From NCBI RefSeq assembly GCF_009765995.1, contig NZ_LMUI01000048.1:310001-374000 (forward strand): a DNA stretch of 64,000 nucleotides, given 5' to 3'. Below, one piece after another: positions 1-64,000 of the stretch. Source of the DNA: Methylocapsa sp. S129. Its GTDB lineage: Bacteria; Pseudomonadota; Alphaproteobacteria; Rhizobiales; Beijerinckiaceae. The position numbers and the translations under genes are program-made. Each line of letters begins with the position of its first letter. The stretch's first letter is position 1. A model generated the notes under the pieces. The model did not search any database. It was not told the DNA's origin and worked only from the letters and a program-made list of their open reading frames with translations.

Positions 1-250
1 CGGCGCTGCGCATGATCAGCGAGCCCATCGCGCGCATTTCGCGATGAATGACGCCAACCGCATTGTTTTCGGCATCGTCCGAGCGGAAAGAGTTCGAGCA
101 GACGAGTTCGGCGAGCCCGTCGGTCCGGTGCGCCTCCGTGCCGCGCTCGGGGCGCATTTCGTGGAGGACGACGGGAACGCCGGCGCGCGCCATCTGCCAG
201 GCCGCTTCGCAGCCGGCGAGGCCGCCGCCGATGACATGAATGGGTTTCAT
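1..250 (-). CDS. trmFO: TrmFO, tRNA (uracil-5-)-methyltransferase, N-terminal part
   Basis: Only the first 83 codons are in the window; the gene runs off the left edge. The product starts [20 protein letters not shown], an FAD-binding Rossmann motif (GGGLAG) followed by a conserved HEMRP segment and [18 protein letters not shown], which together are characteristic of the folate/FAD-dependent enzyme that makes m5U54 in the T loop of tRNAs. The ATG at 250 is directly in front of the nucleotide-binding motif, so the start is secure. An intrinsic terminator belonging to the upstream DUF1127 gene separates the two, so trmFO probably has its own promoter in the 60 bases before it. Confidence 0.93.
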
Positions 251-311
251 CGCCCGCTTGTCACAAAGCCAGGCGGCCTAGTCAATCGCGCCTCGGCTTG
301 GCGGCTCGCGC

Positions 312-348
312 AAAAAAAACGCCCGCCGGGGGAGGATCCGGCGGGCGC
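312..348 (-). terminator. Rho-independent terminator of the DUF1127 gene
   Basis: Read on the minus strand, a GC-rich hairpin (GCCCGCCGG / CCGGCGGGC arms with a short loop) is followed directly by eight Ts (positions 319-312). It lies 62 bases past the DUF1127 stop codon and before trmFO, so it should end the short DUF1127 transcript. Confidence 0.9.
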
Positions 349-409
349 TCGATACGCGGGGGGCTTTGCGACCGGGAGGGAAGTCAGCCTCTCCCGCGTT
401 GTCCGTCAA

Positions 410-568
410 TTAGGCGGCGATGCTCTGACGCACGATGAATTCGATGTCGCCACGGCGAATGCCGATGTCGCTCAATTCACGGTCGTTCAGGCGGGACAAT
501 TCACGCACGGCTTCGCGGTAGCGGCGCCAGGCGTTCAGCTTCTCAGTGATAGTCTTGATCGAGGTCAT
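410..568 (-). CDS. DUF1127 family small protein
   Basis: A 52-residue, Arg-rich protein beginning MTSIKTITEKLNAWRRYREA and containing LSRLNDRELSDIGIRRGDIE, the DUF1127 signature (an Arg/Asp-rich helical domain). Proteins of this family are widespread in Hyphomicrobiales; some short members have been linked to carbon, phosphate or RNA-turnover phenotypes, but no specific role can be claimed here. The start at 568 is preferred over a longer form at 592 because AGGAG sits 6 bases before it. It is a one-gene unit: about 350 bases of AT-richer upstream DNA and a strong terminator downstream. Confidence 0.88.
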   Translation of the reverse strand: MTSIKTITEKLNAWRRYREAVRELSRLNDRELSDIGIRRGDIEFIVRQSIAA

Positions 569-918
569 GTGCCTCTCCTTTTTTCTTGCCAATGTTCTGT
601 CGGCTCAGCGCATCCCGAATGGACGATCGCCTCAGCCAGTGCGTTGCAACATAATCGATGAACATGAGGATTAGAAGACGAAAGATCGTCCACCAGTCAT
701 GCGATTAGCGCATAGCTATTTTAATAAAATCTTCAAAATTTAGATCGGATCGATCATGATCGATCAAAAATGCAGTGGAATATCAACAAAATTGGCGAAG
801 TTGAGTGATATTGGATTTTGAAGGTCAGCTTAAAAATGCGGAAATTTCATGGCGGGTGATGCTGCGATGCAACAATCTTGGCGCCTGATGCTTAGGAGAG
901 ACAGCCTTTTGGCCCGTC
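569..918. other. Intergenic region between DUF1127 and purF genes
   Basis: About 350 bases without a supportable gene, noticeably richer in A/T than the surroundings. It must hold the DUF1127 promoter (minus strand) and the purF 3' end. The only clear structure is a perfect palindrome at 748-765 (listed separately). No convincing terminator for purF was found. Confidence 0.6.
748..765. promoter_or_regulatory. Perfect 18-bp palindrome upstream of DUF1127
   Basis: GATCGATCATGATCGATC is its own reverse complement. It lies about 180 bases upstream of the DUF1127 start in an AT-rich stretch. It could be a binding site for a dimeric regulator; it also contains three GATC sequences. Function unknown. 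Confidence 0.4.
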
Positions 919-2414
919 TTAACCGGCTTCCGCCAGCAGCGACAATTGCTGTTTCGCCGACTCGCCGACCACATCGGTCAGCCGGGTCGGGTAATCGCCG
1001 GTGAAACAATGGTCGGTGAATTGGGGCTGCGCATCGTCGCGCCTGGGATAGCCCATCGCGCGGTAAGTGCCATCGACGGACAGGAAAGCGAGACTGTCGG
1101 CGCCCATGAAATCGCGCATCTCCTCGAGATTCATACGCGCGGCCAAGAGCTTGTCGCGCTCGGGCGTATCGATGCCATAATAATCGGGATGCGTGATGGG
1201 CGGCGAGGAGATGCGGAAATGCACTTCGGCGGCGCCCGCGTCGCGCATCATCTGTACGATTTTCACCGATGTCGTGCCGCGGACGATCGAATCGTCGATC
1301 AGAACGATGCGTTTGCCGGAGATCACCGAGCGATTGGCGTTGTGTTTGAGGCGAACGCCGAGTTCGCGGATCGCCTGAGTCGGCTGAATGAAGGTGCGGC
1401 CGACATAATGATTGCGAATGATGCCGAGCTCGAAGGGAATGCCGCAGGTCTGCGCATAGCCGAGCGCCGCCGGCACGCCTGAATCGGGCACCGGCACGAC
1501 CACATCGGCGTCGGCGGGCGCTTCGCGCGCGAGTTCGGCGCCCATCGCCTTGCGCGCGTCATAGACGGAGCGTCCATGCACGATCGAGTCGGGCCGCGCG
1601 AAATAGATATATTCGAAGATGCATGGGCGCATGCGCTGGGCCGGGAAGGGCCGCAGGCTTTGCACGCCCTCGCGGGAAATCACCACGACCTCGCCATTTT
1701 CGACGTCGCGCACGAATTTCGCGCCGATAATGTCGAGCGCGCAGGTCTCCGAGGCGAGGATCGGACAGCCGTTGAGTTCGCCAAGCACCAGCGGGCGGAT
1801 GCCGAGCGGGTCGCGGGCGCCGATCAGCTTCTTGTTGGTGAGGGCGACCAGGGCATAGGCGCCTTCGATCTGGCGCAAGGATTCGATAAAGCGATCGATC
1901 ACGCGCGGCCGTCGCGAGCGGGCGACCAGATGCAGGATCACTTCGGTGTCGGAGGTCGATTGGCAGATGGCGCCGTCGCGGATCAATTCGCGCCGAAGCG
2001 TCAGTCCATTGGTCAGATTGCCGTTATGGGCGACCGCGAGGCCGCCGCCGTCGAGTTCGGCGAACAGCGGCTGGACATTGCGCAGGATCGTGCCGCCCGT
2101 CGTGGAATAGCGGACATGCCCGACGGCGGAAGAGCCGGGCAATCGCTCGATCGTCGCGCTATTGGAAAAATGGTCGCCGACCAGCCCTTGTCGCCGCTCG
2201 GACTGGAACCGCTGGCCGTCGAACGAGACAATGCCCGCCGCCTCCTGGCCGCGATGCTGCAGGGCGTGCAGACCGAGGGCGGTGATCGCGGCGGCGTCGG
2301 GGTGGCCGAAAATGCCGAACACGCCGCATTCTTCGCGCAGGCGGTCGCCATCGAGATCGAAATCGCAATCTCTGGCTGTCAGGGGACTGGAGATGGCGGC
2401 CTCGCTTGGTTCAT
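919..2414 (-). CDS. purF: Amidophosphoribosyltransferase PurF (start region frameshifted or misread)
   Basis: First committed enzyme of purine synthesis: transfers the glutamine amide to PRPP to give phosphoribosylamine. The frame encodes LREECGVFGIFGHPD, HALQHRGQEAAGI, a glutaminase (Ntn) half, and a PRTase half with VVLIDDSIVRGTTS. The catalytic N-terminal Cys is the C of EECG, at 2328-2326; the GTG at 2322 lies after it and cannot be the true start. The frame stays open to 2452 but has no ATG, GTG or TTG upstream of the Cys. An ATG at 2414 reads MNQARPPSPVP then hits TGA in another frame at a CCCC run (2386-2383). Adding one C joins it to LTARDCDFDLDGDRLREECG and gives about 498 residues, the usual family length. 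Thus either a sequencing slip or a real one-base deletion. Downstream of cvpA, the usual order. Confidence 0.9.
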
Positions 2415-2451
2415 CGCCCGCCGACCCACTTGGTGTCCGCCCGCGGCCTCG

Positions 2452-3210
2452 TCAAGGCTTGGCTGGCGGCGTGGGGAGCACGGCGGGCTTGTTGGGCAGA
2501 GCGGTGGGTTTGTTGAGGATCGCGTCGAGTTTCTGCTTGTCGGTTGGCGCGACGGTGTTGGCGGTGGCCGCGGGGGGCGTCGGAGCGGGCGCTTCGGTCT
2601 TCTTGGGCGGCGCAGCCGCGGGCGCGGTCATATCGGGGCTTTTGACGTCGTTGGATTCATCGGGCGGCAGCGGCGCATCGTCGGCGGGGGCCGCCGTCTT
2701 CGTCTTCTTCCACCAGCCCTCGATCGTATGTTCGGCGTCGTCGGGCAGCAAAGCGATGACGCGATCGGCCGTCTGCATCAATATCGGCCGCGTCTTGGCG
2801 TTCTTGACCCATTCGGGCTGCTGCTTTTCCGCGACCAGCCAATTGAAAATCGCGAAGGCGACGACGCCAAGCAGGAAGCCGCGCACGGCGCCGAAGACAA
2901 AGCCCAGCGAACGATCGAGCGCGCCGACCTTGCTGTCGAGGATGGCGTCGGAAATGCGCACCGTGAGGATCGAAACCACGATCAGCGCGACGAAGAAGAT
3001 CACCGCCGCCGAAATCACCGCCGGGAGCGGCTCCTTATGGATGTAGGGCGTCACATAGGGCACGAGATTGGGATAGAAGAAATAAGCCGCCGCCGCCGCC
3101 GCCGCCCACGAGCCTATCGCCAGGACTTCGCGCGTAAAGCCGCGCACCATCGACAGAAGCGCCGAAACAAGAATGATAATGATCAGTCCGAGGTCGAGAT
3201 AAGAGGGCAT
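2452..3210 (-). CDS. cvpA: CvpA family inner-membrane protein
   Basis: A 252-residue protein starting MPSYLDLGLIIIILVSALLS, with about four hydrophobic segments in the first 130 residues and the CvpA core (SMVRGFTREVLAIGSWAAA, then LDRSLGFVFGAVRGFLLG). Named for a role in colicin V production in E. coli; in most bacteria it is a membrane protein of unclear function. The tail (from about residue 165) is Pro/Ala/Lys-rich and probably disordered. It lies 37 bases upstream of the purF start region and 78 bases downstream of radA on the same strand, the classic cvpA-purF arrangement. Confidence 0.9.
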   Translation of the reverse strand: MPSYLDLGLIIIILVSALLSMVRGFTREVLAIGSWAAAAAAAYFFYPNLVPYVTPYIHKEPLPAVISAAVIFFVALIVVSILTVRISDAILDSKVGALDRSLGFVFGAVRGFLLGVVAFAIFNWLVAEKQQPEWVKNAKTRPILMQTADRVIALLPDDAEHTIEGWWKKTKTAAPADDAPLPPDESNDVKSPDMTAPAAAPPKKTEAPAPTPPAATANTVAPTDKQKLDAILNKPTALPNKPAVLPTPPAKP

Positions 3211-3288
3211 TTCAATGGGCCTCGCATGGCTTTCGCGCTTCGCGCTAGTGACTGAATGCCCGCGCCCGCCGCTTATAGCGAAGCCCGT

Positions 3289-4695
3289 TCACTTCGTCAC
3301 CCTGTTACGGTCTTTGTTCACGGCTATTCCCGCCGCTGCGATTTCGGCGACGAGGCTCGCCACCGACGACACCGGACTCATTGTAAGCTTCGCAGTCCCG
3401 GCGCCTTGCCTGTCCGCGGAAGCGGGCGCGACAGCGCGGGTGAAGCCGAGCTTGGCCGCTTCCTTCAGCCGCAATCCCGCATGCGCGACAGGCCGGATGG
3501 CGCCAGAGAGGCCGATCTCGCCGAAATAGACGGCATCGTGAGGCAGGCTGACGCCGACCAGCGAGGAGACAAGCGCGGCGGCCGCCGCCAGATCGGCGGC
3601 CGGCTCGGCGATCTTGAGACCGCCCGCGACATTGAGATAGATGTCATATTGGCCAAGCTTCAAGCCGCCATGCGCCTCCAGCACGGCGAGGATCATCGCC
3701 AATCTCGAGGAATCCCAGCCCACCACCGCCCGGCGCGGCGTGCCCAGCGTCGTGGGCGCGACGAGGGCCTGGATTTCGACCAGGAGCGGGCGCGCGCCTT
3801 CAATCCCCGCAAACACCGCCGCCCCCGGGCTCGCCCCATCGCGGCCGGCGAGGAACAAAGCGGAGGGGTTGGCGACTTCGCTGAGCCCCGCGCCTGTCAT
3901 TTCGAACACGCCGATCTCGTCGGTGGCGCCGAATCGGTTCTTGGATGCGCGCAAGATTCTAAAAGCGTGAGCGCCCTCGCCCTCGAACGACATCACCGCG
4001 TCGACCATATGTTCGACGACGCGCGGCCCAGCGATCTGTCCGTCCTTGGTGACATGGCCGACCAGAATGATCGCGGCGCCGCTCGCCTTGGCGAAGCGGA
4101 TCAAAGCCTGCGCCGAGCCGCGCACCTGGCTCACCGTTCCCGGCGTCGATTCGATCGCGTCGCTCCACATCGTCTGGATCGAATCGATCACCACCAATCT
4201 TGGCCGGTCGCCCGAGCCCAATGTCGCGACAATGTCGTCGACGCCGGTCTGCGCGGCGAGTTCGACGGGCGCGTCGCTGAGGCCGAGCCGCGCGGCGCGC
4301 AGACGCACCTGCGATGTCGATTCTTCGCCCGAGATATAGACGACGCGGCCGCCCTGGCGGGCGAGCGAGGCGCAGGCCTGGATCAGCAGCGTCGATTTGC
4401 CGATGCCCGGCTCGCCGCCGATCAGCGCGACCGATCCGGCGACGAAGCCGCCTCCCGTCACGCGATCGAGTTCGCCAAGGCCGGTGATGATGCGCGCCTC
4501 GGGCCGCGCGACCCCAGTCAGCCCTTCGAGCGGAAAGGCGCGGCCGGCGCTGCGGTTGCGCGAGGCGGCGATGCCGGCGGCGACCGCCTCCTCGACGATC
4601 GTGTTCCACTCGCCGCAGGATTCGCACTTGCCCTGCCAGCGCTGTGTGATCGCGCCGCAGTTCTGGCAGACGAACAGGGTCTTTGATTTAGCCAT
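3289..4695 (-). CDS. radA: DNA repair protein RadA/Sms
   Basis: A 468-residue RecA-like ATPase helping branch migration and processing of recombination intermediates. The N-terminal zinc finger is C10, C13, C24, C27 (VCQNCG, KCESCGEW). Then come a Walker A motif GGEPGIGKSTLL, a Walker B segment around LVVIDSIQTMW, the diagnostic RadA motif SKNRFG before ATDEIGVFEM, and a Lon-like C-terminal domain (HDAVYFGEIGLSGAIRPV). Length is normal. It starts the radA-cvpA-purF group here; in relatives alr is normally immediately upstream, but here alr is 30 kb away. Confidence 0.95.
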   Translation of the reverse strand: MAKSKTLFVCQNCGAITQRWQGKCESCGEWNTIVEEAVAAGIAASRNRSAGRAFPLEGLTGVARPEARIITGLGELDRVTGGGFVAGSVALIGGEPGIGKSTLLIQACASLARQGGRVVYISGEESTSQVRLRAARLGLSDAPVELAAQTGVDDIVATLGSGDRPRLVVIDSIQTMWSDAIESTPGTVSQVRGSAQALIRFAKASGAAIILVGHVTKDGQIAGPRVVEHMVDAVMSFEGEGAHAFRILRASKNRFGATDEIGVFEMTGAGLSEVANPSALFLAGRDGASPGAAVFAGIEGARPLLVEIQALVAPTTLGTPRRAVVGWDSSRLAMILAVLEAHGGLKLGQYDIYLNVAGGLKIAEPAADLAAAAALVSSLVGVSLPHDAVYFGEIGLSGAIRPVAHAGLRLKEAAKLGFTRAVAPASADRQGAGTAKLTMSPVSSVASLVAEIAAAGIAVNKDRNRVTK

Positions 4696-5149
4696 GAAGG
4701 AGCGGTGCAGGATTCGCGAGAGGATGTCGAGAACGGCGATGGGGATAGGGCAGGGCGCAGGAGGTTTCGCGCCTCGGGTCGATGAGGGGATTGATCACGT
4801 CGTCATCTAATAAAAACTAATACAATATCAATATGTTGCGCTACGATATCTCAGCTATATTGACTTGAATGGCGCCGATAATTCCCCTTCGCCAGAGACC
4901 AGAGAGGGCCTCACGCGCCATGCGCCCCACGAGGCTTCCCGGCGCGACGCGCGAAAAAGCCGCATCGTCGGATCGCGACCAGAGCGGCCGCCCTCGTCGA
5001 TGAGGGATGGAATTTGAACGGCTCAACGGGTCCTCAACGATCCAGGCGCATTGGGGGTTCCTATCTCCAGTCTGCACAAGTATTGTTCTTGACTGGGCGC
5101 TACGCGGATGATTACTTAAGTACCATATTCAGCAAGTTGTGAGGCCCGT
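4696..5149. other. Intergenic region at the left edge of the accessory block
   Basis: About 450 bases without a supportable gene. A patch around 4805-4860 is clearly AT-rich compared with radA. A 78-codon open frame on the minus strand (4841-5077) has no recognisable features and no good start and was left out. GAGG at 5141-5144 serves the gene that follows. This is one side of the DNA that separates radA from alr. Confidence 0.5.
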
Positions 5150-5896
5150 ATGGAGCCGACCGATCCTGGATCAGCAGCATCGCCGCGCGGAGGCGAGCCC
5201 TTCCGAGAGCCGCTTGTGCTGCGAGCTTCGGCTCTTGCTCGAAGAACCGATGCGCTTTTCAGGGCGATGTCGACGGATTTGCTTCTCCGTGAGCAATTCG
5301 TCACCGACCCGAGCCAAATTATTTCCGAATATGTCGAAGGCCGAAAGCTGCCCCCGCAGACTGCGTCCATCAGCAATCAGCTTCTTTATTCGGTGCTCTC
5401 AAATCGCCCGCTGCTTGATTGGCTCCGAGAATACGGAATCTCAAATGGCGGAGCTGTCGTGCCCCGTCAGCGGTTCATCCAGGATTTCGCTCAGGCAGTC
5501 GTAAAGCATGGGGGGGATCACGTCGTTCTCGCCCTGATCCGGGGTGCGTTGGGCGAGGCTGCGATCGTTTCGCTCGCCGGCGGAACATCGTTGTTCATCT
5601 ATCACAGCACGTTCATTGCCACAGGCTTGATTGTTAGTACGGATCACGGATCAACAGGCACCGGCACTGGCACCGGCGGTCCTACCGGCACAGGCGGCGG
5701 CGGAACACGGTTTGGCACGGATCCACACGAAACCGACCCGGGAACCGATCTTGGGACTGAAGACGGGACGGACGACTTTGTCTCGGCGCCTCTCGTGGGA
5801 ATGTATGGTTGGGAGAGAGCGTCAGTCGAAGCGCTCGTCGATTACGCCAACCAGTTGCGCGCCGCGGGCGCCCTTGACGTCGGGTCGGACGACTAG
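5150..5896 (+). CDS. Unknown protein with a leader-like N-terminus and a Gly/Thr/Asp-rich segment (candidate peptide precursor or modification target)
   Basis: Not recognised as a named family. The 248 residues divide into a mostly helical part (about 1-130) containing RAMSTDLLLREQFVTDPSQI, which is reminiscent of leader regions that read 'xxFRxxLLxDP'; a hydrophobic stretch (about 130-160); a low-complexity segment (about 164-210) with STGTGTGTGG, TGTGGGG and several GTD/ETD/GTE motifs; and a short helical tail (VEALVDYANQLRAAGA). The ATG at 5150 has GAGG five bases upstream. Its TAG stop abuts the ATG of the radical SAM gene with no gap, so the two are translationally linked. Context suggests it is the substrate or a partner of the enzymes that follow, but a structural role is equally possible. 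Confidence 0.6.
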   Translation: MEPTDPGSAASPRGGEPFREPLVLRASALARRTDALFRAMSTDLLLREQFVTDPSQIISEYVEGRKLPPQTASISNQLLYSVLSNRPLLDWLREYGISNGGAVVPRQRFIQDFAQAVVKHGGDHVVLALIRGALGEAAIVSLAGGTSLFIYHSTFIATGLIVSTDHGSTGTGTGTGGPTGTGGGGTRFGTDPHETDPGTDLGTEDGTDDFVSAPLVGMYGWERASVEALVDYANQLRAAGALDVGSDD

Positions 5897-7039
5897 ATGA
5901 TCGCCGCGCCTGCAGAAACGCGGACGAGCCCCGAACGCCAACTTCCGCCGCACGTCTATCGTGGGCACCGCACGCTGTCGATCATGCCAACGTTTGGCTG
6001 TCCGGCGGCTTGCAACGATTGCGGAACCCTGTCCAGCCCGCGAGACAGAACGAGACTGGATCTCGAGACGATCTCCGCCGCGCTACATGAAGCGAGGAAA
6101 CTTGGTTTTTATAATGTTGTCTTCACCGGCGGCGAAGCGACGATGCGTTGGGACGATCTGCTCGCCTCCATTCGGCTGGCGCGGGACTTGCGGTTTCCAG
6201 TGCGTCTCGTCACGAACGCGCATTGGGCCCGGGACCGTACTGTCGCGGCCGCCAAACTTGACCTGCTGATCGAAGCCGGGCTGTCCGAGATAAATTACAG
6301 CACCGGCGACGAACATGTGAGATTCGTGCCTTTGGAGCACGTCGTGAACGCGATTGTCGCCGCGTGCGAGCGTTCGTTTCGCGTCCATGTGATGATCGAA
6401 TTGCGGGGCCAAAGCAGCTTGGGCGAGGACGATGTTCGTCGCCATCCGCGCGTTGAGGCGCTCACCGCCGAACAGCTCAAATGGCTCGCGGTCTCGCCGA
6501 GTCCTTGGATGCCGCTTAATCACGAGACCGTGGACAATTATCCCGAGGATCTCGCGACGACCCGACGAAATCTCGCCAGTCGCGGCGGGTGTGCGAGCGT
6601 TTTGAGGGACTATACGCTTCAGGCGGATGGGCGCGTGGGCGCATGCTGCGGTCTAGGCTTGCGGCTCATTCCCGAGCTGAATGTTGCGACCGTAAAACAG
6701 CGGGACTTTCTGCGAGCGGCCATCGCGGAATCGGAGGAAGACTTCCTTAAGCTCTGGATACATTATCAGGGACCGGAACGCATTGTCGCGTGGGCGGCGT
6801 CGAAGAATCCTTCCATCGAATGGGAGGGTTTCTACGCCCACCGTTGCCAAGCCTGTCACCGGCTCTACAAGGACGACGCGATCCGGGCTGTCGTGCGCGA
6901 CCATTGGCGGGAAGTTGTCGGCGAAGTTGTCCAGTGCGCCTGGCTCGACGAAGTGTTCGTGCCCGAGGCGCTGTCGCGGTCTTGCAAGACCAAGCGCGCC
7001 GAAGCGCAAGTGGTGGGTTCGGCGGTCGGATCAGCATAA
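5897..7039 (+). CDS. Radical SAM protein with SPASM/twitch-like extra cysteines
   Basis: A 380-residue radical SAM enzyme. The cluster-binding motif is CPAACNDCG (C35-x3-C39-x2-C42), followed by FTGGEA (about 77-82), the SAM-contact GGE motif. The C-terminal half has C232, a C250-C251 pair inside LQADGRVGACCG, and C317-x2-C320 (RCQACHRLY), a layout like the auxiliary Fe-S cluster region of peptide-modifying radical SAM proteins. It starts at the base after the stop of the Gly/Thr-rich protein, which resembles RiPP precursor/maturase pairs. The specific chemistry (C-C, C-S or C-O crosslink, epimerisation) cannot be read from the sequence. Confidence 0.87.
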   Translation: MIAAPAETRTSPERQLPPHVYRGHRTLSIMPTFGCPAACNDCGTLSSPRDRTRLDLETISAALHEARKLGFYNVVFTGGEATMRWDDLLASIRLARDLRFPVRLVTNAHWARDRTVAAAKLDLLIEAGLSEINYSTGDEHVRFVPLEHVVNAIVAACERSFRVHVMIELRGQSSLGEDDVRRHPRVEALTAEQLKWLAVSPSPWMPLNHETVDNYPEDLATTRRNLASRGGCASVLRDYTLQADGRVGACCGLGLRLIPELNVATVKQRDFLRAAIAESEEDFLKLWIHYQGPERIVAWAASKNPSIEWEGFYAHRCQACHRLYKDDAIRAVVRDHWREVVGEVVQCAWLDEVFVPEALSRSCKTKRAEAQVVGSAVGSA

Positions 7040-7078
7040 GGCGGCGCAGCGGAAGACCGAAGCATAGGATGCGACGAA

Positions 7079-8503
7079 TTGGCGGATTCTCAACCAGCGA
7101 TAAGCGATGAGGGTTACGTCAGCAGCGCCGAGCTGGCTGACGCCGCCGCGCAATATGTTGCGATGCTTGAGAGCGAATACGGAGCGGAAAAACGCGAATC
7201 GCTCGTGACCGCTGCCGAACTCCGCGTACGGATCGCCCAGGAGAGCAAAGGCCTCAAGGCGGCGCGCGCGCGATTGGCGACGCTTCTGCTGCGGGGGACG
7301 GAGGCGCGAGACGAATGCGATATATTGCGGCGAGAGAATGCCTTGGATGGGTCCGTGCTCCTCGAACTCGATCAGCGCACTTCGTCTTATCTTAGGGTTG
7401 GACAACTGGATCTCGCCTCGCGCTCCGCTCGGTTGCAGACCGATCTTATCTATGGCGCGAAGCGCTTCGAACCCCAGGCCGGCCGGGCGATAGCGCCCCG
7501 GCGCATCAGAATCACGACGCCGGTTCTGACAATACAGAAGCTGCGGCACGATATAGAGCAATTCGAATACCTTCGGGAACGCAACATCCTAGGGGACGAG
7601 TTCTGCGAAGTCATCAATCATTATGAGGATCTCATCAGACGTCTGACGCCGCTTGGCCCCGAAGCTCGCATGCCATTAAGTCCGGCAGACGAAGGGAAGC
7701 TGGGAGACAAATATAGTCGCCTCATTCATGTGCGCGAGAGTCCTGAATTGCCGGATGTTCTCTCGGGAAGCTGGAACCGGGAAGCGGTCGAGTCGGAATA
7801 TTTGAACGATAGCAACGGCGTGGCGGTGGTGGACGATTTCCTGACGGCGGAGGCGCTCGAAAGCGTTCGCAGCTTTTGCCTGGAGTCGACCATCTGGTTT
7901 ACCAATCGCTATGCGCACGGACGTTTTGGCGCGTTCTTCCGTGAGGGATTCAACAGCCCTTTATTGCTTCAGATAGCGCGGGAAGTGGCCAAAGCTTTCC
8001 CCGCGATAGTCGGAGATCGAACGCTCCGGCAGCTTTGGGGTTTTAAATACGGCGAGCAATTGCCAGGCGAGACCGTCCATGCCGACTTCGCGGCCGTGAA
8101 CCTGAATATCTGGATTACTCCGGAAAGCGCCAATCGGGACGCCGCGACTGGCGGCCTCTATATCTACGATTGTAAAGCGCCCCTGACTTGGAGCTTTGAC
8201 GAATACAACAGGCGCCCCGAGCTGATACGCGGCTTCTTGAGACATAGGGGCGCTCGTTCGCGCTACATCCCCTACAAGGTCAATCGCGCGATCTTCTTTA
8301 ACTCAAATCTTTTCCACGGAACCGCTCCGCTGGATTTTCGCGCGGGATACGAGAACCGCCGTATCAATGTTTCCTTCCTTTACGGCGATCGGATGGAGGA
8401 AGCGGACGATTTAGGTTCGCCGCGGCCAAGCGCCGCGGCGCAGTCATCGGCCTCGCGGGTCGGCTGGCGCTCAGCAAGCTTTGCGCGGTTTCGCACTGGG
8501 TAA
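7079..8503 (+). CDS. 2-oxoglutarate/Fe(II)-dependent oxygenase with a long N-terminal domain
   Basis: 474 residues. The C-terminal half has the facial triad of the 2OG-Fe(II) oxygenase fold: HxD at H334-D336 (VHADFAAVNLNIWITP), the distal His H413 (NLFHGTAPLDF) and Arg about 427-428 (ENRRINVSFLY) for 2OG. The N-terminal 240 residues are helical and contain KLRHDIEQFEYLRER, a segment seen in related oxygenases with repeat-type N-termini; it might bind a protein partner. The start is taken as TTG at 7079 with AGGA nine bases upstream; no ATG is available near the beginning. It follows the radical SAM gene by 39 bases, so probably the same transcript. Likely a hydroxylase of a peptide/protein or small-molecule substrate. 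Confidence 0.78.
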   Translation: MADSQPAISDEGYVSSAELADAAAQYVAMLESEYGAEKRESLVTAAELRVRIAQESKGLKAARARLATLLLRGTEARDECDILRRENALDGSVLLELDQRTSSYLRVGQLDLASRSARLQTDLIYGAKRFEPQAGRAIAPRRIRITTPVLTIQKLRHDIEQFEYLRERNILGDEFCEVINHYEDLIRRLTPLGPEARMPLSPADEGKLGDKYSRLIHVRESPELPDVLSGSWNREAVESEYLNDSNGVAVVDDFLTAEALESVRSFCLESTIWFTNRYAHGRFGAFFREGFNSPLLLQIAREVAKAFPAIVGDRTLRQLWGFKYGEQLPGETVHADFAAVNLNIWITPESANRDAATGGLYIYDCKAPLTWSFDEYNRRPELIRGFLRHRGARSRYIPYKVNRAIFFNSNLFHGTAPLDFRAGYENRRINVSFLYGDRMEEADDLGSPRPSAAAQSSASRVGWRSASFARFRTG

Positions 8504-8631
8504 ACCAAATCGCGACGGCTCAAAGCTGTCTGGGCCATTGCAAGGCAACGAAGACGCATATCTCGAAACTCGTCGTCATCGAACGGACGCCATGCGATTT
8601 GGCGCCGCGATAGTGGGTCTGGAGGCGGCGC

Positions 8632-9300
8632 GTGGGTTCTCAATTCGGCCAGGATGTGTTCGTGCTTGATCTGCTCGGTTGGAAGCGCCGCGGATTCTTT
8701 TTGGATTCCGGCGCTGCGGACGGCCTGCGATCGAGCAACACATTGATGATGGAGCAAGAGTTCGGATGGCGAGGAATCTGCATCGAGCCGAATTCGGAAA
8801 TGTTCGCCTCGCTTCTGAAGAATCGCAGATGTAAGTGCCTCAACTTATGTCTCTTCGACCGGGAAGGCGACATCGAGTTCCTCGAGAATGGCAGGATGCT
8901 GGGAGGAATCCTTGAATCCTATGATCCTCAACATCTTCAATACGTGTGCGAAATATGTACATTGCAAGAGAACGACGACGGTTCGTTTGTCACGGTTCGT
9001 AAGAGGTGTCGGCTACCGGAATCTGTCCTCCGGGAGTGTGGCGCTCCGAGCGTCATTGACTATTGGAGTCTGGATACGGAGGGCTCCGAGTTGGCGATTC
9101 TCGAGAGCTTTCCCTTCGAGACATATTCGTGTCGAGTGATAACCGTCGAACACAACCGGAAACCTGTCCGGCAGCGGATCAGAGATTGTCTCTTCGAGCA
9201 TGGTTACCGACATGTCGCGGCTTTCGGGATCGACGATTGCTACGCGAAAGGCGTGACCAACCAAATCGCGGGGTCGCGAAGCGCAGTCTGGCGGCGATGA
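8632..9300 (+). CDS. FkbM family methyltransferase
   Basis: A 222-residue SAM-dependent methyltransferase of the FkbM type. SQFGQDVFVLDLL is the usual opening of this family, GFFLDSGAADG (about 21-31) is the SAM-binding loop, CIEPNSEMF (50-58) holds the acidic residue for the ribose, and DYWSLDTEGSEL is the conserved DxEGxE segment. FkbM enzymes O-methylate hydroxyl groups, which fits with the oxygenase just upstream. The GTG start at 8632 is supported by GGAGG at 8621-8625. It lies 128 bases after the oxygenase and is the last gene of the cassette. The codon and base use look slightly less GC-rich than the chromosomal genes on either side. Confidence 0.82.
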   Translation: MGSQFGQDVFVLDLLGWKRRGFFLDSGAADGLRSSNTLMMEQEFGWRGICIEPNSEMFASLLKNRRCKCLNLCLFDREGDIEFLENGRMLGGILESYDPQHLQYVCEICTLQENDDGSFVTVRKRCRLPESVLRECGAPSVIDYWSLDTEGSELAILESFPFETYSCRVITVEHNRKPVRQRIRDCLFEHGYRHVAAFGIDDCYAKGVTNQIAGSRSAVWRR

Positions 9301-9483
9301 AGCCGGCGGCCGATCCGCGCCGCCCATGAAACGGAACCGAAGCAATGACGGTGGCGGGCGCGAGATTGCAGCGTGGGCGCAATCGGGCCGCAGCCGCTTG
9401 CGCTACGCCGCCGCCCTCCGGCATAACAGCCTGACTGCTTCACGCGCCCGCTCGCCGGGCGGATCGAAAGGCCGAGCCCTTCC

Positions 9484-10023
9484 ATGACCTCCGAAAACGA
9501 TCTCAAGGCCGCCATCCGTTCGATCCCCGACTATCCCAAGGCCGGGATCATGTTCCGCGACATCACCACGCTGCTCGGCGATGCGCGCGCGTTCCGCCAA
9601 GCGGTCGATCAATTGGTGCAGCCATGGGCGGGGAGCAAAATCGACAAGGTCGCGGGCATCGAGGCGCGCGGTTTCATCCTGGGCGGCGCCGTGGCGCATC
9701 AAGTCTCCGCTGGTTTCATTCCGATCCGCAAGAAGGGCAAGCTGCCCTTCAAGCGCGTCAGCGTCGGCTATTCCCTCGAATATGGCGACGACGAAATGGA
9801 GATGCACGAGGATGCGCTGGCGCGCGGCGAACGGGTGATCCTCGTCGACGACCTCGTCGCCACCGGCGGTACGGCGGAGGCCGCCGTCAAGCTGCTCCGG
9901 CAGATGGGCGGCGACGTGCTCGCCGCCTGCTTCGTCATCGATCTTCCCGACCTTGGCGGCGCCGATAAATTGCGCAAGCTCGGCGTGCCGGTACGCACGC
10001 TCGTGTCTTTCCCCGGACACTGA
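9484..10023 (+). CDS. apt: Adenine phosphoribosyltransferase
   Basis: Purine salvage enzyme converting adenine plus PRPP to AMP. The 179-residue product starts with [20 protein letters not shown], has [14 protein letters not shown], and the PRPP-binding motif [17 protein letters not shown] near residues 118-135. Length and layout are normal. It lies 183 bases after the FkbM gene; that gap has no gene and the two are not obviously co-transcribed. Confidence 0.96.
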
Positions 10024-10102
10024 TCTGTCGCGACGAGATCGACAAACCCGGCCTGCCGCGCTAACCGCGAAGGCGGCGATGAAACGGGCGCATTGGCGCC
10101 GC

Positions 10103-10477
10103 TCAGCGCACCGTGACGTTATAGATCAGCGTCGAACAACCCTTGCGTTCGCCGACGGTCGCGCAGGCGCGGATGGAATATTGGTCGCTTCCCCGATAAT
10201 TCGGCATGGAATGATAGGCGAAATGGTGAGGTCCCAGCGTCGCGATCAATCCATGCGGCGGCGCCTCGACGACGCTGACGTCGGTGAAGCGATAGCCGGG
10301 TCCCTCGCGAAACGAATTGTCGCAGAAGCTTTTGTCGTCGGTGACTTCCGTCACTTCGACGCGATCATTGCGGTCGGGAAAGAATGCGAAAGGGCTCAGG
10401 GTGCAATCCGCCTTCGCGGCGCCCGAGCCCAATAAGACAATTGCCGCGGCGATGAGAATGCACTTGGAATGCGTCAT
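10103..10477 (-). CDS. Small secreted protein of unknown function
   Basis: 124 residues starting MTHSKCILIAAAIVLLGSGA with a signal peptide likely cut after AKA (before DCTLSPF). The mature part has four cysteines (one right after the cut site, one in KSFCDNS, two in the C-terminal RACATVGERKGCSTL), which could form two disulfides in the periplasm, and ends in a beta-rich YNVTVR. The start at 10477 is chosen over longer forms because AGGGGA precedes it and because the signal peptide begins there. Not recognised as a named family. Confidence 0.7.
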   Translation of the reverse strand: MTHSKCILIAAAIVLLGSGAAKADCTLSPFAFFPDRNDRVEVTEVTDDKSFCDNSFREGPGYRFTDVSVVEAPPHGLIATLGPHHFAYHSMPNYRGSDQYSIRACATVGERKGCSTLIYNVTVR

Positions 10478-10626
10478 GATGGATTTCCCCTGAACCCAGC
10501 GATTACGGGACGCGATGCGCGAGGCGGCATCCCCAGGCGCGATCGCCGCGGCGGACAGAAAAATCCTGGACCGTAAAGCTTCGCACATTAAACTCCCGGC
10601 GCGCGCCGCGCGAGGAGAAAGCCGAC

Positions 10627-12585
10627 ATGGAAAATTTGACGGCGCCCGCCGCGACAAGTTTTTTCGCCTCGACCCGGACCGGGCTGATCGCCTGCGCGAT
10701 TTTGACCGTGGCGACGCTGGCCGCGCCCACGACATCGGCCGCGCAGTCCGCCGAAACCGCTGGGGAATGCGATCGTCTGGCGGGATCCTCGACCGATCCC
10801 GGTCGTGTCGCGCCCGGCGTTCCCCTCGACAAGATTGATGCGCCGGCCGCCATCGCGGCCTGCACGAAGGCTTTGGCGAGCGATCCGGCCAATCCCCGCC
10901 TGACGTTCAATCTCGGCCGCGCCCGCGACCGGGCCGGGCAATTCCCGGAGGCGGCGCAACTCTACAAGGTCGCCGCCGGGCAAGGCCACATGGTCGCGGC
11001 GCTCAACCTCGGAATTCTCACCCTCGAAGGCCGCGGCGCGCCCAAAGACGTCGGCGAGGCGTTTCGCTTGTTCAAAATCGCCGCCGACAAGGGCTCCGCC
11101 TCCGCGCAAATGCAACTCGGCGTGCTCTATCGCGACGGCTTCGAAGGCCTGGCGAGGGACGAGAAGGAGGCGGCGCGCCTGTTCAAACTCGCGGCCGATC
11201 AAGGCAATGCGTTCGCGTCGCTGCAGCTTGGTCTTTACGCGAAGGACGGGCTCGCCGGCGTGCCGAAAGACGAAAAGGAATCGACGCGCCTCATCAAGTT
11301 CGCAGCCGACCAGGGCAATGACGTCGCCGAGGCGCTGATGGGCTCGCTCTACATGGCTGGCGTCGGCGGCTTACCGAAAGACGATCAGGAAGCCGTGTGC
11401 TATCTCAGCCTCGCCGCCGCGCAAGGCAATTCTATCGCCGAGAACGGCCTCGGGACGATCTATCTGAATGGCGGCGGCGGGGTCGCAGCCGACGTGCACG
11501 AAGCGGTGCGCTATTACAAACTCTCCGCCGATCAGGGCTATGTCCGCGCGGAGGTCAATCTGGCCTCGCTCTATGGCCGCGGCGTTGGGGCGCTGGCGAA
11601 GGACGAACGCGAAGCGGCCCGGTTGCTGAAACTCGCCGCCGCCCAGGGCAATGCGGCCGCCATCGGCGAATTGGGCCGCTACGCGGAATGGGGGCTTGGC
11701 GGCCTCAAGCAGGACGACAGCGAAGCGGCGCGCCTTTACAGGCAGGCGAGCGACAAGGGCGACGGCATGGCCGCCGTTCGGCTCGGCATATTCGTCGCCA
11801 ACGGACGCGGCGGCCTCGCCAAGGAAGAGACGGAGGCCGCGCGCTTGTTCGCGCTCGGCGCCGCGAGCGGAGACGCCACGGCCGAGGCGATCGTCGGAAC
11901 CCTCCACCAGGACGGCGAGGACGGCCTGGCCCCAGACGACCGCGAGGCGGCGCGGCTGTTCAGGCTTTCGAGCGATCAGGGCGACAAGGTCGGCCAGAAC
12001 AATCTCGCGCTGTTCTATGAGGCTGGCCGCGGCGGCGTGCCGAAAGACGAGCGGGAGGCGGCGCGGCTGTTCAAACTCTCGGCCGATCAGGGCTATGACC
12101 GCGCCGAGGTCAATCTCGGTCTGTACAAATTCAAGGGCCAGGGCGGCGAGGCCAAAGACGAAGCGGAGGCGGCGCGCCTGTTCAAGCTCGCAGCCGACCA
12201 GGGTTCGTCCGCCGGGCAATATCACCTCGGGCTTTTCTATTCCAACGGCTTTGGCGGCCTTCCCCAAGACGAGCGGGAGGCGGCGCGCCTTTACCGTCTC
12301 GCCGCCGATCAGGGCGAGACCTCCGCGCAGATCAATCTCGGCATCCTGCTCGGATTAGGGGCCGCCGGCGTTCCGGAAGACGATGTCGAAGCCGTGCGTC
12401 TCTTCAAGCTGGCCGCCGACGCGAAGAACGCCAATGCGCAGCATTTGATGGGCCTGGCCTATCTGAATGGCATGGGCGGCCTGCTGCGAGACCAAACGGA
12501 AGCGATCCGGTTTTTCAGACTCGCGGCGGCGCAAGGATTTCCCGCGGCGAAAGCGGCGCTGGCGAAGCTGGGGATCCAGGAATAA
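10627..12585 (+). CDS. Secreted Sel1-like repeat (TPR-like) protein
   Basis: 652 residues: a hydrophobic export signal (about 20-40, ending near SAAQSA), a degenerate TPR start, then about 14 to 15 back-to-back repeats of 37 residues each, of the form ARLFKLAADQGxxxAxxxLGxxYxxGxGGLPKDExEA. This is the Sel1 repeat, an alpha-alpha solenoid that serves as a protein-binding scaffold. The repeats are very alike, suggesting recent internal duplication. A signal suggests it acts in the periplasm or outside. It is divergent from the small secreted protein at 10103-10477, with about 150 bases between them. Confidence 0.88.
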   Translation: MENLTAPAATSFFASTRTGLIACAILTVATLAAPTTSAAQSAETAGECDRLAGSSTDPGRVAPGVPLDKIDAPAAIAACTKALASDPANPRLTFNLGRARDRAGQFPEAAQLYKVAAGQGHMVAALNLGILTLEGRGAPKDVGEAFRLFKIAADKGSASAQMQLGVLYRDGFEGLARDEKEAARLFKLAADQGNAFASLQLGLYAKDGLAGVPKDEKESTRLIKFAADQGNDVAEALMGSLYMAGVGGLPKDDQEAVCYLSLAAAQGNSIAENGLGTIYLNGGGGVAADVHEAVRYYKLSADQGYVRAEVNLASLYGRGVGALAKDEREAARLLKLAAAQGNAAAIGELGRYAEWGLGGLKQDDSEAARLYRQASDKGDGMAAVRLGIFVANGRGGLAKEETEAARLFALGAASGDATAEAIVGTLHQDGEDGLAPDDREAARLFRLSSDQGDKVGQNNLALFYEAGRGGVPKDEREAARLFKLSADQGYDRAEVNLGLYKFKGQGGEAKDEAEAARLFKLAADQGSSAGQYHLGLFYSNGFGGLPQDEREAARLYRLAADQGETSAQINLGILLGLGAAGVPEDDVEAVRLFKLAADAKNANAQHLMGLAYLNGMGGLLRDQTEAIRFFRLAAAQGFPAAKAALAKLGIQE

Positions 12586-12654
12586 AGGCAGCGGTCGCGT
12601 TTGCGCCTTCGCAAGCAAGCGCGCGCCAGCGAGGGCGAACCCGCCGGCCTGGGA

Positions 12655-12915
12655 TCACGCCGATAAAGCGCTTCGTTCGTTGAGATGACGGGTTGCGAAG
12701 GCGGCTGTGCCGTTCGCGGCGTCGTCTTGAGTGATGGCGCATATCTCGGCAAGCGCCGCCATCACGCCGGGCATTTCAAGCCAAGCGACGATGTCGGCGT
12801 AACCCTCCTTCATCAGGGCCCTCTGGATCGACGCAAAGTCCTCATAATAGCCCGAGCGCGCCAATTCGTAAGCGCGCCGTCCGACATAGGCCAAACGTTC
12901 ATCGTTTTTGGGCAT
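12655..12915 (-). CDS. Small conserved protein, paralogue of the one at 13601-13822
   Basis: 86 residues starting MPKNDERLAYVGRRAYELAR. It aligns along most of its length with the protein at 13601-13822: both read RLAYVxxRAYxLARxGxxEDFAxI, EGxxxxVxWLExP and LxEICxI. The start at 12915 has AGGAGG about six bases before it. The family is unknown to me; the small helical proteins may be regulatory. It is divergent from the CsbD gene 150 bases away. The C-terminal tail (after about residue 65) is not shared with the paralogue. Confidence 0.75.
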   Translation of the reverse strand: MPKNDERLAYVGRRAYELARSGYYEDFASIQRALMKEGYADIVAWLEMPGVMAALAEICAITQDDAANGTAAFATRHLNERSALSA

Positions 12916-13067
12916 GGCGGCCTCCTCCCTTTGCGCGAACCATAGCAAATCTGTCTGTGGCGCCAAATCAACACTTCGGGGTTGGGCGTGATATCCGAGG
13001 AGGGATGGAACCCATCGCATTTTGGATCATTGAACGCGCGTCGATGACCCCAAAGGAGGCGACGACG

Positions 13068-13328
13068 ATGGACAAAGAGCACATCAAAGGCGCGGCCGAG
13101 AAGGCCAAGGGCGCGCTCAAGAGCGCCGCCGGCAAGATGAGCGGCGACAAGAAACTCCAGGCCGAAGGCAAGCTCGACCAGACAAAAGGGGCGGCGTATG
13201 ACGCGCTCGCCGAGGCCAAAAAGGCTTCCCTCGACCTGAAGGCGAGAATCGACAAGGCGAGAATCGAGGCGGCCAGGAGCGCGGCCGATTACGCCGAGGC
13301 CAATGCCGGCGACCTCGACGAAGAATAG
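13068..13328 (+). CDS. CsbD family stress-response protein
   Basis: 86 residues, highly charged and Lys/Ala-rich, with DKEHIKGAAEKAKGALKSAA and GDKKLQAEGKLDQTKGAAYD, the CsbD signature. Members are abundant small helical proteins produced under general stress. AAAGGAGG lies eight bases before the ATG at 13068, so the longer open frame from 12957 is not needed. The C-terminal 25 residues (KARIDKARIEAARSAADY) extend the helix. A strong terminator follows at 13368. Two paralogous small genes flank it on the opposite strand. Confidence 0.9.
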   Translation: MDKEHIKGAAEKAKGALKSAAGKMSGDKKLQAEGKLDQTKGAAYDALAEAKKASLDLKARIDKARIEAARSAADYAEANAGDLDEE

Positions 13329-13367
13329 CGCGCGCTGACCCTTCGCCGCTTGTCCGTGCGTGAATTT

Positions 13368-13392
13368 GGCCGCCCTACTGGGCGGCCTTTTT
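13368..13392 (+). terminator. Rho-independent terminator after the CsbD gene
   Basis: GGCCGCCC, a four-base TACT loop and GGGCGGCC form a perfect 8-bp stem followed by TTTTT. It lies 40 bases past the CsbD stop codon. Confidence 0.93.
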
Positions 13393-13600
13393 GTTCATGC
13401 GGACGGCAAGAGGCGAAAGCGCAGCGCCGTATGGGATTCGGCGATTCCAAAAGTTCATCTTGCTTAACGCGGGCGTTGTCGACGGTCGGCCGGCTTCAGC
13501 GCGCAGACTTCCTTCGCACCATCGCGGCGACGTTCATCTTTTCACCGACTTTGAACGCGGAGGGTTTCATCGTCGAAAGCGCGAACGATTGTCTGAGGCG

Positions 13601-13822
13601 TCACTGAGTGTTGGCCGGCTTGCGCCAAGGACGCCGATTGACGATGCAAATCTCATCGAGCGTGTTGCGAAGGGCCGGCCGCTCGAGCCAATGGACTTCC
13701 TCGCCGAAACCTTCCGCAGCTATCTCTTGCTCGATCGCCGCGAAATCCTCAAAGCTTCCCGTCCGCGCGAGCGCGTAAGCGCGTTCGGCGACATAGGCCA
13801 GCCGATTTTCGGTCTGGGTCAT
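13601..13822 (-). CDS. Small conserved protein, paralogue of the one at 12655-12915
   Basis: 73 residues starting MTQTENRLAYVAERAYALAR, with the shared core (EDFAAIEQEIAAEGFGEEV, HWLERPALRNTLDEICIV) of the protein at 12655-12915. AAAGGAGG lies about five bases before the ATG at 13822, the same strong ribosome site type as its paralogue and as CsbD. Function unknown. It sits just past the CsbD terminator on the opposite strand. Confidence 0.75.
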   Translation of the reverse strand: MTQTENRLAYVAERAYALARTGSFEDFAAIEQEIAAEGFGEEVHWLERPALRNTLDEICIVNRRPWRKPANTQ

Positions 13823-13999
13823 TCGGGCCTCCTTTCCACGCCCGCCAGCCTCGCCATGATCTTGCATCAGTTCGGCGTTCGTATGACCAAGTTAGGACCG
13901 GCGCCGGAAGACATTGTGAATCGACGCGGGGGCGACGACCCGCCGTGCGACGGCGTGCGGCGGCTTGGCGACCACGCGCTTTTAGTCCTGCGTCTCGCT

Positions 14000-14353
14000 C
14001 TAATGGATCGAACCTTGTCGGCTTTGGCTACGCTCCTTGCCGGCCCAATCGCTCGATGGCGAGCTGTCGCGCGCGAGCGGGTTTCGGATGCGCGTCGCCA
14101 GTCCGGCGACCATTCTGGCGCGATGATCGAGATCCCGCTGGCCGCTTTCGAGGATAAGCGCGAGCGCCTCGCCAACCCAATCGGGAATCGAGCGGCTCCC
14201 CATGCTCCAGCGATGGACGGTTGCGGGCGAAAGCATCTTGCCGCGCGCCTCGCCAAGCCGATGCGCCAGCGGCGTTTGCCAGCGCTCGCCGAACAGGAGT
14301 TCCCCAACGAAACGCAAGAAGCCTGGCGTGAGCAAAACTGGCCCGCCGCGCAT
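14000..14353 (-). CDS. Small HTH-like protein of unknown function
   Basis: 117 residues from the ATG at 14353 (a TTG-started form reaching 14410 is also open). The sequence FVGELLFGERWQTPLAHRLG followed by MLSPATVHRWSMGSRSIPDWV has the spacing of a helix-turn-helix in which a recognition helix 'xxTVxRWxxGxR' is followed by 'IPDxVxxxLxxLL'; similar short predicted DNA-binding proteins occur in many Hyphomicrobiales. The tail after about residue 85 is low complexity. No strong ribosome site was seen, and there is no partner gene, so expression is uncertain. Confidence 0.5.
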   Translation of the reverse strand: MRGGPVLLTPGFLRFVGELLFGERWQTPLAHRLGEARGKMLSPATVHRWSMGSRSIPDWVGEALALILESGQRDLDHRARMVAGLATRIRNPLARDSSPSSDWAGKERSQSRQGSIH

Positions 14354-14490
14354 TGTCGTATCTTCGGGAAGCGGCAGATTGTTGCGATATTTCTTTTTCG
14401 AGCCGTCCAATAGGGTTCATCCTTGGCGTCGCGAAGGTTTTGTTTCGTGCGCCGGCATGCGTGGACGCTGACGGAACCTGCCACAGGTTA

Positions 14491-14626
14491 GCGCCGCCCC
14501 TCATCCGGGCGCCATCCGGCGCCTACCTTCCCCCGCTTCGCGAGAGAAGGGGCGCGCATCTTCCTTCTCTCGGGAAGCGGGAGAAGGGGGCCCTCGCGTC
14601 AGCGAAGGTCGGATGAGGGGCGGCGC
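14491..14626. repeat. Long intergenic palindromic repeat element
   Basis: A 136-base element ending in a perfect 16-bp inverted repeat (GCGCCGCCCCTCATCC at 14491-14506 and its complement at 14611-14626). Inside are further nested arms such as CTTCCTTCTCTC / GAGAAGG. The composition (CTCATCC, CCTTCTCCC words) matches the intergenic palindromic repeats common in rhizobial genomes; a related block is at 35507-35708. It fills most of the gap between the HTH-like gene and glnII. Confidence 0.75.
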
Positions 14627-14700
14627 GACGCTGAGGTGTTTTTCGCCGTCTGTCGGCTGCCTGTGAGCCGTGCTGTCGCGGACCGGCGCCGCAAAAGGGC

Positions 14701-14728
14701 GCGGCGTCGCCCTTTGAGGCGACGCCGC
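14701..14728 (-). terminator. Probable terminator of glnII
   Basis: An 11-bp perfect stem (GCGGCGTCGCC with its complement, six-base loop) lies 10 bases past the glnII stop on the minus strand. The T-tract after it is weak (GCCCTTTTG), so termination may be partial. Confidence 0.65.
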
Positions 14729-14738
14729 AGCTTTTCGT

Positions 14739-15773
14739 TCAGGCCGCGGCCTGCTTCTCGATCGCAACCGATGAGATCGTCTTCAGGATCTGCGACGCGA
14801 TCTGGTAGGGGTCGCCTTGCGAATTGGGGCGACGATCCTCGAGATAACCCTTGTAACCGTTATTGGCGAAGCTATGGGGCACGCGGATCGATGCGCCACG
14901 GTCGGCGATGCCGTAGCTGAATTGATCGATCGACTGGGTCTCGTGCTTGCCGGTCAGCCGCATGTGATTGTCGGGCCCATAGACGGCGATGTGATCGGCG
15001 CGCGCCGCTTCGAAGGCCGCCATCAGCTTCTCGAAATATTCCTTGCCGCCGACTTCGCGCATATAGGCGGTCGAGAAATTGGCGTGCATCCCGGAGCCGT
15101 TCCAGTCGGTGTCGCCGAGCGGCTTGCAGTGGAATTCGATGTCGACGCCGTATTTTTCCGTCAGGCGCAGCAAGAGATAGCGCGCCATCCACATTTCGTC
15201 GGCCGCCTTCTTGGAGCCCTTGCCGAAAATCTGGAATTCCCACTGGCCCTTCGCCACTTCGGCGTTGATGCCCTCATGGTTGATGCCGGCGAACAGGCAG
15301 AGTTCGAGATGTTCTTCGACCATCTTGCGCGCGACCGAGCCGACGTTCTTGTAGCCGACGCCGGTATAATAGGGGCCCTGCGGCGCGGGATAGCCCGCCT
15401 CGGGGAAGCCGAGCGGCCGGCCGTCCTTGTAGAAGAAATATTCCTGCTCGAATCCGAACCATGCGCCCGAATCATCGAGAATGGTCGCGCGTTTGTTGGT
15501 CGGATGCGGCGTCTTGCCGTCGGGCATCATGACTTCGCACATGACGAGCGCGCCGTTCTTGCGGTCGCCGTCCGGAAACACGCTCACCGGCTTAAGCACG
15601 CAATCCGAGCTTCGCCCTTCCGCCTGCATGGTCGAGCTTCCGTCGAAGCCCCAAAGAGGAAGTTGTTCGAGCGTCGGAAAGCTGTCGTAGTCCTTAAGCT
15701 GTGTCTTTCCACGAAGGCTTGGCACAGGAGTATATCCGTCAAGCCAAATATACTCGAGCTTATACTTTGTCAT
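14739..15773 (-). CDS. glnII: Glutamine synthetase type II
   Basis: Assimilates ammonium by ATP-dependent amidation of glutamate. At 344 residues it is far shorter than the GSI at 39858-41267 (469) and belongs to the eukaryote-like GSII class: it opens MTKYKLEYIWLDGYTPVPSL, then WGFDGSST, the ATP/glutamate segments INAEVAKGQWEFQI and GSGMHANFST, and the C-terminal RVPHSFANNGYKGYLEDRRP. GSII is not adenylylated and in rhizobia is controlled at transcription (NtrC/sigma-54) and translation (GstI). Both control elements are visible: a -24/-12 promoter at 15850-15865 and the divergent gstI gene at 16065. GAGG lies about eight bases before the ATG. Confidence 0.96.
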   Translation of the reverse strand: MTKYKLEYIWLDGYTPVPSLRGKTQLKDYDSFPTLEQLPLWGFDGSSTMQAEGRSSDCVLKPVSVFPDGDRKNGALVMCEVMMPDGKTPHPTNKRATILDDSGAWFGFEQEYFFYKDGRPLGFPEAGYPAPQGPYYTGVGYKNVGSVARKMVEEHLELCLFAGINHEGINAEVAKGQWEFQIFGKGSKKAADEMWMARYLLLRLTEKYGVDIEFHCKPLGDTDWNGSGMHANFSTAYMREVGGKEYFEKLMAAFEAARADHIAVYGPDNHMRLTGKHETQSIDQFSYGIADRGASIRVPHSFANNGYKGYLEDRRPNSQGDPYQIASQILKTISSVAIEKQAAA

Positions 15774-15849
15774 TGCGACCCTCTTACGATTTCGATTTGG
15801 TCCTCAGATCACCCGCAATTGCATATTGCCGCCAGGGGCTTACCGAGGG

Positions 15850-15865
15850 AGCATTTTTTATGCCA
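15850..15865 (-). promoter_or_regulatory. Sigma-54 type -24/-12 promoter of glnII
   Basis: On the minus strand the sequence TGGCATAAAAAATGCT fits the sigma-54 pattern TGGCACG-N4-TTGCW, with GG and GC in exact 12-base register. The start of transcription would be near 15839, leaving a leader of roughly 65 bases before glnII. Activation by NtrC is expected from the family; clear NtrC sites were not identified, though GCACTTCGTGC near 15965 is palindromic. Confidence 0.7.
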
Positions 15866-16064
15866 GCGCGCCAAGCCCGCGCGGCGCACATGATCGGCGG
15901 CGCCGACAAAAGAAGCATAATGGAGTTTGCCTATATTTGTGGCATTTCGCGATTTTTTTTAAAGCACTTCGTGCAAATCGTAAGCATGTCTGCTATTGTG
16001 CGACCATATTAGACGCCTACATTTCTATCTATGGAACGGACGACCATAGAATAGGAGCTCCTGG

Positions 16065-16259
16065 ATGACTGCGAATTCACAGCCGCAATCGGCGAAGATT
16101 TATCAATTTCCTCGGAAGACTTCGGCGAGTCTCGCCGGGGCTGGCCGCGAGATCAAGTCCGCGCTCGACCATCGCCAGCGCGTGGTTCCGACTGTCGAGT
16201 TCGGCAGCGGCTGGTATCACGAGGCGGCCATGCAGGCCGAACGAACCCGCAAGATTTGA
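16065..16259 (+). CDS. gstI: GstI, glutamine synthetase translational inhibitor (DUF2735)
   Basis: 64 residues with SAKIYQFPRKTSAS near the start, the DUF2735 signature, and SGWYHEAAMQAER near the end. In Rhizobium leguminosarum GstI is a protein of about the same size, encoded divergently from glnII, that blocks glnII translation under nitrogen excess through the glnII leader. The same divergent arrangement and size here make the assignment strong, though the repression itself is inferred. GGAG lies about seven bases before the ATG. The 291-base gap to glnII holds the control region for both. Confidence 0.83.
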   Translation: MTANSQPQSAKIYQFPRKTSASLAGAGREIKSALDHRQRVVPTVEFGSGWYHEAAMQAERTRKI

Positions 16260-16297
16260 CGATCAAGGCGGGTTTAATCGTCGCTGGCGCATAATTC

Positions 16298-18352
16298 CTA
16301 CCGCAGCGTCGCAGCGATATTGCCGCCATCGACGGTCGTGACGCCGGCGGTCGAGCGTTCCGCCAGCGCCTGATGGACGAAGGCTTGCGCGACATCGTCG
16401 GCGGTCACTTCGAGCCCGAGCAGATTGCCGCCCATATAATCCCTGACGGAAACGCCGCGCGCGGTCGAGCGGCGCGCGATCATCTCTTCGGTCAGGAGCC
16501 CCGATCGGATGCGGTCGGCGTTGACCGCGTTGACGCGAATGCCGTCGGCGCCATGTTCGAGCGCATATTGGCGCGACAGGAACAGCGTCGCCGCTTTCGG
16601 CAGGCCATAAGCGCCGAAATTGGCGCCGGGATTGACCGCCTGCTTGCTCGCGTTGAACAGCAGCGCGCCGCCGGTCCCCTGTTGCTTCATGATGCGCACC
16701 GCGTTCTGCGCGACGCTCTGATGCGCAAAGAAGTTCAGCTCGAAGCTCTTGCGCAGCAGCGCGTCGTCGAGCGTTGCGATCGCGCCCTCCCAGGCCGCGC
16801 CGGCGTTTGAGACGACAATGTCGACGCCGCCATAAGTCGCGACCGCCTTGTCGAAGGCGGCGCGCACGGAGGCGGGGTCCGTGACGTCGCAGCCGATTCC
16901 GATCGAAAGATTGCCGATGTCCCTGGCGACCGCCGCCGCCTTCGCCGCGTCGATGTCGAGAACCGCGACATGGGCGCCCTCGCGCGCAAACGCCTTGGCC
17001 GTCGCCGCGCCGATCGCCCCGGCGCCGCCGGTCACCAGCGCTACCTGGCCGGTGAACGGTTTCGACTTGGCGCCGGCGAGCTTGGCCTGTTCGAGCGACC
17101 AATATTCGAGATCGAACAGATCGGGCCGGCTGACCGGCTCGAAGCGGCCGATCGACTCGGCCTCGCCCGCGGTCTCCAGGCATAATTCGCCGACGTCGGC
17201 GGCGATCCTCGCCTCGCGCAAGGTGCGGCCATGGCCGAACAGGCCGAGCCCCTGCACGAGGGTCAGGCGCGGCATCGGATCGAGCATGATCAGTTTGGCT
17301 TCGCTGCGCGCGGCATTGGCCCGGAAATATTCGGCGTAATCGGCGGCGAAGGCGGCGACGCGCTCTTCGATGATCGCCCTGTACGCGCCAGGCTGCGCTG
17401 CGTCCGGCGCGGGCAGCACCATCGGGCCGGTCTTGATGCGGATCGACAGGTCGGGCGTGGAGACGCCGCGCCCTGCGAGCTCGGCGGCTTCTGCCGCATT
17501 GACGAAGGCGAGGATCGCCGGCGACGTGCGGAACTCGCTGACCATGCGATCGTAGCGGCCCTCACCCCTTTTGACGGCGACGGCGCCGCGCAGCATGGGC
17601 GCGATGTCGTTCGGCGTCGCGAGCTTTTCCGGCAACCTTGCCGGCGTGAAGGGAGGACGCGCGTTCTTGCGGACGTAGTCTTCGGCGATCGTGACGTAAT
17701 GGATCATCCGGTCGTAGGCCTGGCGTGCATTGTCGCCGAAGGTGAAAATGCCATGCTTGTCGAGAATGAGTCCTTCGACCGAGGGGTCCCGGTCGAAAAT
17801 CTCGGCGGCGGCTTTGGCGAGCGCGAAGCCCGGCATGACATAGGGTACGAAGCCCATCTTGCTGCCGAAGAGCGCCTGGCTCATCGCGCGGCTTTCGCGC
17901 TGATCGGCGATCGCCAGAATGGCGGTGGAATGGGTGTGGTCGACAAATTTATGCGGCAGGAAGGCGTGCAGCAGCGTCTCGACGGAGGGATTGGGCGCGT
18001 CGGGATCGAGGAGGTTCGCCCGCTGCAACGTCACCATGTCTTTGTCGGAAAGTTTGCCCAGCTTGCGCGATTTCAGCAGCGGCGCGAGCTTAACCGCCGG
18101 CAGGCCGGCAGGCTCGATGATCCCCATGTCCCAGCCGCTGCCCTTGACGCACAAAACCCGCCAGGTCTCGCCGACGAGGTCGCTGACATCCGTCTTGACG
18201 GACGTATTGCCGCCGCCATGCAGGACGAGGCGCGGTTCGCCGCCGAGCAGGCGCGTGGTGTAGACCCTGAGCGCGAGGTCGCGGCTGACGCCTTGGGCGC
18301 CATAGGCCGAAACCATGGCCTCAGCGTTTTGATCGTCCCAGAGGTTTTTCAT
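16298..18352 (-). CDS. Bifunctional class II aldolase / short-chain dehydrogenase (rhamnulose-1-phosphate aldolase-like)
   Basis: 684 residues. The N-terminal two-thirds is a class II (zinc) aldolase domain: LVLHGGGNTSVKT, VKGSGWDMG and FVDHTHSTAILAIAD, with metal-binding His in DHTH. The last 250 residues are a full short-chain dehydrogenase: VALVTGGAGAIGAATAKAFA (nucleotide binding) and the YGLPK (YxxxK) active site. This fusion is typical of RhaD-type enzymes of L-rhamnose and related 6-deoxysugar pathways, cutting the phosphorylated ketose and oxidising a product. No rhamnose isomerase or kinase is nearby. It starts 107 bases after the GntR gene on the same strand and may be co-transcribed with it. 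Confidence 0.87.
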   Translation of the reverse strand: MKNLWDDQNAEAMVSAYGAQGVSRDLALRVYTTRLLGGEPRLVLHGGGNTSVKTDVSDLVGETWRVLCVKGSGWDMGIIEPAGLPAVKLAPLLKSRKLGKLSDKDMVTLQRANLLDPDAPNPSVETLLHAFLPHKFVDHTHSTAILAIADQRESRAMSQALFGSKMGFVPYVMPGFALAKAAAEIFDRDPSVEGLILDKHGIFTFGDNARQAYDRMIHYVTIAEDYVRKNARPPFTPARLPEKLATPNDIAPMLRGAVAVKRGEGRYDRMVSEFRTSPAILAFVNAAEAAELAGRGVSTPDLSIRIKTGPMVLPAPDAAQPGAYRAIIEERVAAFAADYAEYFRANAARSEAKLIMLDPMPRLTLVQGLGLFGHGRTLREARIAADVGELCLETAGEAESIGRFEPVSRPDLFDLEYWSLEQAKLAGAKSKPFTGQVALVTGGAGAIGAATAKAFAREGAHVAVLDIDAAKAAAVARDIGNLSIGIGCDVTDPASVRAAFDKAVATYGGVDIVVSNAGAAWEGAIATLDDALLRKSFELNFFAHQSVAQNAVRIMKQQGTGGALLFNASKQAVNPGANFGAYGLPKAATLFLSRQYALEHGADGIRVNAVNADRIRSGLLTEEMIARRSTARGVSVRDYMGGNLLGLEVTADDVAQAFVHQALAERSTAGVTTVDGGNIAATLR

Positions 18353-18459
18353 CGCGCGCCCCGCTCCAAACCTTATTCATAGCGGGACAGGACGTAGATG
18401 TCAGCGGATGCGCTCGATGACAGGGCGGCGCAATCTGCCGGCGAGGCTTAAGGCGATCC

Positions 18460-19230
18460 TCACTTGGCGCCTCGCGCCGCCCCTCTGAAAATCTCCTTGA
18501 GGTCGGCGGCCGTCTCGTTCTTCGGCTCCATGTGCAGCCTTTGTTCGACATGCAGGAAGTGGTGGTGCGAGAGTTGAATGGCTCGTGTGGCGTCCCTAGC
18601 GCGCAGCGCTTCGACGATCGCGCCATGTTCGTCGACCGCGCAGATCGACTGGCTGGCCGGTTCATAGACCGACACCATCACGGAGGAGCGGCTGAGGAGA
18701 TCGCGCAGGAAACGCGACAGTTCCGGATTGCCCAGCGCGTCGACGAGGTGAAGGTGAAAGGCGCCCGACAGGCGGACCGATTCGGCGCGGTCGCCGCGCT
18801 CGGCGGCGAGGCGCTCCTGCGCCAGATGTGCGTCGAGGATTCCAAGAATCCGCGCGTCGAGCATACTGACGAGCTGCACGATGACGCCCGCTTCGAGAAC
18901 GCGGTGCGCCTCGTAGACGCGTTTGACCTCTTCGATCGTGGGCTGCGGCACGCGCACGCCGCGGTTGGGGATGATCTCAAGCCGTCGCTCGGCGGCGAGG
19001 CGATGCAGGACCTTGCGGATGCGCTCGCGCGAGGCGCCGAAAATCTCGGCGAGACGGTGCTCGGGCAGTTTGGCGCCCGCCTTCAATTCGCCGTGCAGAA
19101 TCGCCCGGGCGATCGCGGCGTGGATTGACGCGTCAGTATGGGGCTGCGCCCGCGGCGCGCGCCTCCCGCCGCGCCCTGGCGGCTTCAGGGCTTCCTTGAG
19201 AGAATCGTCGCCTGCCTTCATTCGGTCCAT
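18460..19230 (-). CDS. GntR family (FCD-type) transcriptional regulator
   Basis: About 256 residues from the ATG at 19230. The N-terminal winged helix reads IHAAIARAILHGELKAGAKL then LAEIFGASRERIRKVLHRLA, and the C-terminal part is a helical FCD ligand domain (HRVLEAGVIVQLVS, AFHLHLVDALGN, EHGAIVEALRARDA). The open frame reaches 19281, but that ATG lies inside one of three TGTGCACA palindromes, so the start at 19230 is preferred. Three identical palindromes in the gap to the divergent ABC operon suggest this protein controls itself and that operon. Metal-binding His residues typical of FCD proteins (FHLHLV, HHHFLH) are present. Confidence 0.87.
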   Translation of the reverse strand: MDRMKAGDDSLKEALKPPGRGGRRAPRAQPHTDASIHAAIARAILHGELKAGAKLPEHRLAEIFGASRERIRKVLHRLAAERRLEIIPNRGVRVPQPTIEEVKRVYEAHRVLEAGVIVQLVSMLDARILGILDAHLAQERLAAERGDRAESVRLSGAFHLHLVDALGNPELSRFLRDLLSRSSVMVSVYEPASQSICAVDEHGAIVEALRARDATRAIQLSHHHFLHVEQRLHMEPKNETAADLKEIFRGAARGAK

Positions 19231-19252
19231 GAACTTTACGGTGCTCCAAAAA

Positions 19253-19260
19253 TGTGCACA
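19253..19260. promoter_or_regulatory. TGTGCACA operator-like site 1
   Basis: Perfect 8-bp palindrome in the divergent GntR/ABC-operon control region, 23 bases upstream of the chosen GntR start. It sits 22 bases (two helix turns) from site 2, consistent with cooperative binding. Confidence 0.6.
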
Positions 19261-19274
19261 AAATTGGCAAATAA

Positions 19275-19282
19275 TGTGCACA
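19275..19282. promoter_or_regulatory. TGTGCACA operator-like site 2
   Basis: Second copy of the same palindrome; the flanks match site 1 (AATGTGCACA in both). It overlaps the first ATG of the longer GntR open frame, arguing that translation starts further downstream. Confidence 0.6.
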
Positions 19283-19356
19283 TTCGTATTTCTACGGATC
19301 GCCAGCCGCTATTCTATCATCGTGCAACTATTTGGATAATAACATCTAAATTAGAT

Positions 19357-19364
19357 TGTGCACA
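19357..19364. promoter_or_regulatory. TGTGCACA operator-like site 3
   Basis: Third copy, within a 12-bp palindrome (ATTGTGCACAAT, 19355-19366). It lies 63 bases upstream of the binding-protein gene, a position suited to repressing the ABC operon promoter. Confidence 0.6.
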
Positions 19365-19426
19365 ATTGGCCCGGCGCTTGCAAGGCAGGATCGGGGCCTC
19401 AGCCTCGCAACAGCGGAGAGAGTGTG

Positions 19427-20467
19427 ATGAGCCTGAACGATCTATCGCGCCGAAGCATCCTGAAAGCGGGAGGCGCTCTGGTTGGAACATTCGCCATGCC
19501 GGCCATTGTCAGGGCCGACCCGAAGGAAATCGTCGTCGGCGGCCCGGCCGGCGCCGCCAAATATTTCAACGGCGATCTTTTCCCCGTCCTTGAAAGCAAA
19601 CTGGGCATCAAGATCCTTTATGAGGGCAGCAATTCGCTCACCAACCTGCAAAAGATGCAGGCGGACAAAGCGGCGCCGAAAATGTCCGTCGTCATCATGG
19701 ACGATCCTGTCATGATTCCGGCCGCCGCCGAAGGCCTGATTACGCCGATGTCGACCAAAGCCATTCCCAATCTCGACAAGCTTGTCGCTGGAGCCATCCA
19801 TCGCGACGGCCTCTGGGCGAACTACCAGAAGCCTTGGGCGGGCATCGCGTTTTCGACGGCCAAACTGGCAGCCGCGCCGACGAGCTGGACGGAAATGTAC
19901 GATCCCAAATATGCGCAGAAGATCATTGTGCCCTCGCTTTCCAACACGGAAGGATTCTGGAACCTGCTGGTCGCCGCTCATCTCGATAGCGGCAAGCCCT
20001 ATGCGGAAGCCCAATATGACGTCGACGCGGGCTTCCGGAAGCTGAAGAGCCTGAAAGCCAATCTGCTGAACGTCTATACCAACGCGCCGCAGGCGATCAA
20101 TCTGCTGGAACAGGGCGAGGCGTGGATGATCGGCGGCCAGTTCTCGGCCTATACGCTGATCCGCAAGGCGGCGGGCTCGCCCGTCGATCTGGCGACGCCA
20201 AGCGACGGCGCTTTCGCCATGCCGTCGGGAATCGCCAAAGTGACGGGCGGCCCGGGCGGCGATCTTGCCGACGCTTTCATCGATGCGATGCTGGGCGTCG
20301 ACGCGCAATCGATCCTCGCGGCCAAGGCCTTCGTCGCGCCGACCAATCCGGCCGCCCCCAAGCCTGCCGGCTTTCCCGACAGCGCGACGCTGTTTGCGCC
20401 GGATTGGGCCTTCGTCGCCAAGGAGCGCGCCGGCTGGGTCGAGCGCTGGACGAAGGAAATGTCCTGA
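19427..20467 (+). CDS. ABC transporter periplasmic binding protein (PotD-like, Tat-exported)
   Basis: 346 residues from the ATG at 19427. SRRSILKAGGALVGTFAMPA with a following AIVRA is a twin-arginine signal. The mature protein has the fold pattern of polyamine/iron/thiamine-type binding proteins (KLGIKILYEGSNSLTNLQKM, IPNLDKLV, WAGIAFSTAKL, LEQGEAWMIGGQFS). It is the first gene of an operon: the ATPase starts 3 bases after its stop, and each following transport gene overlaps its neighbour. Substrate unknown; the two catabolic genes at the end of the operon point to a ureide or hydantoin-like compound. Confidence 0.87.
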   Translation: MSLNDLSRRSILKAGGALVGTFAMPAIVRADPKEIVVGGPAGAAKYFNGDLFPVLESKLGIKILYEGSNSLTNLQKMQADKAAPKMSVVIMDDPVMIPAAAEGLITPMSTKAIPNLDKLVAGAIHRDGLWANYQKPWAGIAFSTAKLAAAPTSWTEMYDPKYAQKIIVPSLSNTEGFWNLLVAAHLDSGKPYAEAQYDVDAGFRKLKSLKANLLNVYTNAPQAINLLEQGEAWMIGGQFSAYTLIRKAAGSPVDLATPSDGAFAMPSGIAKVTGGPGGDLADAFIDAMLGVDAQSILAAKAFVAPTNPAAPKPAGFPDSATLFAPDWAFVAKERAGWVERWTKEMS

Positions 20468-20470
20468 GCG

Positions 20471-21553
20471 ATGGCTCCCGGCGCGCCGCATCTCGTCGTT
20501 CGCCAGGTCTCCAAACGCTTTGGCGCAGCCCATGTGCTCGACCGCGTCGATCTGACGATCGCGCGCGGCGAGCTCGTCACCTTGCTGGGCCCGTCGGGTT
20601 GCGGCAAGACGACCTTGCTGCGCCTGATCGCCGGGCTCGAATCGCCCGATGCGGGCTCTGTCGAACTGGCGGGGCGCGACATCACGCGCGTTCCGCCGCA
20701 TCGGCGCAATGTCGGCGTCGTGTTCCAGTCCTATGCTTTGTTCCCGCATTTGACCGTCTACGGCAATGTCGCGTTCGGGCTGAAGTCGCGCGGACGCTCG
20801 CGCGGCGAAATCGACGCGGCGGTCGGCCGCGCCCTGTCGCTCGTCCATCTCGAACATCTCGGCGCCCGCAGGATTGCCGCATTGTCGGGCGGCCAGCAAC
20901 AGCGCGTCGCGCTCGCCCGGGCCATCGCGGTCGAACCCGATGTGCTGCTGTTCGACGAAGCTTTGTCGGCGCTCGATCGAAAATTGCGTGAGGAAATGCA
21001 GGTCGAATTGCGCCGTCTGCTGCGCGAGGTCGGCGCGACAGCGATCTTCGTGACGCATGACCAGGATGAGGCGCTGACCATGTCCGATCGCGTCGCGGTG
21101 ATGTTCGCCGGGCGCATCGAGCAGGTCGACGAGCCGCGCATTGTCTATGCGCGGCCGGCGACCCTCTTTACGCTCGGCTTCGTGGGTCTGTCGACGCGCG
21201 TCAGCGGAATCGTCGCTGGATCGAACAATGGCCGCGTCGAGGTCGACACCGCGGTCGGGCGCCTCTCGGCCATCGGCAATTTCCTTATCGGCTCGCCCGT
21301 GGTCGTTGCAGTGCGGCCCGAACATGTGCGCGCGGCCCCGGAGACGGCGGGCAATTGCGTCGCCGGCCGTGTGCGCTCGATTGTGTTTCATGGATCGAAT
21401 TCTCTTGTCGAAGTCGACGCCGGCGCCGCCACGACGCTGCTTGCGCAGATACCCAATGACGTCAGCGCGCCGCCCAGAGTCGGCGACGAGATCAGGCTGT
21501 GCTGGCCTGTCGCCGAGACCTTCGCCTTTCCCATGCCCGAGGCGGGCGCATGA
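20471..21553 (+). CDS. ABC transporter ATPase (PotA-like)
   Basis: 360 residues. Walker A GPSGCGKTTLL, Q-loop (VGVVFQSYALFPHLTVYGNV), signature LSGGQQQRVALARA, Walker B VLLFDEALSALD and switch His (FVTHDQDE) are all intact. The C-terminal 110 residues form a TOBE-type regulatory domain, as in PotA/MalK. Note DEALSALD in place of the more usual DEPLSALD. It overlaps the first permease by 4 bases (ATGA), so tightly coupled. Confidence 0.93.
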   Translation: MAPGAPHLVVRQVSKRFGAAHVLDRVDLTIARGELVTLLGPSGCGKTTLLRLIAGLESPDAGSVELAGRDITRVPPHRRNVGVVFQSYALFPHLTVYGNVAFGLKSRGRSRGEIDAAVGRALSLVHLEHLGARRIAALSGGQQQRVALARAIAVEPDVLLFDEALSALDRKLREEMQVELRRLLREVGATAIFVTHDQDEALTMSDRVAVMFAGRIEQVDEPRIVYARPATLFTLGFVGLSTRVSGIVAGSNNGRVEVDTAVGRLSAIGNFLIGSPVVVAVRPEHVRAAPETAGNCVAGRVRSIVFHGSNSLVEVDAGAATTLLAQIPNDVSAPPRVGDEIRLCWPVAETFAFPMPEAGA

Positions 21554-22416
21554 CCCATGCCGCCGCTCAGGCGCCCGCTGGCAAAATCGTCGATCGCGAC
21601 CGGTCGGCGGCGCTCGCCTTTCTCGCGCCGTCGCTGCTGTTTCTGCTCGTCGCCTTCGTCACGCCGCTTATCTTGCTGCTCGGGGTCAGCCTGGCTGGAC
21701 CCAGCGGCTTGTCGCTTGACGCCTACGGCAAGTTGCTTGGCACAGGTTATTACCTCACCGTCATATGGAACTCTCTTCGGCTTGCGTTGCTGACGACGAT
21801 CTTCGCGCTGGCGATCGCCTATCCCGCCGCCTTTGCCTTGGCGCGCGCGCGTGGAATGGTGCGCACGGCGCTGCTTACTTGCCTGTTCCTGCCGCTGGCG
21901 GCGAGCGTGATCGTCAAGGCGTTCGCCTGGACCATTCTGTTGCGCAGCGACGGCATTGTGAACCGCATCCTGGTCGGCCTCGGCCTGATCGAGGCGCCGA
22001 TCCGGATGATTTTCACCGAAACGGCGCTGATCGTCGGCTCGGTCAATATTTTCCTGCCCTTCATGATCCTGCCGATCTACGCCGTCGTCACGCAGCTCGA
22101 TCGCCGCCTGTCCGAGGCCGCCGCGACTCTGGGGGCGCCGCCGATCGCGGCCTTCCTGAAAGTCACTTTGCCGCTCACGTTGCCGGGAATCATCGCTGGC
22201 GTCGCGCTGGTCTTCTCGTTGTCGGTTTCGGCCTATGTCGTGCCGACCCTGCTGATCGGCGAGCGCTATCCGACGCTCGCCTCGACAATCGCCAAAGCCT
22301 ATCTGCTGGCGCGCGATCCCCAGTTCGGCGCGGCCGCCGGCGTCGCCTTGCTGGTCATCGCCTTGATCGTCGTGACCTTGAGCGCGCGGCTCGCGGGCCG
22401 GGAGAACAGCCGGTGA
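21550..22416 (+). CDS. ABC transporter permease (PotB-like)
   Basis: 288 residues with six hydrophobic segments, the first at LAFLAPSLLFLLVAFVTPLI. The EAA loop for contact with the ATPase is LSEAAATLGAPPIAAFLKVTLP. The ATG at 21550 overlaps the ATPase stop by 4 bases and its own stop overlaps the next GTG by 4 bases. Confidence 0.92.
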   Translation: MTHAAAQAPAGKIVDRDRSAALAFLAPSLLFLLVAFVTPLILLLGVSLAGPSGLSLDAYGKLLGTGYYLTVIWNSLRLALLTTIFALAIAYPAAFALARARGMVRTALLTCLFLPLAASVIVKAFAWTILLRSDGIVNRILVGLGLIEAPIRMIFTETALIVGSVNIFLPFMILPIYAVVTQLDRRLSEAAATLGAPPIAAFLKVTLPLTLPGIIAGVALVFSLSVSAYVVPTLLIGERYPTLASTIAKAYLLARDPQFGAAAGVALLVIALIVVTLSARLAGRENSR

Positions 22417-23213
22417 GCGCAAGAATCGCGATCACGCTTGCCTGGCTCTGCGCGATCGGCGCCGTCGTCTTTCTGTTGTCGCCATTGCTGGTGATCGCCG
22501 CCGCGAGCTTTTCGCCGACCCCGGTGTTCGATCTGCCGGTCGGCGGCGCTTCGCTGCGCTGGTATGCGCGGATCGGCGCGCTTGACGGATTCTGGCCGGC
22601 GTTGTCGTTGTCTTTGCAACTGGCGCTGCTTTCGACGGCGCTGTCGCTTGTGCTGGGCACGCTCGCTGCGATTGCGCTGGCGCGCGGAAAGCTTCCCGGC
22701 GCGCAGGCGATCGCCACCGCGCTGGTTTCGCCGCTGATGATGCCGGGCCTCGTGCTCGGCATTGCGCTGCTGCAATATTTCCGCGCGATCGGCTTCAACG
22801 CGACATGGAGCGCGCTGCTCGTCGCCCATGTCGTCGTCACATTGCCCTATGTCGCGCGCACGATGATCGCCGGCATGGTCCGTTTCGATTTCACGCTGAT
22901 GGAGGCGGCCAGGACCCTTGGCTGCACCTACGCCCAGGCGATCCGGCGCGTGATGATCCCTGCTTTGGCGCCGTCCTTCCTCATTGCGGGCCTGTTCAGC
23001 TTTCTCGCTTCGTTCGACAATTACCCCGTCTCGATTTTCCTGACCGACGTGCGAACCAAGACGCTGCCGATCAAAATGCTGCAATATATCGATGAGGCGC
23101 CCGACCCGACGCTCGCCGCGCTGTCGACGCTGATCCTCATCGCGACGATTGTCCTGCTGTTGGCGAGCGACCGCCTCGTTGGTCTTCACCGCATGGCGGG
23201 AACGGGAGATTGA
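22413..23213 (+). CDS. ABC transporter permease (PotC-like)
   Basis: 266 residues from a GTG at 22413 that overlaps the previous stop (GTGA). Six hydrophobic segments; the EAA loop is MEAARTLGCTYAQAIRRVMIP. With PotB-like it forms the membrane channel of the importer. The open frame runs further upstream inside the previous gene, but that part is a shadow. Confidence 0.92.
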   Translation: MSARIAITLAWLCAIGAVVFLLSPLLVIAAASFSPTPVFDLPVGGASLRWYARIGALDGFWPALSLSLQLALLSTALSLVLGTLAAIALARGKLPGAQAIATALVSPLMMPGLVLGIALLQYFRAIGFNATWSALLVAHVVVTLPYVARTMIAGMVRFDFTLMEAARTLGCTYAQAIRRVMIPALAPSFLIAGLFSFLASFDNYPVSIFLTDVRTKTLPIKMLQYIDEAPDPTLAALSTLILIATIVLLLASDRLVGLHRMAGTGD

Positions 23214-23218
23214 CGCCG

Positions 23219-24136
23219 ATGACGAGCCAAACGCGCATCCATTCCGGCCATCGCGATTTTGTCGGCTATGCCGGTTCGCCGCCCGACCCGCGATGGCCGG
23301 GCGGGGCGAAAGTCGCGTTGTCTTTCGTTCTCAATTTTGAGGAAGGCGCGGAATTCGCGGTGTCGGAGGGCGATGCGCTCAACGAGGGGATCTACGAGGT
23401 CGACCATCGGCTGGAGGGTCCAGATCCCTGCGTCGAGAGTCATTTTGAATATGGTTCGCGCGCGGGATGGTGGCGGATCATGGACCTGTTCGACGCTTAT
23501 GGCGTCAAAGCGACGGTCAGCGCCTGCGGGCGCGCGGTCGAGCGCTCGCCCGCGCTGGCGCGCGACGCCGTCAGGCGCGGCCATGAAGTCGCGGCGCATG
23601 GTTGGCGCTGGGAAAGCCATGCCGGTATGGAGGAGGGCGCCGAGCGCAGGGCCATCGCGCGGACCGTCGAGACCATCGCCGATGTCACGGGCGCACGGCC
23701 GGTCGGTTGGCATACGCGCTCGGCGGCCTCGCAAAATACGCGTCGCCTGTTAGTCGAGGAGGGCGGGTTTCTCTACGATTGCGACGCCTACAACGATGAT
23801 CTGCCCTATTTCGCCTCCGTTTCCGGCAAGCGGCATCTTGTGCTGCCCTATGCGTTCGACACCAACGACATGCATTTCCAGCACACCCAGCGTTTTCGCG
23901 GCGCAGACTTTGCCGATTACATCATCGGCGCATTCGACTGGCTGGCGCGCGAGGGCGCAAGCGCGCCAAAGATGATGTCGGTCGGGCTTCACCTGCGCAT
24001 GATCGGGCGCCCGGGGCGCATCGGCGCGCTTGACGCGATTTTGCGCCATGTCACGCAAGGCGATGCCGCATGGATCGCGCCGCGCGCCGCGATCGCTCGC
24101 CACTGGCTTGCGACATTTCCCGAGGCCCCGCGGTGA
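23219..24136 (+). CDS. PuuE-like allantoinase (polysaccharide deacetylase fold)
   Basis: 305 residues. HRDFVGYAGSPPDPRWPGGA followed by SFVLNFEEGAEFAVSEGD matches the start of cofactor-independent allantoinases (PuuE), which open (S)-allantoin to allantoate. NodB-fold segments follow: VKATVSACGRAVER, HEVAAHGWRWESH, PVGWHTRSAAS and GFLYDCDAYNDDLPYF. Specificity could be another cyclic amide. The ATG at 23219 fits family length; a TTG at 23210 is possible. It is in the operon directly after the transporter and overlaps the racemase-like gene by 4 bases. Confidence 0.8.
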   Translation: MTSQTRIHSGHRDFVGYAGSPPDPRWPGGAKVALSFVLNFEEGAEFAVSEGDALNEGIYEVDHRLEGPDPCVESHFEYGSRAGWWRIMDLFDAYGVKATVSACGRAVERSPALARDAVRRGHEVAAHGWRWESHAGMEEGAERRAIARTVETIADVTGARPVGWHTRSAASQNTRRLLVEEGGFLYDCDAYNDDLPYFASVSGKRHLVLPYAFDTNDMHFQHTQRFRGADFADYIIGAFDWLAREGASAPKMMSVGLHLRMIGRPGRIGALDAILRHVTQGDAAWIAPRAAIARHWLATFPEAPR

Positions 24137-24891
24137 CTCGCCGGCGCATCCTGCTCGTCAATCCCAACACTTCTGCGCTGGTCACGCAGATACTCGCGAG
24201 CGAGGCGCGCCGCATCGTCGGCGAAGCGGCCGAGATCGACGCCGTGACGGCGCCGTTCGGCGCGGCCTCGCTGGAATGCCGCGCCGAACTTGTCGTCGCC
24301 GCCCATGCGGTGTTGGAGGCCATCGCCGCGCATACGAACTATGACGCGGCGGTGATCGGCGCTTTCGGCGATCCGGGTCTTGAGGCCGCGCAGGATATTG
24401 CCCGAGCGCCAGTGTTCGGGCTGGGTCGGTCGGGGCTGCGCGCGGCCGCCGCGGGCGGGCGCCGGTTCGCCATCGTGACGATTGGCGAGCGCATGCGCCC
24501 CGATATCGAACGCATGGTCGTCGCCGAAGGATTGTCGAACCAATTGACGGCGATCCGGTTCCTCAGCGCAGCCGTTCTCGATGTCGCGGCGGACCGCGCG
24601 TTATTTTCCGACGCGCTGGTCTCAGCCGCCCATGCTTGCGTGACGGAGGGCGGCGCCCAGAGCATCCTGTTCGGTGGCGCCCCCTTCGCGGGAATCGCCC
24701 ACGATCTTGCCGACCGCATCGCCGCCCCCGTTTTCGACGGCCTCGCCAGCGCGATGCGTGACGCGATGGAAGCGCCGCCGCTTTCCGCGCCTGCCGGCGT
24801 AATGGCGAGCGCGACGCCGCGCAAAGCGAATGTGCGGGTCTCGCAGCAGCTTGCGGAACGCATTCATGATTTCTTGAGCCGGCGTGTCTGA
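24133..24891 (+). CDS. Asp/Glu/hydantoin racemase family protein lacking the usual cysteines
   Basis: 252 residues from GTG at 24133, overlapping the allantoinase stop. RILLVNPNTSALVTQIL is the family opening. Family members such as hydantoin and allantoin racemases carry one catalytic Cys in 'VIACFxDPGL' and another in 'LGCAGM'. Here these read VIGAFGDPGL and LFGGAPFAGI, so both Cys are absent; other Cys are in SLECRAEL and AHACVTEG. The fold assignment is good but racemase activity is doubtful. In context it would act on the same compound as the PuuE-like enzyme. It ends 7 bases before the convergent GGDEF/EAL gene stop. Confidence 0.78.
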   Translation: MTRRRILLVNPNTSALVTQILASEARRIVGEAAEIDAVTAPFGAASLECRAELVVAAHAVLEAIAAHTNYDAAVIGAFGDPGLEAAQDIARAPVFGLGRSGLRAAAAGGRRFAIVTIGERMRPDIERMVVAEGLSNQLTAIRFLSAAVLDVAADRALFSDALVSAAHACVTEGGAQSILFGGAPFAGIAHDLADRIAAPVFDGLASAMRDAMEAPPLSAPAGVMASATPRKANVRVSQQLAERIHDFLSRRV

Positions 24892-24898
24892 CGGCGCG

Positions 24899-27574
24899 TC
24901 AGGACGCCGCCGCCTGCCTCCGCGCGGACATGAACTGCTCGAGGTCGTCGCTCGCCATCGGTTTGGCGAAAACATAGCCTTGCAGGATGTCGCAACCGAG
25001 GTCGCGCAGCATGCGCGCATGCTCCATCGTCTCGACGCCCTCGGCGACGATTTCAATGTCGAGCGACTTGCCGATGTCGACGATCGATTGGACGAGCCGC
25101 CGCCGCGTCTCGGAATGCACGATGGGCATGACGAGTTGCCGGTCGATCTTCAGGCGGCGCGGCCTCAGCTTCGTCAGACTGACGATCGAGGCGTAGCCTG
25201 TGCCGAAATCGTCGATTTCGATATCGATCCCAAGCTCCTTGATCTGGTCGATGGTCCACGAGAAATAATCGTCGCTTTCGTCAAGATAGATCGATTCGAC
25301 GAGTTCGAATGACAGCGTGCGTGGCTGAATATTCAGCGCGCGCAGGCTTTTCAGGAGCTGATCGTCGCGCAGCCGGCGCAGCGAAACGTTCACCGAGAAT
25401 CGGGGAACGCAAAATCCAAGATCCTGCCAGCGACGGAACTGGACAAGCCCCTGTTCGAGCACCGTGCGGTCAATGGCCCCCACAACATTGAGGTCTTCCG
25501 CGATCGAAAGGAATTCGGCTGGCGCGACAATGCCGCGCGTGGGATGGCGCCATCGCACCAGCGCCTCTACGCCCACCAGTTCGAACGTGCGCGCATCGAA
25601 CTGCGGTTGAAAATAGGGCATGAATTCGCCGCGCTCCAGCCCACCCATAATGCTGTCGGCGGTCTGCTTGCGGTGAATGATCTCGGCTTGCAGCGTTTCG
25701 GTGAAGAACTCCGCACGGTTGCGGCCCAGACTCTTGGCGCGATAGAGCGCAATGTCGGCGTTGACGAGCAGCCGCTGTCTGTCGACCGCGCTGCCGAAAG
25801 CGCCAGCGATGCCGATGCTCATGCCAAAGCGGCATTCATGGCCGTCGTGATGAGCGGGCTTGCTCACGTCTTCGATCAGTCTGCGCGCAAGGGCGGCGAA
25901 GCCGTCCATGTCCATATCGGCCTTGCAGACGATGACGAATTCGTCGCCGCCCGTTCGGGCGACGAAGTCGCTGTCGCGCAGGTTTCTCCGGATGATTTTG
26001 GCCGTGTGGGCCAGCATCGCATCGCCGGCGGGATGACCCAGCGTGTCATTGATCTGTTTGAAACGGTCGAGATCGATGTGCAGCAGCACGACGCCGTCGC
26101 CGGTCTGCCCGCAGCGCAAGGCGTGCTCCTCCAGCACGCGTTCGAGATACATGCGGTTAGGCAGTTTTGTGAGAAAATCATGAAGGGAATTGTGTTCGAT
26201 GCGCGCGCGCGCCGATTCAAGTTCCGCGTTGCGCGCCTCCGTCAAGGCTTTGGAGCGCGTCAGATCCTCGGTCAGCGCAACGTCTGCGGTAACGTCCCAA
26301 TTGACGCCCAGAATTTTCGAGGAGCCGTCGGAGGCGACATGGACTCTGCCGATTGTGCGAATGACCCTTGTTCGCCCGTCGCCCAGATTGATCTTGAATT
26401 GCGTTTCGTGGCAGCCGCTGGTCTGCATCGCGATTTCGAAATCGCTCTCCGCGTGCCCGGCGTCTTCTGGATCGAGCCTGTCCCGCCAATGCGCGTAGGT
26501 GCGCGGGCCTTTGTCGGTGGGATAACCGTAGAGTTCGTTCATACGGTCGTCCCAGAGCAGCTCCCTCGTTTTGATGTTCATCTCCCACACGCCGACCTTC
26601 GATGTTTCGAGCGCGAGTTCAAGTCTGTGGGACAGGCGTTCGAGTTCGCCTTCGCGATCGCGCAGCTTGGCTGAATGAGCGCGGCGTTCCTCGACCAGGC
26701 GTCCGATCAGCCAGGTGGGTATGACGATCAGCAATCCGCCCACCAATATGACGAGCCGCAGGATCCAGCCATTCGGCGGGAACGCCTCCCAGCCGCCCTT
26801 GGGCGTCGCGGCGATCTGCCAGCCGCCGGACGGCAACGCGACGTCGGCGACGACAGGGTTATGGGTTGTGACTCGCTGCTCGCCAAAAAATCGGACTCCC
26901 GCCGCGCCGCGCGCGTCCTTGCCCGTGATCGCGACATCGATAGGAAGATCGCCGCCGATGAGGCCGCTATCGCGATACAGCCTGTCGACATCGATCACCG
27001 CCGAAACCATTCCCCAGAACGTTTCGTCGCCATAGAGCCCCTTATTGAACACCGGGAAGCGGGCGATGAAACCCTGACCGCCCTGGATCAGATCGACGGG
27101 GCCCGCCAGAACCAGTTCGCGGCGATCGCGCGCCCGCACGACGGTCTCCCATTGCTGCGCATTTTGGCGATAATCGAGCCCCATCGCCTTCGCGTTCCCT
27201 TTCATCGGGTACAATAGGGACACGACGAGGCCAGGAGCGCCGGCGATATCGTGAATCTGCGAGCGCTCTTCAAGCAGGCTGGCGGCAAGCTCGGCAAAAC
27301 GCGCCTGCGTTATGGAGGGCTCGGTCGAAATCGTGCTGACGAGCCCGCGGACGAGCTGAATATCGCCGTTGATATTGCCCTCGAGTTTCGTCTGGATCAG
27401 GCTCACCTGGGAGACGACCTCGGCACGCAATCGTTCGTCGAAAAGCTGCCTATTTTGCCGGTCCGCATATATGCCGAAAAGAATGGCGACGACAGCGGCG
27501 ATCGCTGCGGGGATATGCGCCGGTCGAAACTGCCCTCGCGCTCGTCCGTAAAGGCTCACAGCCGGATTACCCAC
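24899..27574 (-). CDS. Membrane GGDEF-EAL cyclic-di-GMP protein with CHASE and PAS domains
   Basis: 891 residues. Two membrane helices (about 20-38 and 268-290) enclose a periplasmic CHASE-type sensor. Then a PAS/PAC segment (KVGVWEMNIKTRELLW... ILGVNWDVTADV), a GGDEF domain with an intact active site (RTGGDEFVIV) and an EAL domain with EALVRWRHP, EIDDFGTGYAS and EIVAEGVET. Both catalytic motifs look intact, so it could make or degrade c-di-GMP depending on the signal. It stands alone, convergent with the transporter operon. Confidence 0.93.
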   Translation of the reverse strand: MGNPAVSLYGRARGQFRPAHIPAAIAAVVAILFGIYADRQNRQLFDERLRAEVVSQVSLIQTKLEGNINGDIQLVRGLVSTISTEPSITQARFAELAASLLEERSQIHDIAGAPGLVVSLLYPMKGNAKAMGLDYRQNAQQWETVVRARDRRELVLAGPVDLIQGGQGFIARFPVFNKGLYGDETFWGMVSAVIDVDRLYRDSGLIGGDLPIDVAITGKDARGAAGVRFFGEQRVTTHNPVVADVALPSGGWQIAATPKGGWEAFPPNGWILRLVILVGGLLIVIPTWLIGRLVEERRAHSAKLRDREGELERLSHRLELALETSKVGVWEMNIKTRELLWDDRMNELYGYPTDKGPRTYAHWRDRLDPEDAGHAESDFEIAMQTSGCHETQFKINLGDGRTRVIRTIGRVHVASDGSSKILGVNWDVTADVALTEDLTRSKALTEARNAELESARARIEHNSLHDFLTKLPNRMYLERVLEEHALRCGQTGDGVVLLHIDLDRFKQINDTLGHPAGDAMLAHTAKIIRRNLRDSDFVARTGGDEFVIVCKADMDMDGFAALARRLIEDVSKPAHHDGHECRFGMSIGIAGAFGSAVDRQRLLVNADIALYRAKSLGRNRAEFFTETLQAEIIHRKQTADSIMGGLERGEFMPYFQPQFDARTFELVGVEALVRWRHPTRGIVAPAEFLSIAEDLNVVGAIDRTVLEQGLVQFRRWQDLGFCVPRFSVNVSLRRLRDDQLLKSLRALNIQPRTLSFELVESIYLDESDDYFSWTIDQIKELGIDIEIDDFGTGYASIVSLTKLRPRRLKIDRQLVMPIVHSETRRRLVQSIVDIGKSLDIEIVAEGVETMEHARMLRDLGCDILQGYVFAKPMASDDLEQFMSARRQAAAS

Positions 27575-27727
27575 AGGACATCACCTTCGCATGGCGGCCT
27601 TAGCGCAACGCCGAAGGGATGATTGGCGGTCGCCAATTAACCCGCGGCTTATAATCTCGCGGTGCGCCTCACGAATTCACCGTCTGCTTAATGGATGATG
27701 AATCGACAGGCGATAATACGAGAGGCC

Positions 27728-28230
27728 GTGAGGCTGACTTGTATGTTGAGCGAGGACGAACTTTTCAAAGGTCGCCATCCGACCGGGAGATTATCGTCCT
27801 CTGCGTGCGCTGGTGTCTGCGCCACAAACTCAGCTTTCGTGATCTTGTGGAGATGACCACCGAACGTGGACTTTGCCCGGCGCTCACGACGATCATGCGT
27901 TGGATCCAACGCTATGTCCCGGAATTCGAAAAGCGCTGGAACTGGCCCGGCGAGTTTTCAAGAGTCAACTCAACCTGCCGCATAAAATCACGCTTCATGG
28001 CTATCGGGCTTGGCGTCGCGCGGCCAGAGAGACGCTCGGCGAACATCCAGATGAAAGTCGATGCGCGATCTGTTCGTCCAAATACATCGATAATCCGATT
28101 GAATAGGATCGCTAGCCCATCAAGCTGCAACGACAATCGCCGGCGTCGAATTCATGCATCGGACCAGGAAGGACCCGGTTCGGCTGGCCGACCTTCCGAT
28201 GTTCGCATCAAAGCCTTTCGAGAAACCTGA
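27728..28230 (+). pseudogene. Decayed IS6-family transposase, copy 1
   Basis: Pieces of an IS6/IS26-type DDE transposase in several frames. After ELFKGRH the frame shifts (one base lost) into DREIIVLCVRWCLRHKLSFR, then LVEMTTERG, TTIMRWIQRYVPEFEKRWN, the N-terminal half. The central catalytic region is missing. Later pieces resume the C-terminal part: SSKYIDNPIE (cf. the family's KYLNNVIEQDH) and, near 28125, TTIAGVEFMHRTRKD. So it is internally deleted and frameshifted, not active. The first 150 bases match 33680-33836 in the same orientation at roughly 90% by eye, with the same one-base deletion. Confidence 0.85.
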
Positions 28231-28401
28231 TCAGCGCGTCTGGCTGACCAGCAGAATTCGCGCTTGACAGAAAATCGAATATATTTGATATTTGATACTA
28301 GGGAGGAACAGGCTTGTGGAGCATCGGGATTCGAGGCGATCCGGCATGCGCATCGTTAGCGCCGCAGGAGCCGCTCAAATGGCTCCTCTCAGAGGCGCTC
28401 G

Positions 28402-28938
28402 ATGAGCGGCCACTCAACTTCCGAGAGCCAATGCGCTTTCGAGCTTTTGCAATCGGAAGCCGAGATTCCACGCGACGTTCCTGCCCTGGCGCACTCGTTA
28501 GCGCTGAGCAAACGTGTCCGCCGGGCCATCCTCCAAATGCTCATTCAAGGCGACTTGCGTCGTGGCGCCACGCGACGCATCGATGTGCTCTCGAAGGTTC
28601 TTGGGGTTGCTCCCACTCCGATGCGCAAGGCGCTGGCGCCTCTGGCGGCCACCGGACCAGTCGCTCATGAGACGTGCAAAGGCTACTGGATCGCGCCGCC
28701 GCTTACGTTCGAGCAATTCAAGGAACCGATAGGCGCTCGCCGATTGGTCGAGACGGCAGCCATTGGATTTGCTTGCCGAAGAGGTAAAGAGGCCTTCCGT
28801 ACGGGGCTCGTCGCAGCGTTAGTAACCCAGAAGGCCGCGGTCGATGCGCTCATTCATCGAGGTCGGCCGACCGGGCTGAGCGGCCCGCTCCTGCGTGGCC
28901 TGCGTTATCACACGGCCAAGGAAGAGTTTCGCACTTAA
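28402..28938 (+). CDS. GntR-like regulator, probably truncated
   Basis: 178 residues. KRVRRAILQMLIQGDLRRGA, VLSKVLGVAPTPMRKALAPL and a following GYWIAPPLTFEQFKEPIGAR match a GntR winged helix and the start of an FCD ligand domain. FCD regulators are usually 220-250 residues; here the ligand domain stops after about 75 residues in unrelated-looking sequence (LSGPLLRGLRYHTAKEEFRT). It therefore may be a decaying regulator of the sugar transporter that starts 100 bases downstream on the same strand. It lies between the IS6 remnants. Confidence 0.6.
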   Translation: MSGHSTSESQCAFELLQSEAEIPRDVPALAHSLALSKRVRRAILQMLIQGDLRRGATRRIDVLSKVLGVAPTPMRKALAPLAATGPVAHETCKGYWIAPPLTFEQFKEPIGARRLVETAAIGFACRRGKEAFRTGLVAALVTQKAAVDALIHRGRPTGLSGPLLRGLRYHTAKEEFRT

Positions 28939-29039
28939 CGAAGATCGCCAATGGGCGATGCATCGCTCTTGCAGTGCTGAGTCTACGAAACAACGGGTCC
29001 AGCATAGCGCATGGCCCCGCGATCAGGAGGGAGCCCATC

Positions 29040-30041
29040 ATGCAAATTAACAGGCGTCAGTTCTCGGCAAGCCTCGCAGCAGTCGCAACCGTCGGTGCAA
29101 TTCCGCGGCCGGCCCAAGCCGAAGAGGGAAAAAAGATCGCCCTCATGTTTGACGCTTTCGACTCGGATTTCTGGATCACCGGCAATTCGATTTTGAAAGC
29201 GAAGGCCAAAGACAACGGTTGGACGACCCTCGAAACCATCTCGAACCGCGATCAAAATAAACAAAACGACCAAGTAAAAGCGATGGTCCAACGCAAGGTC
29301 GATGGAATCGTCTTCATTCCGACCGATGACAACGCGGCGATCCCTGCGATCCGCACGGCCAATGCGGCGAACATCCCGATCGTTTTTTTCAATCGGCGGC
29401 CCACGCCGAACGACAACAAATACGTCGCCATCCAGGCCGACAACCGCAAAATCATGCAAATGACAGTGTCGTCGCTTGTCGACATCGCCAAGAAGCAAGG
29501 CGGAAAGTACAAGGCGTGTCTGCTCATGGGTGACCTGGGCGATAACAATGCAGTTGCACGACGCGACGGCGCGCTTGACGTCTTCGACGCGAATAAAGAC
29601 CTCGTGGAGGTCGTCGCGCGCATCGCGACAGAATGGAACGTCGACAAGGCTTTCGCCGGGCTTACCAACGCGATCCAAGCGAACCCAGACATCAACATGA
29701 TCGTTTCGCCGTCCGATTCCCAGGACGCGGTCATCGAGCAGGTGCTGAAGACGGCAGGCAAGTGGCATAAAACCGGCGAGGATGGGCACGTTCTGTTCGC
29801 GGGCTTTGACGGTGACCAGAACGGCTACCAGTTACTCAGCGCCAAATACATGGACGTCAACGGAGTGCAGAACCTTTTCTATGAGGTCGACCTTACCTAC
29901 AACGCCTTCAAGGACATCTGGGCGGGCAAGCAGGTCGACAAGATGTTGGTCGACCCTGGCTTCGCTATCAGCCAGGCGACGCTCGAGACCAAGCGAGACG
30001 ACATGTGGGGTTATCACGTGTGGAAGGAAAAGAATAAGTAG
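29040..30041 (+). CDS. Sugar ABC transporter substrate-binding protein (RbsB-like)
   Basis: 333 residues from the ATG at 29040, which has AGGAGG nine bases upstream. The signal MQINRRQFSASLAAVATVGA has a twin-arginine pair, cut after AQA. The mature protein is a type I periplasmic binding protein for sugars: KIALMFDAFDSDFWITG, VQRKVDGIVFIPTDDNAAIP, VAIQADNR, VSPSDSQDAVIEQVL and VLFAGFDGDQNGYQLL. First gene of a four-gene importer. Substrate is likely a pentose, deoxyhexose or polyol; not determinable. Confidence 0.9.
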   Translation: MQINRRQFSASLAAVATVGAIPRPAQAEEGKKIALMFDAFDSDFWITGNSILKAKAKDNGWTTLETISNRDQNKQNDQVKAMVQRKVDGIVFIPTDDNAAIPAIRTANAANIPIVFFNRRPTPNDNKYVAIQADNRKIMQMTVSSLVDIAKKQGGKYKACLLMGDLGDNNAVARRDGALDVFDANKDLVEVVARIATEWNVDKAFAGLTNAIQANPDINMIVSPSDSQDAVIEQVLKTAGKWHKTGEDGHVLFAGFDGDQNGYQLLSAKYMDVNGVQNLFYEVDLTYNAFKDIWAGKQVDKMLVDPGFAISQATLETKRDDMWGYHVWKEKNK

Positions 30042-30076
30042 CCCACGCCTCACGTCGATCCTCGCCGAGACTGGCA

Positions 30077-31108
30077 ATGACGGAAGTCGGCAATGTGTTA
30101 ACGAACTCGTCGGGCGAGACGCTCTCTCGTCCGGCGCAGGCGCTTCGCTGGCTATTTTTCTCTGACTATCTTGTCCTCGCGCTCACATTTGTCTACGTCG
30201 GCGCGCTTTGGCCGTTCGTTCCGGAGATCGTCAGTCTATCGAACCTCGTCGACATCTTTCTGCAGGTGCTCCCGCTGTTCATCGCCGCGCTTGGCGTAAT
30301 GATAGTTTTGATGGTCGCGCAAATCGATCTGTCCGCCACATCGATCATGGCGATGGGCTGTGTGGTCGGGGCCTCGATCATGACGAGCGAAGGCGGCTAT
30401 CTCGCGGGAAGCCCGATCGCCGCCGCCGCCGCGATCGGCGCATTCATCGCGATTGGCCTGCTGATCGGGCTGTTGAACGGCGTCTGCACAGCGGTGTTCG
30501 AGATGCCGTCGTTCCTGGTTACCTTGACGACAATGATGTTTTTTAGCGGATCGGCCGTTTGGTACACCGATTCCGGATCAAGCATCGGCAGTTTGCCATC
30601 GGCCTTCCTCGCGCTTGGATACGGGGGGATTGGCGGGCTCCCTTATGCGGCGATCATCACTGTCGCGCTGGCTGTCGCGGTGCATGTCGGCTTGACGCGG
30701 ACGGTGTTCGGCCGCTGGCTTCAGGCTGTCGGTCTCAATCCGAGCGCGGCCGCCATCTCCGGCGTTCCTGTGCGTCGGGTGGTGATCGGCGCCTTTATGT
30801 TCTCGGGCCTTTTGTCATCGTTGGCGGCTATCATCTACACGGCGCGGCTCGAGGCGGGCACCCCCATTTTAGGTCAGCGTATTCTCCTCGACATGATTGG
30901 CGCGGCGGTGATCGGCGGTGTTAGCCTGTTCGGAGGCAAGGGCAAGGTGATCGGCGTGCTGTTCGGCGTGCTTTTCCTCAGCGTCGTCGACAATGGGCTG
31001 CAACTGCTTGGGCTCTCGCTATCATCGGTCTACGCGATCAAGGGCGGCGTCATTCTGTTCGCAGCGGTGACAGACGCGGTCCGCCACAATCTGATGGCGA
31101 GGGGCTAA
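30077..31108 (+). CDS. Sugar ABC transporter permease 1 (RbsC-like)
   Basis: 343 residues with about nine hydrophobic segments; the family motifs AQIDLSATSIMAMGCVVGA (cf. GGIDLSVGS), LNGVCTAVFEMPSFLVTLTT and ISGVPVRRVVIGAFM are present. Located between the binding protein and the ATPase, with 35 bases before and 3 bases after it. Confidence 0.92.
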   Translation: MTEVGNVLTNSSGETLSRPAQALRWLFFSDYLVLALTFVYVGALWPFVPEIVSLSNLVDIFLQVLPLFIAALGVMIVLMVAQIDLSATSIMAMGCVVGASIMTSEGGYLAGSPIAAAAAIGAFIAIGLLIGLLNGVCTAVFEMPSFLVTLTTMMFFSGSAVWYTDSGSSIGSLPSAFLALGYGGIGGLPYAAIITVALAVAVHVGLTRTVFGRWLQAVGLNPSAAAISGVPVRRVVIGAFMFSGLLSSLAAIIYTARLEAGTPILGQRILLDMIGAAVIGGVSLFGGKGKVIGVLFGVLFLSVVDNGLQLLGLSLSSVYAIKGGVILFAAVTDAVRHNLMARG

Positions 31109-31111
31109 GAC

Positions 31112-32620
31112 GTGTCAGAAGTGTTGCTTAAGGTTCAGAACCTCTGCAAAAGCTTTTTCAACGTCCGGGTCCTGCGCGACGTAGGGTTCGAGTTGCGGCG
31201 CGGCGCAGTACTCGGCCTCGTCGGCGAGAACGGTTCGGGTAAGTCGACCACAATGAACATCATCGGGGGCGTCCTTGCGAAGGACGAGGGTCTCATCGAA
31301 CTCGACGGCAGATCCATCGCACCTACGAATTCGCGCGATGCGCAGGCCCTCGGCATCGCCTTTATTCATCAGGAGCTGAGCCTCTTTCCAAATCTCAGTG
31401 TTGAAGAAAACCTTTTTCTTGACCATTTTCCGCGCCTGACGTCGGCGCTACCCTTCATCGACCGACGCAAACTGCGCGAACTCGCTCGAAAGGCGCTTGA
31501 GCTTGTCGACCTTAAGGTAGCTCCGCAGACGCCAGTGCTGCGACTGCCCCCGGGCGAACGTCAACTCGTCGAGATCGCGAAGGCGCTCAGCCGACAGGCG
31601 CGCCTCATCATTTTTGACGAGCCGACGACTTCGCTCACCGCGCGAGAGGCTGAGCGGCTGTTTGAAATCATTCGCCGTTTACGCGCGCAGGGCATCTCAG
31701 TCATCTATATCAGCCACATCCTCGGCGATGTGATGCGGCTTTGCGACGACATCGTCGTGCTGCGCGATGGACAAGTCGTGGCCTCCGAGCCGCGTGTCAA
31801 CTTCACGATCGAGCGTCTCGTCACGCTAATGGTGGGGCGCACGATCGACCAGCTATTCCCCGAGCGGGCGCCGGTCTCTGGCCCGCGCCGAGCAGCGCTG
31901 ACGGTACGAGGGGTCTCCCAGCCTGGAGTGGTGAAGGATATCTCGTTCGACCTCAACCTCGGCGAGGTGCTTGGGGTCTCTGGCCTCATGGGCTCTGGCC
32001 GTTCGGAACTGGCGCGCATCCTGTTCGGTCTCGATCCCTACTCCGATGGAGAGATCTGTGTCGGAGATACGAGGCTTGTTCCGCTTTCGCCGCGATCGGC
32101 GATGGACCGCGGGATGGCCTTCCTCACGGAGAATCGCCGCGGTGAAGGCCTCATGATGGAGGCTTCTATCGCAGACAACATCGTGCTGCCCTCCCTCATT
32201 GAACAGTCGCACGGCTTTGCCCATTTTCTGAGGCCCGCTCAGCTCAGCGGGGTTGCGCGCGGCGTCGCGGCGCGCGTTCAGGTCAACGCCAAGACGATTG
32301 ACCGGACCGCGGTCCGGATGTTGTCGGGCGGCAATCAGCAGAAGGTCGTCATCGGCAAATGGCTATTGCGGGCGCCGTCGATATTTATTCTCGATGAGCC
32401 GACCCGGGGCATCGATGTCGGCGCCAAATACGAGGTGTACAAGATCATCAACGAAATGGTCGAGGGGGGAGCGGCGATTCTCCTCATCTCCTCGGAGATC
32501 GAAGAGCTTATCGGCATGGCGGATCGGATCATGGTGATGGGACGAGGGGAAGTTCGCAGTTTCTGCGAGCGCGCCAATTTCGACCGCGAGACATTGTTGA
32601 GTGCGGCTTTATGGGATTAA
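31112..32620 (+). CDS. Sugar ABC transporter ATPase with two nucleotide-binding domains (RbsA-like)
   Basis: 502 residues from a GTG at 31112. First domain: Walker A GENGSGKSTTMN, signature region LPPGERQLVEIAKAL, Walker B LIIFDEPTTSL. Second domain: GLMGSGRSELARI (degenerate Walker A), signature LSGGNQQKVVIGKWL, Walker B IFILDEPTRGIDVG. The degenerate second P-loop is usual in this family. Energises both permeases. Confidence 0.95.
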   Translation: MSEVLLKVQNLCKSFFNVRVLRDVGFELRRGAVLGLVGENGSGKSTTMNIIGGVLAKDEGLIELDGRSIAPTNSRDAQALGIAFIHQELSLFPNLSVEENLFLDHFPRLTSALPFIDRRKLRELARKALELVDLKVAPQTPVLRLPPGERQLVEIAKALSRQARLIIFDEPTTSLTAREAERLFEIIRRLRAQGISVIYISHILGDVMRLCDDIVVLRDGQVVASEPRVNFTIERLVTLMVGRTIDQLFPERAPVSGPRRAALTVRGVSQPGVVKDISFDLNLGEVLGVSGLMGSGRSELARILFGLDPYSDGEICVGDTRLVPLSPRSAMDRGMAFLTENRRGEGLMMEASIADNIVLPSLIEQSHGFAHFLRPAQLSGVARGVAARVQVNAKTIDRTAVRMLSGGNQQKVVIGKWLLRAPSIFILDEPTRGIDVGAKYEVYKIINEMVEGGAAILLISSEIEELIGMADRIMVMGRGEVRSFCERANFDRETLLSAALWD

Positions 32621-32630
32621 GGATATAGCC

Positions 32631-33611
32631 TTGAACCGCCTGAACACGCACACACTTTACGCCCTCGCGTTGCGGCTTGCGCCGCTGAGCCTGTTCGCAG
32701 CGCTGTTCATCGCCTTCGGTCTGCTTTCGGACCGGTTTCTATCGCTCGCTAATTTCCGCAACATTCTCACACAGTCCGCGCATGTCGCGGTGATGGCCAT
32801 TGGCATGACCTTCGTGCTGCTTGTGCGTGGCGTCGATCTCTCTGTCGGCTCGGTTATGTATCTCGTGGCGGTGGTTATGGGCCTCTACCTGACCGGGCTG
32901 CCGCTAGTCCTTCAAATTCCGATTATCTTGATGATTGGCGCAATCTTTGGCGCCGTCAACGCTTGGTTTGTTACGCGTTTGCGGATTGCCGCGTTCATCG
33001 TCACTCTGGCGACATTATTTATCGGCCGTGGCCTCGCACTCTATTTCTCGGAGACCAAGATGGTGTTCCAGAGCGACGCAGTGCAGACGCTGGGGCGTTC
33101 ATCGTTCATGGGCGTTCCCTGGGCGATCTGGATCGCGGCGGTCGTCGCTGCGGCAGCGTGGGTTACGCTCACACAGACACCCTACGGGCGGCAACTCTAT
33201 GCCGTCGGCGCCGACCTGGAATCGGCCGCTAAGGCGGGCATCCGGGTTAAGCCGATCGTGTTCTCGGTGTTCTGCATATGCGGCGCCTGCGCGGCCGTCG
33301 GCGCGCTGATTTCAGCCTCTGAGGTCGGAGCGGCGGCCGCGACGTTTGGCTACCAGATGGAGTTTCCTGTCATAGCGGCAGCCGTATTGGGGGGGACGAG
33401 CTTATTCGGAGGCCGCGGTGGTGTGTTTGGCAGCATTTTTGGAGCCGCACTGGTGCAGACGACCGAGAATGGCCTCGTCATGCTCAACGCCAACCCCTAT
33501 CTATATCCGCTCGTCAACAGCCTCATAATCTTCGTGGCCGCCTTCGTCGACGGTCGCCGGCGCGTGCTGACCGAGCGTCTCGAGCAGCGCAAGATCCGCA
33601 CCGAAGCGTGA
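32631..33611 (+). CDS. Sugar ABC transporter permease 2 (RbsC-like)
   Basis: 326 residues from a TTG at 32631, with AAGGA about eight bases upstream; a GTG at 32601 overlapping the ATPase end is an alternative. Motifs LVRGVDLSVGSVMYLVAVV, VNAWFVTRLRIAAFIVTLAT and LGGTSLFGGRGGVFGSIFGA are typical. A second, non-identical permease implies a heterodimeric channel. It ends 69 bases before the second IS6 remnant, with no metabolic genes attached. Confidence 0.92.
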   Translation: MNRLNTHTLYALALRLAPLSLFAALFIAFGLLSDRFLSLANFRNILTQSAHVAVMAIGMTFVLLVRGVDLSVGSVMYLVAVVMGLYLTGLPLVLQIPIILMIGAIFGAVNAWFVTRLRIAAFIVTLATLFIGRGLALYFSETKMVFQSDAVQTLGRSSFMGVPWAIWIAAVVAAAAWVTLTQTPYGRQLYAVGADLESAAKAGIRVKPIVFSVFCICGACAAVGALISASEVGAAAATFGYQMEFPVIAAAVLGGTSLFGGRGGVFGSIFGAALVQTTENGLVMLNANPYLYPLVNSLIIFVAAFVDGRRRVLTERLEQRKIRTEA

Positions 33612-33679
33612 AGCCCAACTCAAAGAGTTATGCTGCAAAGATCCGGAGTCGGGCGCATTTCGCGGTCGCGTAGCATTCG

Positions 33680-33836
33680 GTGAGGCTGACTTGCATGTTG
33701 AGCGTGGACGAACTTTTCAAAGGTCGCCATTCGACCGGGAGATTACCGTCCTCTGCGTGCGCTATTGTCTGCGCCACAAATTTAGTCTTCGTGATCTCGT
33801 GGAGATGATGACCGAACGCGGGTTCTGTTTGCCGAA
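33680..33836 (+). pseudogene. IS6-family transposase fragment, copy 2
   Basis: About 155 bases matching the 5' part of copy 1 (27728 onward) in direct orientation, with about 16 differences by eye. It encodes ELFKGRH, then, after the same one-base loss, FDREITVLCVRYCLRHKFSL and LVEMMTERGF, and stops abruptly. No catalytic residues remain. Confidence 0.85.
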
Positions 33837-33899
33837 CTCCCAATGTTTGCACCACAGCCGAAAAACTATGCTAGCGTCGCCGGAGCGCGCGGAGGGACG

Positions 33900-34328
33900 A
33901 TGAAAAGGATATTGACGGTAGCGGGAACGGTCGCTTTTTTCGCGCTCGCGGGTTGCGCCGGCCAGGCGCCGGAAGTCGATCAACTCGCCCAAAGCAAGAT
34001 GATCGGGCTTTCCAAACACAGGATCCTCGCCTGCCTGGGCGTCCCGGCCAAACGCGCGCGGATCGGCTCGACGGATATCTGGACCTATCCGATCGGCGAT
34101 GCGCATGTCGAAAGCCCCTTGCTGGCGCCGGCGTTCGATATGGCTCCTTCCACGAGCGCCGCTAGTCCCACCTGCAACGTCAATGTCGTGATGACCAATG
34201 GCGCGGTGACCCAGGTCGTCTATCACAATGCCGATGGCGGCCCGCTGCCTCTGGGACGCCAATGCCTCTTCGCGGTCCAGAATTGTATGGAGCCGACCCA
34301 AGGCGTCGTGGTGCGCGCGACCTATTAA
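33900..34328 (+). CDS. Small outer-membrane-type lipoprotein (BamE/SmpA-like fold possible)
   Basis: 142 residues from the ATG at 33900 (GGAGGG just upstream). The signal MKRILTVAGTVAFFALAGCA ends in a lipobox (ALAGC). The mature part has IGLSKHRILACLGVPAKRAR then GSTDIWTYPIG, the 'G-x-DxW-Y' pattern of small BamE-like lipoproteins that form beta-sheet folds, and two further Cys (CLFAVQNC). Function unknown. Convergent with alr, whose stop is 14 bases away. The IS6 fragment ends 63 bases upstream, so its native promoter may be lost. Confidence 0.75.
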   Translation: MKRILTVAGTVAFFALAGCAGQAPEVDQLAQSKMIGLSKHRILACLGVPAKRARIGSTDIWTYPIGDAHVESPLLAPAFDMAPSTSAASPTCNVNVVMTNGAVTQVVYHNADGGPLPLGRQCLFAVQNCMEPTQGVVVRATY

Positions 34329-34342
34329 TGAGAGGCCGCTCC

Positions 34343-35485
34343 TCACCCGATATAGCGCCGGTGATAGCGCCGTCCCAGGCTTGTCAGCAGGTGATAGCCA
34401 ATCGTCCCCGAGCGCGCGGCGAATTCGTCGACGCCGATCGTTGCGCCTAGCAATTGCGCGCTGGCGCCAGGATGCGCCGCGTCCTCGGGAAGGTCTGTGA
34501 CGTCGGCGATGCACAGATCCATCGACATGCGGCCGACGAGCGGACAGCGGCGCCCCGCGATGACGACATCGGCGCCGGCGCGGCCTTGGGCCGCCCCCGC
34601 GCCGCGCGGCAGGCCGTCGGCATAGCCGGCGAGCAGCGTGGCGAGGCGCGTGCGCCGCGGCGCGGTCCATTGCTGGTTATAGCCGACGCTTTCGCCGGCC
34701 TCGATCCAGCGCGTCTGCTGGATCGCGATGTCGAGCGCAACGACTGGCTTCATCGGATTGGGCGCGCCGGGCGTCGGGTTGCCGCCATAAAGCGCATAGC
34801 CGGGGCGGATCAGATCGAAAATCGGACGCTGCGCCAGGAATATGCCTGACGAATTGGCGAGGCCGGCGGGAATGCCGCGAAACAAAGCGCGCGCCTCGTC
34901 GAAGCGCGCGATCTGGACGGCGTTGAGAGGATTGTCCGGCTCCTCGGACGAAACGAAATGACTCATCAGCAGCTTGACGCCAAGCGCCTCATGGCCGTGG
35001 CGCGCCAGCATGCGGACGAGCGCATCCAGGGAGCCAACGCCGAGCCGGTTCATGCCGGTGTCGATATGGATCGCGCAGGGCGGGGGGCTTGGCTGGCGCG
35101 TCGCGAAAGCCGCCCAGCGCGCCAGCTCTTCCTCGCTGCCGATGACCGGCATGAGATCATGCGCGCGATAATCGGCCTGCGGATCGGCGCCGGCCTGCAG
35201 GCCGTTGAGCACGTAGATTTGCGCCTGCGGTCCCGGCGCCAGCGCCGCCCGGACCCGCGCGCCCTCGCTCAGTTGCGCGACAAAAAAATGGCGACAGCCG
35301 GCCGCGTGCAGGGCCGGCGCGGCCGCCTCTATGCCGATTCCATAGGCGTCGGCCTTGACGACCGCCGCGCACTCGCCCGGCGCCGCGCGGCGCGCCAGCG
35401 CGCGCCAATTGTCGGCGAGCGCCCCCAGGTCGATGGTGAGGACCCCGGAGGATTGGGATAGCGAAGGAAGCGGTGGTGTTTGCAT
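34343..35485 (-). CDS. alr: Alanine racemase
   Basis: PLP enzyme interconverting L- and D-alanine for peptidoglycan. 380 residues; the PLP lysine is in AAVVKADAYGIG, the second catalytic residue is the Tyr of ESVGYNQQW, and the C-terminal beta domain has GRMSMDLCIADVTD. Length is normal. In relatives it lies between dnaB and radA on the same strand; here dnaB is about 2.6 kb upstream and radA about 30 kb downstream. Confidence 0.94.
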   Translation of the reverse strand: MQTPPLPSLSQSSGVLTIDLGALADNWRALARRAAPGECAAVVKADAYGIGIEAAAPALHAAGCRHFFVAQLSEGARVRAALAPGPQAQIYVLNGLQAGADPQADYRAHDLMPVIGSEEELARWAAFATRQPSPPPCAIHIDTGMNRLGVGSLDALVRMLARHGHEALGVKLLMSHFVSSEEPDNPLNAVQIARFDEARALFRGIPAGLANSSGIFLAQRPIFDLIRPGYALYGGNPTPGAPNPMKPVVALDIAIQQTRWIEAGESVGYNQQWTAPRRTRLATLLAGYADGLPRGAGAAQGRAGADVVIAGRRCPLVGRMSMDLCIADVTDLPEDAAHPGASAQLLGATIGVDEFAARSGTIGYHLLTSLGRRYHRRYIG

Positions 35486-35506
35486 TGTGGACAGGCCTCA
35501 AGAGAA

Positions 35507-35708
35507 GCGCGCCCCTTCCCCCCTTGTGGGGGAAGGTGGCCCGACGAAGTCGGGTCGGATAAGGGCGCGCGCGCCATGTGCCCAACGTTCGCTGATCCGG
35601 CGCTGCGACGCAGGCGACGCCTTATCCTGCGTCACCCCCTCATCCGTCACGCTTCGCGTGACACCTTGTAACATCAACCTCTGCTTCTCCCACAAGGGGA
35701 GAAGGAAA
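35507..35708. repeat. Intergenic palindromic repeat block
   Basis: Roughly 200 bases of nested inverted repeats between alr and the TPR gene: CCTTCCCCCC..GGGGGAAGG near 35514-35536, a GCGCGCCC/GGGCGCGC pair, CCGACgaaGTCGG, GTCACGCTTCGCGTGAC near 35646-35662, and CTTCTCCCACAAGGGGAGAAG near 35683-35703. These words are those of the element at 14491-14626, in a more broken form. Probably two or more fused repeat units. Confidence 0.65.
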
Positions 35709-35750
35709 AGCTAATGCCGCTTGGCCTGCGCGTTTTCCGGCGCCCAAAAC

Positions 35751-36488
35751 TCAGCCGCGCGCGAGCCTTTGCGCGCTCGCCAGCCACTGCCGCTGGTTCT
35801 TGCGCACATGCGCCGGGGCGCGGCCGAGTCCGCGCACGACATCTTGGGCGACCGCTTTCGCCTCCGCCTCGCGGCCGAGCTTTTGCAGCAATTGCGCCTG
35901 CCGGACGCGCGGCTCCACCCCGGGAAAATACTGACCGACATTGACGAAATTGGCGAGCGCCTCGTCGTCGCGTCCGCTCGCCTCCAGGGCGATGGCGTAG
36001 AGGAGGTGGCCGTCGGGAGAACGAAAGTCGGGCCAGCGCCGCTTCAATTCGTCGAGCGTCGCGACCGACGCCTCGGACTGTCCCAGACCGAATTGCGCGC
36101 GCGCCTTGCCAAGGAAGAATTGCGGCTCTTCGCCGAGGGGCTGCGCGACGATCGCATCGTAGTGAAACAGCGCCTCCTCGAATTTGCCAAGCGCCACGCA
36201 CTCCTCGGCCAGCGCGGCGCGATTGGCGATCGTGTCGACCAGCGCCAGTTCGTCGGTGAGTTCGCGATAGCGGCGTCCCGGGCTGACGGCGCGTGCGACG
36301 CTCTGGCGCGCGATCTGCCCTTTGTAGGAGCCCAGCCATTCGGGCGCGAGTTCGACGACGATGTAGATCGCCGCGCCGATGCCCGGCAAGAACAGGATGA
36401 TATAGCCCCAGGGCGAAAACCGCCCTGTTTTGGCGGCGTGAACGACCAAAGCGATGTCGAGGATGAAAATGAGGGTCGCTATCGGCAC
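35751..36488 (-). CDS. Membrane-anchored TPR protein with PLDc_N-like N-terminus
   Basis: About 245 residues from a GTG at 36488 (an ATG form to 36575 is open but adds a non-conserved stretch). Two membrane helices (IATLIFILDIALVVHAA and WGYIILFLPGIGAAIYIVVE) resemble the small phospholipase-D-nuclease N-terminal membrane domain. The rest is TPR-like helices (ALAEECVALGKFEEALFHYD, LYAIALEASGRDDEALANFV). A possible scaffold at the inner membrane. It is upstream of alr on the same strand, separated by the repeat block. Confidence 0.75.
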   Translation of the reverse strand: MPIATLIFILDIALVVHAAKTGRFSPWGYIILFLPGIGAAIYIVVELAPEWLGSYKGQIARQSVARAVSPGRRYRELTDELALVDTIANRAALAEECVALGKFEEALFHYDAIVAQPLGEEPQFFLGKARAQFGLGQSEASVATLDELKRRWPDFRSPDGHLLYAIALEASGRDDEALANFVNVGQYFPGVEPRVRQAQLLQKLGREAEAKAVAQDVVRGLGRAPAHVRKNQRQWLASAQRLARG

Positions 36489-36652
36489 GAGTAGGGCTCC
36501 GGCTTCAGAAATTTCGTGGGAAGAGGCCGACGCCGCCCCGCGATGTTGAAAGAACTTTACGGTCCTCATTCGCAAGGCCCGCAGCCTGACGGCAACTTAC
36601 AAAACCAACGCTATCTATGCAACCCTAGGGTGCATGAAAATCAGGATTGACT

Positions 36653-37126
36653 CTAAAATGTCTTCATAGCGGCGGTCTCTCGGATTTCCTGAAAATCCGC
36701 GCCACACGCTGGAGTTGTAGAGATTTCATCGTCTCGTGCGTCCAGCGCGAGCGCCGGCTCAGGGCCGACGCATCCCCCCTTGAGCCACGCCAGTTTCTTT
36801 CTGAGATAGGCGGCCATCGCGGCGATTTGCGCGGCTTTTTTGTCGAGATCGTGAAGGCGTTCCTGCAAAATCGCGATGAGACGCTCCGCGCTCCCGCCGC
36901 CGTTTTGAAATTCCGCGCCGATCGCTGCGATTTCGCGAAGCGTGAAGCCCAGCGATTGGGCGAGGCGGATGAGGCGCGCCGCCTCGACATGCTGCTGCGT
37001 GAATATCTGATAGCGGGCTGAGCCGCCTTTCTCGCCGCGGACCGGATCAAGCAGCCCCCGGCGGATGTAAAAGCGCACGGTGTCGGGGGGCAGTCCGGTT
37101 TCGCGGGCAAATTGGGAGATCAGCAT
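36653..37126 (-). CDS. MerR family transcriptional regulator
   Basis: 157 residues from the ATG at 37126. The winged helix LISQFARETGLPPDTVRFYI-RRGLL is typical MerR, followed by a dimerising coiled coil (ILQERLHDLDKKAAQIAAMA). C-terminal Cys (GGCVGPEP, PACGAD) do not form a clear metal site. The open frame extends to 37159 but this would run into the operator dyad, so the shorter start is chosen. It is divergent from the SDR gene, whose promoter has the long spacer MerR proteins act on. Confidence 0.88.
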   Translation of the reverse strand: MLISQFARETGLPPDTVRFYIRRGLLDPVRGEKGGSARYQIFTQQHVEAARLIRLAQSLGFTLREIAAIGAEFQNGGGSAERLIAILQERLHDLDKKAAQIAAMAAYLRKKLAWLKGGCVGPEPALALDARDDEISTTPACGADFQEIRETAAMKTF

Positions 37127-37137
37127 GGGAACGGCGC

Positions 37138-37169
37138 CTTGACCATGGAGTTGAGTCAAGGGTTATACA
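37138..37169 (+). promoter_or_regulatory. MerR-type promoter and operator of the SDR gene
   Basis: A -35 TTGACC (37139-37144) and a -10 TATACA (37164-37169) are 19 bases apart, the over-long spacing that MerR activators correct by twisting DNA. Within the spacer lies a dyad CTTGAC-N11-GTCAAG (37138-37143 and 37155-37160). It precedes the SDR ATG by 31 bases. Confidence 0.75.
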
Positions 37170-37200
37170 GGGCGTCCCTCAAATATCGGAAGCAAAATCC

Positions 37201-38049
37201 ATGGCTAAATCGGTACTGGTGACCGGCGCCTCCTCGGGCATAGGCGAAGCGATCGCGCGCCAGCTTCTGGCCGACGGCTACACCGTCTATGCGGGCGCTC
37301 GCCGCATGGAGCGTATGGCGCCGCTTGCCCAGGCCGGCGCGAGGCTGCTGGCGCTCGACGTCACGGACGAAGCCTCGATGTCGGGGGCGATCCAGGCCAT
37401 CGCCGCCGAAGCGGGGAGTCTAGATGTCCTCATCAACAATGCCGGCTATGGCTCCTATGGTTCGCTGGAAGAAGTGCCGCTGGAGGAAGGGCGTCGGCAA
37501 TTCGAGGTGAACGTGTTCGGCCTCGCGCGCCTCACCCAGCTCGCCTTGCCGATCATGCGCCGACAGCAAGCGGGCAAGATCGTCAATGTCACCTCGATCG
37601 GCGGCAAGATGCACGAGCCGTTCGGCGCCTGGTACCACGCCACCAAATTCGCTGTCGAAGGCATGAGCGATTGCTTGCGCATGGAGGTCGCGCCGTTCGG
37701 CATTGACGTGATCGTCATCGAGCCCGGCGCGATCAAGACCGAATGGACCATGATCGCGCACGACAATTTGCTGAAATACTCCGGCCAGGGCCCCTATGCG
37801 CCGGGCGCCCAGGCGCATGCGCGAATGCTGGCGAGCGCGGATGGCGGCGGAAGCGGTCCACAGCCCTCGCCGCCCGAAGTGGTGGCGAAGACGGTTTCGC
37901 GTGCGCTGGCGGCCGCGCGTCCCCGCACGCGCTACGCCACAGGCGCGGGCGCCAAGCCGATCCTGTTCATGCGCTGGTTATTATCCGATCGCATGTTCGA
38001 TGGGTTGATGCGCTTCGTCGAGAGACGGCTGGGCAAAGCGTCCGCTTGA
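37201..38049 (+). CDS. Short-chain dehydrogenase/reductase
   Basis: 282 residues. Nucleotide-binding VLVTGASSGIGEAIARQL, LDVTDEASM, NNAGYGSYGSLEEV, catalytic Ser (NVTSIGGKM) and YHATK (YxxxK). The arrangement resembles classical NADP-dependent oxidoreductases that handle carbonyl compounds. Divergent from and probably activated by the MerR regulator. It ends 25 bases from the dnaB stop (convergent). Confidence 0.92.
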   Translation: MAKSVLVTGASSGIGEAIARQLLADGYTVYAGARRMERMAPLAQAGARLLALDVTDEASMSGAIQAIAAEAGSLDVLINNAGYGSYGSLEEVPLEEGRRQFEVNVFGLARLTQLALPIMRRQQAGKIVNVTSIGGKMHEPFGAWYHATKFAVEGMSDCLRMEVAPFGIDVIVIEPGAIKTEWTMIAHDNLLKYSGQGPYAPGAQAHARMLASADGGGSGPQPSPPEVVAKTVSRALAAARPRTRYATGAGAKPILFMRWLLSDRMFDGLMRFVERRLGKASA

Positions 38050-38073
38050 AGCGATCGTCGCCGCTGCACCCCG

Positions 38074-39573
38074 CTAATAATGCGCGGGCAGCGCATCCTC
38101 TTTGGCCAGATTGCCGAAGCGGGTCAGTTCGGCCTCGAATTGCAGCTCGACTGTGCCGGTCGGTCCGTGGCGCTGTTTGCCAAGAATCACTTCGGCGCGC
38201 CCATGCGTGCGCTCCATCTCGCCCATCCACGCGATATGCTCGGGAGTGCCCGCGCGCGGCTCCTTGTTCTTGAGGTAATATTCCTCGCGAAACACGAACA
38301 TCACGACGTCGGCGTCCTGTTCGATCGAGCCGGATTCTCTGAGGTCGGAGAGTTGCGGGCGCTTGTCGTCGCGCTGCTCGACCTGGCGCGAAAGCTGCGA
38401 AAGCGCGAGCACCGGCACGTTCAGTTCCTTGGCCAGCGATTTGAGGCCCATCGTGATCTCGGTCAATTCCTGCACGCGATTGTCGCCCTTGGTCTTGGAG
38501 CCGGACAGAAGCTGCAGATAATCGACGACCAGCAGGTCGAGGCCGCGCTGGCGCTTCAGCCGCCGCGCGCGGGCCGTGAGCTGCGCGATCGATATGCCGC
38601 CGGTCTGGTCGATATAGAAGGGGATCGACTGCATGTCGCGCACCGCCTCGGCGACGCGGTGGAAATCCTGTTCGGAAATATCGCCGCGCCGGATCTTGTA
38701 GGAAGGCACGCCCGATTGCTCGGCGATGATGCGGGTCGCCAATTGCTCCGACGACATTTCGAGCGAGAAGAAGCCGACAATGCCGCCGTTGATCGTTTCG
38801 TTCGTCCCGTCGGCGCGCAATTGCGATTGATGCGCCTTGGCGATGTTGAACGCGATATTGGTGGCGAGCGCGGTCTTGCCCATGCCGGGGCGTCCCGCCA
38901 GGATCACCAGATCGGACGCCTGCAAGCCGCCCATATAGCGATCGAGGTCGACGAGGCCGGTGGCGACGCCGCTGAGGTTTCCGTCGCGCTCATAGGCTTT
39001 GGCGGCCATGTCGACCGCGGTTTTCAGCGCATCGGAAAAGCGCTGGAAGCCGCCGTCGTAACGTCCGCTTTCGGCGATCTGGTAAAGGCGGCGCTCGGCT
39101 TCCTCGATTTGTTCGCGCGGGCTCGAATCGACCGGCGCGTCATAGGCGACATTGACCGTGTCCTCGCCGATCAGGATCAGCTCGCGCCGGATCGCCAGGT
39201 CGTAGATCGTGCGGCCGTAATCATTGGCGTTGATGACGGTGGTCGCCTCCGCCGCGAGGCGCGCCAGATATTGCGGCACGGTGGCGCCGCCGACGTCATG
39301 GTCGCCGAGGAAAGTCTTGAGCGTGATGGGCGAAGCGAGTTTACCCGCCCTGATCAGCGATCCGGCGATCTCGAAAATGCGGCGATGGATTTCCTCGATG
39401 AAATGATCGCTTTTCAGGAAGTCGGAGACGCGATCAAAGGCGTCGTTATTGACGAGGATCGCGCCCAGCAGCGCTTGCTCCGCCTCGATATTATGAGGCG
39501 GCGAGCGATAGGCGGGCTCTGCTGCATTGGAAACGGCTGCCAGCCGCCCCGCGAATTGTTCGACGGTCGCCAT
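38074..39573 (-). CDS. dnaB: Replicative DNA helicase DnaB
   Basis: 499 residues. The N-terminal helical domain (PPHNIEAEQALLGAILVNND) is followed by a RecA-fold helicase domain with Walker A GRPGMGKTALATN, Walker B LLVVDYLQLLSG, and QLSRQVEQRDDKRPQLSDLRESGSIEQDAD at the C-terminus, which is diagnostic. Unwinds DNA at the replication fork. It lies downstream of the glnA terminator. Confidence 0.96.
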   Translation of the reverse strand: MATVEQFAGRLAAVSNAAEPAYRSPPHNIEAEQALLGAILVNNDAFDRVSDFLKSDHFIEEIHRRIFEIAGSLIRAGKLASPITLKTFLGDHDVGGATVPQYLARLAAEATTVINANDYGRTIYDLAIRRELILIGEDTVNVAYDAPVDSSPREQIEEAERRLYQIAESGRYDGGFQRFSDALKTAVDMAAKAYERDGNLSGVATGLVDLDRYMGGLQASDLVILAGRPGMGKTALATNIAFNIAKAHQSQLRADGTNETINGGIVGFFSLEMSSEQLATRIIAEQSGVPSYKIRRGDISEQDFHRVAEAVRDMQSIPFYIDQTGGISIAQLTARARRLKRQRGLDLLVVDYLQLLSGSKTKGDNRVQELTEITMGLKSLAKELNVPVLALSQLSRQVEQRDDKRPQLSDLRESGSIEQDADVVMFVFREEYYLKNKEPRAGTPEHIAWMGEMERTHGRAEVILGKQRHGPTGTVELQFEAELTRFGNLAKEDALPAHY

Positions 39574-39805
39574 GATTCTGCTTGCTGTTGAAGGAAACGC
39601 GAACGCCTGACGCGACTCGTTTGGCGGCCATTCTACTCCCGAACCGCCAACGAGGGAGCCGTTTCTTGCACAGCCGCGCGCTGGACGCGAGGCCTAATCG
39701 GACGGCGCTTCGCTTGTCCCCATTATCCCAGCAGAAAAAAAATTTTGTGACGCCGGACGCGGCTGTCCGCTTGACTCTTTCGCCACAACGGAAAGGCGTC
39801 GACAA

Positions 39806-39831
39806 CAAAAAAAGGCGGCCCGGAGGCCGCC
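39806..39831 (-). terminator. Rho-independent terminator of glnA
   Basis: On the minus strand, GGCGGCC-TCCG-GGCCGCC (7-bp perfect stem) is followed by seven Ts (39813-39807). It begins 26 bases past the glnA stop. Confidence 0.94.
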
Positions 39832-39857
39832 TCGTTTCGCGCAAGCTTTCGCTTGGG

Positions 39858-41267
39858 TCAGTAGGAATAATACATGTCGAACTCGACGGGATGCGGCGCC
39901 ATTTCGAAGCGCATCACTTCGCCCATCTTCAGCTCGATATAGCTGTCGATGAAGTCGTCGTTGAACACGTCGCCGGCCTTCAGGAAGGCGCGGTCCTTGT
40001 CGAGATTGGTCAAGGCTTCGCGCAGCGAGCCGCAGACGGTCGGAATCTTTTTCAATTCCTTGGGCGGCAGATCGTAGAGATCCTTGTCCATCGCGGCGCC
40101 CGGATCGATCTTGTTCTTGATGCCGTCGAGGCCCGCCATCAGCATCGCCGCGAAGGCGAGATAAGGATTGGCCATCGGATCGGGGAAGCGAACTTCGACG
40201 CGTTTGGCCTTCGGGTTGGACGTCCACGGAATGCGGCACGAAGCTGAACGGTTGCGCGCGGAATAGGCGAGCAATACGGGCGCTTCATAGCCGGGGACCA
40301 GACGCTTGTAAGAATTGGTCGACGGATTGGTGAAGCCGTTCAGCGCCTTGGCGTGCTTGATGATGCCGCCGATGTAATAGAGGCATTCCTGGCTGAGGTC
40401 TGCGTATTTGTTGCCGGCCATGATCGGCTTGCCGGCCTTCCAGATCGACTGGTGAACATGCATGCCCGAGCCATTGTCGCCGAACACGGGCTTGGGCATG
40501 AAGGTCGCGGTTTTGCCATAGCTCTGGGCGACCTGATGGATGCAGTATTTATATATCTGCATATGGTCGGCCATCGTCGTCAGCGTGCCGAACTTCAGGC
40601 CAAGCTCGTGCTGGGCGGAAGCCACTTCATGGTGATGCTTCTCGACGATCGCGCCCATCGAGGCCATCGCCGCGAGCATTTCGCCGCGCATATCCTGCGC
40701 CGAATCCTGCGGCGGCACCGGGAAATAGCCGCCCTTGGTGCGGATGCGATGGCCGTGATTGCCCCCTTCATAGGGCGTGTCCGAATTGCTCGGCAGTTCG
40801 ATCGAGTCGATCGTAAAGCCCGTATTGTAGGGATCGGCTTTGAAGCGCACGTCGTCGAACACGAAAAATTCGGCTTCCGGTCCCACATAGACGGTGTCGC
40901 CGATGCCGGTCGACTTGAGATAGATTTCCGCCTTTTTGGCGATGCCGCGCGGATCGCGGCCATAGGGCTGGCCGCTGGCGGGATCGAGAATGTCGCAATT
41001 GATGACCATCGTCGACGCGGCGAAGAACGGGTCCATGCAGGCCGATGTCGGATCGGGCATCAGGGTCATGTCGGATTCGTTGATCGCCTTCCAGCCGGCG
41101 ATCGAGGAACCGTCGAACATCAGGCCGTCGGCGAAGGCGTCTTCATCGATCAGCGTCTGGTCGAATGTGACGTGTTGCCATTTGCCGCGCGGGTCGGTGA
41201 AACGCAAATCGACATATTTGACTTCATTGTCCTTGATCGCCTTCAGGACGTCCTTGGCGGTCTTCAT
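39858..41267 (-). CDS. glnA: Glutamine synthetase type I
   Basis: 469 residues, the dodecameric bacterial enzyme. [61 protein letters not shown] and the loop [12 protein letters not shown] with the Tyr that is adenylylated. So, unlike GSII at 14739, this enzyme is subject to GlnE control, with PII (glnB, just upstream) as signal carrier. It starts 78 bases after glnB on the same strand and ends before a strong terminator: a glnB-glnA operon. Confidence 0.97.
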
Positions 41268-41345
41268 GTGTGCCTCTCTCGAAAATGATATTTCACTACC
41301 CGCCCGACGCCCGGAGCGTTGGGAAGCACGGAATTTTTCTAAAAG

Positions 41346-41809
<464 letters not shown>

Positions 41810-41929
41810 CCTGTGCGGACAGCGCGGAAACGCCGGTTTGGCGCTCTCCAGGCGCTGATATCGGCCTGAGCGATGGCGCCCAAAACTTAGGCGTTTGGCA
41901 TGGAAATAGGCGCCGCGCGACGCCTGCGC

Positions 41930-42346
41930 TTAGACCGTCGGCCCGAATTCGCCGGAGGCAAAGATGCGCCATGAACTGAGCCCGGCCTTGGCGACCACGG
42001 TGCGGCCGGTTTTGGCGACGGCGACGAGATGGGCGAAGACTCTCGGGTTGCGCCAGGCCAGGGGGCGGCCCGGCGCGCAGACCGCGCGATATTCTTCGGT
42101 GTCGTCATCCTCCATCAGGATCGTGCCGATCCGGTCCGGCCGCATATTGGGCGGTAAGGTGCGCGTCGTCAGCCAAAGGCATTCGAAGTCGCGGCACACC
42201 TGCGGCCGGCTCGCATAGATCGTGCAACCGCCCGACAGGATGCAATTGGGGCAGGGCGGCCCGGCGGGCTTTTTCAGTTCGGGTATTTCGAGCGCGGTGC
42301 AACACATGACGCAAGAGCCGCAGGCCTTGCCGGGAATCGATGTCAC
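41930..42346 (-). CDS. YkgJ-type cysteine-cluster protein
   Basis: 138 residues rich in Cys at the N-terminus: GKACGSCVMCCTALEIPEL, then PCPNCILSGGCTIYASRPQVCRDFEC. The CxxCxxCC plus C-rich pattern is that of the YkgJ/UPF0153 family, thought to bind a metal or Fe-S cluster. Function unknown. It is 57 bases downstream of the GT87-like gene on the same strand. Confidence 0.87.
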   Translation of the reverse strand: MTSIPGKACGSCVMCCTALEIPELKKPAGPPCPNCILSGGCTIYASRPQVCRDFECLWLTTRTLPPNMRPDRIGTILMEDDDTEEYRAVCAPGRPLAWRNPRVFAHLVAVAKTGRTVVAKAGLSSWRIFASGEFGPTV

Positions 42347-42403
42347 GAGAAACCTCTTAGGGCGACGCCGGTCGAATCGATACGCCCGGCTAAACTACGC
42401 CTA

Positions 42404-43702
42404 TCACTGTTTCGCCGACAGCGAGAACGCGACTTGTGCGTTGCGCGCTCCCGCGCGCTGTTGGACCGCGGCGTCCTCGTTCGCCGATCTTCGCGGCGCG
42501 ATCGCCGGCGCAGGTTCGCCGGCGCGCCTGAGAATGAGAATAAGGACAGCGGCGATCGTGAGCGGCGCCAGTGGAAGCCCGGCATAGGCCGCGATCGATC
42601 TTGAAACGGCGGGCAAGATGAAAGCGACCGCGAGAATGGTTTTCTCGAAAGGGAGAAAGCCGGTACGCGAGGTGTCGCGAGCAATCCAGGCGAGAGGGAT
42701 GGCGAGCAGGACCAAATCGTAATCGAGTAGAAAGGGGCTGGCCAGCAAGGCCGCGGCGACCATGGCCGGTCCTTCGGCGCCCGAGCGGAACGAGCGGCGC
42801 TGGAGATGGACAAGCGCGGCGCAAACGCCAAGCGCCGCGACGATTTGCAGGCCATAGGCCAGCGTCAATCCGCCATGCAGCAGGCGCACGCCGGCGAAGA
42901 CGCTCTGCATCTTCTCGTCGCCGACCATGTTCTGTTCCAGCGCGATCCTGGCTTTAGGCGACGCGTCCAAAAACGCCCGCCATGTATCCGCCCCGAAGAC
43001 GAAGAGCGAGGCGAGGCAAAAGCCGATCGCCGACGCGGCCGCAGCGAGCAAGGTGCGCCAGCGCCGCGCGGCCAGAAGCGCGACTGGGACGATGATCGCC
43101 AGATGCGGCTTATAGGCGAGGGCGCCCAGGCACAGACCCGCGGCGATCGGCCTTGTATTCAACATCAGCGCGCCGCCGCCGAACAGGGCGGCGCTCAGAT
43201 AGGCGTTCTGGCCATGGCCGAGATTGCTGAGCATGGCCGGGAAGGCGAGGATCGGCAGCGCGCCAAACCGCGTCCCGAGCCATGCGCGCAAAACGCGATA
43301 GCAGGCAAAGCCCGTGAGTGCGAGCCACAGGAAGAGCGACCACAGATAGGGAAGCGTCGCCAACGGCAGGCAGATGAGCAGAAAGGTCGGCGGATAGAAG
43401 AAGGCGGCATAGCCGATATCCCGCCCAAATAGCGCATTCTGCGCGTTCTGATGGACCGCGATGTCGTAAACCTCGGCGGGATGTCCGCCAAGAGCGATCT
43501 GCGATGCGGTCCAGAAGCTGACGAAATCGGTCCCAAGCGGCTTACCCGACAAGTCGATTCCGTCATGCGAAAGCGCGATCCACAGTAAGGCCGCGCCGAG
43601 GGTGACCAAGAACAATATCCGGCAATAGGCGACTGCTCGCTCGCGCGACAGCCAATCCGCGTCGCGCAGCGCACTGACTGTTTTGCCGAAAATCGCGCTC
43701 AT
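42404..43702 (-). CDS. GT87/DUF2029 family multipass membrane protein
   Basis: 432 residues with about ten hydrophobic segments. The periplasmic loop GTDFVSFWTASQIALGGHPAEVYD and FFYPPTFLLICLPLATLPYL are the signature of the GT-C fold glycosyltransferase family 87 (mannosyl/arabinosyl transferases using polyprenyl-linked sugars). Substrate unknown. The C-terminal 45 residues are polar. Confidence 0.82.
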   Translation of the reverse strand: MSAIFGKTVSALRDADWLSRERAVAYCRILFLVTLGAALLWIALSHDGIDLSGKPLGTDFVSFWTASQIALGGHPAEVYDIAVHQNAQNALFGRDIGYAAFFYPPTFLLICLPLATLPYLWSLFLWLALTGFACYRVLRAWLGTRFGALPILAFPAMLSNLGHGQNAYLSAALFGGGALMLNTRPIAAGLCLGALAYKPHLAIIVPVALLAARRWRTLLAAAASAIGFCLASLFVFGADTWRAFLDASPKARIALEQNMVGDEKMQSVFAGVRLLHGGLTLAYGLQIVAALGVCAALVHLQRRSFRSGAEGPAMVAAALLASPFLLDYDLVLLAIPLAWIARDTSRTGFLPFEKTILAVAFILPAVSRSIAAYAGLPLAPLTIAAVLILILRRAGEPAPAIAPRRSANEDAAVQQRAGARNAQVAFSLSAKQ

Positions 43703-43896
43703 CCGACCCGCTCAGCGATGCGCATGCGAACACGAGCAACAGTGGCAAGAACTACCTCCGTCGGCGTTAACACGGAATAAATCGACGCTCGCCTCGATCG
43801 TGTCGAGTCTTTCGGCGAAGCGGGCTGCGCCTGCCGCCTCTATCTTGACAGCGTGCGCCAAGCATTGTCTGTGCGCCGACCACAAAGGGAGGGACG

Positions 43897-44859
43897 ATGC
43901 AAACGGCTTTCGTATTTCCGGGGCAGGGGTCGCAGACGGTCGGCATGGGCAAGGCGCTCGCCGAGGCTTTCAGCGCGGCCAGGCAAGTGTTCGCCGAGGT
44001 CGATAGCGCGCTTGGGCAGAATCTCTCCGCATTGATGTTCGAGGGCCCCGAGGCGGAACTCACCCTGACCGCCAATGCGCAACCGGCGCTGATGGCGGTC
44101 AGTCTTGCCGCGACCCGCGTTCTTGAGGCCGAAGCCGGGCTCGATATTGCGCGCGACGCCCGCTTCGTCGCCGGTCATTCGCTCGGCGAATATTCGGCTC
44201 TGGCCGCCGCCGGCGCGCTGACCATCGACGACGCCGCGCGTCTGCTGCGCATCCGCGGCGACGCGATGCAGCGCGCCGTGCCGGTTGGCGTCGGCGCGAT
44301 GGCGGCGATCATCGGCCTCGACTTTGCGCAAGTGTCGGCGATCGCGGCGCAGGCCGCCAGCGATCTCCGCGCGCAGGGCGCCATCTGCCAGGCCGCCAAC
44401 GACAATGGCGGCGGCCAGGTGGTCATCTCGGGAACCAAGGCGGCGGTTGAGCGGGCGATGGAGCTCGCCAAGGCCGGCGGCGCCAAGCGAGCGCTGCCGC
44501 TGCCGGTTTCGGCGCCGTTCCATTGCGCTCTGATGCAGCCGGCCGCCGATGCGATGGCGGCGGCGCTGGAGGGAATTGAGATCAAGGCGCCCAAGGCGCC
44601 GCTGGTCGCCAATGTATCGGCGACCGCGCTTCAAGATCCCGCCGCCATCCGCGCCAGCCTCGTCGCGCAAGTGACCGGCGCCGTCCGCTGGCGTGAGAGC
44701 GTGCTTTATATTGCCGATCACGGCGTCGCCCATTTTATTGAAATTGGCTCCGGCAAAGTCTTGAGCGGTCTGATCCGGCGCATCGCCGAGGGCGCGACGA
44801 GCGTCAGCATTGGCGCGCCGGCTGATGTCGAAGCGTTCAAAACGGCCCGCGTCCCCTGA
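43897..44859 (+). CDS. fabD: Malonyl-CoA:ACP transacylase
   Basis: 320 residues; moves malonyl from CoA to ACP. TAFVFPGQGSQTVGMGKALA at the start, active Ser95 in GHSLGEYSAL, and the His loop LPVSAPFHCALM. GGGAGGG lies just before the ATG. First gene of fabD-fabG-acpP-fabF-mltG. Confidence 0.96.
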   Translation: MQTAFVFPGQGSQTVGMGKALAEAFSAARQVFAEVDSALGQNLSALMFEGPEAELTLTANAQPALMAVSLAATRVLEAEAGLDIARDARFVAGHSLGEYSALAAAGALTIDDAARLLRIRGDAMQRAVPVGVGAMAAIIGLDFAQVSAIAAQAASDLRAQGAICQAANDNGGGQVVISGTKAAVERAMELAKAGGAKRALPLPVSAPFHCALMQPAADAMAAALEGIEIKAPKAPLVANVSATALQDPAAIRASLVAQVTGAVRWRESVLYIADHGVAHFIEIGSGKVLSGLIRRIAEGATSVSIGAPADVEAFKTARVP

Positions 44860-44895
44860 TGGCGCGGCCGCGCTCCAGAGAGAAGGAATTCGTCA

Positions 44896-45633
44896 TTGTT
44901 TGATTTGACAGGCAAGTTCGCGCTCGTCACCGGCGCCTCGGGCGGCCTCGGCGGGGCGATCGCGCGGGCGCTGCATAAACAAGGCGCGAGCGTCGGCCTG
45001 TCGGGCACGCGCCGTGAAGCCCTCGAGGCTCTGGCGGCCGAGCTCGGCGCTCGCGCCTTTGTATTGCCTTGCGACCTGTCGGACGCGTCCTCGGTCGAAG
45101 CGCTTGTTCCGGCCGCCGAAGCGGCGATGGGCGGCCTCGACATTCTCGTCAACAATGCCGGCGTGACGCGCGACAATCTGTTCATGCGCATGAAGGATGA
45201 GGAATGGGAGCAGGTGATCGCCGTCAATCTGACGGCGGCGTTTCGGCTGTCCCGCGCCTGCCTCAAGGGCATGATGCGCCGCCGGTACGGGCGCATCATC
45301 GCCATCACGTCGATCGTCGGCGTGACCGGCAATCCGGGCCAGGGCAATTACGCGGCCGCCAAGGCGGGCCTGATCGGCATGTCCAAAGCTTTGGCCGCGG
45401 AAGTCGCCAGCCGAAACATCACCGTCAATTGCATTGCGCCCGGTTTCATCGCGAGCCCGATGACAGACGCGCTGAACGAGAAGCAGCGTGAGAACATCCT
45501 CCGCGCCGTGCCGATGGGGCGGCTGGGCGTCGGGGCTGATATTGGCGCGGCGGCGGTCTATCTGGCGAGCGCGGAGGGCGGCTACATCACCGGGCAAACG
45601 CTGCACGTTAACGGTGGAATGGCAATGATTTAA
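44896..45633 (+). CDS. fabG: 3-oxoacyl-ACP reductase
   Basis: 245 residues from a TTG at 44896 with AAGGA about nine bases upstream (MFDLTGKFALVTGASGGLGG). NADPH motif TGASGGLGGAIA, NNAGVTRDNLFMRM, ITSIVGVTGNPGQGNY and YAAAK (YxxxK) are complete. Reduces the keto group in each elongation cycle. Confidence 0.96.
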   Translation: MFDLTGKFALVTGASGGLGGAIARALHKQGASVGLSGTRREALEALAAELGARAFVLPCDLSDASSVEALVPAAEAAMGGLDILVNNAGVTRDNLFMRMKDEEWEQVIAVNLTAAFRLSRACLKGMMRRRYGRIIAITSIVGVTGNPGQGNYAAAKAGLIGMSKALAAEVASRNITVNCIAPGFIASPMTDALNEKQRENILRAVPMGRLGVGADIGAAAVYLASAEGGYITGQTLHVNGGMAMI

Positions 45634-45934
45634 ATGAGTTGCGTGATGACAACGCCGTTTTTTCCCGGTCCTGCGCGGCCTCTCGCCTTGCCAGGAAAGA
45701 TATGCTATCGACCCTTAAGGTCGCCAGGATGCGGCGGCTGTCGGCCATGCTTCAGACATACCGCGCGGCCTTGGCCGGGAAGCGGCTTGGCATGACCGGG
45801 GTTGCTCGCCATTGGGGGCGGGCCGGATCAGGCGCGCATCGCTCCGTCTAGGAGATGCATGCGTCGATTTTAGGTCTGGTTTGGGGTCAATCAAAGGCGG
45901 GCCTCCGGGCGCCGCCAGTGTGAGGACGGATAAA
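45634..45934. other. Intergenic region between fabG and acpP
   Basis: About 300 bases with no supportable gene; short open frames overlap it but lack features. It must contain the acpP leader; GAGG ends about nine bases before the acpP ATG. No terminator or recognisable operator was seen, although acpP is often expressed from its own strong promoter. Confidence 0.5.
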
Positions 45935-46177
45935 ATGAGCGATGTCGCTGAGCGCGTAAAGAAGATCGTTGTCGAACATCTCGGCGTTGAGGCCGACAAG
46001 GTGGTCGATAACGCCAATTTCATTGACGACCTTGGCGCCGATTCGCTCGACACGGTTGAGCTTGTCATGGCTTTTGAGGAGGAGTTCGGCGTCGAAATCC
46101 CCGACGATCAGGCCGAGACGATCGTGACGGTCGGCGATGCGGTGAAATTTCTCGAAAAGGCTTCCGCCGCCAAATGA
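45935..46177 (+). CDS. acpP: Acyl carrier protein
   Basis: 80 residues, acidic, with the phosphopantetheine attachment Ser37 in [19 protein letters not shown]. Carries growing fatty acyl chains. The ATG at 45935 gives the standard length; the longer open frame from 45812 is not needed. Confidence 0.97.
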
Positions 46178-46326
46178 CTTCGGATCGATCGATCCCCGCA
46201 TGACGGAAGTTCGCGGGCGCCCGAACGGGTCGTGAACTCAAGCGATGCGGCGGGAATGGCGGGGCCGGCGTTAGTCCGGCCCTTGTCGCGCCAAGGCGCG
46301 CTTTGGCGGGAATGGCGAGGTCATTG

Positions 46327-47592
46327 ATGAAGCGTGTGGTGGTCACCGGGCTTGGCATGGTTACGCCGCTCGCTTGCGGCGTCGAGGCGACGTGGCGGCG
46401 GCTGGTCGCCGGCCAATCGGGCGTGGCGAAAGTCGAGGGTTTCGACGTTTCGGACATTGCCTGCCAGATCGCGGCCCAGGCTCCGCGCGGCGACGCGCCA
46501 GACGCGTTCAGGCCTGACGAATGGATGGACCCCAAGGAACAGCGCAAGGTCGACGATTTCATCGTCTTTGCGATGTGCGCGGCCACGCAGGCGTTGCGCG
46601 ACGCCAAATGGGCGCCGGCGACCTATGAGGAAGAAATCGAATCGGGCGTTCTTATCGGCTCCGGCATAGGCGGCCTTGGCGGCATTTACGAGGCTTCGGT
46701 TACGCTTCGCGAAAAAGGGCCGCGCCGGATTTCGCCTTTCTTCATCCCCGGCCGGTTGATCAATCTGGCGGGCGGCTATGTGTCGATCACGCATAAGCTG
46801 AAAGGCCCCAACCACGCGGTCGTCACCGCCTGTTCGACAGGCGCGCACGCCATTGGCGACGCGGCGCGGCTCATTGCGCTGGGGGATGCGAATGTGATGG
46901 TCGCGGGCGGCGCCGAATCGGCGGTCAATCGGCTGGCGATGGCCGGGTTCGCCGCCTGCCGTGCGCTTTCCACCAATTTTAACGACCAGCCCGAAAAGGC
47001 CTCGCGCCCCTATGACCGGGATCGCGACGGCTTTGTCATGGGCGAGGGGGCCGGTTGCGTCGTCCTTGAGGAACTGGAGCATGCAAAGGCGCGCGGCGCC
47101 CACATTTATGCCGAACTCGTCGGCTACGGACTTTCGGGCGATGCCTATCATATCACATCGCCATCGCCCGACGGCGACGGCGCCTACAGGGCGATGAGCG
47201 CGGCCCTCAAACGCGCCGATCTGTCGCCGTCCGACATTGACTATGTCAATGCGCACGGCACTTCGACGCAGCTCGGCGACGAGATAGAATTGCATGCGGT
47301 CGAACGGCTGATGGGCAATGCGGCGGGCGCTTTGACGATGTCGTCGACAAAATCGTCGATCGGTCATTTGCTGGGCGCCGCCGGCGCCGTCGAGGCTATT
47401 TTCTCGATCCTGGCGATGCGCGATCAAATCGCGCCGCCGACCCTCAACCTCGATCATCCCTCCGTCGAGACGGCGATTGATCTCGCGCCGCATGTCGCCA
47501 AGCCGCGCAAGATCGACATCGCGCTGTCGAATTCTTTCGGCTTTGGCGGCACCAATGCGTCGCTCATCTTCCGGCGCGCGCCAAGTGCCTGA
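46327..47592 (+). CDS. fabF: 3-oxoacyl-ACP synthase II
   Basis: 421 residues from the ATG at 46327. Catalytic Cys169 in VVTACSTGAHAIGDA, first His in NAHGTSTQLGD and second His in SSIGHLLGAAG. Condenses malonyl-ACP with acyl-ACP for elongation. Follows acpP by 149 bases. Confidence 0.97.
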   Translation: MKRVVVTGLGMVTPLACGVEATWRRLVAGQSGVAKVEGFDVSDIACQIAAQAPRGDAPDAFRPDEWMDPKEQRKVDDFIVFAMCAATQALRDAKWAPATYEEEIESGVLIGSGIGGLGGIYEASVTLREKGPRRISPFFIPGRLINLAGGYVSITHKLKGPNHAVVTACSTGAHAIGDAARLIALGDANVMVAGGAESAVNRLAMAGFAACRALSTNFNDQPEKASRPYDRDRDGFVMGEGAGCVVLEELEHAKARGAHIYAELVGYGLSGDAYHITSPSPDGDGAYRAMSAALKRADLSPSDIDYVNAHGTSTQLGDEIELHAVERLMGNAAGALTMSSTKSSIGHLLGAAGAVEAIFSILAMRDQIAPPTLNLDHPSVETAIDLAPHVAKPRKIDIALSNSFGFGGTNASLIFRRAPSA

Positions 47593-47721
47593 GCGAAGGC
47601 CAGCGCCTGAGGAGCGACAAGTCCTTGAGGAAAGAATCGAGGCGCCCTATTTTGCCTCGACGCTGCTGATGTCTGACTTGCTGCGGCGGAGCGCCGTTTG
47701 CCTGCGCGGAGGCGGGCGTCA

Positions 47722-49452
47722 ATGAATGATGGGCCGAATCAGGGCGGATCAGTTCCCGAGCAACCGCGCGTCAGTCTTTTTGGCCGGCGGCCGAAGCTGC
47801 GCTCGCCTTCGGAATCTCTGCAGCCGCAAGCGGCTCCCCCGCCACCCCCGCCTCCGGTGCGCAAAAAGCGCCGGGAAGGCCTTTCGCGGCTGAGCGGCCT
47901 TTTGTCCTTCATTCTGATCGTCGCGGTCCTCGCCATGGGCGGATTTGGCTTCGCGATGATTCAGGCGCGCAAGCCAGGCCCGCTGGCCGCCGACAAGGTC
48001 GTCGTGATCACGCGCGACGACGACGGTGGCTCCATTCCGGACCAATTGGAGCGCGCCGGCGTCATCGACAGCCCTCTATGGTTCAATCTCACGTTGCTGC
48101 TCGACGGCAGTCGCGGGAAACTCAAGCGAGGAGAATATCTGTTCAAGGAGCATGTGAGTTTGCGCGAGGCCGAGGAGGCGCTGATCTCGGGCAAGGTGCT
48201 TCTTCATAAAGTGACGGTCCCGGAGGGCCTGACCAGCGAGCAGGTGGTGCAGCGGCTGCGCGACAACGATGTGTTTGTCGGCGACATCAAGGAAATTCCG
48301 CGCGAGGGCTCGATTCTTCCCGAGACCTACGAGTTCCAGCGAGGCGTCACGCGCGCCAGCGTTCTCGCGAAAATGGAAAACGATCAAGCCAAGTTGGTCG
48401 ATGAAATCTGGAAGAAGCGTGCGCCCGATCTGCCGATCAAATCGCCGGGCGAACTGGTGACGCTCGCCTCGATTGTCGAGAAGGAGACGGGCAAGGCGGA
48501 CGAGCGCCCCCATGTCGCGGGCGTCTTCATCAACCGGCTGCAAAAGCGGATGAAGCTCGAATCCGATCCGACGATCGTCTATGGCCTGGTGGGCGGCAAG
48601 GGGACGCTGGGACACCCCATATCCAAGAGCGAACTCCAGCAGGCGACGCCCTACAACACCTATATTATCGAGGGCCTGCCGCCTGGTCCGATCGCCAATC
48701 CCGGCAAAGCCGCGATGGAGGCCGTCGCCAATCCCTCGCACACGTCGGATCTCTTTTTCGTCGCCGACGGCACGGGCGGACACGCTTTCGCCGATACGCT
48801 TGATCAGCACCAGAAAAATGTGGCCCGCTGGCGCCAGATCGAGAAAGACGCCAAGGACCGGCTCGCCCCGGACGCTGCGCCGCCGGCCCCCGCCGCGCCG
48901 CCCGCCAAGGTTCATGGCGCGCTCGATCCGGTCGATCCAAAGGCGTTTGGCGGATTGGCGCCCGTCGCGGCGACAAAGCCGCCGGCGGGCGATATAGCCA
49001 AGCGCCTCGCCAGGGTCGGCGCCGATCGCCAGACGCGCGAGGCCCTGCTCGGCCCCAGCGGTCCGCTATCGGCTGGCGCCAGCACCAGGAGCCTTGCCGA
49101 TATCGGCGCTGTCGTACAAGGCGTGAACGATCAATCCGCCGTCGATGCGACGACCGCCGCCGCTGACGACGGCGCCGCGACGACGGGGCCGATCCAGAGC
49201 TATCCCATGTCGGCGGCGGCGCTCGCCGATCAGCAAAGCCGCGAGGCGCGTTATGGCGCCGCCCCAGGCGCTCTGTCGGACAGCGGCGCCAAGATGATGG
49301 CCAGCGCGGATGCGGCCGCCGCGCCGGCGCCGTCCGCCCATCCAGGCGCACGACCGCGCGCCTTCGACGCTTCCGAAGGCACGCCCCTCGATCCCTTGCT
49401 CAATACGACCTACGATCTGAATTTTCCGAAGGTCGTCCCCGTCATCAAATGA
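47722..49452 (+). CDS. mltG: Endolytic murein transglycosylase MltG with long C-terminal tail
   Basis: 576 residues from the ATG at 47722. A Pro-rich cytoplasmic segment (QPQAAPPPPPPPVRKKRR), one membrane helix (LLSFILIVAVLAMGGFGFAM), then the YceG domain with a LysM-like part and the catalytic Glu in ASIVEKETGKADERPHVAGV, and TPYNTYIIEGLPPGPIANPG. Cleaves nascent glycan strands. After about residue 375 there are about 200 extra residues rich in Ala, Pro, Gly and Asp, absent from typical members of about 350 residues. Last gene of the fab cluster. Confidence 0.93.
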   Translation: MNDGPNQGGSVPEQPRVSLFGRRPKLRSPSESLQPQAAPPPPPPPVRKKRREGLSRLSGLLSFILIVAVLAMGGFGFAMIQARKPGPLAADKVVVITRDDDGGSIPDQLERAGVIDSPLWFNLTLLLDGSRGKLKRGEYLFKEHVSLREAEEALISGKVLLHKVTVPEGLTSEQVVQRLRDNDVFVGDIKEIPREGSILPETYEFQRGVTRASVLAKMENDQAKLVDEIWKKRAPDLPIKSPGELVTLASIVEKETGKADERPHVAGVFINRLQKRMKLESDPTIVYGLVGGKGTLGHPISKSELQQATPYNTYIIEGLPPGPIANPGKAAMEAVANPSHTSDLFFVADGTGGHAFADTLDQHQKNVARWRQIEKDAKDRLAPDAAPPAPAAPPAKVHGALDPVDPKAFGGLAPVAATKPPAGDIAKRLARVGADRQTREALLGPSGPLSAGASTRSLADIGAVVQGVNDQSAVDATTAAADDGAATTGPIQSYPMSAAALADQQSREARYGAAPGALSDSGAKMMASADAAAAPAPSAHPGARPRAFDASEGTPLDPLLNTTYDLNFPKVVPVIK

Positions 49453-49470
49453 TGCGCGCTGGCTGCGTCG

Positions 49471-50424
49471 TCAGTCGGCGGCGGCAAGCCTCATCGTCGA
49501 GATCGCCAACGCCACCGCGCAGGCGTTGGAGACATTGAGGCTCTTGATGGCGCCGGGCATGTCGAGGCGCGCCAGAATATCGCAATGCTCGCGCGTCAGG
49601 CGGCGCAATCCCTTGCCCTCCGCGCCGAGCACCAGCGCCATGGGCCGCGACAGGATCGCGGCCTCCAGCGTCTGCGGCCCCTCCGAATCGAGGCCGACGC
49701 GCAGATAGCCCATCTCGCCCATTTCGCTCAAAGCGCGCGCCAGATTGGTCACGCTGCAGATCGGCACATGTTCGAGGCCGCCCGAGGCCGATTTCGTCAA
49801 GGCGCCGGTGAATTCGGGCGAATGGCGCTCGGTGGTGACCAGCGCGTCAACCGCGAAGGCGGCGGCGCTGCGCAGGATCGCCCCGACATTATGCGGATCG
49901 GTGACCTGATCGAGCACGACGACGAGGCCATGCGCCGGCAAGTCTGACAGATCGATCGGCTCCAGCGGGCGCGCCTCCAAAAGCACGCCCTGATGAACCG
50001 CCTCGCGCGGCGCGCGCAGCGCAATCTCCTCATTGCTGAGGATGAGGGTTTCAAGACCGCGCGCCGCGATATCGGCGCTCAGGCGCTCGGCGGCCGCTTG
50101 CGTCGCATAGAGCCGGATGAGCTTGCGGCGCGGGGCGCGCAAGGCCGCGCTGACGCTGTGAAAGCCATAGATCTGCGCCACATCGCTCGGGCGCGGCGCG
50201 CGCCGGCCTGGGTCGGTCTCGCGTCTGGGCGCGCGCTCCTCTTGCGCCGGGCGCCGAGGCGCTCCGTCTTTGGCCGCGCCTCGGGGCGAGGAATCGCGGG
50301 CCGGACGCGCGGGCCCCGGGGAAACGCGTTCCCCCGCCCGGCGATTTTTCTTGCGCGTCAAAAGCGCCTCTCCTGTTTGGCGGGCGACAGGCTGTCTGTT
50401 CGCATGCGCCGCCTTGCCGCGCAA
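49471..50424 (-). CDS. rlmB: 23S rRNA (guanosine-2'-O-)-methyltransferase RlmB
   Basis: 317 residues of SpoU type. The N-terminal 80 residues are Arg/Pro-rich and basic, probably RNA binding; then IYGFHSVSAALRAPRRKLIR (substrate-binding domain) and the knotted SPOUT domain with VTDPHNVGAILRSAAAF, VLGAEGKGLRRLTREHCD and IKSLNVSNACAVAL. Convergent with mltG (18 bases). Confidence 0.93.
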   Translation of the reverse strand: MRGKAAHANRQPVARQTGEALLTRKKNRRAGERVSPGPARPARDSSPRGAAKDGAPRRPAQEERAPRRETDPGRRAPRPSDVAQIYGFHSVSAALRAPRRKLIRLYATQAAAERLSADIAARGLETLILSNEEIALRAPREAVHQGVLLEARPLEPIDLSDLPAHGLVVVLDQVTDPHNVGAILRSAAAFAVDALVTTERHSPEFTGALTKSASGGLEHVPICSVTNLARALSEMGEMGYLRVGLDSEGPQTLEAAILSRPMALVLGAEGKGLRRLTREHCDILARLDMPGAIKSLNVSNACAVALAISTMRLAAAD

Positions 50425-50471
50425 CCGCCGCCGCCGCGGCGACGTGGGAAGCGGCGAGAATGCTTTTTAGG

Positions 50472-50499
50472 TTGACAGGGCGGGGCGCGGCGCAAGATA
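50472..50499 (+). promoter_or_regulatory. Probable promoter of the tRNA-Tyr gene
   Basis: A consensus -35 TTGACA (50472-50477) and a possible -10 AAGATA (50494-50499), 16 bases apart, followed by GC-rich sequence. It is directed to the tRNA 66 bases downstream. Confidence 0.5.
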
Positions 50500-50514
50500 A
50501 GGCCACCTCGACTT

Positions 50515-50538
50515 GGCCCCGGCTCGCCGGGGCCTTTT
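50515..50538 (+). terminator. Terminator-like hairpin upstream of tRNA-Tyr
   Basis: GGCCCCGGC and GCCGGGGCC form a very strong stem followed by TTTT. It lies between the apparent promoter and the tRNA. It could be a leader hairpin, an attenuator, or end an unseen transcript from the left. Confidence 0.5.
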
Positions 50539-50565
50539 CGTCCGCGGCGCGACGCCGATGGATCA

Positions 50566-50650
50566 GGGGGAGTGTCCCGAGTGGCAAAGGGGGCGGACTG
50601 TAAATCCGCTGGCTTAGCCTTCGTAGGTTCGAGTCCTACCTCCCCCACCA
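50566..50650 (+). tRNA. tRNA-Tyr (anticodon GUA)
   Basis: 85 bases. Acceptor GGGGGAG pairs with CTCCCCC, followed by A and an encoded CCA. Anticodon stem-loop GCGGA-CTGTAAA-TCCGC has anticodon GTA. A long variable arm (class II) and a T-arm GTAGG-TTCGAGT-CCTAC are present. Confidence 0.97.
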
Positions 50651-50873
50651 TCCCGCTTCATATTAATGTGGAATGGCCTTTCCTCGTTCAGAGTCTCCAG
50701 AAAATTGGGCCGCTCCGAGGCCTTCCTGGTCGATCCGCGGCCTGACGGGCGGCTATGGATCGGGCGCGCGCGCCAGCCTATTCAGCTATGCGCGAAATCT
50801 ACCAAAACCCTGGCGTTCCAGCCACCGGCCTGCAGGCGTGCGTCCTTGCTCCAGCCACAGAAGGATTGAGCGC

Positions 50874-51593
50874 ATGTCTGCGCTCAGCGGCGATCTGCGC
50901 GACCTCATCGAACACGATCAGAAATCGGCGCGCCCGCTGCTGAGCGATCTTGTAGCGCGCCTGCCGAAATCGGCCGAGGCCCGGGTGCTCCTCGCCAATT
51001 CCTATCTGCGTAGTCTCGAAGCCGCGCCGGCGCTCGAGCATAGCGAGCCAGGCCTCGCCAATGTCCATGGCCATGTCACCAATACGGCGCTGCATCGCGG
51101 GCATCCCAGGCTCGAAGTGAGCAATGATCCCGCCCAGGAGAATTCCGGCAATGTGTGGAGCCTGCGCGCATTTCTCAAGCGGATGAAAGCGGATGGGCGC
51201 GACGTGGACCATGTCTGGAGCGAACTGCGCGCATTGGCCAAGGGCTTTTTGGCGATGGTGGCGGCCGACGGCCTTTTCAAGCGCCAGGCCAAGGCCGCGC
51301 CGCGCCGCGCATTCCCGCCCAAATTGTTCGGGCTCGACGTTCTCGTTGACGCCGACGGCAAGCCCTGGCTGATCGAAGCGCAGCGCAAGCCAGCGCTCGG
51401 CGGGTCGGCGCTCTTGCAACGCATCAACGGCCAGATGTTCCGCACGATATTCGAAATGAGCTGCGGCTATGCGCTGGACGATGCGATGCCGGCCGAGCGG
51501 ATCGCGCTCTTGGCCAAGGACCGGGCGGCGCTGGCTGCGCGCGAGGCGGAACACGAGGCGGCGCGGCGCGGACTGTTCGAACCGCTGGGCTGA
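50874..51593 (+). CDS. Chimeric protein with C-terminal half of a tubulin-tyrosine-ligase-like (ATP-grasp) enzyme
   Basis: 239 residues from the ATG at 50874 (AAGGA upstream). The first 50 residues look like a TPR-type segment (HDQKSARPLLSDLVARLPKS, ARVLLANSYLRSLEAAPALE). From about residue 60 it switches to the TTL family: VHGHVTNTALHRGHP, NSGNVWSLRAFLKRMKADGRD, then FGLDVLVDADGKPWLIEAQRKPAL, where family members have GxDxLxDxxxxPWLxExNxxP. The normal N-terminal ATP-grasp half is missing and 'ExN' reads EAQ. So it is likely a fusion of two gene remnants and inactive as a ligase. Confidence 0.65.
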   Translation: MSALSGDLRDLIEHDQKSARPLLSDLVARLPKSAEARVLLANSYLRSLEAAPALEHSEPGLANVHGHVTNTALHRGHPRLEVSNDPAQENSGNVWSLRAFLKRMKADGRDVDHVWSELRALAKGFLAMVAADGLFKRQAKAAPRRAFPPKLFGLDVLVDADGKPWLIEAQRKPALGGSALLQRINGQMFRTIFEMSCGYALDDAMPAERIALLAKDRAALAAREAEHEAARRGLFEPLG

Positions 51594-51968
51594 GGCGGCC
51601 GAAGCGCTGCGCCGGGAGCGGGGCGGCGGCGGATCTAGCTCATCGAGTTTAGTCCCGCGAATCGTGGGATATCAGGGCTTTGCAGGTCGGTTTAGTTTCG
51701 TGGCCTCTCGCTGTGGGCGCATGGCCGAAAACGGCGATTGGCCGTCCGGCGGTTGTCAAATGATGCACAAGATTGAACAGCGCATGTTCAAATCGATTGT
51801 TTCGAATATGCGGGTAAGGCGCCTATAGTCGGGAATAGTGAATCGGCAAACTGGGCGTCGAGTTGGGGCTCAAGCGCGCACGATTCGGTGGCGATGTGTT
51901 TGCAACTATCCAGGGCGGGGGCTCCATTAAGCGCGTTTCGAGCAGAACCAAGGCGCGGCGCTTCGTGA
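51594..51968. other. Intergenic region between the TTL-like and HlyC-like genes
   Basis: About 375 bases with no gene I can support. No repeat, terminator or known RNA was recognised. It separates two genes that both look acquired or degraded. Confidence 0.5.
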
Positions 51969-52514
51969 GTGCAGGGGAAGCGCAAGGCGTCGGGCTCGAC
52001 CCCGCAATTTCTGAAATCGCTTGACCCGGCACTGGTCGGCGCCGCCGCGTCCAAGCTGTTTGCGGCGAGCATCGGCGATATCGTCGTCGTGCTGTCGCGC
52101 TCGCCTGGGCATAAGCATTATTCGCTCGCCGATATCGAATGGATGGTGCTGCCGGCGGCGGCTGGGCAGTTTTATGTGGCGGAGGCGGCGGATAAAGAAC
52201 GCGGCTTTCGCGCACCCGTTGCCGTCGTCACCTGGGCGTTTGTGTCGGAAGAGGTGGATCAGCGGCTAGAAAGCCAAGTGGGGCGCGGGCAGCGCTTGCG
52301 ACCCGACGAATGGACGAGCGGGGCGATTGGCTGGCTGATCGATGCGGCAGGGAGCCCGGCGGGTGTCAAAGTGGCGTTGCGATGGCTCAGCGAGGGGGCG
52401 TTCAAGGAGAGGGCACTGAGATTGGCCGTCCGGGACACGGGCGGGGCGGCGAGGGTTGGGACGCTAACCGAAATGCTGAAGCTTGGTACGGAAGCCGGGA
52501 GCACGATGACATGA
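51969..52514 (+). CDS. Toxin-activating lysine-acyltransferase (HlyC family), orphan
   Basis: 181 residues from a GTG at 51969. ASIGDIVVVLSRSPGHKHYS, LADIEWMVLPAAAGQFYVAE and VAVVTWAFVSEEVDQRL, then RLRPDEWTSGAIGWLIDAAG match the HlyC/RtxC family, which transfers a fatty acyl group from acyl-ACP to lysines of RTX toxins. The catalytic His is likely the one in HKHYS. No RTX protein or type I secretion gene lies in the window, so its target is elsewhere or lost. No good ribosome site was seen. Confidence 0.78.
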   Translation: MQGKRKASGSTPQFLKSLDPALVGAAASKLFAASIGDIVVVLSRSPGHKHYSLADIEWMVLPAAAGQFYVAEAADKERGFRAPVAVVTWAFVSEEVDQRLESQVGRGQRLRPDEWTSGAIGWLIDAAGSPAGVKVALRWLSEGAFKERALRLAVRDTGGAARVGTLTEMLKLGTEAGSTMT

Positions 52515-52610
52515 CTCAATGCCGACCGAATTCGTCGCGGGCGGTTAGGATCGCTTGCGGCTTGCCCCCCATGTTTTGCGATGATCGCTTTAGACGACAG
52601 TGAACGCGGG

Positions 52611-53351
52611 ATGAAGCGCTTTGCCAAATTCGTCGTTATTTGCGCGTTAATTACCGTTAGCGGCTATGCCACAATTTCCATTGTCTATCCTACTTTTTAT
52701 GTCCGTTACCAGCTTTCGTTTGATGTCGAGGTCGACGGAAACATGAAGACGAGTTCCGGGGTCGTGGAGATTGAATACCCAACCGGACCTGACATTTTTG
52801 CTCATACAGGAGGAGGTCGCGCTTTTCGCGGTTTCTTTCATGGTAACGCAATCACCATCGACCTTGGTGAGCGCGGGCTTATATTCGTGGTTAACATGCG
52901 GTCGTTGGCTTCCGTCTCCATGCCGGACGGTCGAGCAAGACTGCGCCGGATCGCTTCGACATCTCTAACAGACTTGCCGCTGGAGGCTCACGGATTCCCG
53001 TCAGATGGGCTGCCTTCTAGAATGGCAGATTTCGTTCGGCAGCTCTTACAGAGGACTGACTCTATCGAGGTTCCTGTCGAGAAGTTGCCGATGTTCGTGC
53101 GCTTTCGCGACGTCAATGACCAGAATTCGATCGAGGAAATTGACCCTAGCGACATCACCGACGCTTACGGCCAAGGAGTCCGCCTTGTTCGTGCAAGGCT
53201 GGAATTGACGAAAGACCCTATTTCGCCAATCCCGTCCATTTGGCCAAAATGGCTAGCCGACGCGAAAACGGCTGGATTTACGGTGAATATGGGTGCTGAA
53301 GAGAGGCATCCACTTGTGAATTTGACGCTTGATGGGTTCAAGGGAGAATGA
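52611..53351 (+). CDS. Membrane-anchored protein of unknown function
   Basis: 246 residues from the ATG at 52611 (an ATG at 52581 is also in frame). One N-terminal membrane helix (FAKFVVICALITVSGYATIS) is followed by a periplasmic domain with no recognised motif; RYQLSFDVEVDGNMKTSSGV and GIEYPTGP-like stretches suggest beta structure. No Cys in the mature part. GC content is visibly lower than in neighbouring genes, hinting at transfer. It follows the HlyC-like gene by about 100 bases. Confidence 0.6.
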   Translation: MKRFAKFVVICALITVSGYATISIVYPTFYVRYQLSFDVEVDGNMKTSSGVVEIEYPTGPDIFAHTGGGRAFRGFFHGNAITIDLGERGLIFVVNMRSLASVSMPDGRARLRRIASTSLTDLPLEAHGFPSDGLPSRMADFVRQLLQRTDSIEVPVEKLPMFVRFRDVNDQNSIEEIDPSDITDAYGQGVRLVRARLELTKDPISPIPSIWPKWLADAKTAGFTVNMGAEERHPLVNLTLDGFKGE

Positions 53352-53472
53352 AGTGCTAGATACCGCGAACTCAAACAATGTGTTGATGCTCGCTATTATG
53401 TCAATGGACGTGTACAATAGAGACTCAAGTAATACTAACCAAACTATTAATAATGTATTGTTGTCATCGGAG

Positions 53473-53490
53473 TTACGGTGACACGCCCGT
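53473..53490. repeat. Left arm of an 18-bp perfect inverted repeat around the RAYT gene
   Basis: TTACGGTGACACGCCCGT; its exact complement is at 54228-54245. This arm contains the RAYT stop codon and last codons (VSP-stop). Confidence 0.85.
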
Positions 53491-54192
53491 CAACCCCTTA
53501 TTGGCTCGTGTTTTCCCCGGCTTGGCGACAACGTGCCCCTTCGGCTTTGGCCCACGTTTGCCTGGCGTCACGCTGCGCCCAAGCTGGCGGCTGATGGCGT
53601 CCAGAAAGGCGGGAGCGCCAAGAGGGCGCCCGATCAGTTCGCCCCGGCGCAGCGGGATGAAGGAATCGTCGTCGGCTTCTCCATCGAGAAGATCGGCAAA
53701 GCGCGGCGCGCGCGCGAGCAAGGGCCCCACTTCGACGAGGCTGTCGTTGCGGCCTTGAAGATGCGCGCGCACGCTCGAATGGGGCCAGTCCTGCGCACGC
53801 GCCGCCAGCCGCGCCCGCACAGGGTTCAGCGCGACATAACGCGCGGCGGCCATCAGATGGTCTTCGTCCATCGCCAGCGAACCGAAGCGCCCCTGGAACA
53901 AGTGCCCGGTCTGGCGCGCCCGCGCATTGACATAGCCGGCGTAGAGCCGGTGCGCGCGCGAAAGCGCGAGCGCAAGACCGGAAGCGTCTTGCGGCGTCAG
54001 GATCAGATGCGCGTGATTGGGCATGAGGCAATAGGCGCAGCATGAGACGCCAAAACGGCGGCACGACTCGGCCAGCCAGTCCCGATAGAGCGCATAATCG
54101 TCGGCCTCGAAGAATATCTTCTCACGCCGATTGCCACGCTGAGTGACATGATGCGGCAGACCGGGAACGACGATGCGGGCGATGCGGGTCAT
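53473..54192 (-). CDS. REP-associated tyrosine transposase (RAYT, IS200-like Y1 family)
   Basis: 239 residues from the ATG at 54192. IARIVVPGLPHHVTQRGNRR, the HUH metal motif in LMPNHAHLIL, and a Tyr in HRLYAGYVNARA-type helix followed by TGHLFQGRFGS, YVALNPVRARL. RAYTs cut single-stranded REP hairpins. The gene lies between perfect 18-bp inverted repeats (53473-53490, 54228-54245), one overlapping its 3' end and one 36 bases upstream of its start, which could be the sequences it recognises. Confidence 0.87.
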   Translation of the reverse strand: MTRIARIVVPGLPHHVTQRGNRREKIFFEADDYALYRDWLAESCRRFGVSCCAYCLMPNHAHLILTPQDASGLALALSRAHRLYAGYVNARARQTGHLFQGRFGSLAMDEDHLMAAARYVALNPVRARLAARAQDWPHSSVRAHLQGRNDSLVEVGPLLARAPRFADLLDGEADDDSFIPLRRGELIGRPLGAPAFLDAISRQLGRSVTPGKRGPKPKGHVVAKPGKTRANKGLTGVSP

Positions 54193-54227
54193 GACAAAAG
54201 CTAGCACCGGTGAGGCAATAGGTAAAT

Positions 54228-54245
54228 ACGGGCGTGTCACCGTAA
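54228..54245. repeat. Right arm of an 18-bp perfect inverted repeat around the RAYT gene
   Basis: ACGGGCGTGTCACCGTAA, the exact reverse complement of 53473-53490. It lies in the RAYT promoter region. Confidence 0.85.
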
Positions 54246-54394
54246 TCCGTCTGGCTTGCCGAAATCGTTCAGGCAAAACCGTGCCGCCATCGCATGCGGC
54301 GAAGCCGCGCAGGTGACCAATCTGGACGTTCCTCATTATAATCGCGATCACGCGATATATATCGATGATCGAAACTCCTTCAGACCGAGTTCTC

Positions 54395-55651
54395 ATGACC
54401 CCTTCTCAGCACAATATCCCCATGGCGATTGATCCGGTGAAACTCGACAGGCTCGCCGAGGTGGCCGTCAAAGTCGGGCTGCGGCTTAAGGCCGGACAGG
54501 ATCTGTTCCTCACCGCGCCAGTCGTGGCGCTGCCGCTGGTGCGGCGGATCGCGGAACATGCCTACAGGGCTGGCGCGGGCCTCGTTACGCCCATCCTCTC
54601 GGACGAGGAGGTGACGCTGGCGCGCTATCGGTTCGCAGGGGAAGAAAGCTTCGACCGCGCCCCAGGCTGGCTCTATGACGGCGTCGCCAAGGCCTTTGCG
54701 GATAATACCGCGCGCCTCGCCATCGTTGGCGACAATCCGATGCTGCTTTCGGGCGAGGACGCGGCCAAAGTCGCGCGCGCCAACAAGGCCAATTCCATCG
54801 CCTATCAGCCGGCTCTCGAAAAGATCGCCGGCTTCGACATCAACTGGAACATCATCGCCTATCCCAGCGTCTCTTGGGCCAAACAGGTATTTCCCGGCGA
54901 AGAGGAAGATGTCGCGGCGACAAAGCTCGCCGATGCGATTTTCGCCGCCTCGCGCGTCGACATCGACGATCCTGTCGCGGCATGGGCGGCGCATAACGCC
55001 AAGCTGCGCGGCCGGACCGAATGGCTGAACGGTCAGAGATTCCGTGCGCTGCATTATTCCGGGCCAGGCACGGACCTGACGATCGGGCTCGCCGACGGCC
55101 ACGAATGGCAGGGCGGCGCCTCGACCGCCAAGAACGGAATTACTTGCAACCCGAATATCCCGACTGAAGAAGTCTTCACCACGCCGCACGCCCGGCGGGT
55201 GGATGGCCATGTCGCCAGCACCAAGCCGCTTTCCTACCAGGGCACGCTGATCGACGGCATTGCGGTGCGATTCGAAGAGGGGCGCATTGTCGAGGCGTCC
55301 GCCACGCGCGGCGAAGCGGTGCTGAACAAGGTGCTGGACACGGACGAAGGGGCGCGCCGTCTTGGCGAAGTGGCGCTGGTGCCGCATTCCTCGCCGATCT
55401 CGAAAAGCGGGCTGCTGTTCTTCAACACGCTGTTCGACGAGAACGCCGCCTGCCATATCGCGCTCGGCCAATGCTATTCGAAATGCTTCGTCGACGGCGC
55501 GAAATTGACGCCCGAGCAGATCGCGGCGCAGGGCGGCAACAAGAGCCTCATCCACATCGACTGGATGATCGGCTCGGACAAGATCGACATCGATGGCGTT
55601 CGCGCCGACGGCAGTCGCGCGCCGGTGTTCCGCAAAGGCGAGTGGGCGTAA
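54395..55651 (+). CDS. M29 family aminopeptidase
   Basis: About 418 residues. The start is uncertain (ATG at 54365, 54395 or 54422). DRLAEVAVKVGLRLKAGQDL is the family opening; NIPTEEVFTTPHARRVDGHV supplies metal-binding Glu and His, EEGRIVEASATRGEAVLNKV and RRLGEVALVPHSSPIS follow, and NAACHIALGQCYSKCF and KSLIHIDWMIGSDKIDIDGV complete the metal site. A cytoplasmic metallopeptidase. Stands alone; its start is close to the RAYT element. Confidence 0.9.
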   Translation: MTPSQHNIPMAIDPVKLDRLAEVAVKVGLRLKAGQDLFLTAPVVALPLVRRIAEHAYRAGAGLVTPILSDEEVTLARYRFAGEESFDRAPGWLYDGVAKAFADNTARLAIVGDNPMLLSGEDAAKVARANKANSIAYQPALEKIAGFDINWNIIAYPSVSWAKQVFPGEEEDVAATKLADAIFAASRVDIDDPVAAWAAHNAKLRGRTEWLNGQRFRALHYSGPGTDLTIGLADGHEWQGGASTAKNGITCNPNIPTEEVFTTPHARRVDGHVASTKPLSYQGTLIDGIAVRFEEGRIVEASATRGEAVLNKVLDTDEGARRLGEVALVPHSSPISKSGLLFFNTLFDENAACHIALGQCYSKCFVDGAKLTPEQIAAQGGNKSLIHIDWMIGSDKIDIDGVRADGSRAPVFRKGEWA

Positions 55652-55708
55652 GGAAGCCTCATCCGCGGCGCGGTGGCGCGTTTCATTTCACCTCAGGCGC
55701 CGCGCGCT

Positions 55709-56398
55709 CTATCGCGGCAGGCAATCCAGCAATTCGGCGTTGTCGCGGGCGCGCGCAACGAGGTTGGCGGCGAGACGACGCTGAAAGGCCTGCGGATGCG
55801 CGGCGTTGCGCTTGATCGGGTTCGGCAGCGAGGTGGCGAGCAGCGCCGCCTCATTCGCATCGAGTTGGCTCGCTTTTTTGTGAAAGGCGTGTTGCGCGGC
55901 GGCCTCAATGCCGTAGAGCCCGTCGCCCCATTCGGCGATGTTGAGGTAGACCTCGATGGTGTGCGCCTTCGACCAAACCTTGCCAAGGACGAGCGCCATG
56001 CTGATTTCGATGCCCTTGCGAATGGCTGAACGGCCCGGCCACAGAAAAAGATTCTTGGCGGTCTGCATGGTGATCGTCGACGCGCCGCGTGTGGGGCCAT
56101 CCTTGCCGGCGCCGCGCAAGACTTCGTGCAGGGCGCCCCAGTCGACGCCGTCGTTCTGGCAGAACCTGCCGTCCTCCGACGCGATCACCGTGGCGACGAC
56201 CACTGGTGCGATGTCCTCCAGCCGCACGTAGACGCGTTCGTAGCTCTTGCCTTCGATCTTGCGCCCGAGCATGAGCGTCGAGACGGGCGGCGCGACGGCG
56301 TAGAGAACGACAAGCCCTACGAAAACGCATAACAGCGCCAGCCCGACCAGGGCGACGCCGCGCGCCAGCATGCCGAATGAGAAGCGCCGCCAAGCCAT
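55709..56398 (-). CDS. mtgA: Monofunctional peptidoglycan glycosyltransferase
   Basis: 229 residues. One membrane helix (VALVGLALLCVFVGLVVLYA), then a GT51 domain with the catalytic Glu in VIASEDGRFCQNDGVDWGAL, RGASTITMQTAKNLFLWPGR and SKAHTIEVYLNIAEWGDGLY. Polymerises lipid II. Length normal. Confidence 0.95.
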   Translation of the reverse strand: MAWRRFSFGMLARGVALVGLALLCVFVGLVVLYAVAPPVSTLMLGRKIEGKSYERVYVRLEDIAPVVVATVIASEDGRFCQNDGVDWGALHEVLRGAGKDGPTRGASTITMQTAKNLFLWPGRSAIRKGIEISMALVLGKVWSKAHTIEVYLNIAEWGDGLYGIEAAAQHAFHKKASQLDANEAALLATSLPNPIKRNAAHPQAFQRRLAANLVARARDNAELLDCLPR

Positions 56399-56684
56399 GC
56401 CTTAGTGTTTGGCGCAAGCGGGCGCGCCGGGCAAGCGCGCGGCGTCGCCCTGGTCGGGCTGGCGGCGGTTGCGGCCCCGCAAGTCGCCAAATTCGCCACA
56501 TTTCCCCGGTTGACAGAAAGGGCGACTCTGGACGGATTCGCCCGGGTTGCGTTCCCACCCCCGTCCTGCAAGGGGCCCTGGCAGGCTTGCCCGGCCGTCA
56601 TTGATCGGACGCGCGTCCTCTGTAAGAGGTTGCTATGCGCGAGCCAACGGCGCTGATAACGCCCACCTTCAATCGGAGCATGGC

Positions 56685-58361
56685 TTGAGCGTCGATCAGA
56701 ATGCCTCCGCGACGCCAGCGGAACTTGCGCCGTCCCGATGGGGCGCATTCGCGCATGCGGCTTTCACCGCGATCTGGATCGGCAGCATTATCGCCAATGT
56801 CGGCACCGCTATGTATGACGCGGGCTCCCGCTGGCTGATGACAAGTCTGGACGCCGATCCGATCGCGGTTTCGCTGGTTCAGGTGGCGGTCAGCCTGCCG
56901 ATCTTCTTGTTCACCTTGCCGGCGGGCGCGCTTGCCGACATCGTCAACCCGCGACGGCTTCTCATCGTCGTGGAGATCGCCAATACGATCATGACCGTCA
57001 TGTTGGCGACGCTGGTTTCATCAGGCCTCGCCACCGTCAGCTCGTTATTGCTGACGACTTTTTTCCTCGGCGTGGGCGGGGCGCTGGCGGCCCCCGCCTG
57101 GATGGCGATCACGCCGCTTCTGGTGAGCAGGCGGGAGCTCGAGGGCGCGATCGCCGCCAATAGCGTCGGCTTCAACATCACCCGCGCCGTGGGGCCGGCC
57201 ATTGGCGGCTTTGTCATCGCCGGATTTGGAATGGCGGCGCCTTTCTGGATCTGCGCGGCCAGCAATCTCGCCGCGATCGCGGCCTTGCTGTGGTGGCGCG
57301 CGCCGCAAAAGAGCGCGCAGAGCCTGCCCGCGGAGCGTTTGGTCAGCGCGATGCGCACCGGCCTTCGTCATGCCGCCAACAATCGTCACTTGCGCGCGAC
57401 ATTGATCCGGACCTTGGCCTTCTTCCCTTTCGCCAGCGCCTATTGGGCGCTGCTGCCGCTGGTGGCGCGCAACCAGATGACGCAAGGTCCCGAGCTCTAC
57501 GGCATTCTGCTGGGTGCGATCGGCGCTGGCGCGATCGGCGGCTCATTCGTGCTGGGCTGGCTGAGGGCGAGGCTCGGAGCTGACCGGCTCGTCGCGTTCG
57601 GCACATTGGCGACGGCGTTCGCGCTCGTCCTGTTTGGGCTCGCGCACAATCCCGCGACGGTTCTCTGCGCGTGCCTGATCGCCGGCGCATCATGGACGTT
57701 GGTCCTGACGAGCCTCTATGTGTCGGCGCAGGTCGCCTTGCCCGATTGGGTGCGCGGCCGCGGACTCGCGATCCTGCTGACGACGATTTTCGGCGCGATG
57801 ACGGCCGGCAGCGCGGCATGGGGAGAAATCGCCGGCATGGCCGGCCTGCCGATCGCGCATTTCGCGGCCGCCGCCGGCGCCGTGCTGGCCATCGTTCTGA
57901 CGTGGCGTTGGAAGCTTCAGACCGCGATCGGAATCGACCTGACCCCTGCGATGCATTGGCACAAACCTGTCGCGAACCACCGAGTCGAGAACAATGAAGG
58001 CCCGGTCCTTGTGACGGTGGAATATCGCATTGACCCCAGGGATCGCGACGTGTTCATCGAGGCTCTCGAAGAGCTCGCGCATGAACGCAAACGCGATGGC
58101 GGGTTCGCCTGGCGCCTTTTCGAAGACGCTGTCGACACCAGACGCTTCGTCGAGACGTTCCTGATCGAATCCTGGCTCGAACTCATGCATCAGCATGAGC
58201 GGGTGACCCATGCGGACCGCCTGTTCGAGGATCAGATCCGTCAGCTCCTCGACAATGACCCGCATGTGACGCATTGGGTCGCTTGCGAGCCCCAGCCTCG
58301 ATTTCATGGCGCGCGCAAAAATAAATTGGTCGCCGCGCTGTCCGACGCGTCATCCGCCTAA
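56685..58361 (+). CDS. MFS transporter of the EntS/DUF894 type with a C-terminal monooxygenase-like domain
   Basis: 558 residues from a TTG at 56685 (GGAG eight bases upstream). Twelve hydrophobic segments in the first 410 residues with MFS landmarks (NVGTAMYDAGSRWLMTSL, LADIVNPRRLLIVVE, NSVGFNITRAVGPAIGG). After the last helix comes a 140-residue soluble domain (VLVTVEYRIDPRDRDVFIEA, WRLFEDAVDTRRFVETFLIE, SWLELMHQHERVT) of ferredoxin-like, antibiotic-monooxygenase-type fold. Probably an exporter. Convergent with the cyclase. Confidence 0.87.
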   Translation: MSVDQNASATPAELAPSRWGAFAHAAFTAIWIGSIIANVGTAMYDAGSRWLMTSLDADPIAVSLVQVAVSLPIFLFTLPAGALADIVNPRRLLIVVEIANTIMTVMLATLVSSGLATVSSLLLTTFFLGVGGALAAPAWMAITPLLVSRRELEGAIAANSVGFNITRAVGPAIGGFVIAGFGMAAPFWICAASNLAAIAALLWWRAPQKSAQSLPAERLVSAMRTGLRHAANNRHLRATLIRTLAFFPFASAYWALLPLVARNQMTQGPELYGILLGAIGAGAIGGSFVLGWLRARLGADRLVAFGTLATAFALVLFGLAHNPATVLCACLIAGASWTLVLTSLYVSAQVALPDWVRGRGLAILLTTIFGAMTAGSAAWGEIAGMAGLPIAHFAAAAGAVLAIVLTWRWKLQTAIGIDLTPAMHWHKPVANHRVENNEGPVLVTVEYRIDPRDRDVFIEALEELAHERKRDGGFAWRLFEDAVDTRRFVETFLIESWLELMHQHERVTHADRLFEDQIRQLLDNDPHVTHWVACEPQPRFHGARKNKLVAALSDASSA

Positions 58362-58393
58362 GATATTTCCGGCGCGACCGGGCTTGCCGCCAA

Positions 58394-59176
58394 TCAGCCG
58401 GCGACCAGCGCGAGCACCCGCAACGGGCTGCCCGAACCTTTCTCGATCTTCAGCGGCGCGGTGATCAGCACCGCGCCTGTCGGGGGCAGCTTGTCGAGAT
58501 TGGTGAGGCTCGCCAGGCCGAATTTATTGGCGCCATGCATCAGGTGATGGGCGGGGAACGCGGGCTCAAAGGCAAAGCCCTGGCCGGCGTCGGTGCCGAC
58601 CGCCTCGACGCCCCAGCCGGTGACGTTGCGCTGCTCGACCAGGAAATGAACGGTCGCGGCGCTGGGGCCGGGAACGTGAGGGCCGTCTTCCTTCATATTG
58701 AGAAACAAAGCGGGGTCGGTGCGCTTGGACCAGTCGGTGCGCATCAGCACCCAGGCGCCGTCCGGTATGCGGCCGTGCAGGCTCTCCCAGACTTCGATAT
58801 GCGAGGGCTCCATCAGGAACTTTTCGTCCGCCGCGGCCTCTTTCGAGACGTCGATGACGACGGCTGGCGCGACGAAGCGCTGGACATTGATCGTGTCGAC
58901 GCCGCCGTCGGAATAATCCTTGCCGGTGACCCAATGGATGGGCGCGTCGAAATGCGTGCCGGTATGCTCGCCCATGCCTAGATTGTTCCAGTACCAGCCC
59001 GGGCCGCGCTCGTCATAATGCGAGATTTCCGAGATCGAGAACGGGTTCGAGGGCGCGAAGGGCGGCGGCAATTGGATCACCGGCGTTGACGGCATGAGGG
59101 TCTGCGTCAGGTCGATGATCTTGATCGATCCCGACAGGATCGCGGAGGCGAATTGATCGAGCAGCATGACATTCAC
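58394..59176 (-). CDS. Cyclase family protein (kynurenine formamidase-like metal hydrolase)
   Basis: 260 residues. The metal site HTGTHFDAPIHW (HxGTHxDxPxH) is intact, with IDLTQTLMPSTPVIQLPPPF before it. The family hydrolyses formamides, lactones or ring compounds; which one is not evident. It is downstream of the MarR gene on the same strand (78 bases), and may be its target. Confidence 0.88.
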   Translation of the reverse strand: MNVMLLDQFASAILSGSIKIIDLTQTLMPSTPVIQLPPPFAPSNPFSISEISHYDERGPGWYWNNLGMGEHTGTHFDAPIHWVTGKDYSDGGVDTINVQRFVAPAVVIDVSKEAAADEKFLMEPSHIEVWESLHGRIPDGAWVLMRTDWSKRTDPALFLNMKEDGPHVPGPSAATVHFLVEQRNVTGWGVEAVGTDAGQGFAFEPAFPAHHLMHGANKFGLASLTNLDKLPPTGAVLITAPLKIEKGSGSPLRVLALVAG

Positions 59177-59254
59177 TCCTTCAGTTTGGCTCCGACGCGG
59201 AACTTCCCGCCTGGAGTTTTTGGGACCGGGCGGCGGAAGCCGCCTCGATAGCGG

Positions 59255-59794
59255 TCAGGCGTTCGACGCCTGCTGGTTGCGGATGAGTTTGTGCAAAGTG
59301 ACGATGAAAGCCTGGTATTCGTCTTCGCCGACGCCTTGGAAAAGCTTGACGAAACGTTCGTACATGGTGGGCCAGAAGCGCGAGAAGGCGTCGCGCCCCT
59401 GCGTCGTCAGATGCACTTCGCGCACCCGCAGATCGTCCTCACGCGCCTGCCGACGGATGAGCCCTTGCTCCTCCATCGCGTCCAGCATCCGGCTCATCGT
59501 GGATTGTTCGGTGACGGTGAACAGCGCCAACTCGTTGACGGTCAGACCTGGCGTGATCGCGAGCACGGCGAGCGTGCGCATTTTGACCGTCGTCAGATCA
59601 TAGCCGCGCAACGCTTCCTGCATTTCGCTATTCCAGGTCGCGATGACCCGGTTCAACAGATAAGTCGCGAATTGGTTGAGGCCGATCTCGCCGATCGAGG
59701 GAATGGACCCCACGCTATTGGCTTCGCGCGCGCGGATGGAAGCGCCGAACCGGCCTCGCTCGATCGTCTCGCCGTTCGCCCCATTCTCGGTCAC
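59255..59794 (-). CDS. MarR family transcriptional regulator
   Basis: 179 residues. A winged helix GLTVNELALFTVTEQSTMSR-MLDAMEEQGLI followed by the wing RRQAREDDLRVREVHLTTQG. The first 35 residues are an extension of unknown role. Divergent from the FAD oxidoreductase gene and upstream of the cyclase; probably controls one or both. Confidence 0.9.
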   Translation of the reverse strand: MTENGANGETIERGRFGASIRAREANSVGSIPSIGEIGLNQFATYLLNRVIATWNSEMQEALRGYDLTTVKMRTLAVLAITPGLTVNELALFTVTEQSTMSRMLDAMEEQGLIRRQAREDDLRVREVHLTTQGRDAFSRFWPTMYERFVKLFQGVGEDEYQAFIVTLHKLIRNQQASNA

Positions 59795-60010
59795 GAAAGT
59801 CGCCCCCCGATATCACATCCGGCGCCGCGCGTCGCACCGATCCCTCAGCGTCAACGGTAGCGCAAGTTTATGAGAATGCAAATATCGGGCGGCTGGCCCG
59901 CGAGGGACGTCCACAACGCCGCGACTTATCTTTTTGCGCCTTGCATATTTCCGGGTCGCCAAGCACGATCGCCGACGGCGAGGTGGGCGATGCGCCCGCG
60001 TGGAGGGGCT

Positions 60011-61606
60011 ATGGCGTACGACGCGATCGTGATCGGGGCGGGGCATAATGGATTGGCGAGCGCGATCCATCTCGCCGCCAAGGGCTGGAAGGTTGGAATA
60101 TTCGAGCGCAACGCGGTCGCCGGCGGCGCGGTGCAGACTCGCGAGGCGACGTTTCCGGGCTTCCGGCATGATCTCTTCGCGATGAATCTCAGCCTGTTCG
60201 CGGGCTCGCCTTTCGTCGCCGCCTATGGCGCGGCGCTTGGCCGCCATGGCCTCGCCTTCGCGCCGGCGAGCGACACATTCGCCTCGGCTTTTCCCGATGA
60301 GTCGTGGTTCGGCGTCAGCGCGGATCTCGACGCGACGGTTCTGCGCGCAAGCGGATTGTCTGTCGAAGACGGCAAGCGCTGGCGCGAAATGGCGACAGCT
60401 TTCGCCAGCGACGCCCCGCATATTTTCGGCGTGCTCGGCTCTGTCATGCCCTCGTTTGGACTGGCGAAGGTTCTGTTCAAGGCGTGGCGCGCCAAAGGCT
60501 TCGGCTGGCTGCTCGACACGCTGCGCCTTGCGGTGTCGAGCCCACGCGAATTTCTCGACCGTAATTTTCAGAGCGACAAAATCAAGGCGACAATCGCCGC
60601 CTGGGGCATGCATCTCGATTTTCCGCCTGATGTCGCGGGCGGCGCCTTGTTTCCCTATCTCGAATCCATGGCCAACCAGAACTTTGGCATGGTGATCGGC
60701 AAGGGCGGCGCCGATGTGATGATCAAGGCGATGCTCGGCCTGCTGGCCGAACTCGGCGCCGATGTGCAGCTTAGCGCCGAAGTCGCGTGGATCGATGTCG
60801 CCAATGGCCGCGCGACAGGCGTCACGCTCGCCGACGGGCGCTCTTTCAAAGCGAGCAGGGCGATCGTCGCCAATGTCGGGCCCGCGCTCGTCTTCGGCAA
60901 GCTCTTGCCGCAGGGGAGCGGCCAGCCGGAAGTCGACCGCCGCATGCGCGCCTTCCGCCCCGCGCCCGGCACGATGATGGTGCATCTGGCCCTCGACGCT
61001 CTGCCCGACTGGAAGGCCGGCGAAGCGTTGAAGCGTTTCGCCTATGTCCATCTCGCCCCCGATTTCGCGATGATGAACCGCGCCTATGCGGAAGCCGTCG
61101 CGGGACTCCTGCCGGCCGAGCCTGTCCTCGTCGTTGGCCAGCCCACGACGATCGATCCGAGCCGCGCGCCGGAAGGCAAGCATGTGCTGTGGGTGCAGGT
61201 TCGCGTGCTGCCGGCCGAGGTCAAAGGCGATGCTGCGGGGACGATCGCGGCGGGCGATTGGGATGGGATCAAGGAGCTCTACGCCGACCGCGTGATCGCG
61301 CTGCTGGAGCGCTATGCGCCGGGAGTCTCAAGCCACATCCTCGCCCGCGCCGTCTTCTCGCCCAAGGATCTCGAGCGCGAAAACCCCAACCTGATCGGCG
61401 GCGACAATGTCAGCGGCAGCCACCATCTCGATCAGTTCTTCCTATTCCGCCCGATCCCCGGCTGGTCGCGCTATCGCACGCCGGTCAAGGGGTTGTATCT
61501 GGTGGGAGCTTCGACCTGGCCGGGGGCGGGCGTGGGGGCGGGGTCGGGGTTTCTGCTGGGCAAGATGCTGGCGGGGGACGCGGCTTCCAGCGCCGGCGGA
61601 AGCTGA
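60011..61606 (+). CDS. Phytoene-desaturase-like FAD-dependent oxidoreductase
   Basis: 531 residues from the ATG at 60011 (GGAGGGG just upstream). FAD motif YDAIVIGAGHNGLASAIHLA, VGIFERNAVAGGAVQT, and C-terminal GLYLVGASTWPGAGVGAGSG, the signature of CrtI/PYROXD2-like enzymes. No other carotenoid genes are nearby, so it is likely a general amine-oxidase-fold dehydrogenase rather than a desaturase. Divergent from MarR. Confidence 0.87.
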   Translation: MAYDAIVIGAGHNGLASAIHLAAKGWKVGIFERNAVAGGAVQTREATFPGFRHDLFAMNLSLFAGSPFVAAYGAALGRHGLAFAPASDTFASAFPDESWFGVSADLDATVLRASGLSVEDGKRWREMATAFASDAPHIFGVLGSVMPSFGLAKVLFKAWRAKGFGWLLDTLRLAVSSPREFLDRNFQSDKIKATIAAWGMHLDFPPDVAGGALFPYLESMANQNFGMVIGKGGADVMIKAMLGLLAELGADVQLSAEVAWIDVANGRATGVTLADGRSFKASRAIVANVGPALVFGKLLPQGSGQPEVDRRMRAFRPAPGTMMVHLALDALPDWKAGEALKRFAYVHLAPDFAMMNRAYAEAVAGLLPAEPVLVVGQPTTIDPSRAPEGKHVLWVQVRVLPAEVKGDAAGTIAAGDWDGIKELYADRVIALLERYAPGVSSHILARAVFSPKDLERENPNLIGGDNVSGSHHLDQFFLFRPIPGWSRYRTPVKGLYLVGASTWPGAGVGAGSGFLLGKMLAGDAASSAGGS

Positions 61607-61765
61607 GGGACCAGCATCGACGCGAGGAGTCCGATGGAAGACCCAAAATTTCTTTGGATCAAGACTTGCTGAACGCAGTTGACGCGATGCCTTAATGCAG
61701 CGGGTTGACCAGGCCCGGCTTTCTGGCCAGCGCCGCGCGCGAAATGATGAGGGCCAACCCTAGAA

Positions 61766-62140
61766 TTACGCCACAGCGCGCAAATCGAAACCTGCGTGGA
61801 TGACGTCGTAAGGCACGCAGATTTTACCCTTTTCAGTCTTTTCGATAATGCCCCATTCGATGAGCGCGGTCACATCGTCATGCACACGTTTGATGTCGCG
61901 GCCCAGCGCTCGGGCCAGTCCGCGAACGCTCGAAGGACCGATCTTCTGCAAATGCTCGATCAATTCCCAGCGCTTGGGACTGATGACGGAAAACAATTGC
62001 GCGGGCGAGCTGAAAGTGAATGTGGCGACGGGATTTGAGGGCGCCTCTGTCTTCCACGCTTCAACAAAGTCTTTGCCCATGGCGTCGAGAGTCGCGTCGG
62101 GGTCGAGATCGTGGCGTATCTGAATCAGGGCGTGCTTCAT
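61766..62140 (-). CDS. HVO_A0114-type HTH protein (antitoxin-like partner of DUF6516)
   Basis: 124 residues. The C-terminal half is a winged helix (WELIEHLQKIGPSSVRGLAR-ALGRDIKRVHDDVTALIEWG). The ATG overlaps the DUF6516 stop by 4 bases (ATGA). Such HTH proteins are found paired with DUF6516 proteins and the pair behaves like a toxin-antitoxin module in layout. Confidence 0.8.
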   Translation of the reverse strand: MKHALIQIRHDLDPDATLDAMGKDFVEAWKTEAPSNPVATFTFSSPAQLFSVISPKRWELIEHLQKIGPSSVRGLARALGRDIKRVHDDVTALIEWGIIEKTEKGKICVPYDVIHAGFDLRAVA

Positions 62141-62421
62141 TTTGGCATCCTTTCGCGAACGTCGGAGAGGAAATCTCGCACCAGTTCTTCCACCGAGGTG
62201 AAAGTATAGGGGAACTCCCGCCCATCCAGATGACGATGATCCCCTTTGCCGCGCTCATTGTCGTAACCGACCTGGCGTATTCCCTCCCTGCCGAAAAACA
62301 GTCGATATTTGTAGCGGTGATTGCTGCCGGCGACGGGATGGGGCACTCTTCAGATAACCATTTCCACGATTGAACCATCTGGAAAGACGGTCTTGGCGCG
62401 TCGAATGGTCTCGGCCTTCAT
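62137..62421 (-). pseudogene. DUF6516 family protein gene interrupted by an in-frame TGA
   Basis: Reading from the ATG at 62421: MKAETIRRAKTVFPDGSIVE MVI, then TGA (62352-62350), then in the same frame RVPHPVAGSNHRYKYRLFFG, VGYDNERGKGDHRHLDGREF, YTFTSVEELVRDFLSDVRER. The part after the TGA is the conserved DUF6516 core. Family members have a Trp (EMVIWRLP-like) where the stop is, so TGG to TGA is the likely change. Total frame 95 codons. Operon with the HTH gene downstream. Confidence 0.8.
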
Positions 62422-62669
62422 GTTGGCATCGATGCCATCATTGCTGGCCGTCGTCAATGATCAAGACGGCGCTTCATCAACGGCGCCGATCCACCCCAAA
62501 ATTGAGCGCGGCTCCTCGAAACCCCTCGATTGACAACCCAAAATCCTGCATTTACATATTTTAGGTCTAAAGCTTTTGCGGGAAAATGGGGCAGGTTTCT
62601 CGCTGCGATCCGCCGTTCCGGCCAAACCTATGCAATCGCATTCGTTCACATGACCCTGGGAGCGCTGAC

Positions 62670-64000
62670 ATGATTCATTCAAGACGCGACGTTCTGAAAC
62701 TCGGCGCCTTCGGCGCCGCCGCTCTTACCGGCGGGCTTGCGTATGGTTCGGCTTTTGCGGAAGGGGGCACGCTGTCGATCGCCTACAACGTCAATCTGCC
62801 CTCATGGGATCCGGCGGATGGCCCCTCGGCGGTCAATCCGACGATCCAGGGCATCTATCAGGCGGTGTTCGATCAATATATCGGCCAGAAGCCCGACCTG
62901 TCGTTCACGCCGGGCCTCATCACCGAATGGGGCTGGACCGACGACAACAAGAAAATCAAAATGAAGGTGCGCAAGGGCGTGACGTGGCACGACGGCTCGC
63001 CATTCACGCCCGAAGACGTCGTCTGGTCGCTGCAGCGCGCCGCCGATCCCAAGACCGGTAACCCGATCAATTTCGTCTGGTCGAAGATCGGCAATCTCCA
63101 GGTCGCCGACGACGTCATCACCGGCGACGTCAAGGAATTCGATCCGACTTTGTTCAAATGGATGGCGTTCCTGACCGGCTATGTACTGCCGAAAGCCTAT
63201 TACACCAAGGTCGGCGCCGAGGGCTTTGAGGCCGCGCCGATCGGCACCGGCCCCTATATCGTTGAGAAATACGAGCGCAACGCTTTCGTGCGGCTGAAAG
63301 CCAACCCGAATTATTGGGGCGGCAAGCCGGCCTTCGAAACCGTCATCATCAAATTCGTGCCCGACGCCGCCAGCCGCGTCGCCGAAATCGAATCGGGCAA
63401 GTCGCAGGTGACTTTCGACATCCCCTACGAGGAATATGATCGCCTGAAGGGCAAGAAGGGGCTGACCGGCGTCACCACGCCCGTCTCCGACATTGCGATG
63501 ATCTTCCTGACCAATGTCGACCCGGTCATGCTCGACAAGAACGTCCGCCTCGGCGCCATCCACGCCATCGACAAGAAGCTCCTGGTTGACCGGCTGCTCA
63601 AGGGCTATGGCGTGCCGATCGACACGTTGCAGGCGCCCGAATATGCGGCGTTCGATCCCAGCATCAAGGTCAGCTACGATCCTGAGCTCGCCAAGAAACA
63701 TTTGGCGGCGAGCGGCTACAGCCCAGAGAAGCCCGCCAAGTTCACGATCCAGACGACCAAGGGCTTCAAGCCGAAGGATTTCGAGATCATCCAGGCGATC
63801 GTCGGCATGTGGCGCAAGGTCGGCATCGAGGCCAATATCGAGGTCTATGACATCGCCAAGCATTTCGAATTGCGCTTCGGCCACAAGCTCGCGCCGGCGG
63901 CCTTCTATAATTGGGGCAATTCGATCGGCGATCCCTCGACCTCGACCGGCTTTGCGATGTTCGGCCCGAGCCCGCATTGCGCGTGGAAATCGGACGATCT
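62670..64000 (+). CDS. Peptide/nickel-type ABC transporter substrate-binding protein, partial
   Basis: The first 443 codons are in the window; the gene runs off the right edge. HSRRDVLKLGAFGAAALTGG is a twin-arginine signal. SBP family 5 features: WGWTDDNKKIKMKVRKGVTW HDGSPFTPEDVVWS, GTGPYIVEKYERNAFV, NPNYWGGKPAFETVIIKFVP, and VRLGAIHAIDKKLLV. Binds oligopeptides or related cationic compounds in the periplasm. GGGAG lies seven bases before the ATG. Confidence 0.93.
   Translation, partial: MIHSRRDVLKLGAFGAAALTGGLAYGSAFAEGGTLSIAYNVNLPSWDPADGPSAVNPTIQGIYQAVFDQYIGQKPDLSFTPGLITEWGWTDDNKKIKMKVRKGVTWHDGSPFTPEDVVWSLQRAADPKTGNPINFVWSKIGNLQVADDVITGDVKEFDPTLFKWMAFLTGYVLPKAYYTKVGAEGFEAAPIGTGPYIVEKYERNAFVRLKANPNYWGGKPAFETVIIKFVPDAASRVAEIESGKSQVTFDIPYEEYDRLKGKKGLTGVTTPVSDIAMIFLTNVDPVMLDKNVRLGAIHAIDKKLLVDRLLKGYGVPIDTLQAPEYAAFDPSIKVSYDPELAKKHLAASGYSPEKPAKFTIQTTKGFKPKDFEIIQAIVGMWRKVGIEANIEVYDIAKHFELRFGHKLAPAAFYNWGNSIGDPSTSTGFAMFGPSPHCAWKSDD

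Follow-up and report, generated by a model that had tools for sequence, protein, structure and literature searches.

The question raised by four neighboring genes in the window (the whole analyzed stretch of 64,000 nucleotides) is whether they form a cassette whose enzymes modify the product of its first gene. According to the ORF check, all four genes lie on the + strand with gaps of 0, 39, and 128 nt, which confirms the coordinates and gaps reported in an earlier note on this DNA; the stop of gene 1 (5896) touches the start of the radical SAM gene (5897), and the catalytic motifs described there as intact (CxxxCxxC, HxD...H...R, and the FkbM signature, the latter as a Pfam match) were all found. 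The preferred reading, to which a probability of about 0.68 is assigned, is a predicted system of RiPP logic in which a leader guides the modification of a protein. Its enzymes would be recruited to the gene 1 product via its ~110-residue helical leader, perhaps with a conserved C-terminal stretch; the YydG/EpeE-like enzyme would remove an alpha-hydrogen and C251 would return one on the opposite face, giving D-residues in a hydrophobic V/I segment ending in TDH; the 2OG oxygenase would then hydroxylate, and the FkbM enzyme methylate, residues of the Gly-Thr-(Asp/Glu) core, with the C-terminal WRS tail common to both tailoring enzymes serving as a docking tag. The sequences themselves show the gene architecture, the co-occurrence, the division of gene content into two modules, the conservation of Duganella-type repeats as protein, the common tail, and the conserved candidate donor cysteine; all of the reactions, their target residues, a docking function of the tail, and any export or use of the product are inferred.

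Gene 1 (5150..5896, + strand; 248 aa) encodes the putative precursor or substrate protein, consisting of a leader, a variable core that is disordered, and a C-terminal stretch that is conserved. It had no Pfam match, and its single NCBIfam match (E = 0.35) was judged meaningless. The helical leader domain (aa 26–135; 5225..5554, + strand) is conserved across phyla, with F50, P54, N76, and L83 invariant in the 18-row alignment. AlphaFold2 placed helices within residues 26–135 (block-mean pLDDT 79–90), bearing out the leader-like helix anticipated in this protein; residues 137–223 were of low confidence, and a helix at 216–238, coinciding with the conserved C-terminal stretch (aa 216–238; 5795..5863, + strand), was drawn at low confidence (block means 39–65). 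The hydrophobic V/I segment LFIYHSTFIATGLIVSTDH (5591..5647, + strand), which ends in TDH, is the proposed epimerase target. It is followed by the Gly-Thr-rich core (5648..5776, + strand), the proposed target of the oxygenase and methyltransferase, where the Gly/Thr/Asp-rich segment noticed earlier resolves into TGTGTG, GGPT, and four GT(D/E) motifs; the repeat carried by the window is short and degenerate. Matches of the precursor profile in the PDB to a designed alphaRep and similar helical proteins, as well as NCBIfam matches of repeat-rich precursors to FliH, TonB, and adhesin models, were judged compositional.

A leader-type ORF, picked by eye from the ORF lists, was located immediately 5' of the radical SAM gene in all 18 close loci, which belong to four phyla, with a spacing ranging from a 17 nt overlap to a 51 nt gap. 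The leader-profile search of 20 enzyme-bearing genomes gave matches in 19 of them (12 of the 20 had given rows to the profile; among the other 8, 7 matched), and 20 of the 21 matches lay within ~1.3 kb of the enzyme gene. This co-occurrence, which the earlier note had suggested checking in other genomes, supports its view of a leader-bearing protein accompanied by its own modifying enzymes. The gene 2 enzyme used as a single query in a scan of genome contigs, and gene 1 used as a query against plasmids, gave no match.

Gene 2 (5897..7039, + strand; 380 aa) is a member of the radical SAM superfamily (Pfam Radical_SAM, 39.9 bits, cut-off 29.5), and one rival explanation concerns its chemistry, which could be thioether or C–C cross-linking or decarboxylation rather than epimerization. 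C35/C39/C42 (CxxxCxxC), C232, C250-C251, C317, and C320 are invariant in 18 rows. The top PDB match of the 18-row profile was YydG 8ai1 (E = 1.5 × 10−16, 63.5 bits, 304 profile positions), with non-YydG entries at E = 1.1 × 10−5 or weaker, and the best NCBIfam match was also YydG (TIGR04078, 41.7 bits); since the latter score is far under the cut-off of 300, gene 2 encodes a YydG homolog, not an equivalog. Cysteines of YydG line up with the invariant CC pair and CxxC, the CC pair corresponding to YydG C222/C223 (numbering via our offset of 25), and the accessible part of the YydG report proposes Cys223 as the H-donor (PMC8326336). Both the best profile match and the alignment with this donor (numbered via the offset) thus point to an epimerase of the EpeE/YydG kind, with C251 as the candidate donor. 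PoyD-type epimerases have a C-terminal RRE and one FeS cluster; gene 2 retains extra Cys, like the two-cluster YydG. C232 lies two columns away from its counterpart Cys in YydG, and opposite YydG position 210 stands Thr in 17 of 18 rows and Asp in the window protein. The remoteness of the YydG match, weaker NCBIfam matches of gene 2 (among others, to PqqE and the sactipeptide maturase StsB), and the presence of Cys in some family cores (L023, L019, and L041) leave some room for other chemistry; however, YydG was best by both NCBIfam and the PDB profile, its cysteines are aligned, no SPASM model was among the Pfam matches of gene 2 up to E = 1, and Cys is absent from the window core, and this rival is considered rather unlikely. 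Of the earlier assignment to SPASM-type cross-linkers or epimerases, the epimerase likeness therefore stood and the recognized SPASM cross-linker did not.

Gene 3 (7079..8503, + strand; 474 aa, putative TTG start) encodes a 2OG/Fe(II)-oxygenase-like enzyme with a conserved part at approximately aa 150–437. Its H334-x-D336, H413, and R428, which constitute the HxD...H...R triad, are invariant in the 9-row alignment A8; in the 7-row alignment A5, Asn replaces the first metal His of the homolog L012. No Pfam or NCBIfam match was found for gene 3 up to E = 1, a Duganella homolog matched DUF6445 at 18.6 bits (below the cut-off of 24), and family comparison gave phrog_1644, labeled as a minor coat protein (E = 9 × 10−6); hhalign of the gene 3 profile with one 2OG enzyme of the L021 locus, a weak test against a single sequence, gave no match. 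The first ~140–150 residues are missing from the Duganella homologs, and residues ~97–150 have a counterpart in the actinobacterial homologs. Gene 4 (8632..9300, + strand; 222 aa, putative GTG start) encodes an FkbM-family methyltransferase (Pfam FkbM, PF05050, 45.2 bits, cut-off 22.7; NCBIfam TIGR01444, 30.4 bits, below the cut-off of 37.7). The methylation proposed for it need not be on oxygen: EreM, which the available portions of the literature call the only FkbM enzyme then characterized among RiPP clusters, methylates a backbone N (PMC9259500, PMC11285071).

The two tailoring enzymes share a C-terminal motif: gene 3 ends in the tail WRSASFARFRTG (8465..8500, + strand) and gene 4 in a shortened form, WRR (9289..9297, + strand). 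The 'WRS..' tail was present in 12 of 12 oxygenases and 8 of 9 FkbM enzymes, the window FkbM ending in WRR, and was not seen in the outside relatives examined (4 non-cassette oxygenases and 2 FkbM enzymes); it is possibly a docking tag. A scan of five genomes with the WRS DNA pattern, which in its strict form skips both cassette tails of L010 and one of L009, hit 17 places, against 6 with the reversed control. Of the 17, 5 were cassette tails and the remaining 12 did not terminate a long frame; the nearest of these 12 lay 10 codons ahead of a stop, in a frame with 54 codons open upstream, and 17 codons ahead of a stop, with 87 open.

The distribution of the genes among relatives bears on which part of the precursor each enzyme may modify. 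In five cassettes (L086, L097, L095, L096, and L099), gene 3 adjoins a GT-repeat protein with no YydG-like gene adjoining, and three of them also contain gene 4; because L086/L097 and L095/L096 are near-duplicates, these cassettes, which include Microbispora and Cupriavidus sets, represent approximately three lineages. L099, which is annotation-based, its plasmid being absent from the P0002 profile matches, combines GT repeats with the C-terminal stretch but shows no recognizable leader. Separation of the epimerase gene from genes 1 and 3 in five relatives had not been foreseen in the earlier note. Gly-Thr-dense cores (≥4 GT dipeptides within one 40-aa stretch, a threshold set post hoc with the data already seen) were found in 12 of 12 precursors adjoining an oxygenase versus 0 of 19 others, many of these rows being near relatives; with the near-duplicates L009, L011–L013, L018, L096, L097, and L059b removed, the ratio was 5/5 versus 0/18 (Fisher p = 3 × 10−5). 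Outside these 31 precursors stand L052 (precursor identical to that of L011), L058 (near-identical to L020), L062, L066–L068, and the remote loci L025–L039. It should also be noted that the missing oxygenase is not fully seen locally in L019/L024, because fewer than 600 bases lie 3' of the enzyme on the contig, or in L056/L059, because these are 4-kb loci; the latter two were outside the tblastn for genes 3 and 4, and their genomes were not among the matches of the oxygenase search. The TDH motif, picked only after the data had been seen, occurred in 9/9 precursors of the enzyme's own clade, 0/5 epimerase-less cassettes, and 1/17 other partners. The epimerase-less cassettes together with the distribution of GT-dense cores suggest two modules, with the epimerase acting on the hydrophobic '...TDH' segment and the oxygenase and methyltransferase on the GT(D/E) repeats.

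Low-complexity Gly/Thr/Asp arrays are common among surface proteins, and the GT-rich zone might be a mere flexible linker or a metal-binding stalk, with the oxygenase and FkbM enzyme having their sites elsewhere, e.g., in the leader, the C-terminal stretch, or a glycan attached to the protein. In its favor, the cores of other family members are rich in Pro or Ser or are hydrophobic; however, the association of GT density with the oxygenase extends to the epimerase-less loci, and G-T-(D/N/E/Q/H)-x is conserved at the protein level, and this explanation is considered unlikely. All 132 repeat tetrads of six Duganella-type arrays (bounded by the first and last motif) start with GT, and their third codon positions differ in 43–67% of pairs. 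Fresh DNA slippage was rejected as the origin of these repeats, because third codon positions are variable whereas the first two positions of the Gly and Thr codons are constant; judged by their codons, the repeats are maintained as protein despite synonymous change. The L021 array is nearly identical at the DNA level, and therefore slippage is possible there.

The proposed two-module system was compared with known ones. It shares with the epipeptide EpeX/EpeE (YydF/YydG) of Bacillus subtilis the homologous radical SAM enzyme with aligned CC pair and CxxC, as well as, by proposal, a hydrophobic V/I-containing target segment. In the part of the epipeptide literature consulted, the precursor has a 32-aa leader, whereas gene 1 has 248 aa with a ~110-aa leader, and the epeXEPAB cluster includes the EpeP protease and EpeAB permease; none of these three features was found in the cassette, and no protease or exporter adjoins it in the ORF lists read by eye, as noted earlier. 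The 2OG and FkbM genes are additional. Proteusins, as partially described, resemble the cassette in their large leader and in combining an epimerase, a 2OG enzyme, and a methyltransferase (EreA, EreD, EreI, and EreM for pythonamide; PoyA, PoyD, PoyI, and PoyE for polytheonamide), EreM being an FkbM enzyme like gene 4; a further likeness is the GGPT of the window core, as EreA, in the portion described, carries four GGP(T/S) motifs. According to the accessible text, pythonamide is a precedent for the epimerase, 2OG, and FkbM trio (PMC9505594). The earlier note did not recognize the combination as a named RiPP class; on this partial account the trio has a precedent, though the leader and epimerase family differ: the epimerase appears to be of the EpeE rather than the PoyD kind, and the leader, unlike those of proteusins, is not NHLP at cut-off. 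Moreover, no B12 radical SAM C-methyltransferase was seen adjoining the cassette, a GT(D/E) repeat core is followed by the conserved C-terminal stretch, and WRS tails are present.

Roseiarcus fermentans (L004/L023) and a Methylococcaceae MAG (L021) possess the same leader family, radical SAM enzyme, and repeat cores, although these are of the CPPPPP and PGPGPD type, unlike the cassette. Two PF13640-type 2OG genes above cut-off lie directly 3' of the pair in L021, and one below cut-off lies ~2 kb off on the opposite strand in R. fermentans; tblastn with gene 3 or gene 4 gave no match in either. An ordinary proteusin or epipeptide cluster that looks new as the models miss its leader is considered unlikely. 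NHLP-clan matches that stay below threshold in three relatives (NF038399, 23.7 and 24.3 bits versus 40; TIGR04509, 17.7–22.1 versus 34), a weak TIGR04509 match (E = 0.006) in 1 of 18 family precursors, the similar pythonamide trio, and a Thermus relative whose core is Asn-alternating and whose methyltransferase belongs to PF05175, to which the available excerpt also assigns PoyE, speak in its favor, whereas the window protein itself has no NHLP match. No description of the four-gene combination as a system, and no product, mass shift, or structure for any member of the cassette's family, was found.

The leader-guided reading gains from recurrence: the identical four-gene order was found in five Oxalobacteraceae/Burkholderiaceae loci (blastp identities 46–63%, that of gene 1 spanning 149 residues only), and in a sixth of this set, L018, FkbM was not found by tblastn, which answers the earlier suggestion to look for the neighborhood elsewhere. 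Chance proximity of four unrelated genes, for which the gaps of 39 and 128 nt and a low GC3 suggesting transferred DNA able to gather odd genes might speak, is highly improbable given that the order is repeated in five loci from a different proteobacterial class and that types 1, 3, and 4 occur together on a plasmid as well as in two loci of actinobacteria. Promoter and terminator scans gave scores inside the shuffle range.

A broader reading is offered tentatively and with some doubt, namely a class of modified repeat proteins whose recognition signal would reside in the tailoring enzymes as well as in the substrate. The WRS tail would dock oxygenase and methyltransferase on a common substrate, GT(D/E) arrays would yield long hydroxylated and methylated chains, and the EpeE-type epimerase would be a dispensable plug-in for a different segment of that protein. 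If true, the system would connect two epimerase worlds that have been described separately (an epipeptide-type enzyme and a proteusin-like long leader with a tailoring set) and provide natural examples without each module, useful for mapping enzyme versus site; WRS would be a short portable tag to recruit modifying enzymes to a chosen protein, and the repeat arrays a ready scaffold for repetitive modified proteins.

L/D alternation of the window core, as in a polytheonamide-like beta-helix, is not claimed (parity p = 0.43, lag-2 p = 0.41; core limits for these tests were set by eye). The parity test was not significant for the R. fermentans core (p = 0.61), nor were the tests on the cores not named here. 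The Eleftheria core deviated in parity only (p = 0.0055) and the Amycolatopsis core in lag-2 only (p = 0.006), while parity lay beyond 2000 shuffles in the Thermus core and, trivially, in even-period repeats (Duganella type and L021).

The four plus-strand open reading frames of the cassette (5150–9300) were present in the sequence with the coordinates and gaps claimed in the earlier note. Pfam cut-offs were exceeded by gene 2 (Radical_SAM) and gene 4 (FkbM), and no match up to E = 1 was obtained for gene 1, the precursor protein, or gene 3, the 2OG/Fe(II)-oxygenase-like enzyme. The GC3 of the cassette was 0.63–0.69 versus 0.80–0.83 in the adjoining genes, which we take to be radA, purF, and apt; this lower value makes acquisition of the cassette probable.

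A PDB search with an 18-row gene 2 profile gave YydG as the top match (1.5 × 10−16, 304 positions), with all other entries at 1.1 × 10−5 or weaker. The invariant CC pair (C250–C251 in the window) and the CxxC motif of gene 2 aligned with cysteines of YydG, the pair corresponding to YydG C222/C223 if the numbering is shifted by 25, as deduced from the construct, and window C232 was offset by two columns from the corresponding cysteine. In the enzyme tree, in which long branches were flagged, the window grouped with the Duganella clade (support 95/88) and Roseiarcus fermentans with a Methylococcaceae MAG (support 99/96); thus, these congeners carry different enzyme lineages.

The gene 2 counterpart in R. 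fermentans (genome G066, same genus as that of the window) was 46% identical, and the protein preceding it resembled gene 1 at the start and end, its middle being a Cys-Pro array. Gene 1 itself was matched in only two of the 149 family genomes searched, its own and G066. A contig scan with a two-row enzyme profile yielded 31 loci, namely, 16 close relatives (L009–L024; 39–63% identity) from Pseudomonadota, Actinomycetota, Bacteroidota, and Planctomycetota, and 15 remote radical SAM relatives (L025–L039; 24–38% identity). The proposal that gene 1 accompanies the radical SAM gene was supported by the close set (n = 18, with the window and L041 added): a precursor-like ORF, picked by eye, lay immediately 5′ of the enzyme gene in 18 of 18 loci, from a 17 nt overlap to a 51 nt gap, many of the compared rows being near relatives of each other. 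Plain blastp of gene 1 (1e-4) did not show the precursor in L015, L017, L020, and L024; in L019 and L024, fewer than 600 bases of contig were left 3′ of the enzyme gene. A leader profile of 14 rows drawn from the close loci matched 19 of 20 enzyme-bearing genomes, 12 of which were themselves sources of rows, and 20 of its 21 matches were near the enzyme gene. Seven of the eight genomes contributing no rows were matched (the G826 precursor was identical to a profile row), and a similar ORF was present in G1008, which gave no match. The distribution of the family is sporadic: in the order it was found in two of 397 genomes, counting that of the window, in the genus in 4 of 11 at E = 1e-3 (strong in two only), and in 7/294, 7/297, and 1/298 genomes sampled around other members.

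The tailoring genes also recurred, as the neighbourhood search proposed in the earlier note revealed: gene 3 homologues stood beside the enzyme in six loci, and gene 4 homologues in five of these. The sole leader match far from an enzyme gene, in Microbispora (G554), was a GT-repeat precursor followed by homologues of gene 3 (46% identity) and gene 4 (52%). This second, epimerase-less cassette (L086, 4090–7113) lies in a genome with a leader and epimerase pair elsewhere. An oxygenase profile search of 345 genomes of Microbispora's order matched six, with three cassettes besides that of G554: one with FkbM in G1050, and those of G1056 and G1001, where tblastn detected no FkbM. Weaker matches came from G981 and G939; in G981, the one inspected, no cassette was seen. 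With gene 2 as the query, tblastn gave no match in L086, L095, and L097, and the annotation of L099 contained no radical SAM gene; L096 had a distant one, SPASM-like by eye, 0.7 kb 3′ of the oxygenase (28%, E = 4e-7), L086/L097 and L095/L096 being near-duplicate pairs. L099 (4982–9824), on a Cupriavidus oxalaticus plasmid typed as conjugative, encodes a GTEMSPG-repeat protein with gene 3 and gene 4 homologues bearing WRS tails; genes for an aldo/keto reductase and another 2OG oxygenase are also present on the plasmid.

A C-terminal WRS with basic residues after it closed all 12 oxygenases compared and eight of nine FkbM proteins, the window FkbM ending in WRR. This tail was absent from four non-cassette oxygenase-like proteins (Aminobacter, one of two from Thioclava, and two of G981) and from two FkbM proteins outside cassettes (two of six non-cassette matches). 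Its sharing by two unrelated enzyme families only in cassettes suggests a candidate docking tag. The tailless gene 3 relatives of Aminobacter pSR7 (L100, 4518–5861) and Thioclava p2 (L101, 4359–5585) are surrounded by hydantoinase and ABC-transporter genes.

With thresholds and motifs chosen after data inspection, GT-dense precursors made up 12 of 12 with an adjacent oxygenase and 0 of 19 without (lowest density 5 versus highest 3), and the hydrophobic segment ending in TDH was found in 9/9 precursors of the window enzyme's clade, 0/5 epimerase-less ones, and 1/17 others. From these splits, we infer that the epimerase would target the TDH segment of gene 1, and the oxygenase and FkbM pair its GT zone. 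In six Duganella-type arrays (L009–L013 and L018, with 18, 22, 22, 21, 23, and 26 tetrads), GT opened all 132 in-register tetrads, the third residue being D, N, E, Q, or H and the fourth free; pairwise differences over the first three residues were 0.06–0.17, 0.00, and 0.43–0.67 at codon positions 1, 2, and 3, respectively. The window core has four GT(D/E) units only, plus TGTGTG and GGPT.

According to the pythonamide reports, that system combines the epimerase EreD, the 2OG enzyme EreI, and EreM, an FkbM-family backbone N-methyltransferase that requires EreI at five of six sites; the core has four GGP(T/S) motifs (PMC11285071, PMC9505594, PMC9259500). The chemistry set predicted for the window cassette therefore has a precedent in these accounts; however, the window cassette differs from pythonamide as described there in its leader, epimerase family, repeat core, conserved C-terminal stretch, and WRS tails. 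In the open literature, partially covered with narrow terms, no paper was recognised as describing this family.

A Tat-like start was seen by eye on a precursor in each of the Thermus, Eleftheria, G831, and G1035 relatives; the Thermus precursor scored 13.0 bits (cut-off 16.7), the Eleftheria precursor matched no Tat model, and no such start was seen by eye in window gene 1. In the 14-kb Thermus aquaticus plasmid pTA14 (L064, 2599–7270), the precursor core has Asn at nearly every second position, a parity beyond 2000 shuffles, and the locus also encodes a YydG-like radical SAM enzyme, an SdpI-family protein, a serine hydrolase, and a methyltransferase of PF05175, the family given for PoyE. L064 resembles a system of the polytheonamide type and may include an immunity function.

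Among remote relatives, the proteins preceding the radical SAM genes of Fibrobacter (L026, L029, and L030) have Pro/Ile-repeat middles and lysine-rich ends. Archaeal MAGs (L027, L028, and L031) and Thermoproteales (L025) have precursor-like ORFs 5′ of the radical SAM gene, several Val/Ala-rich at the ends; a long gene lies 3′ of it in L028 and L031, that of L028 being an ABC exporter (Pfam). In a Phycisphaerales MAG (L019, 7103–9930), a B12-type radical SAM gene precedes two different consecutive precursor-like ORFs, the first with a sub-threshold NHLP-clan match. Lactococcus lactis plasmid p001F (L066, 3463–8473) encodes a small protein, a YydG-like radical SAM enzyme, and a C1 peptidase; the opposite strand carries a gene for an ABC transporter ATP-binding protein. 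In the window, two small minus-strand ORFs 0.6 kb apart (12655–13020 and 13601–13867) are paralogue-like by eye (RLAYV..RAY.LAR.G..EDFA.I pattern).
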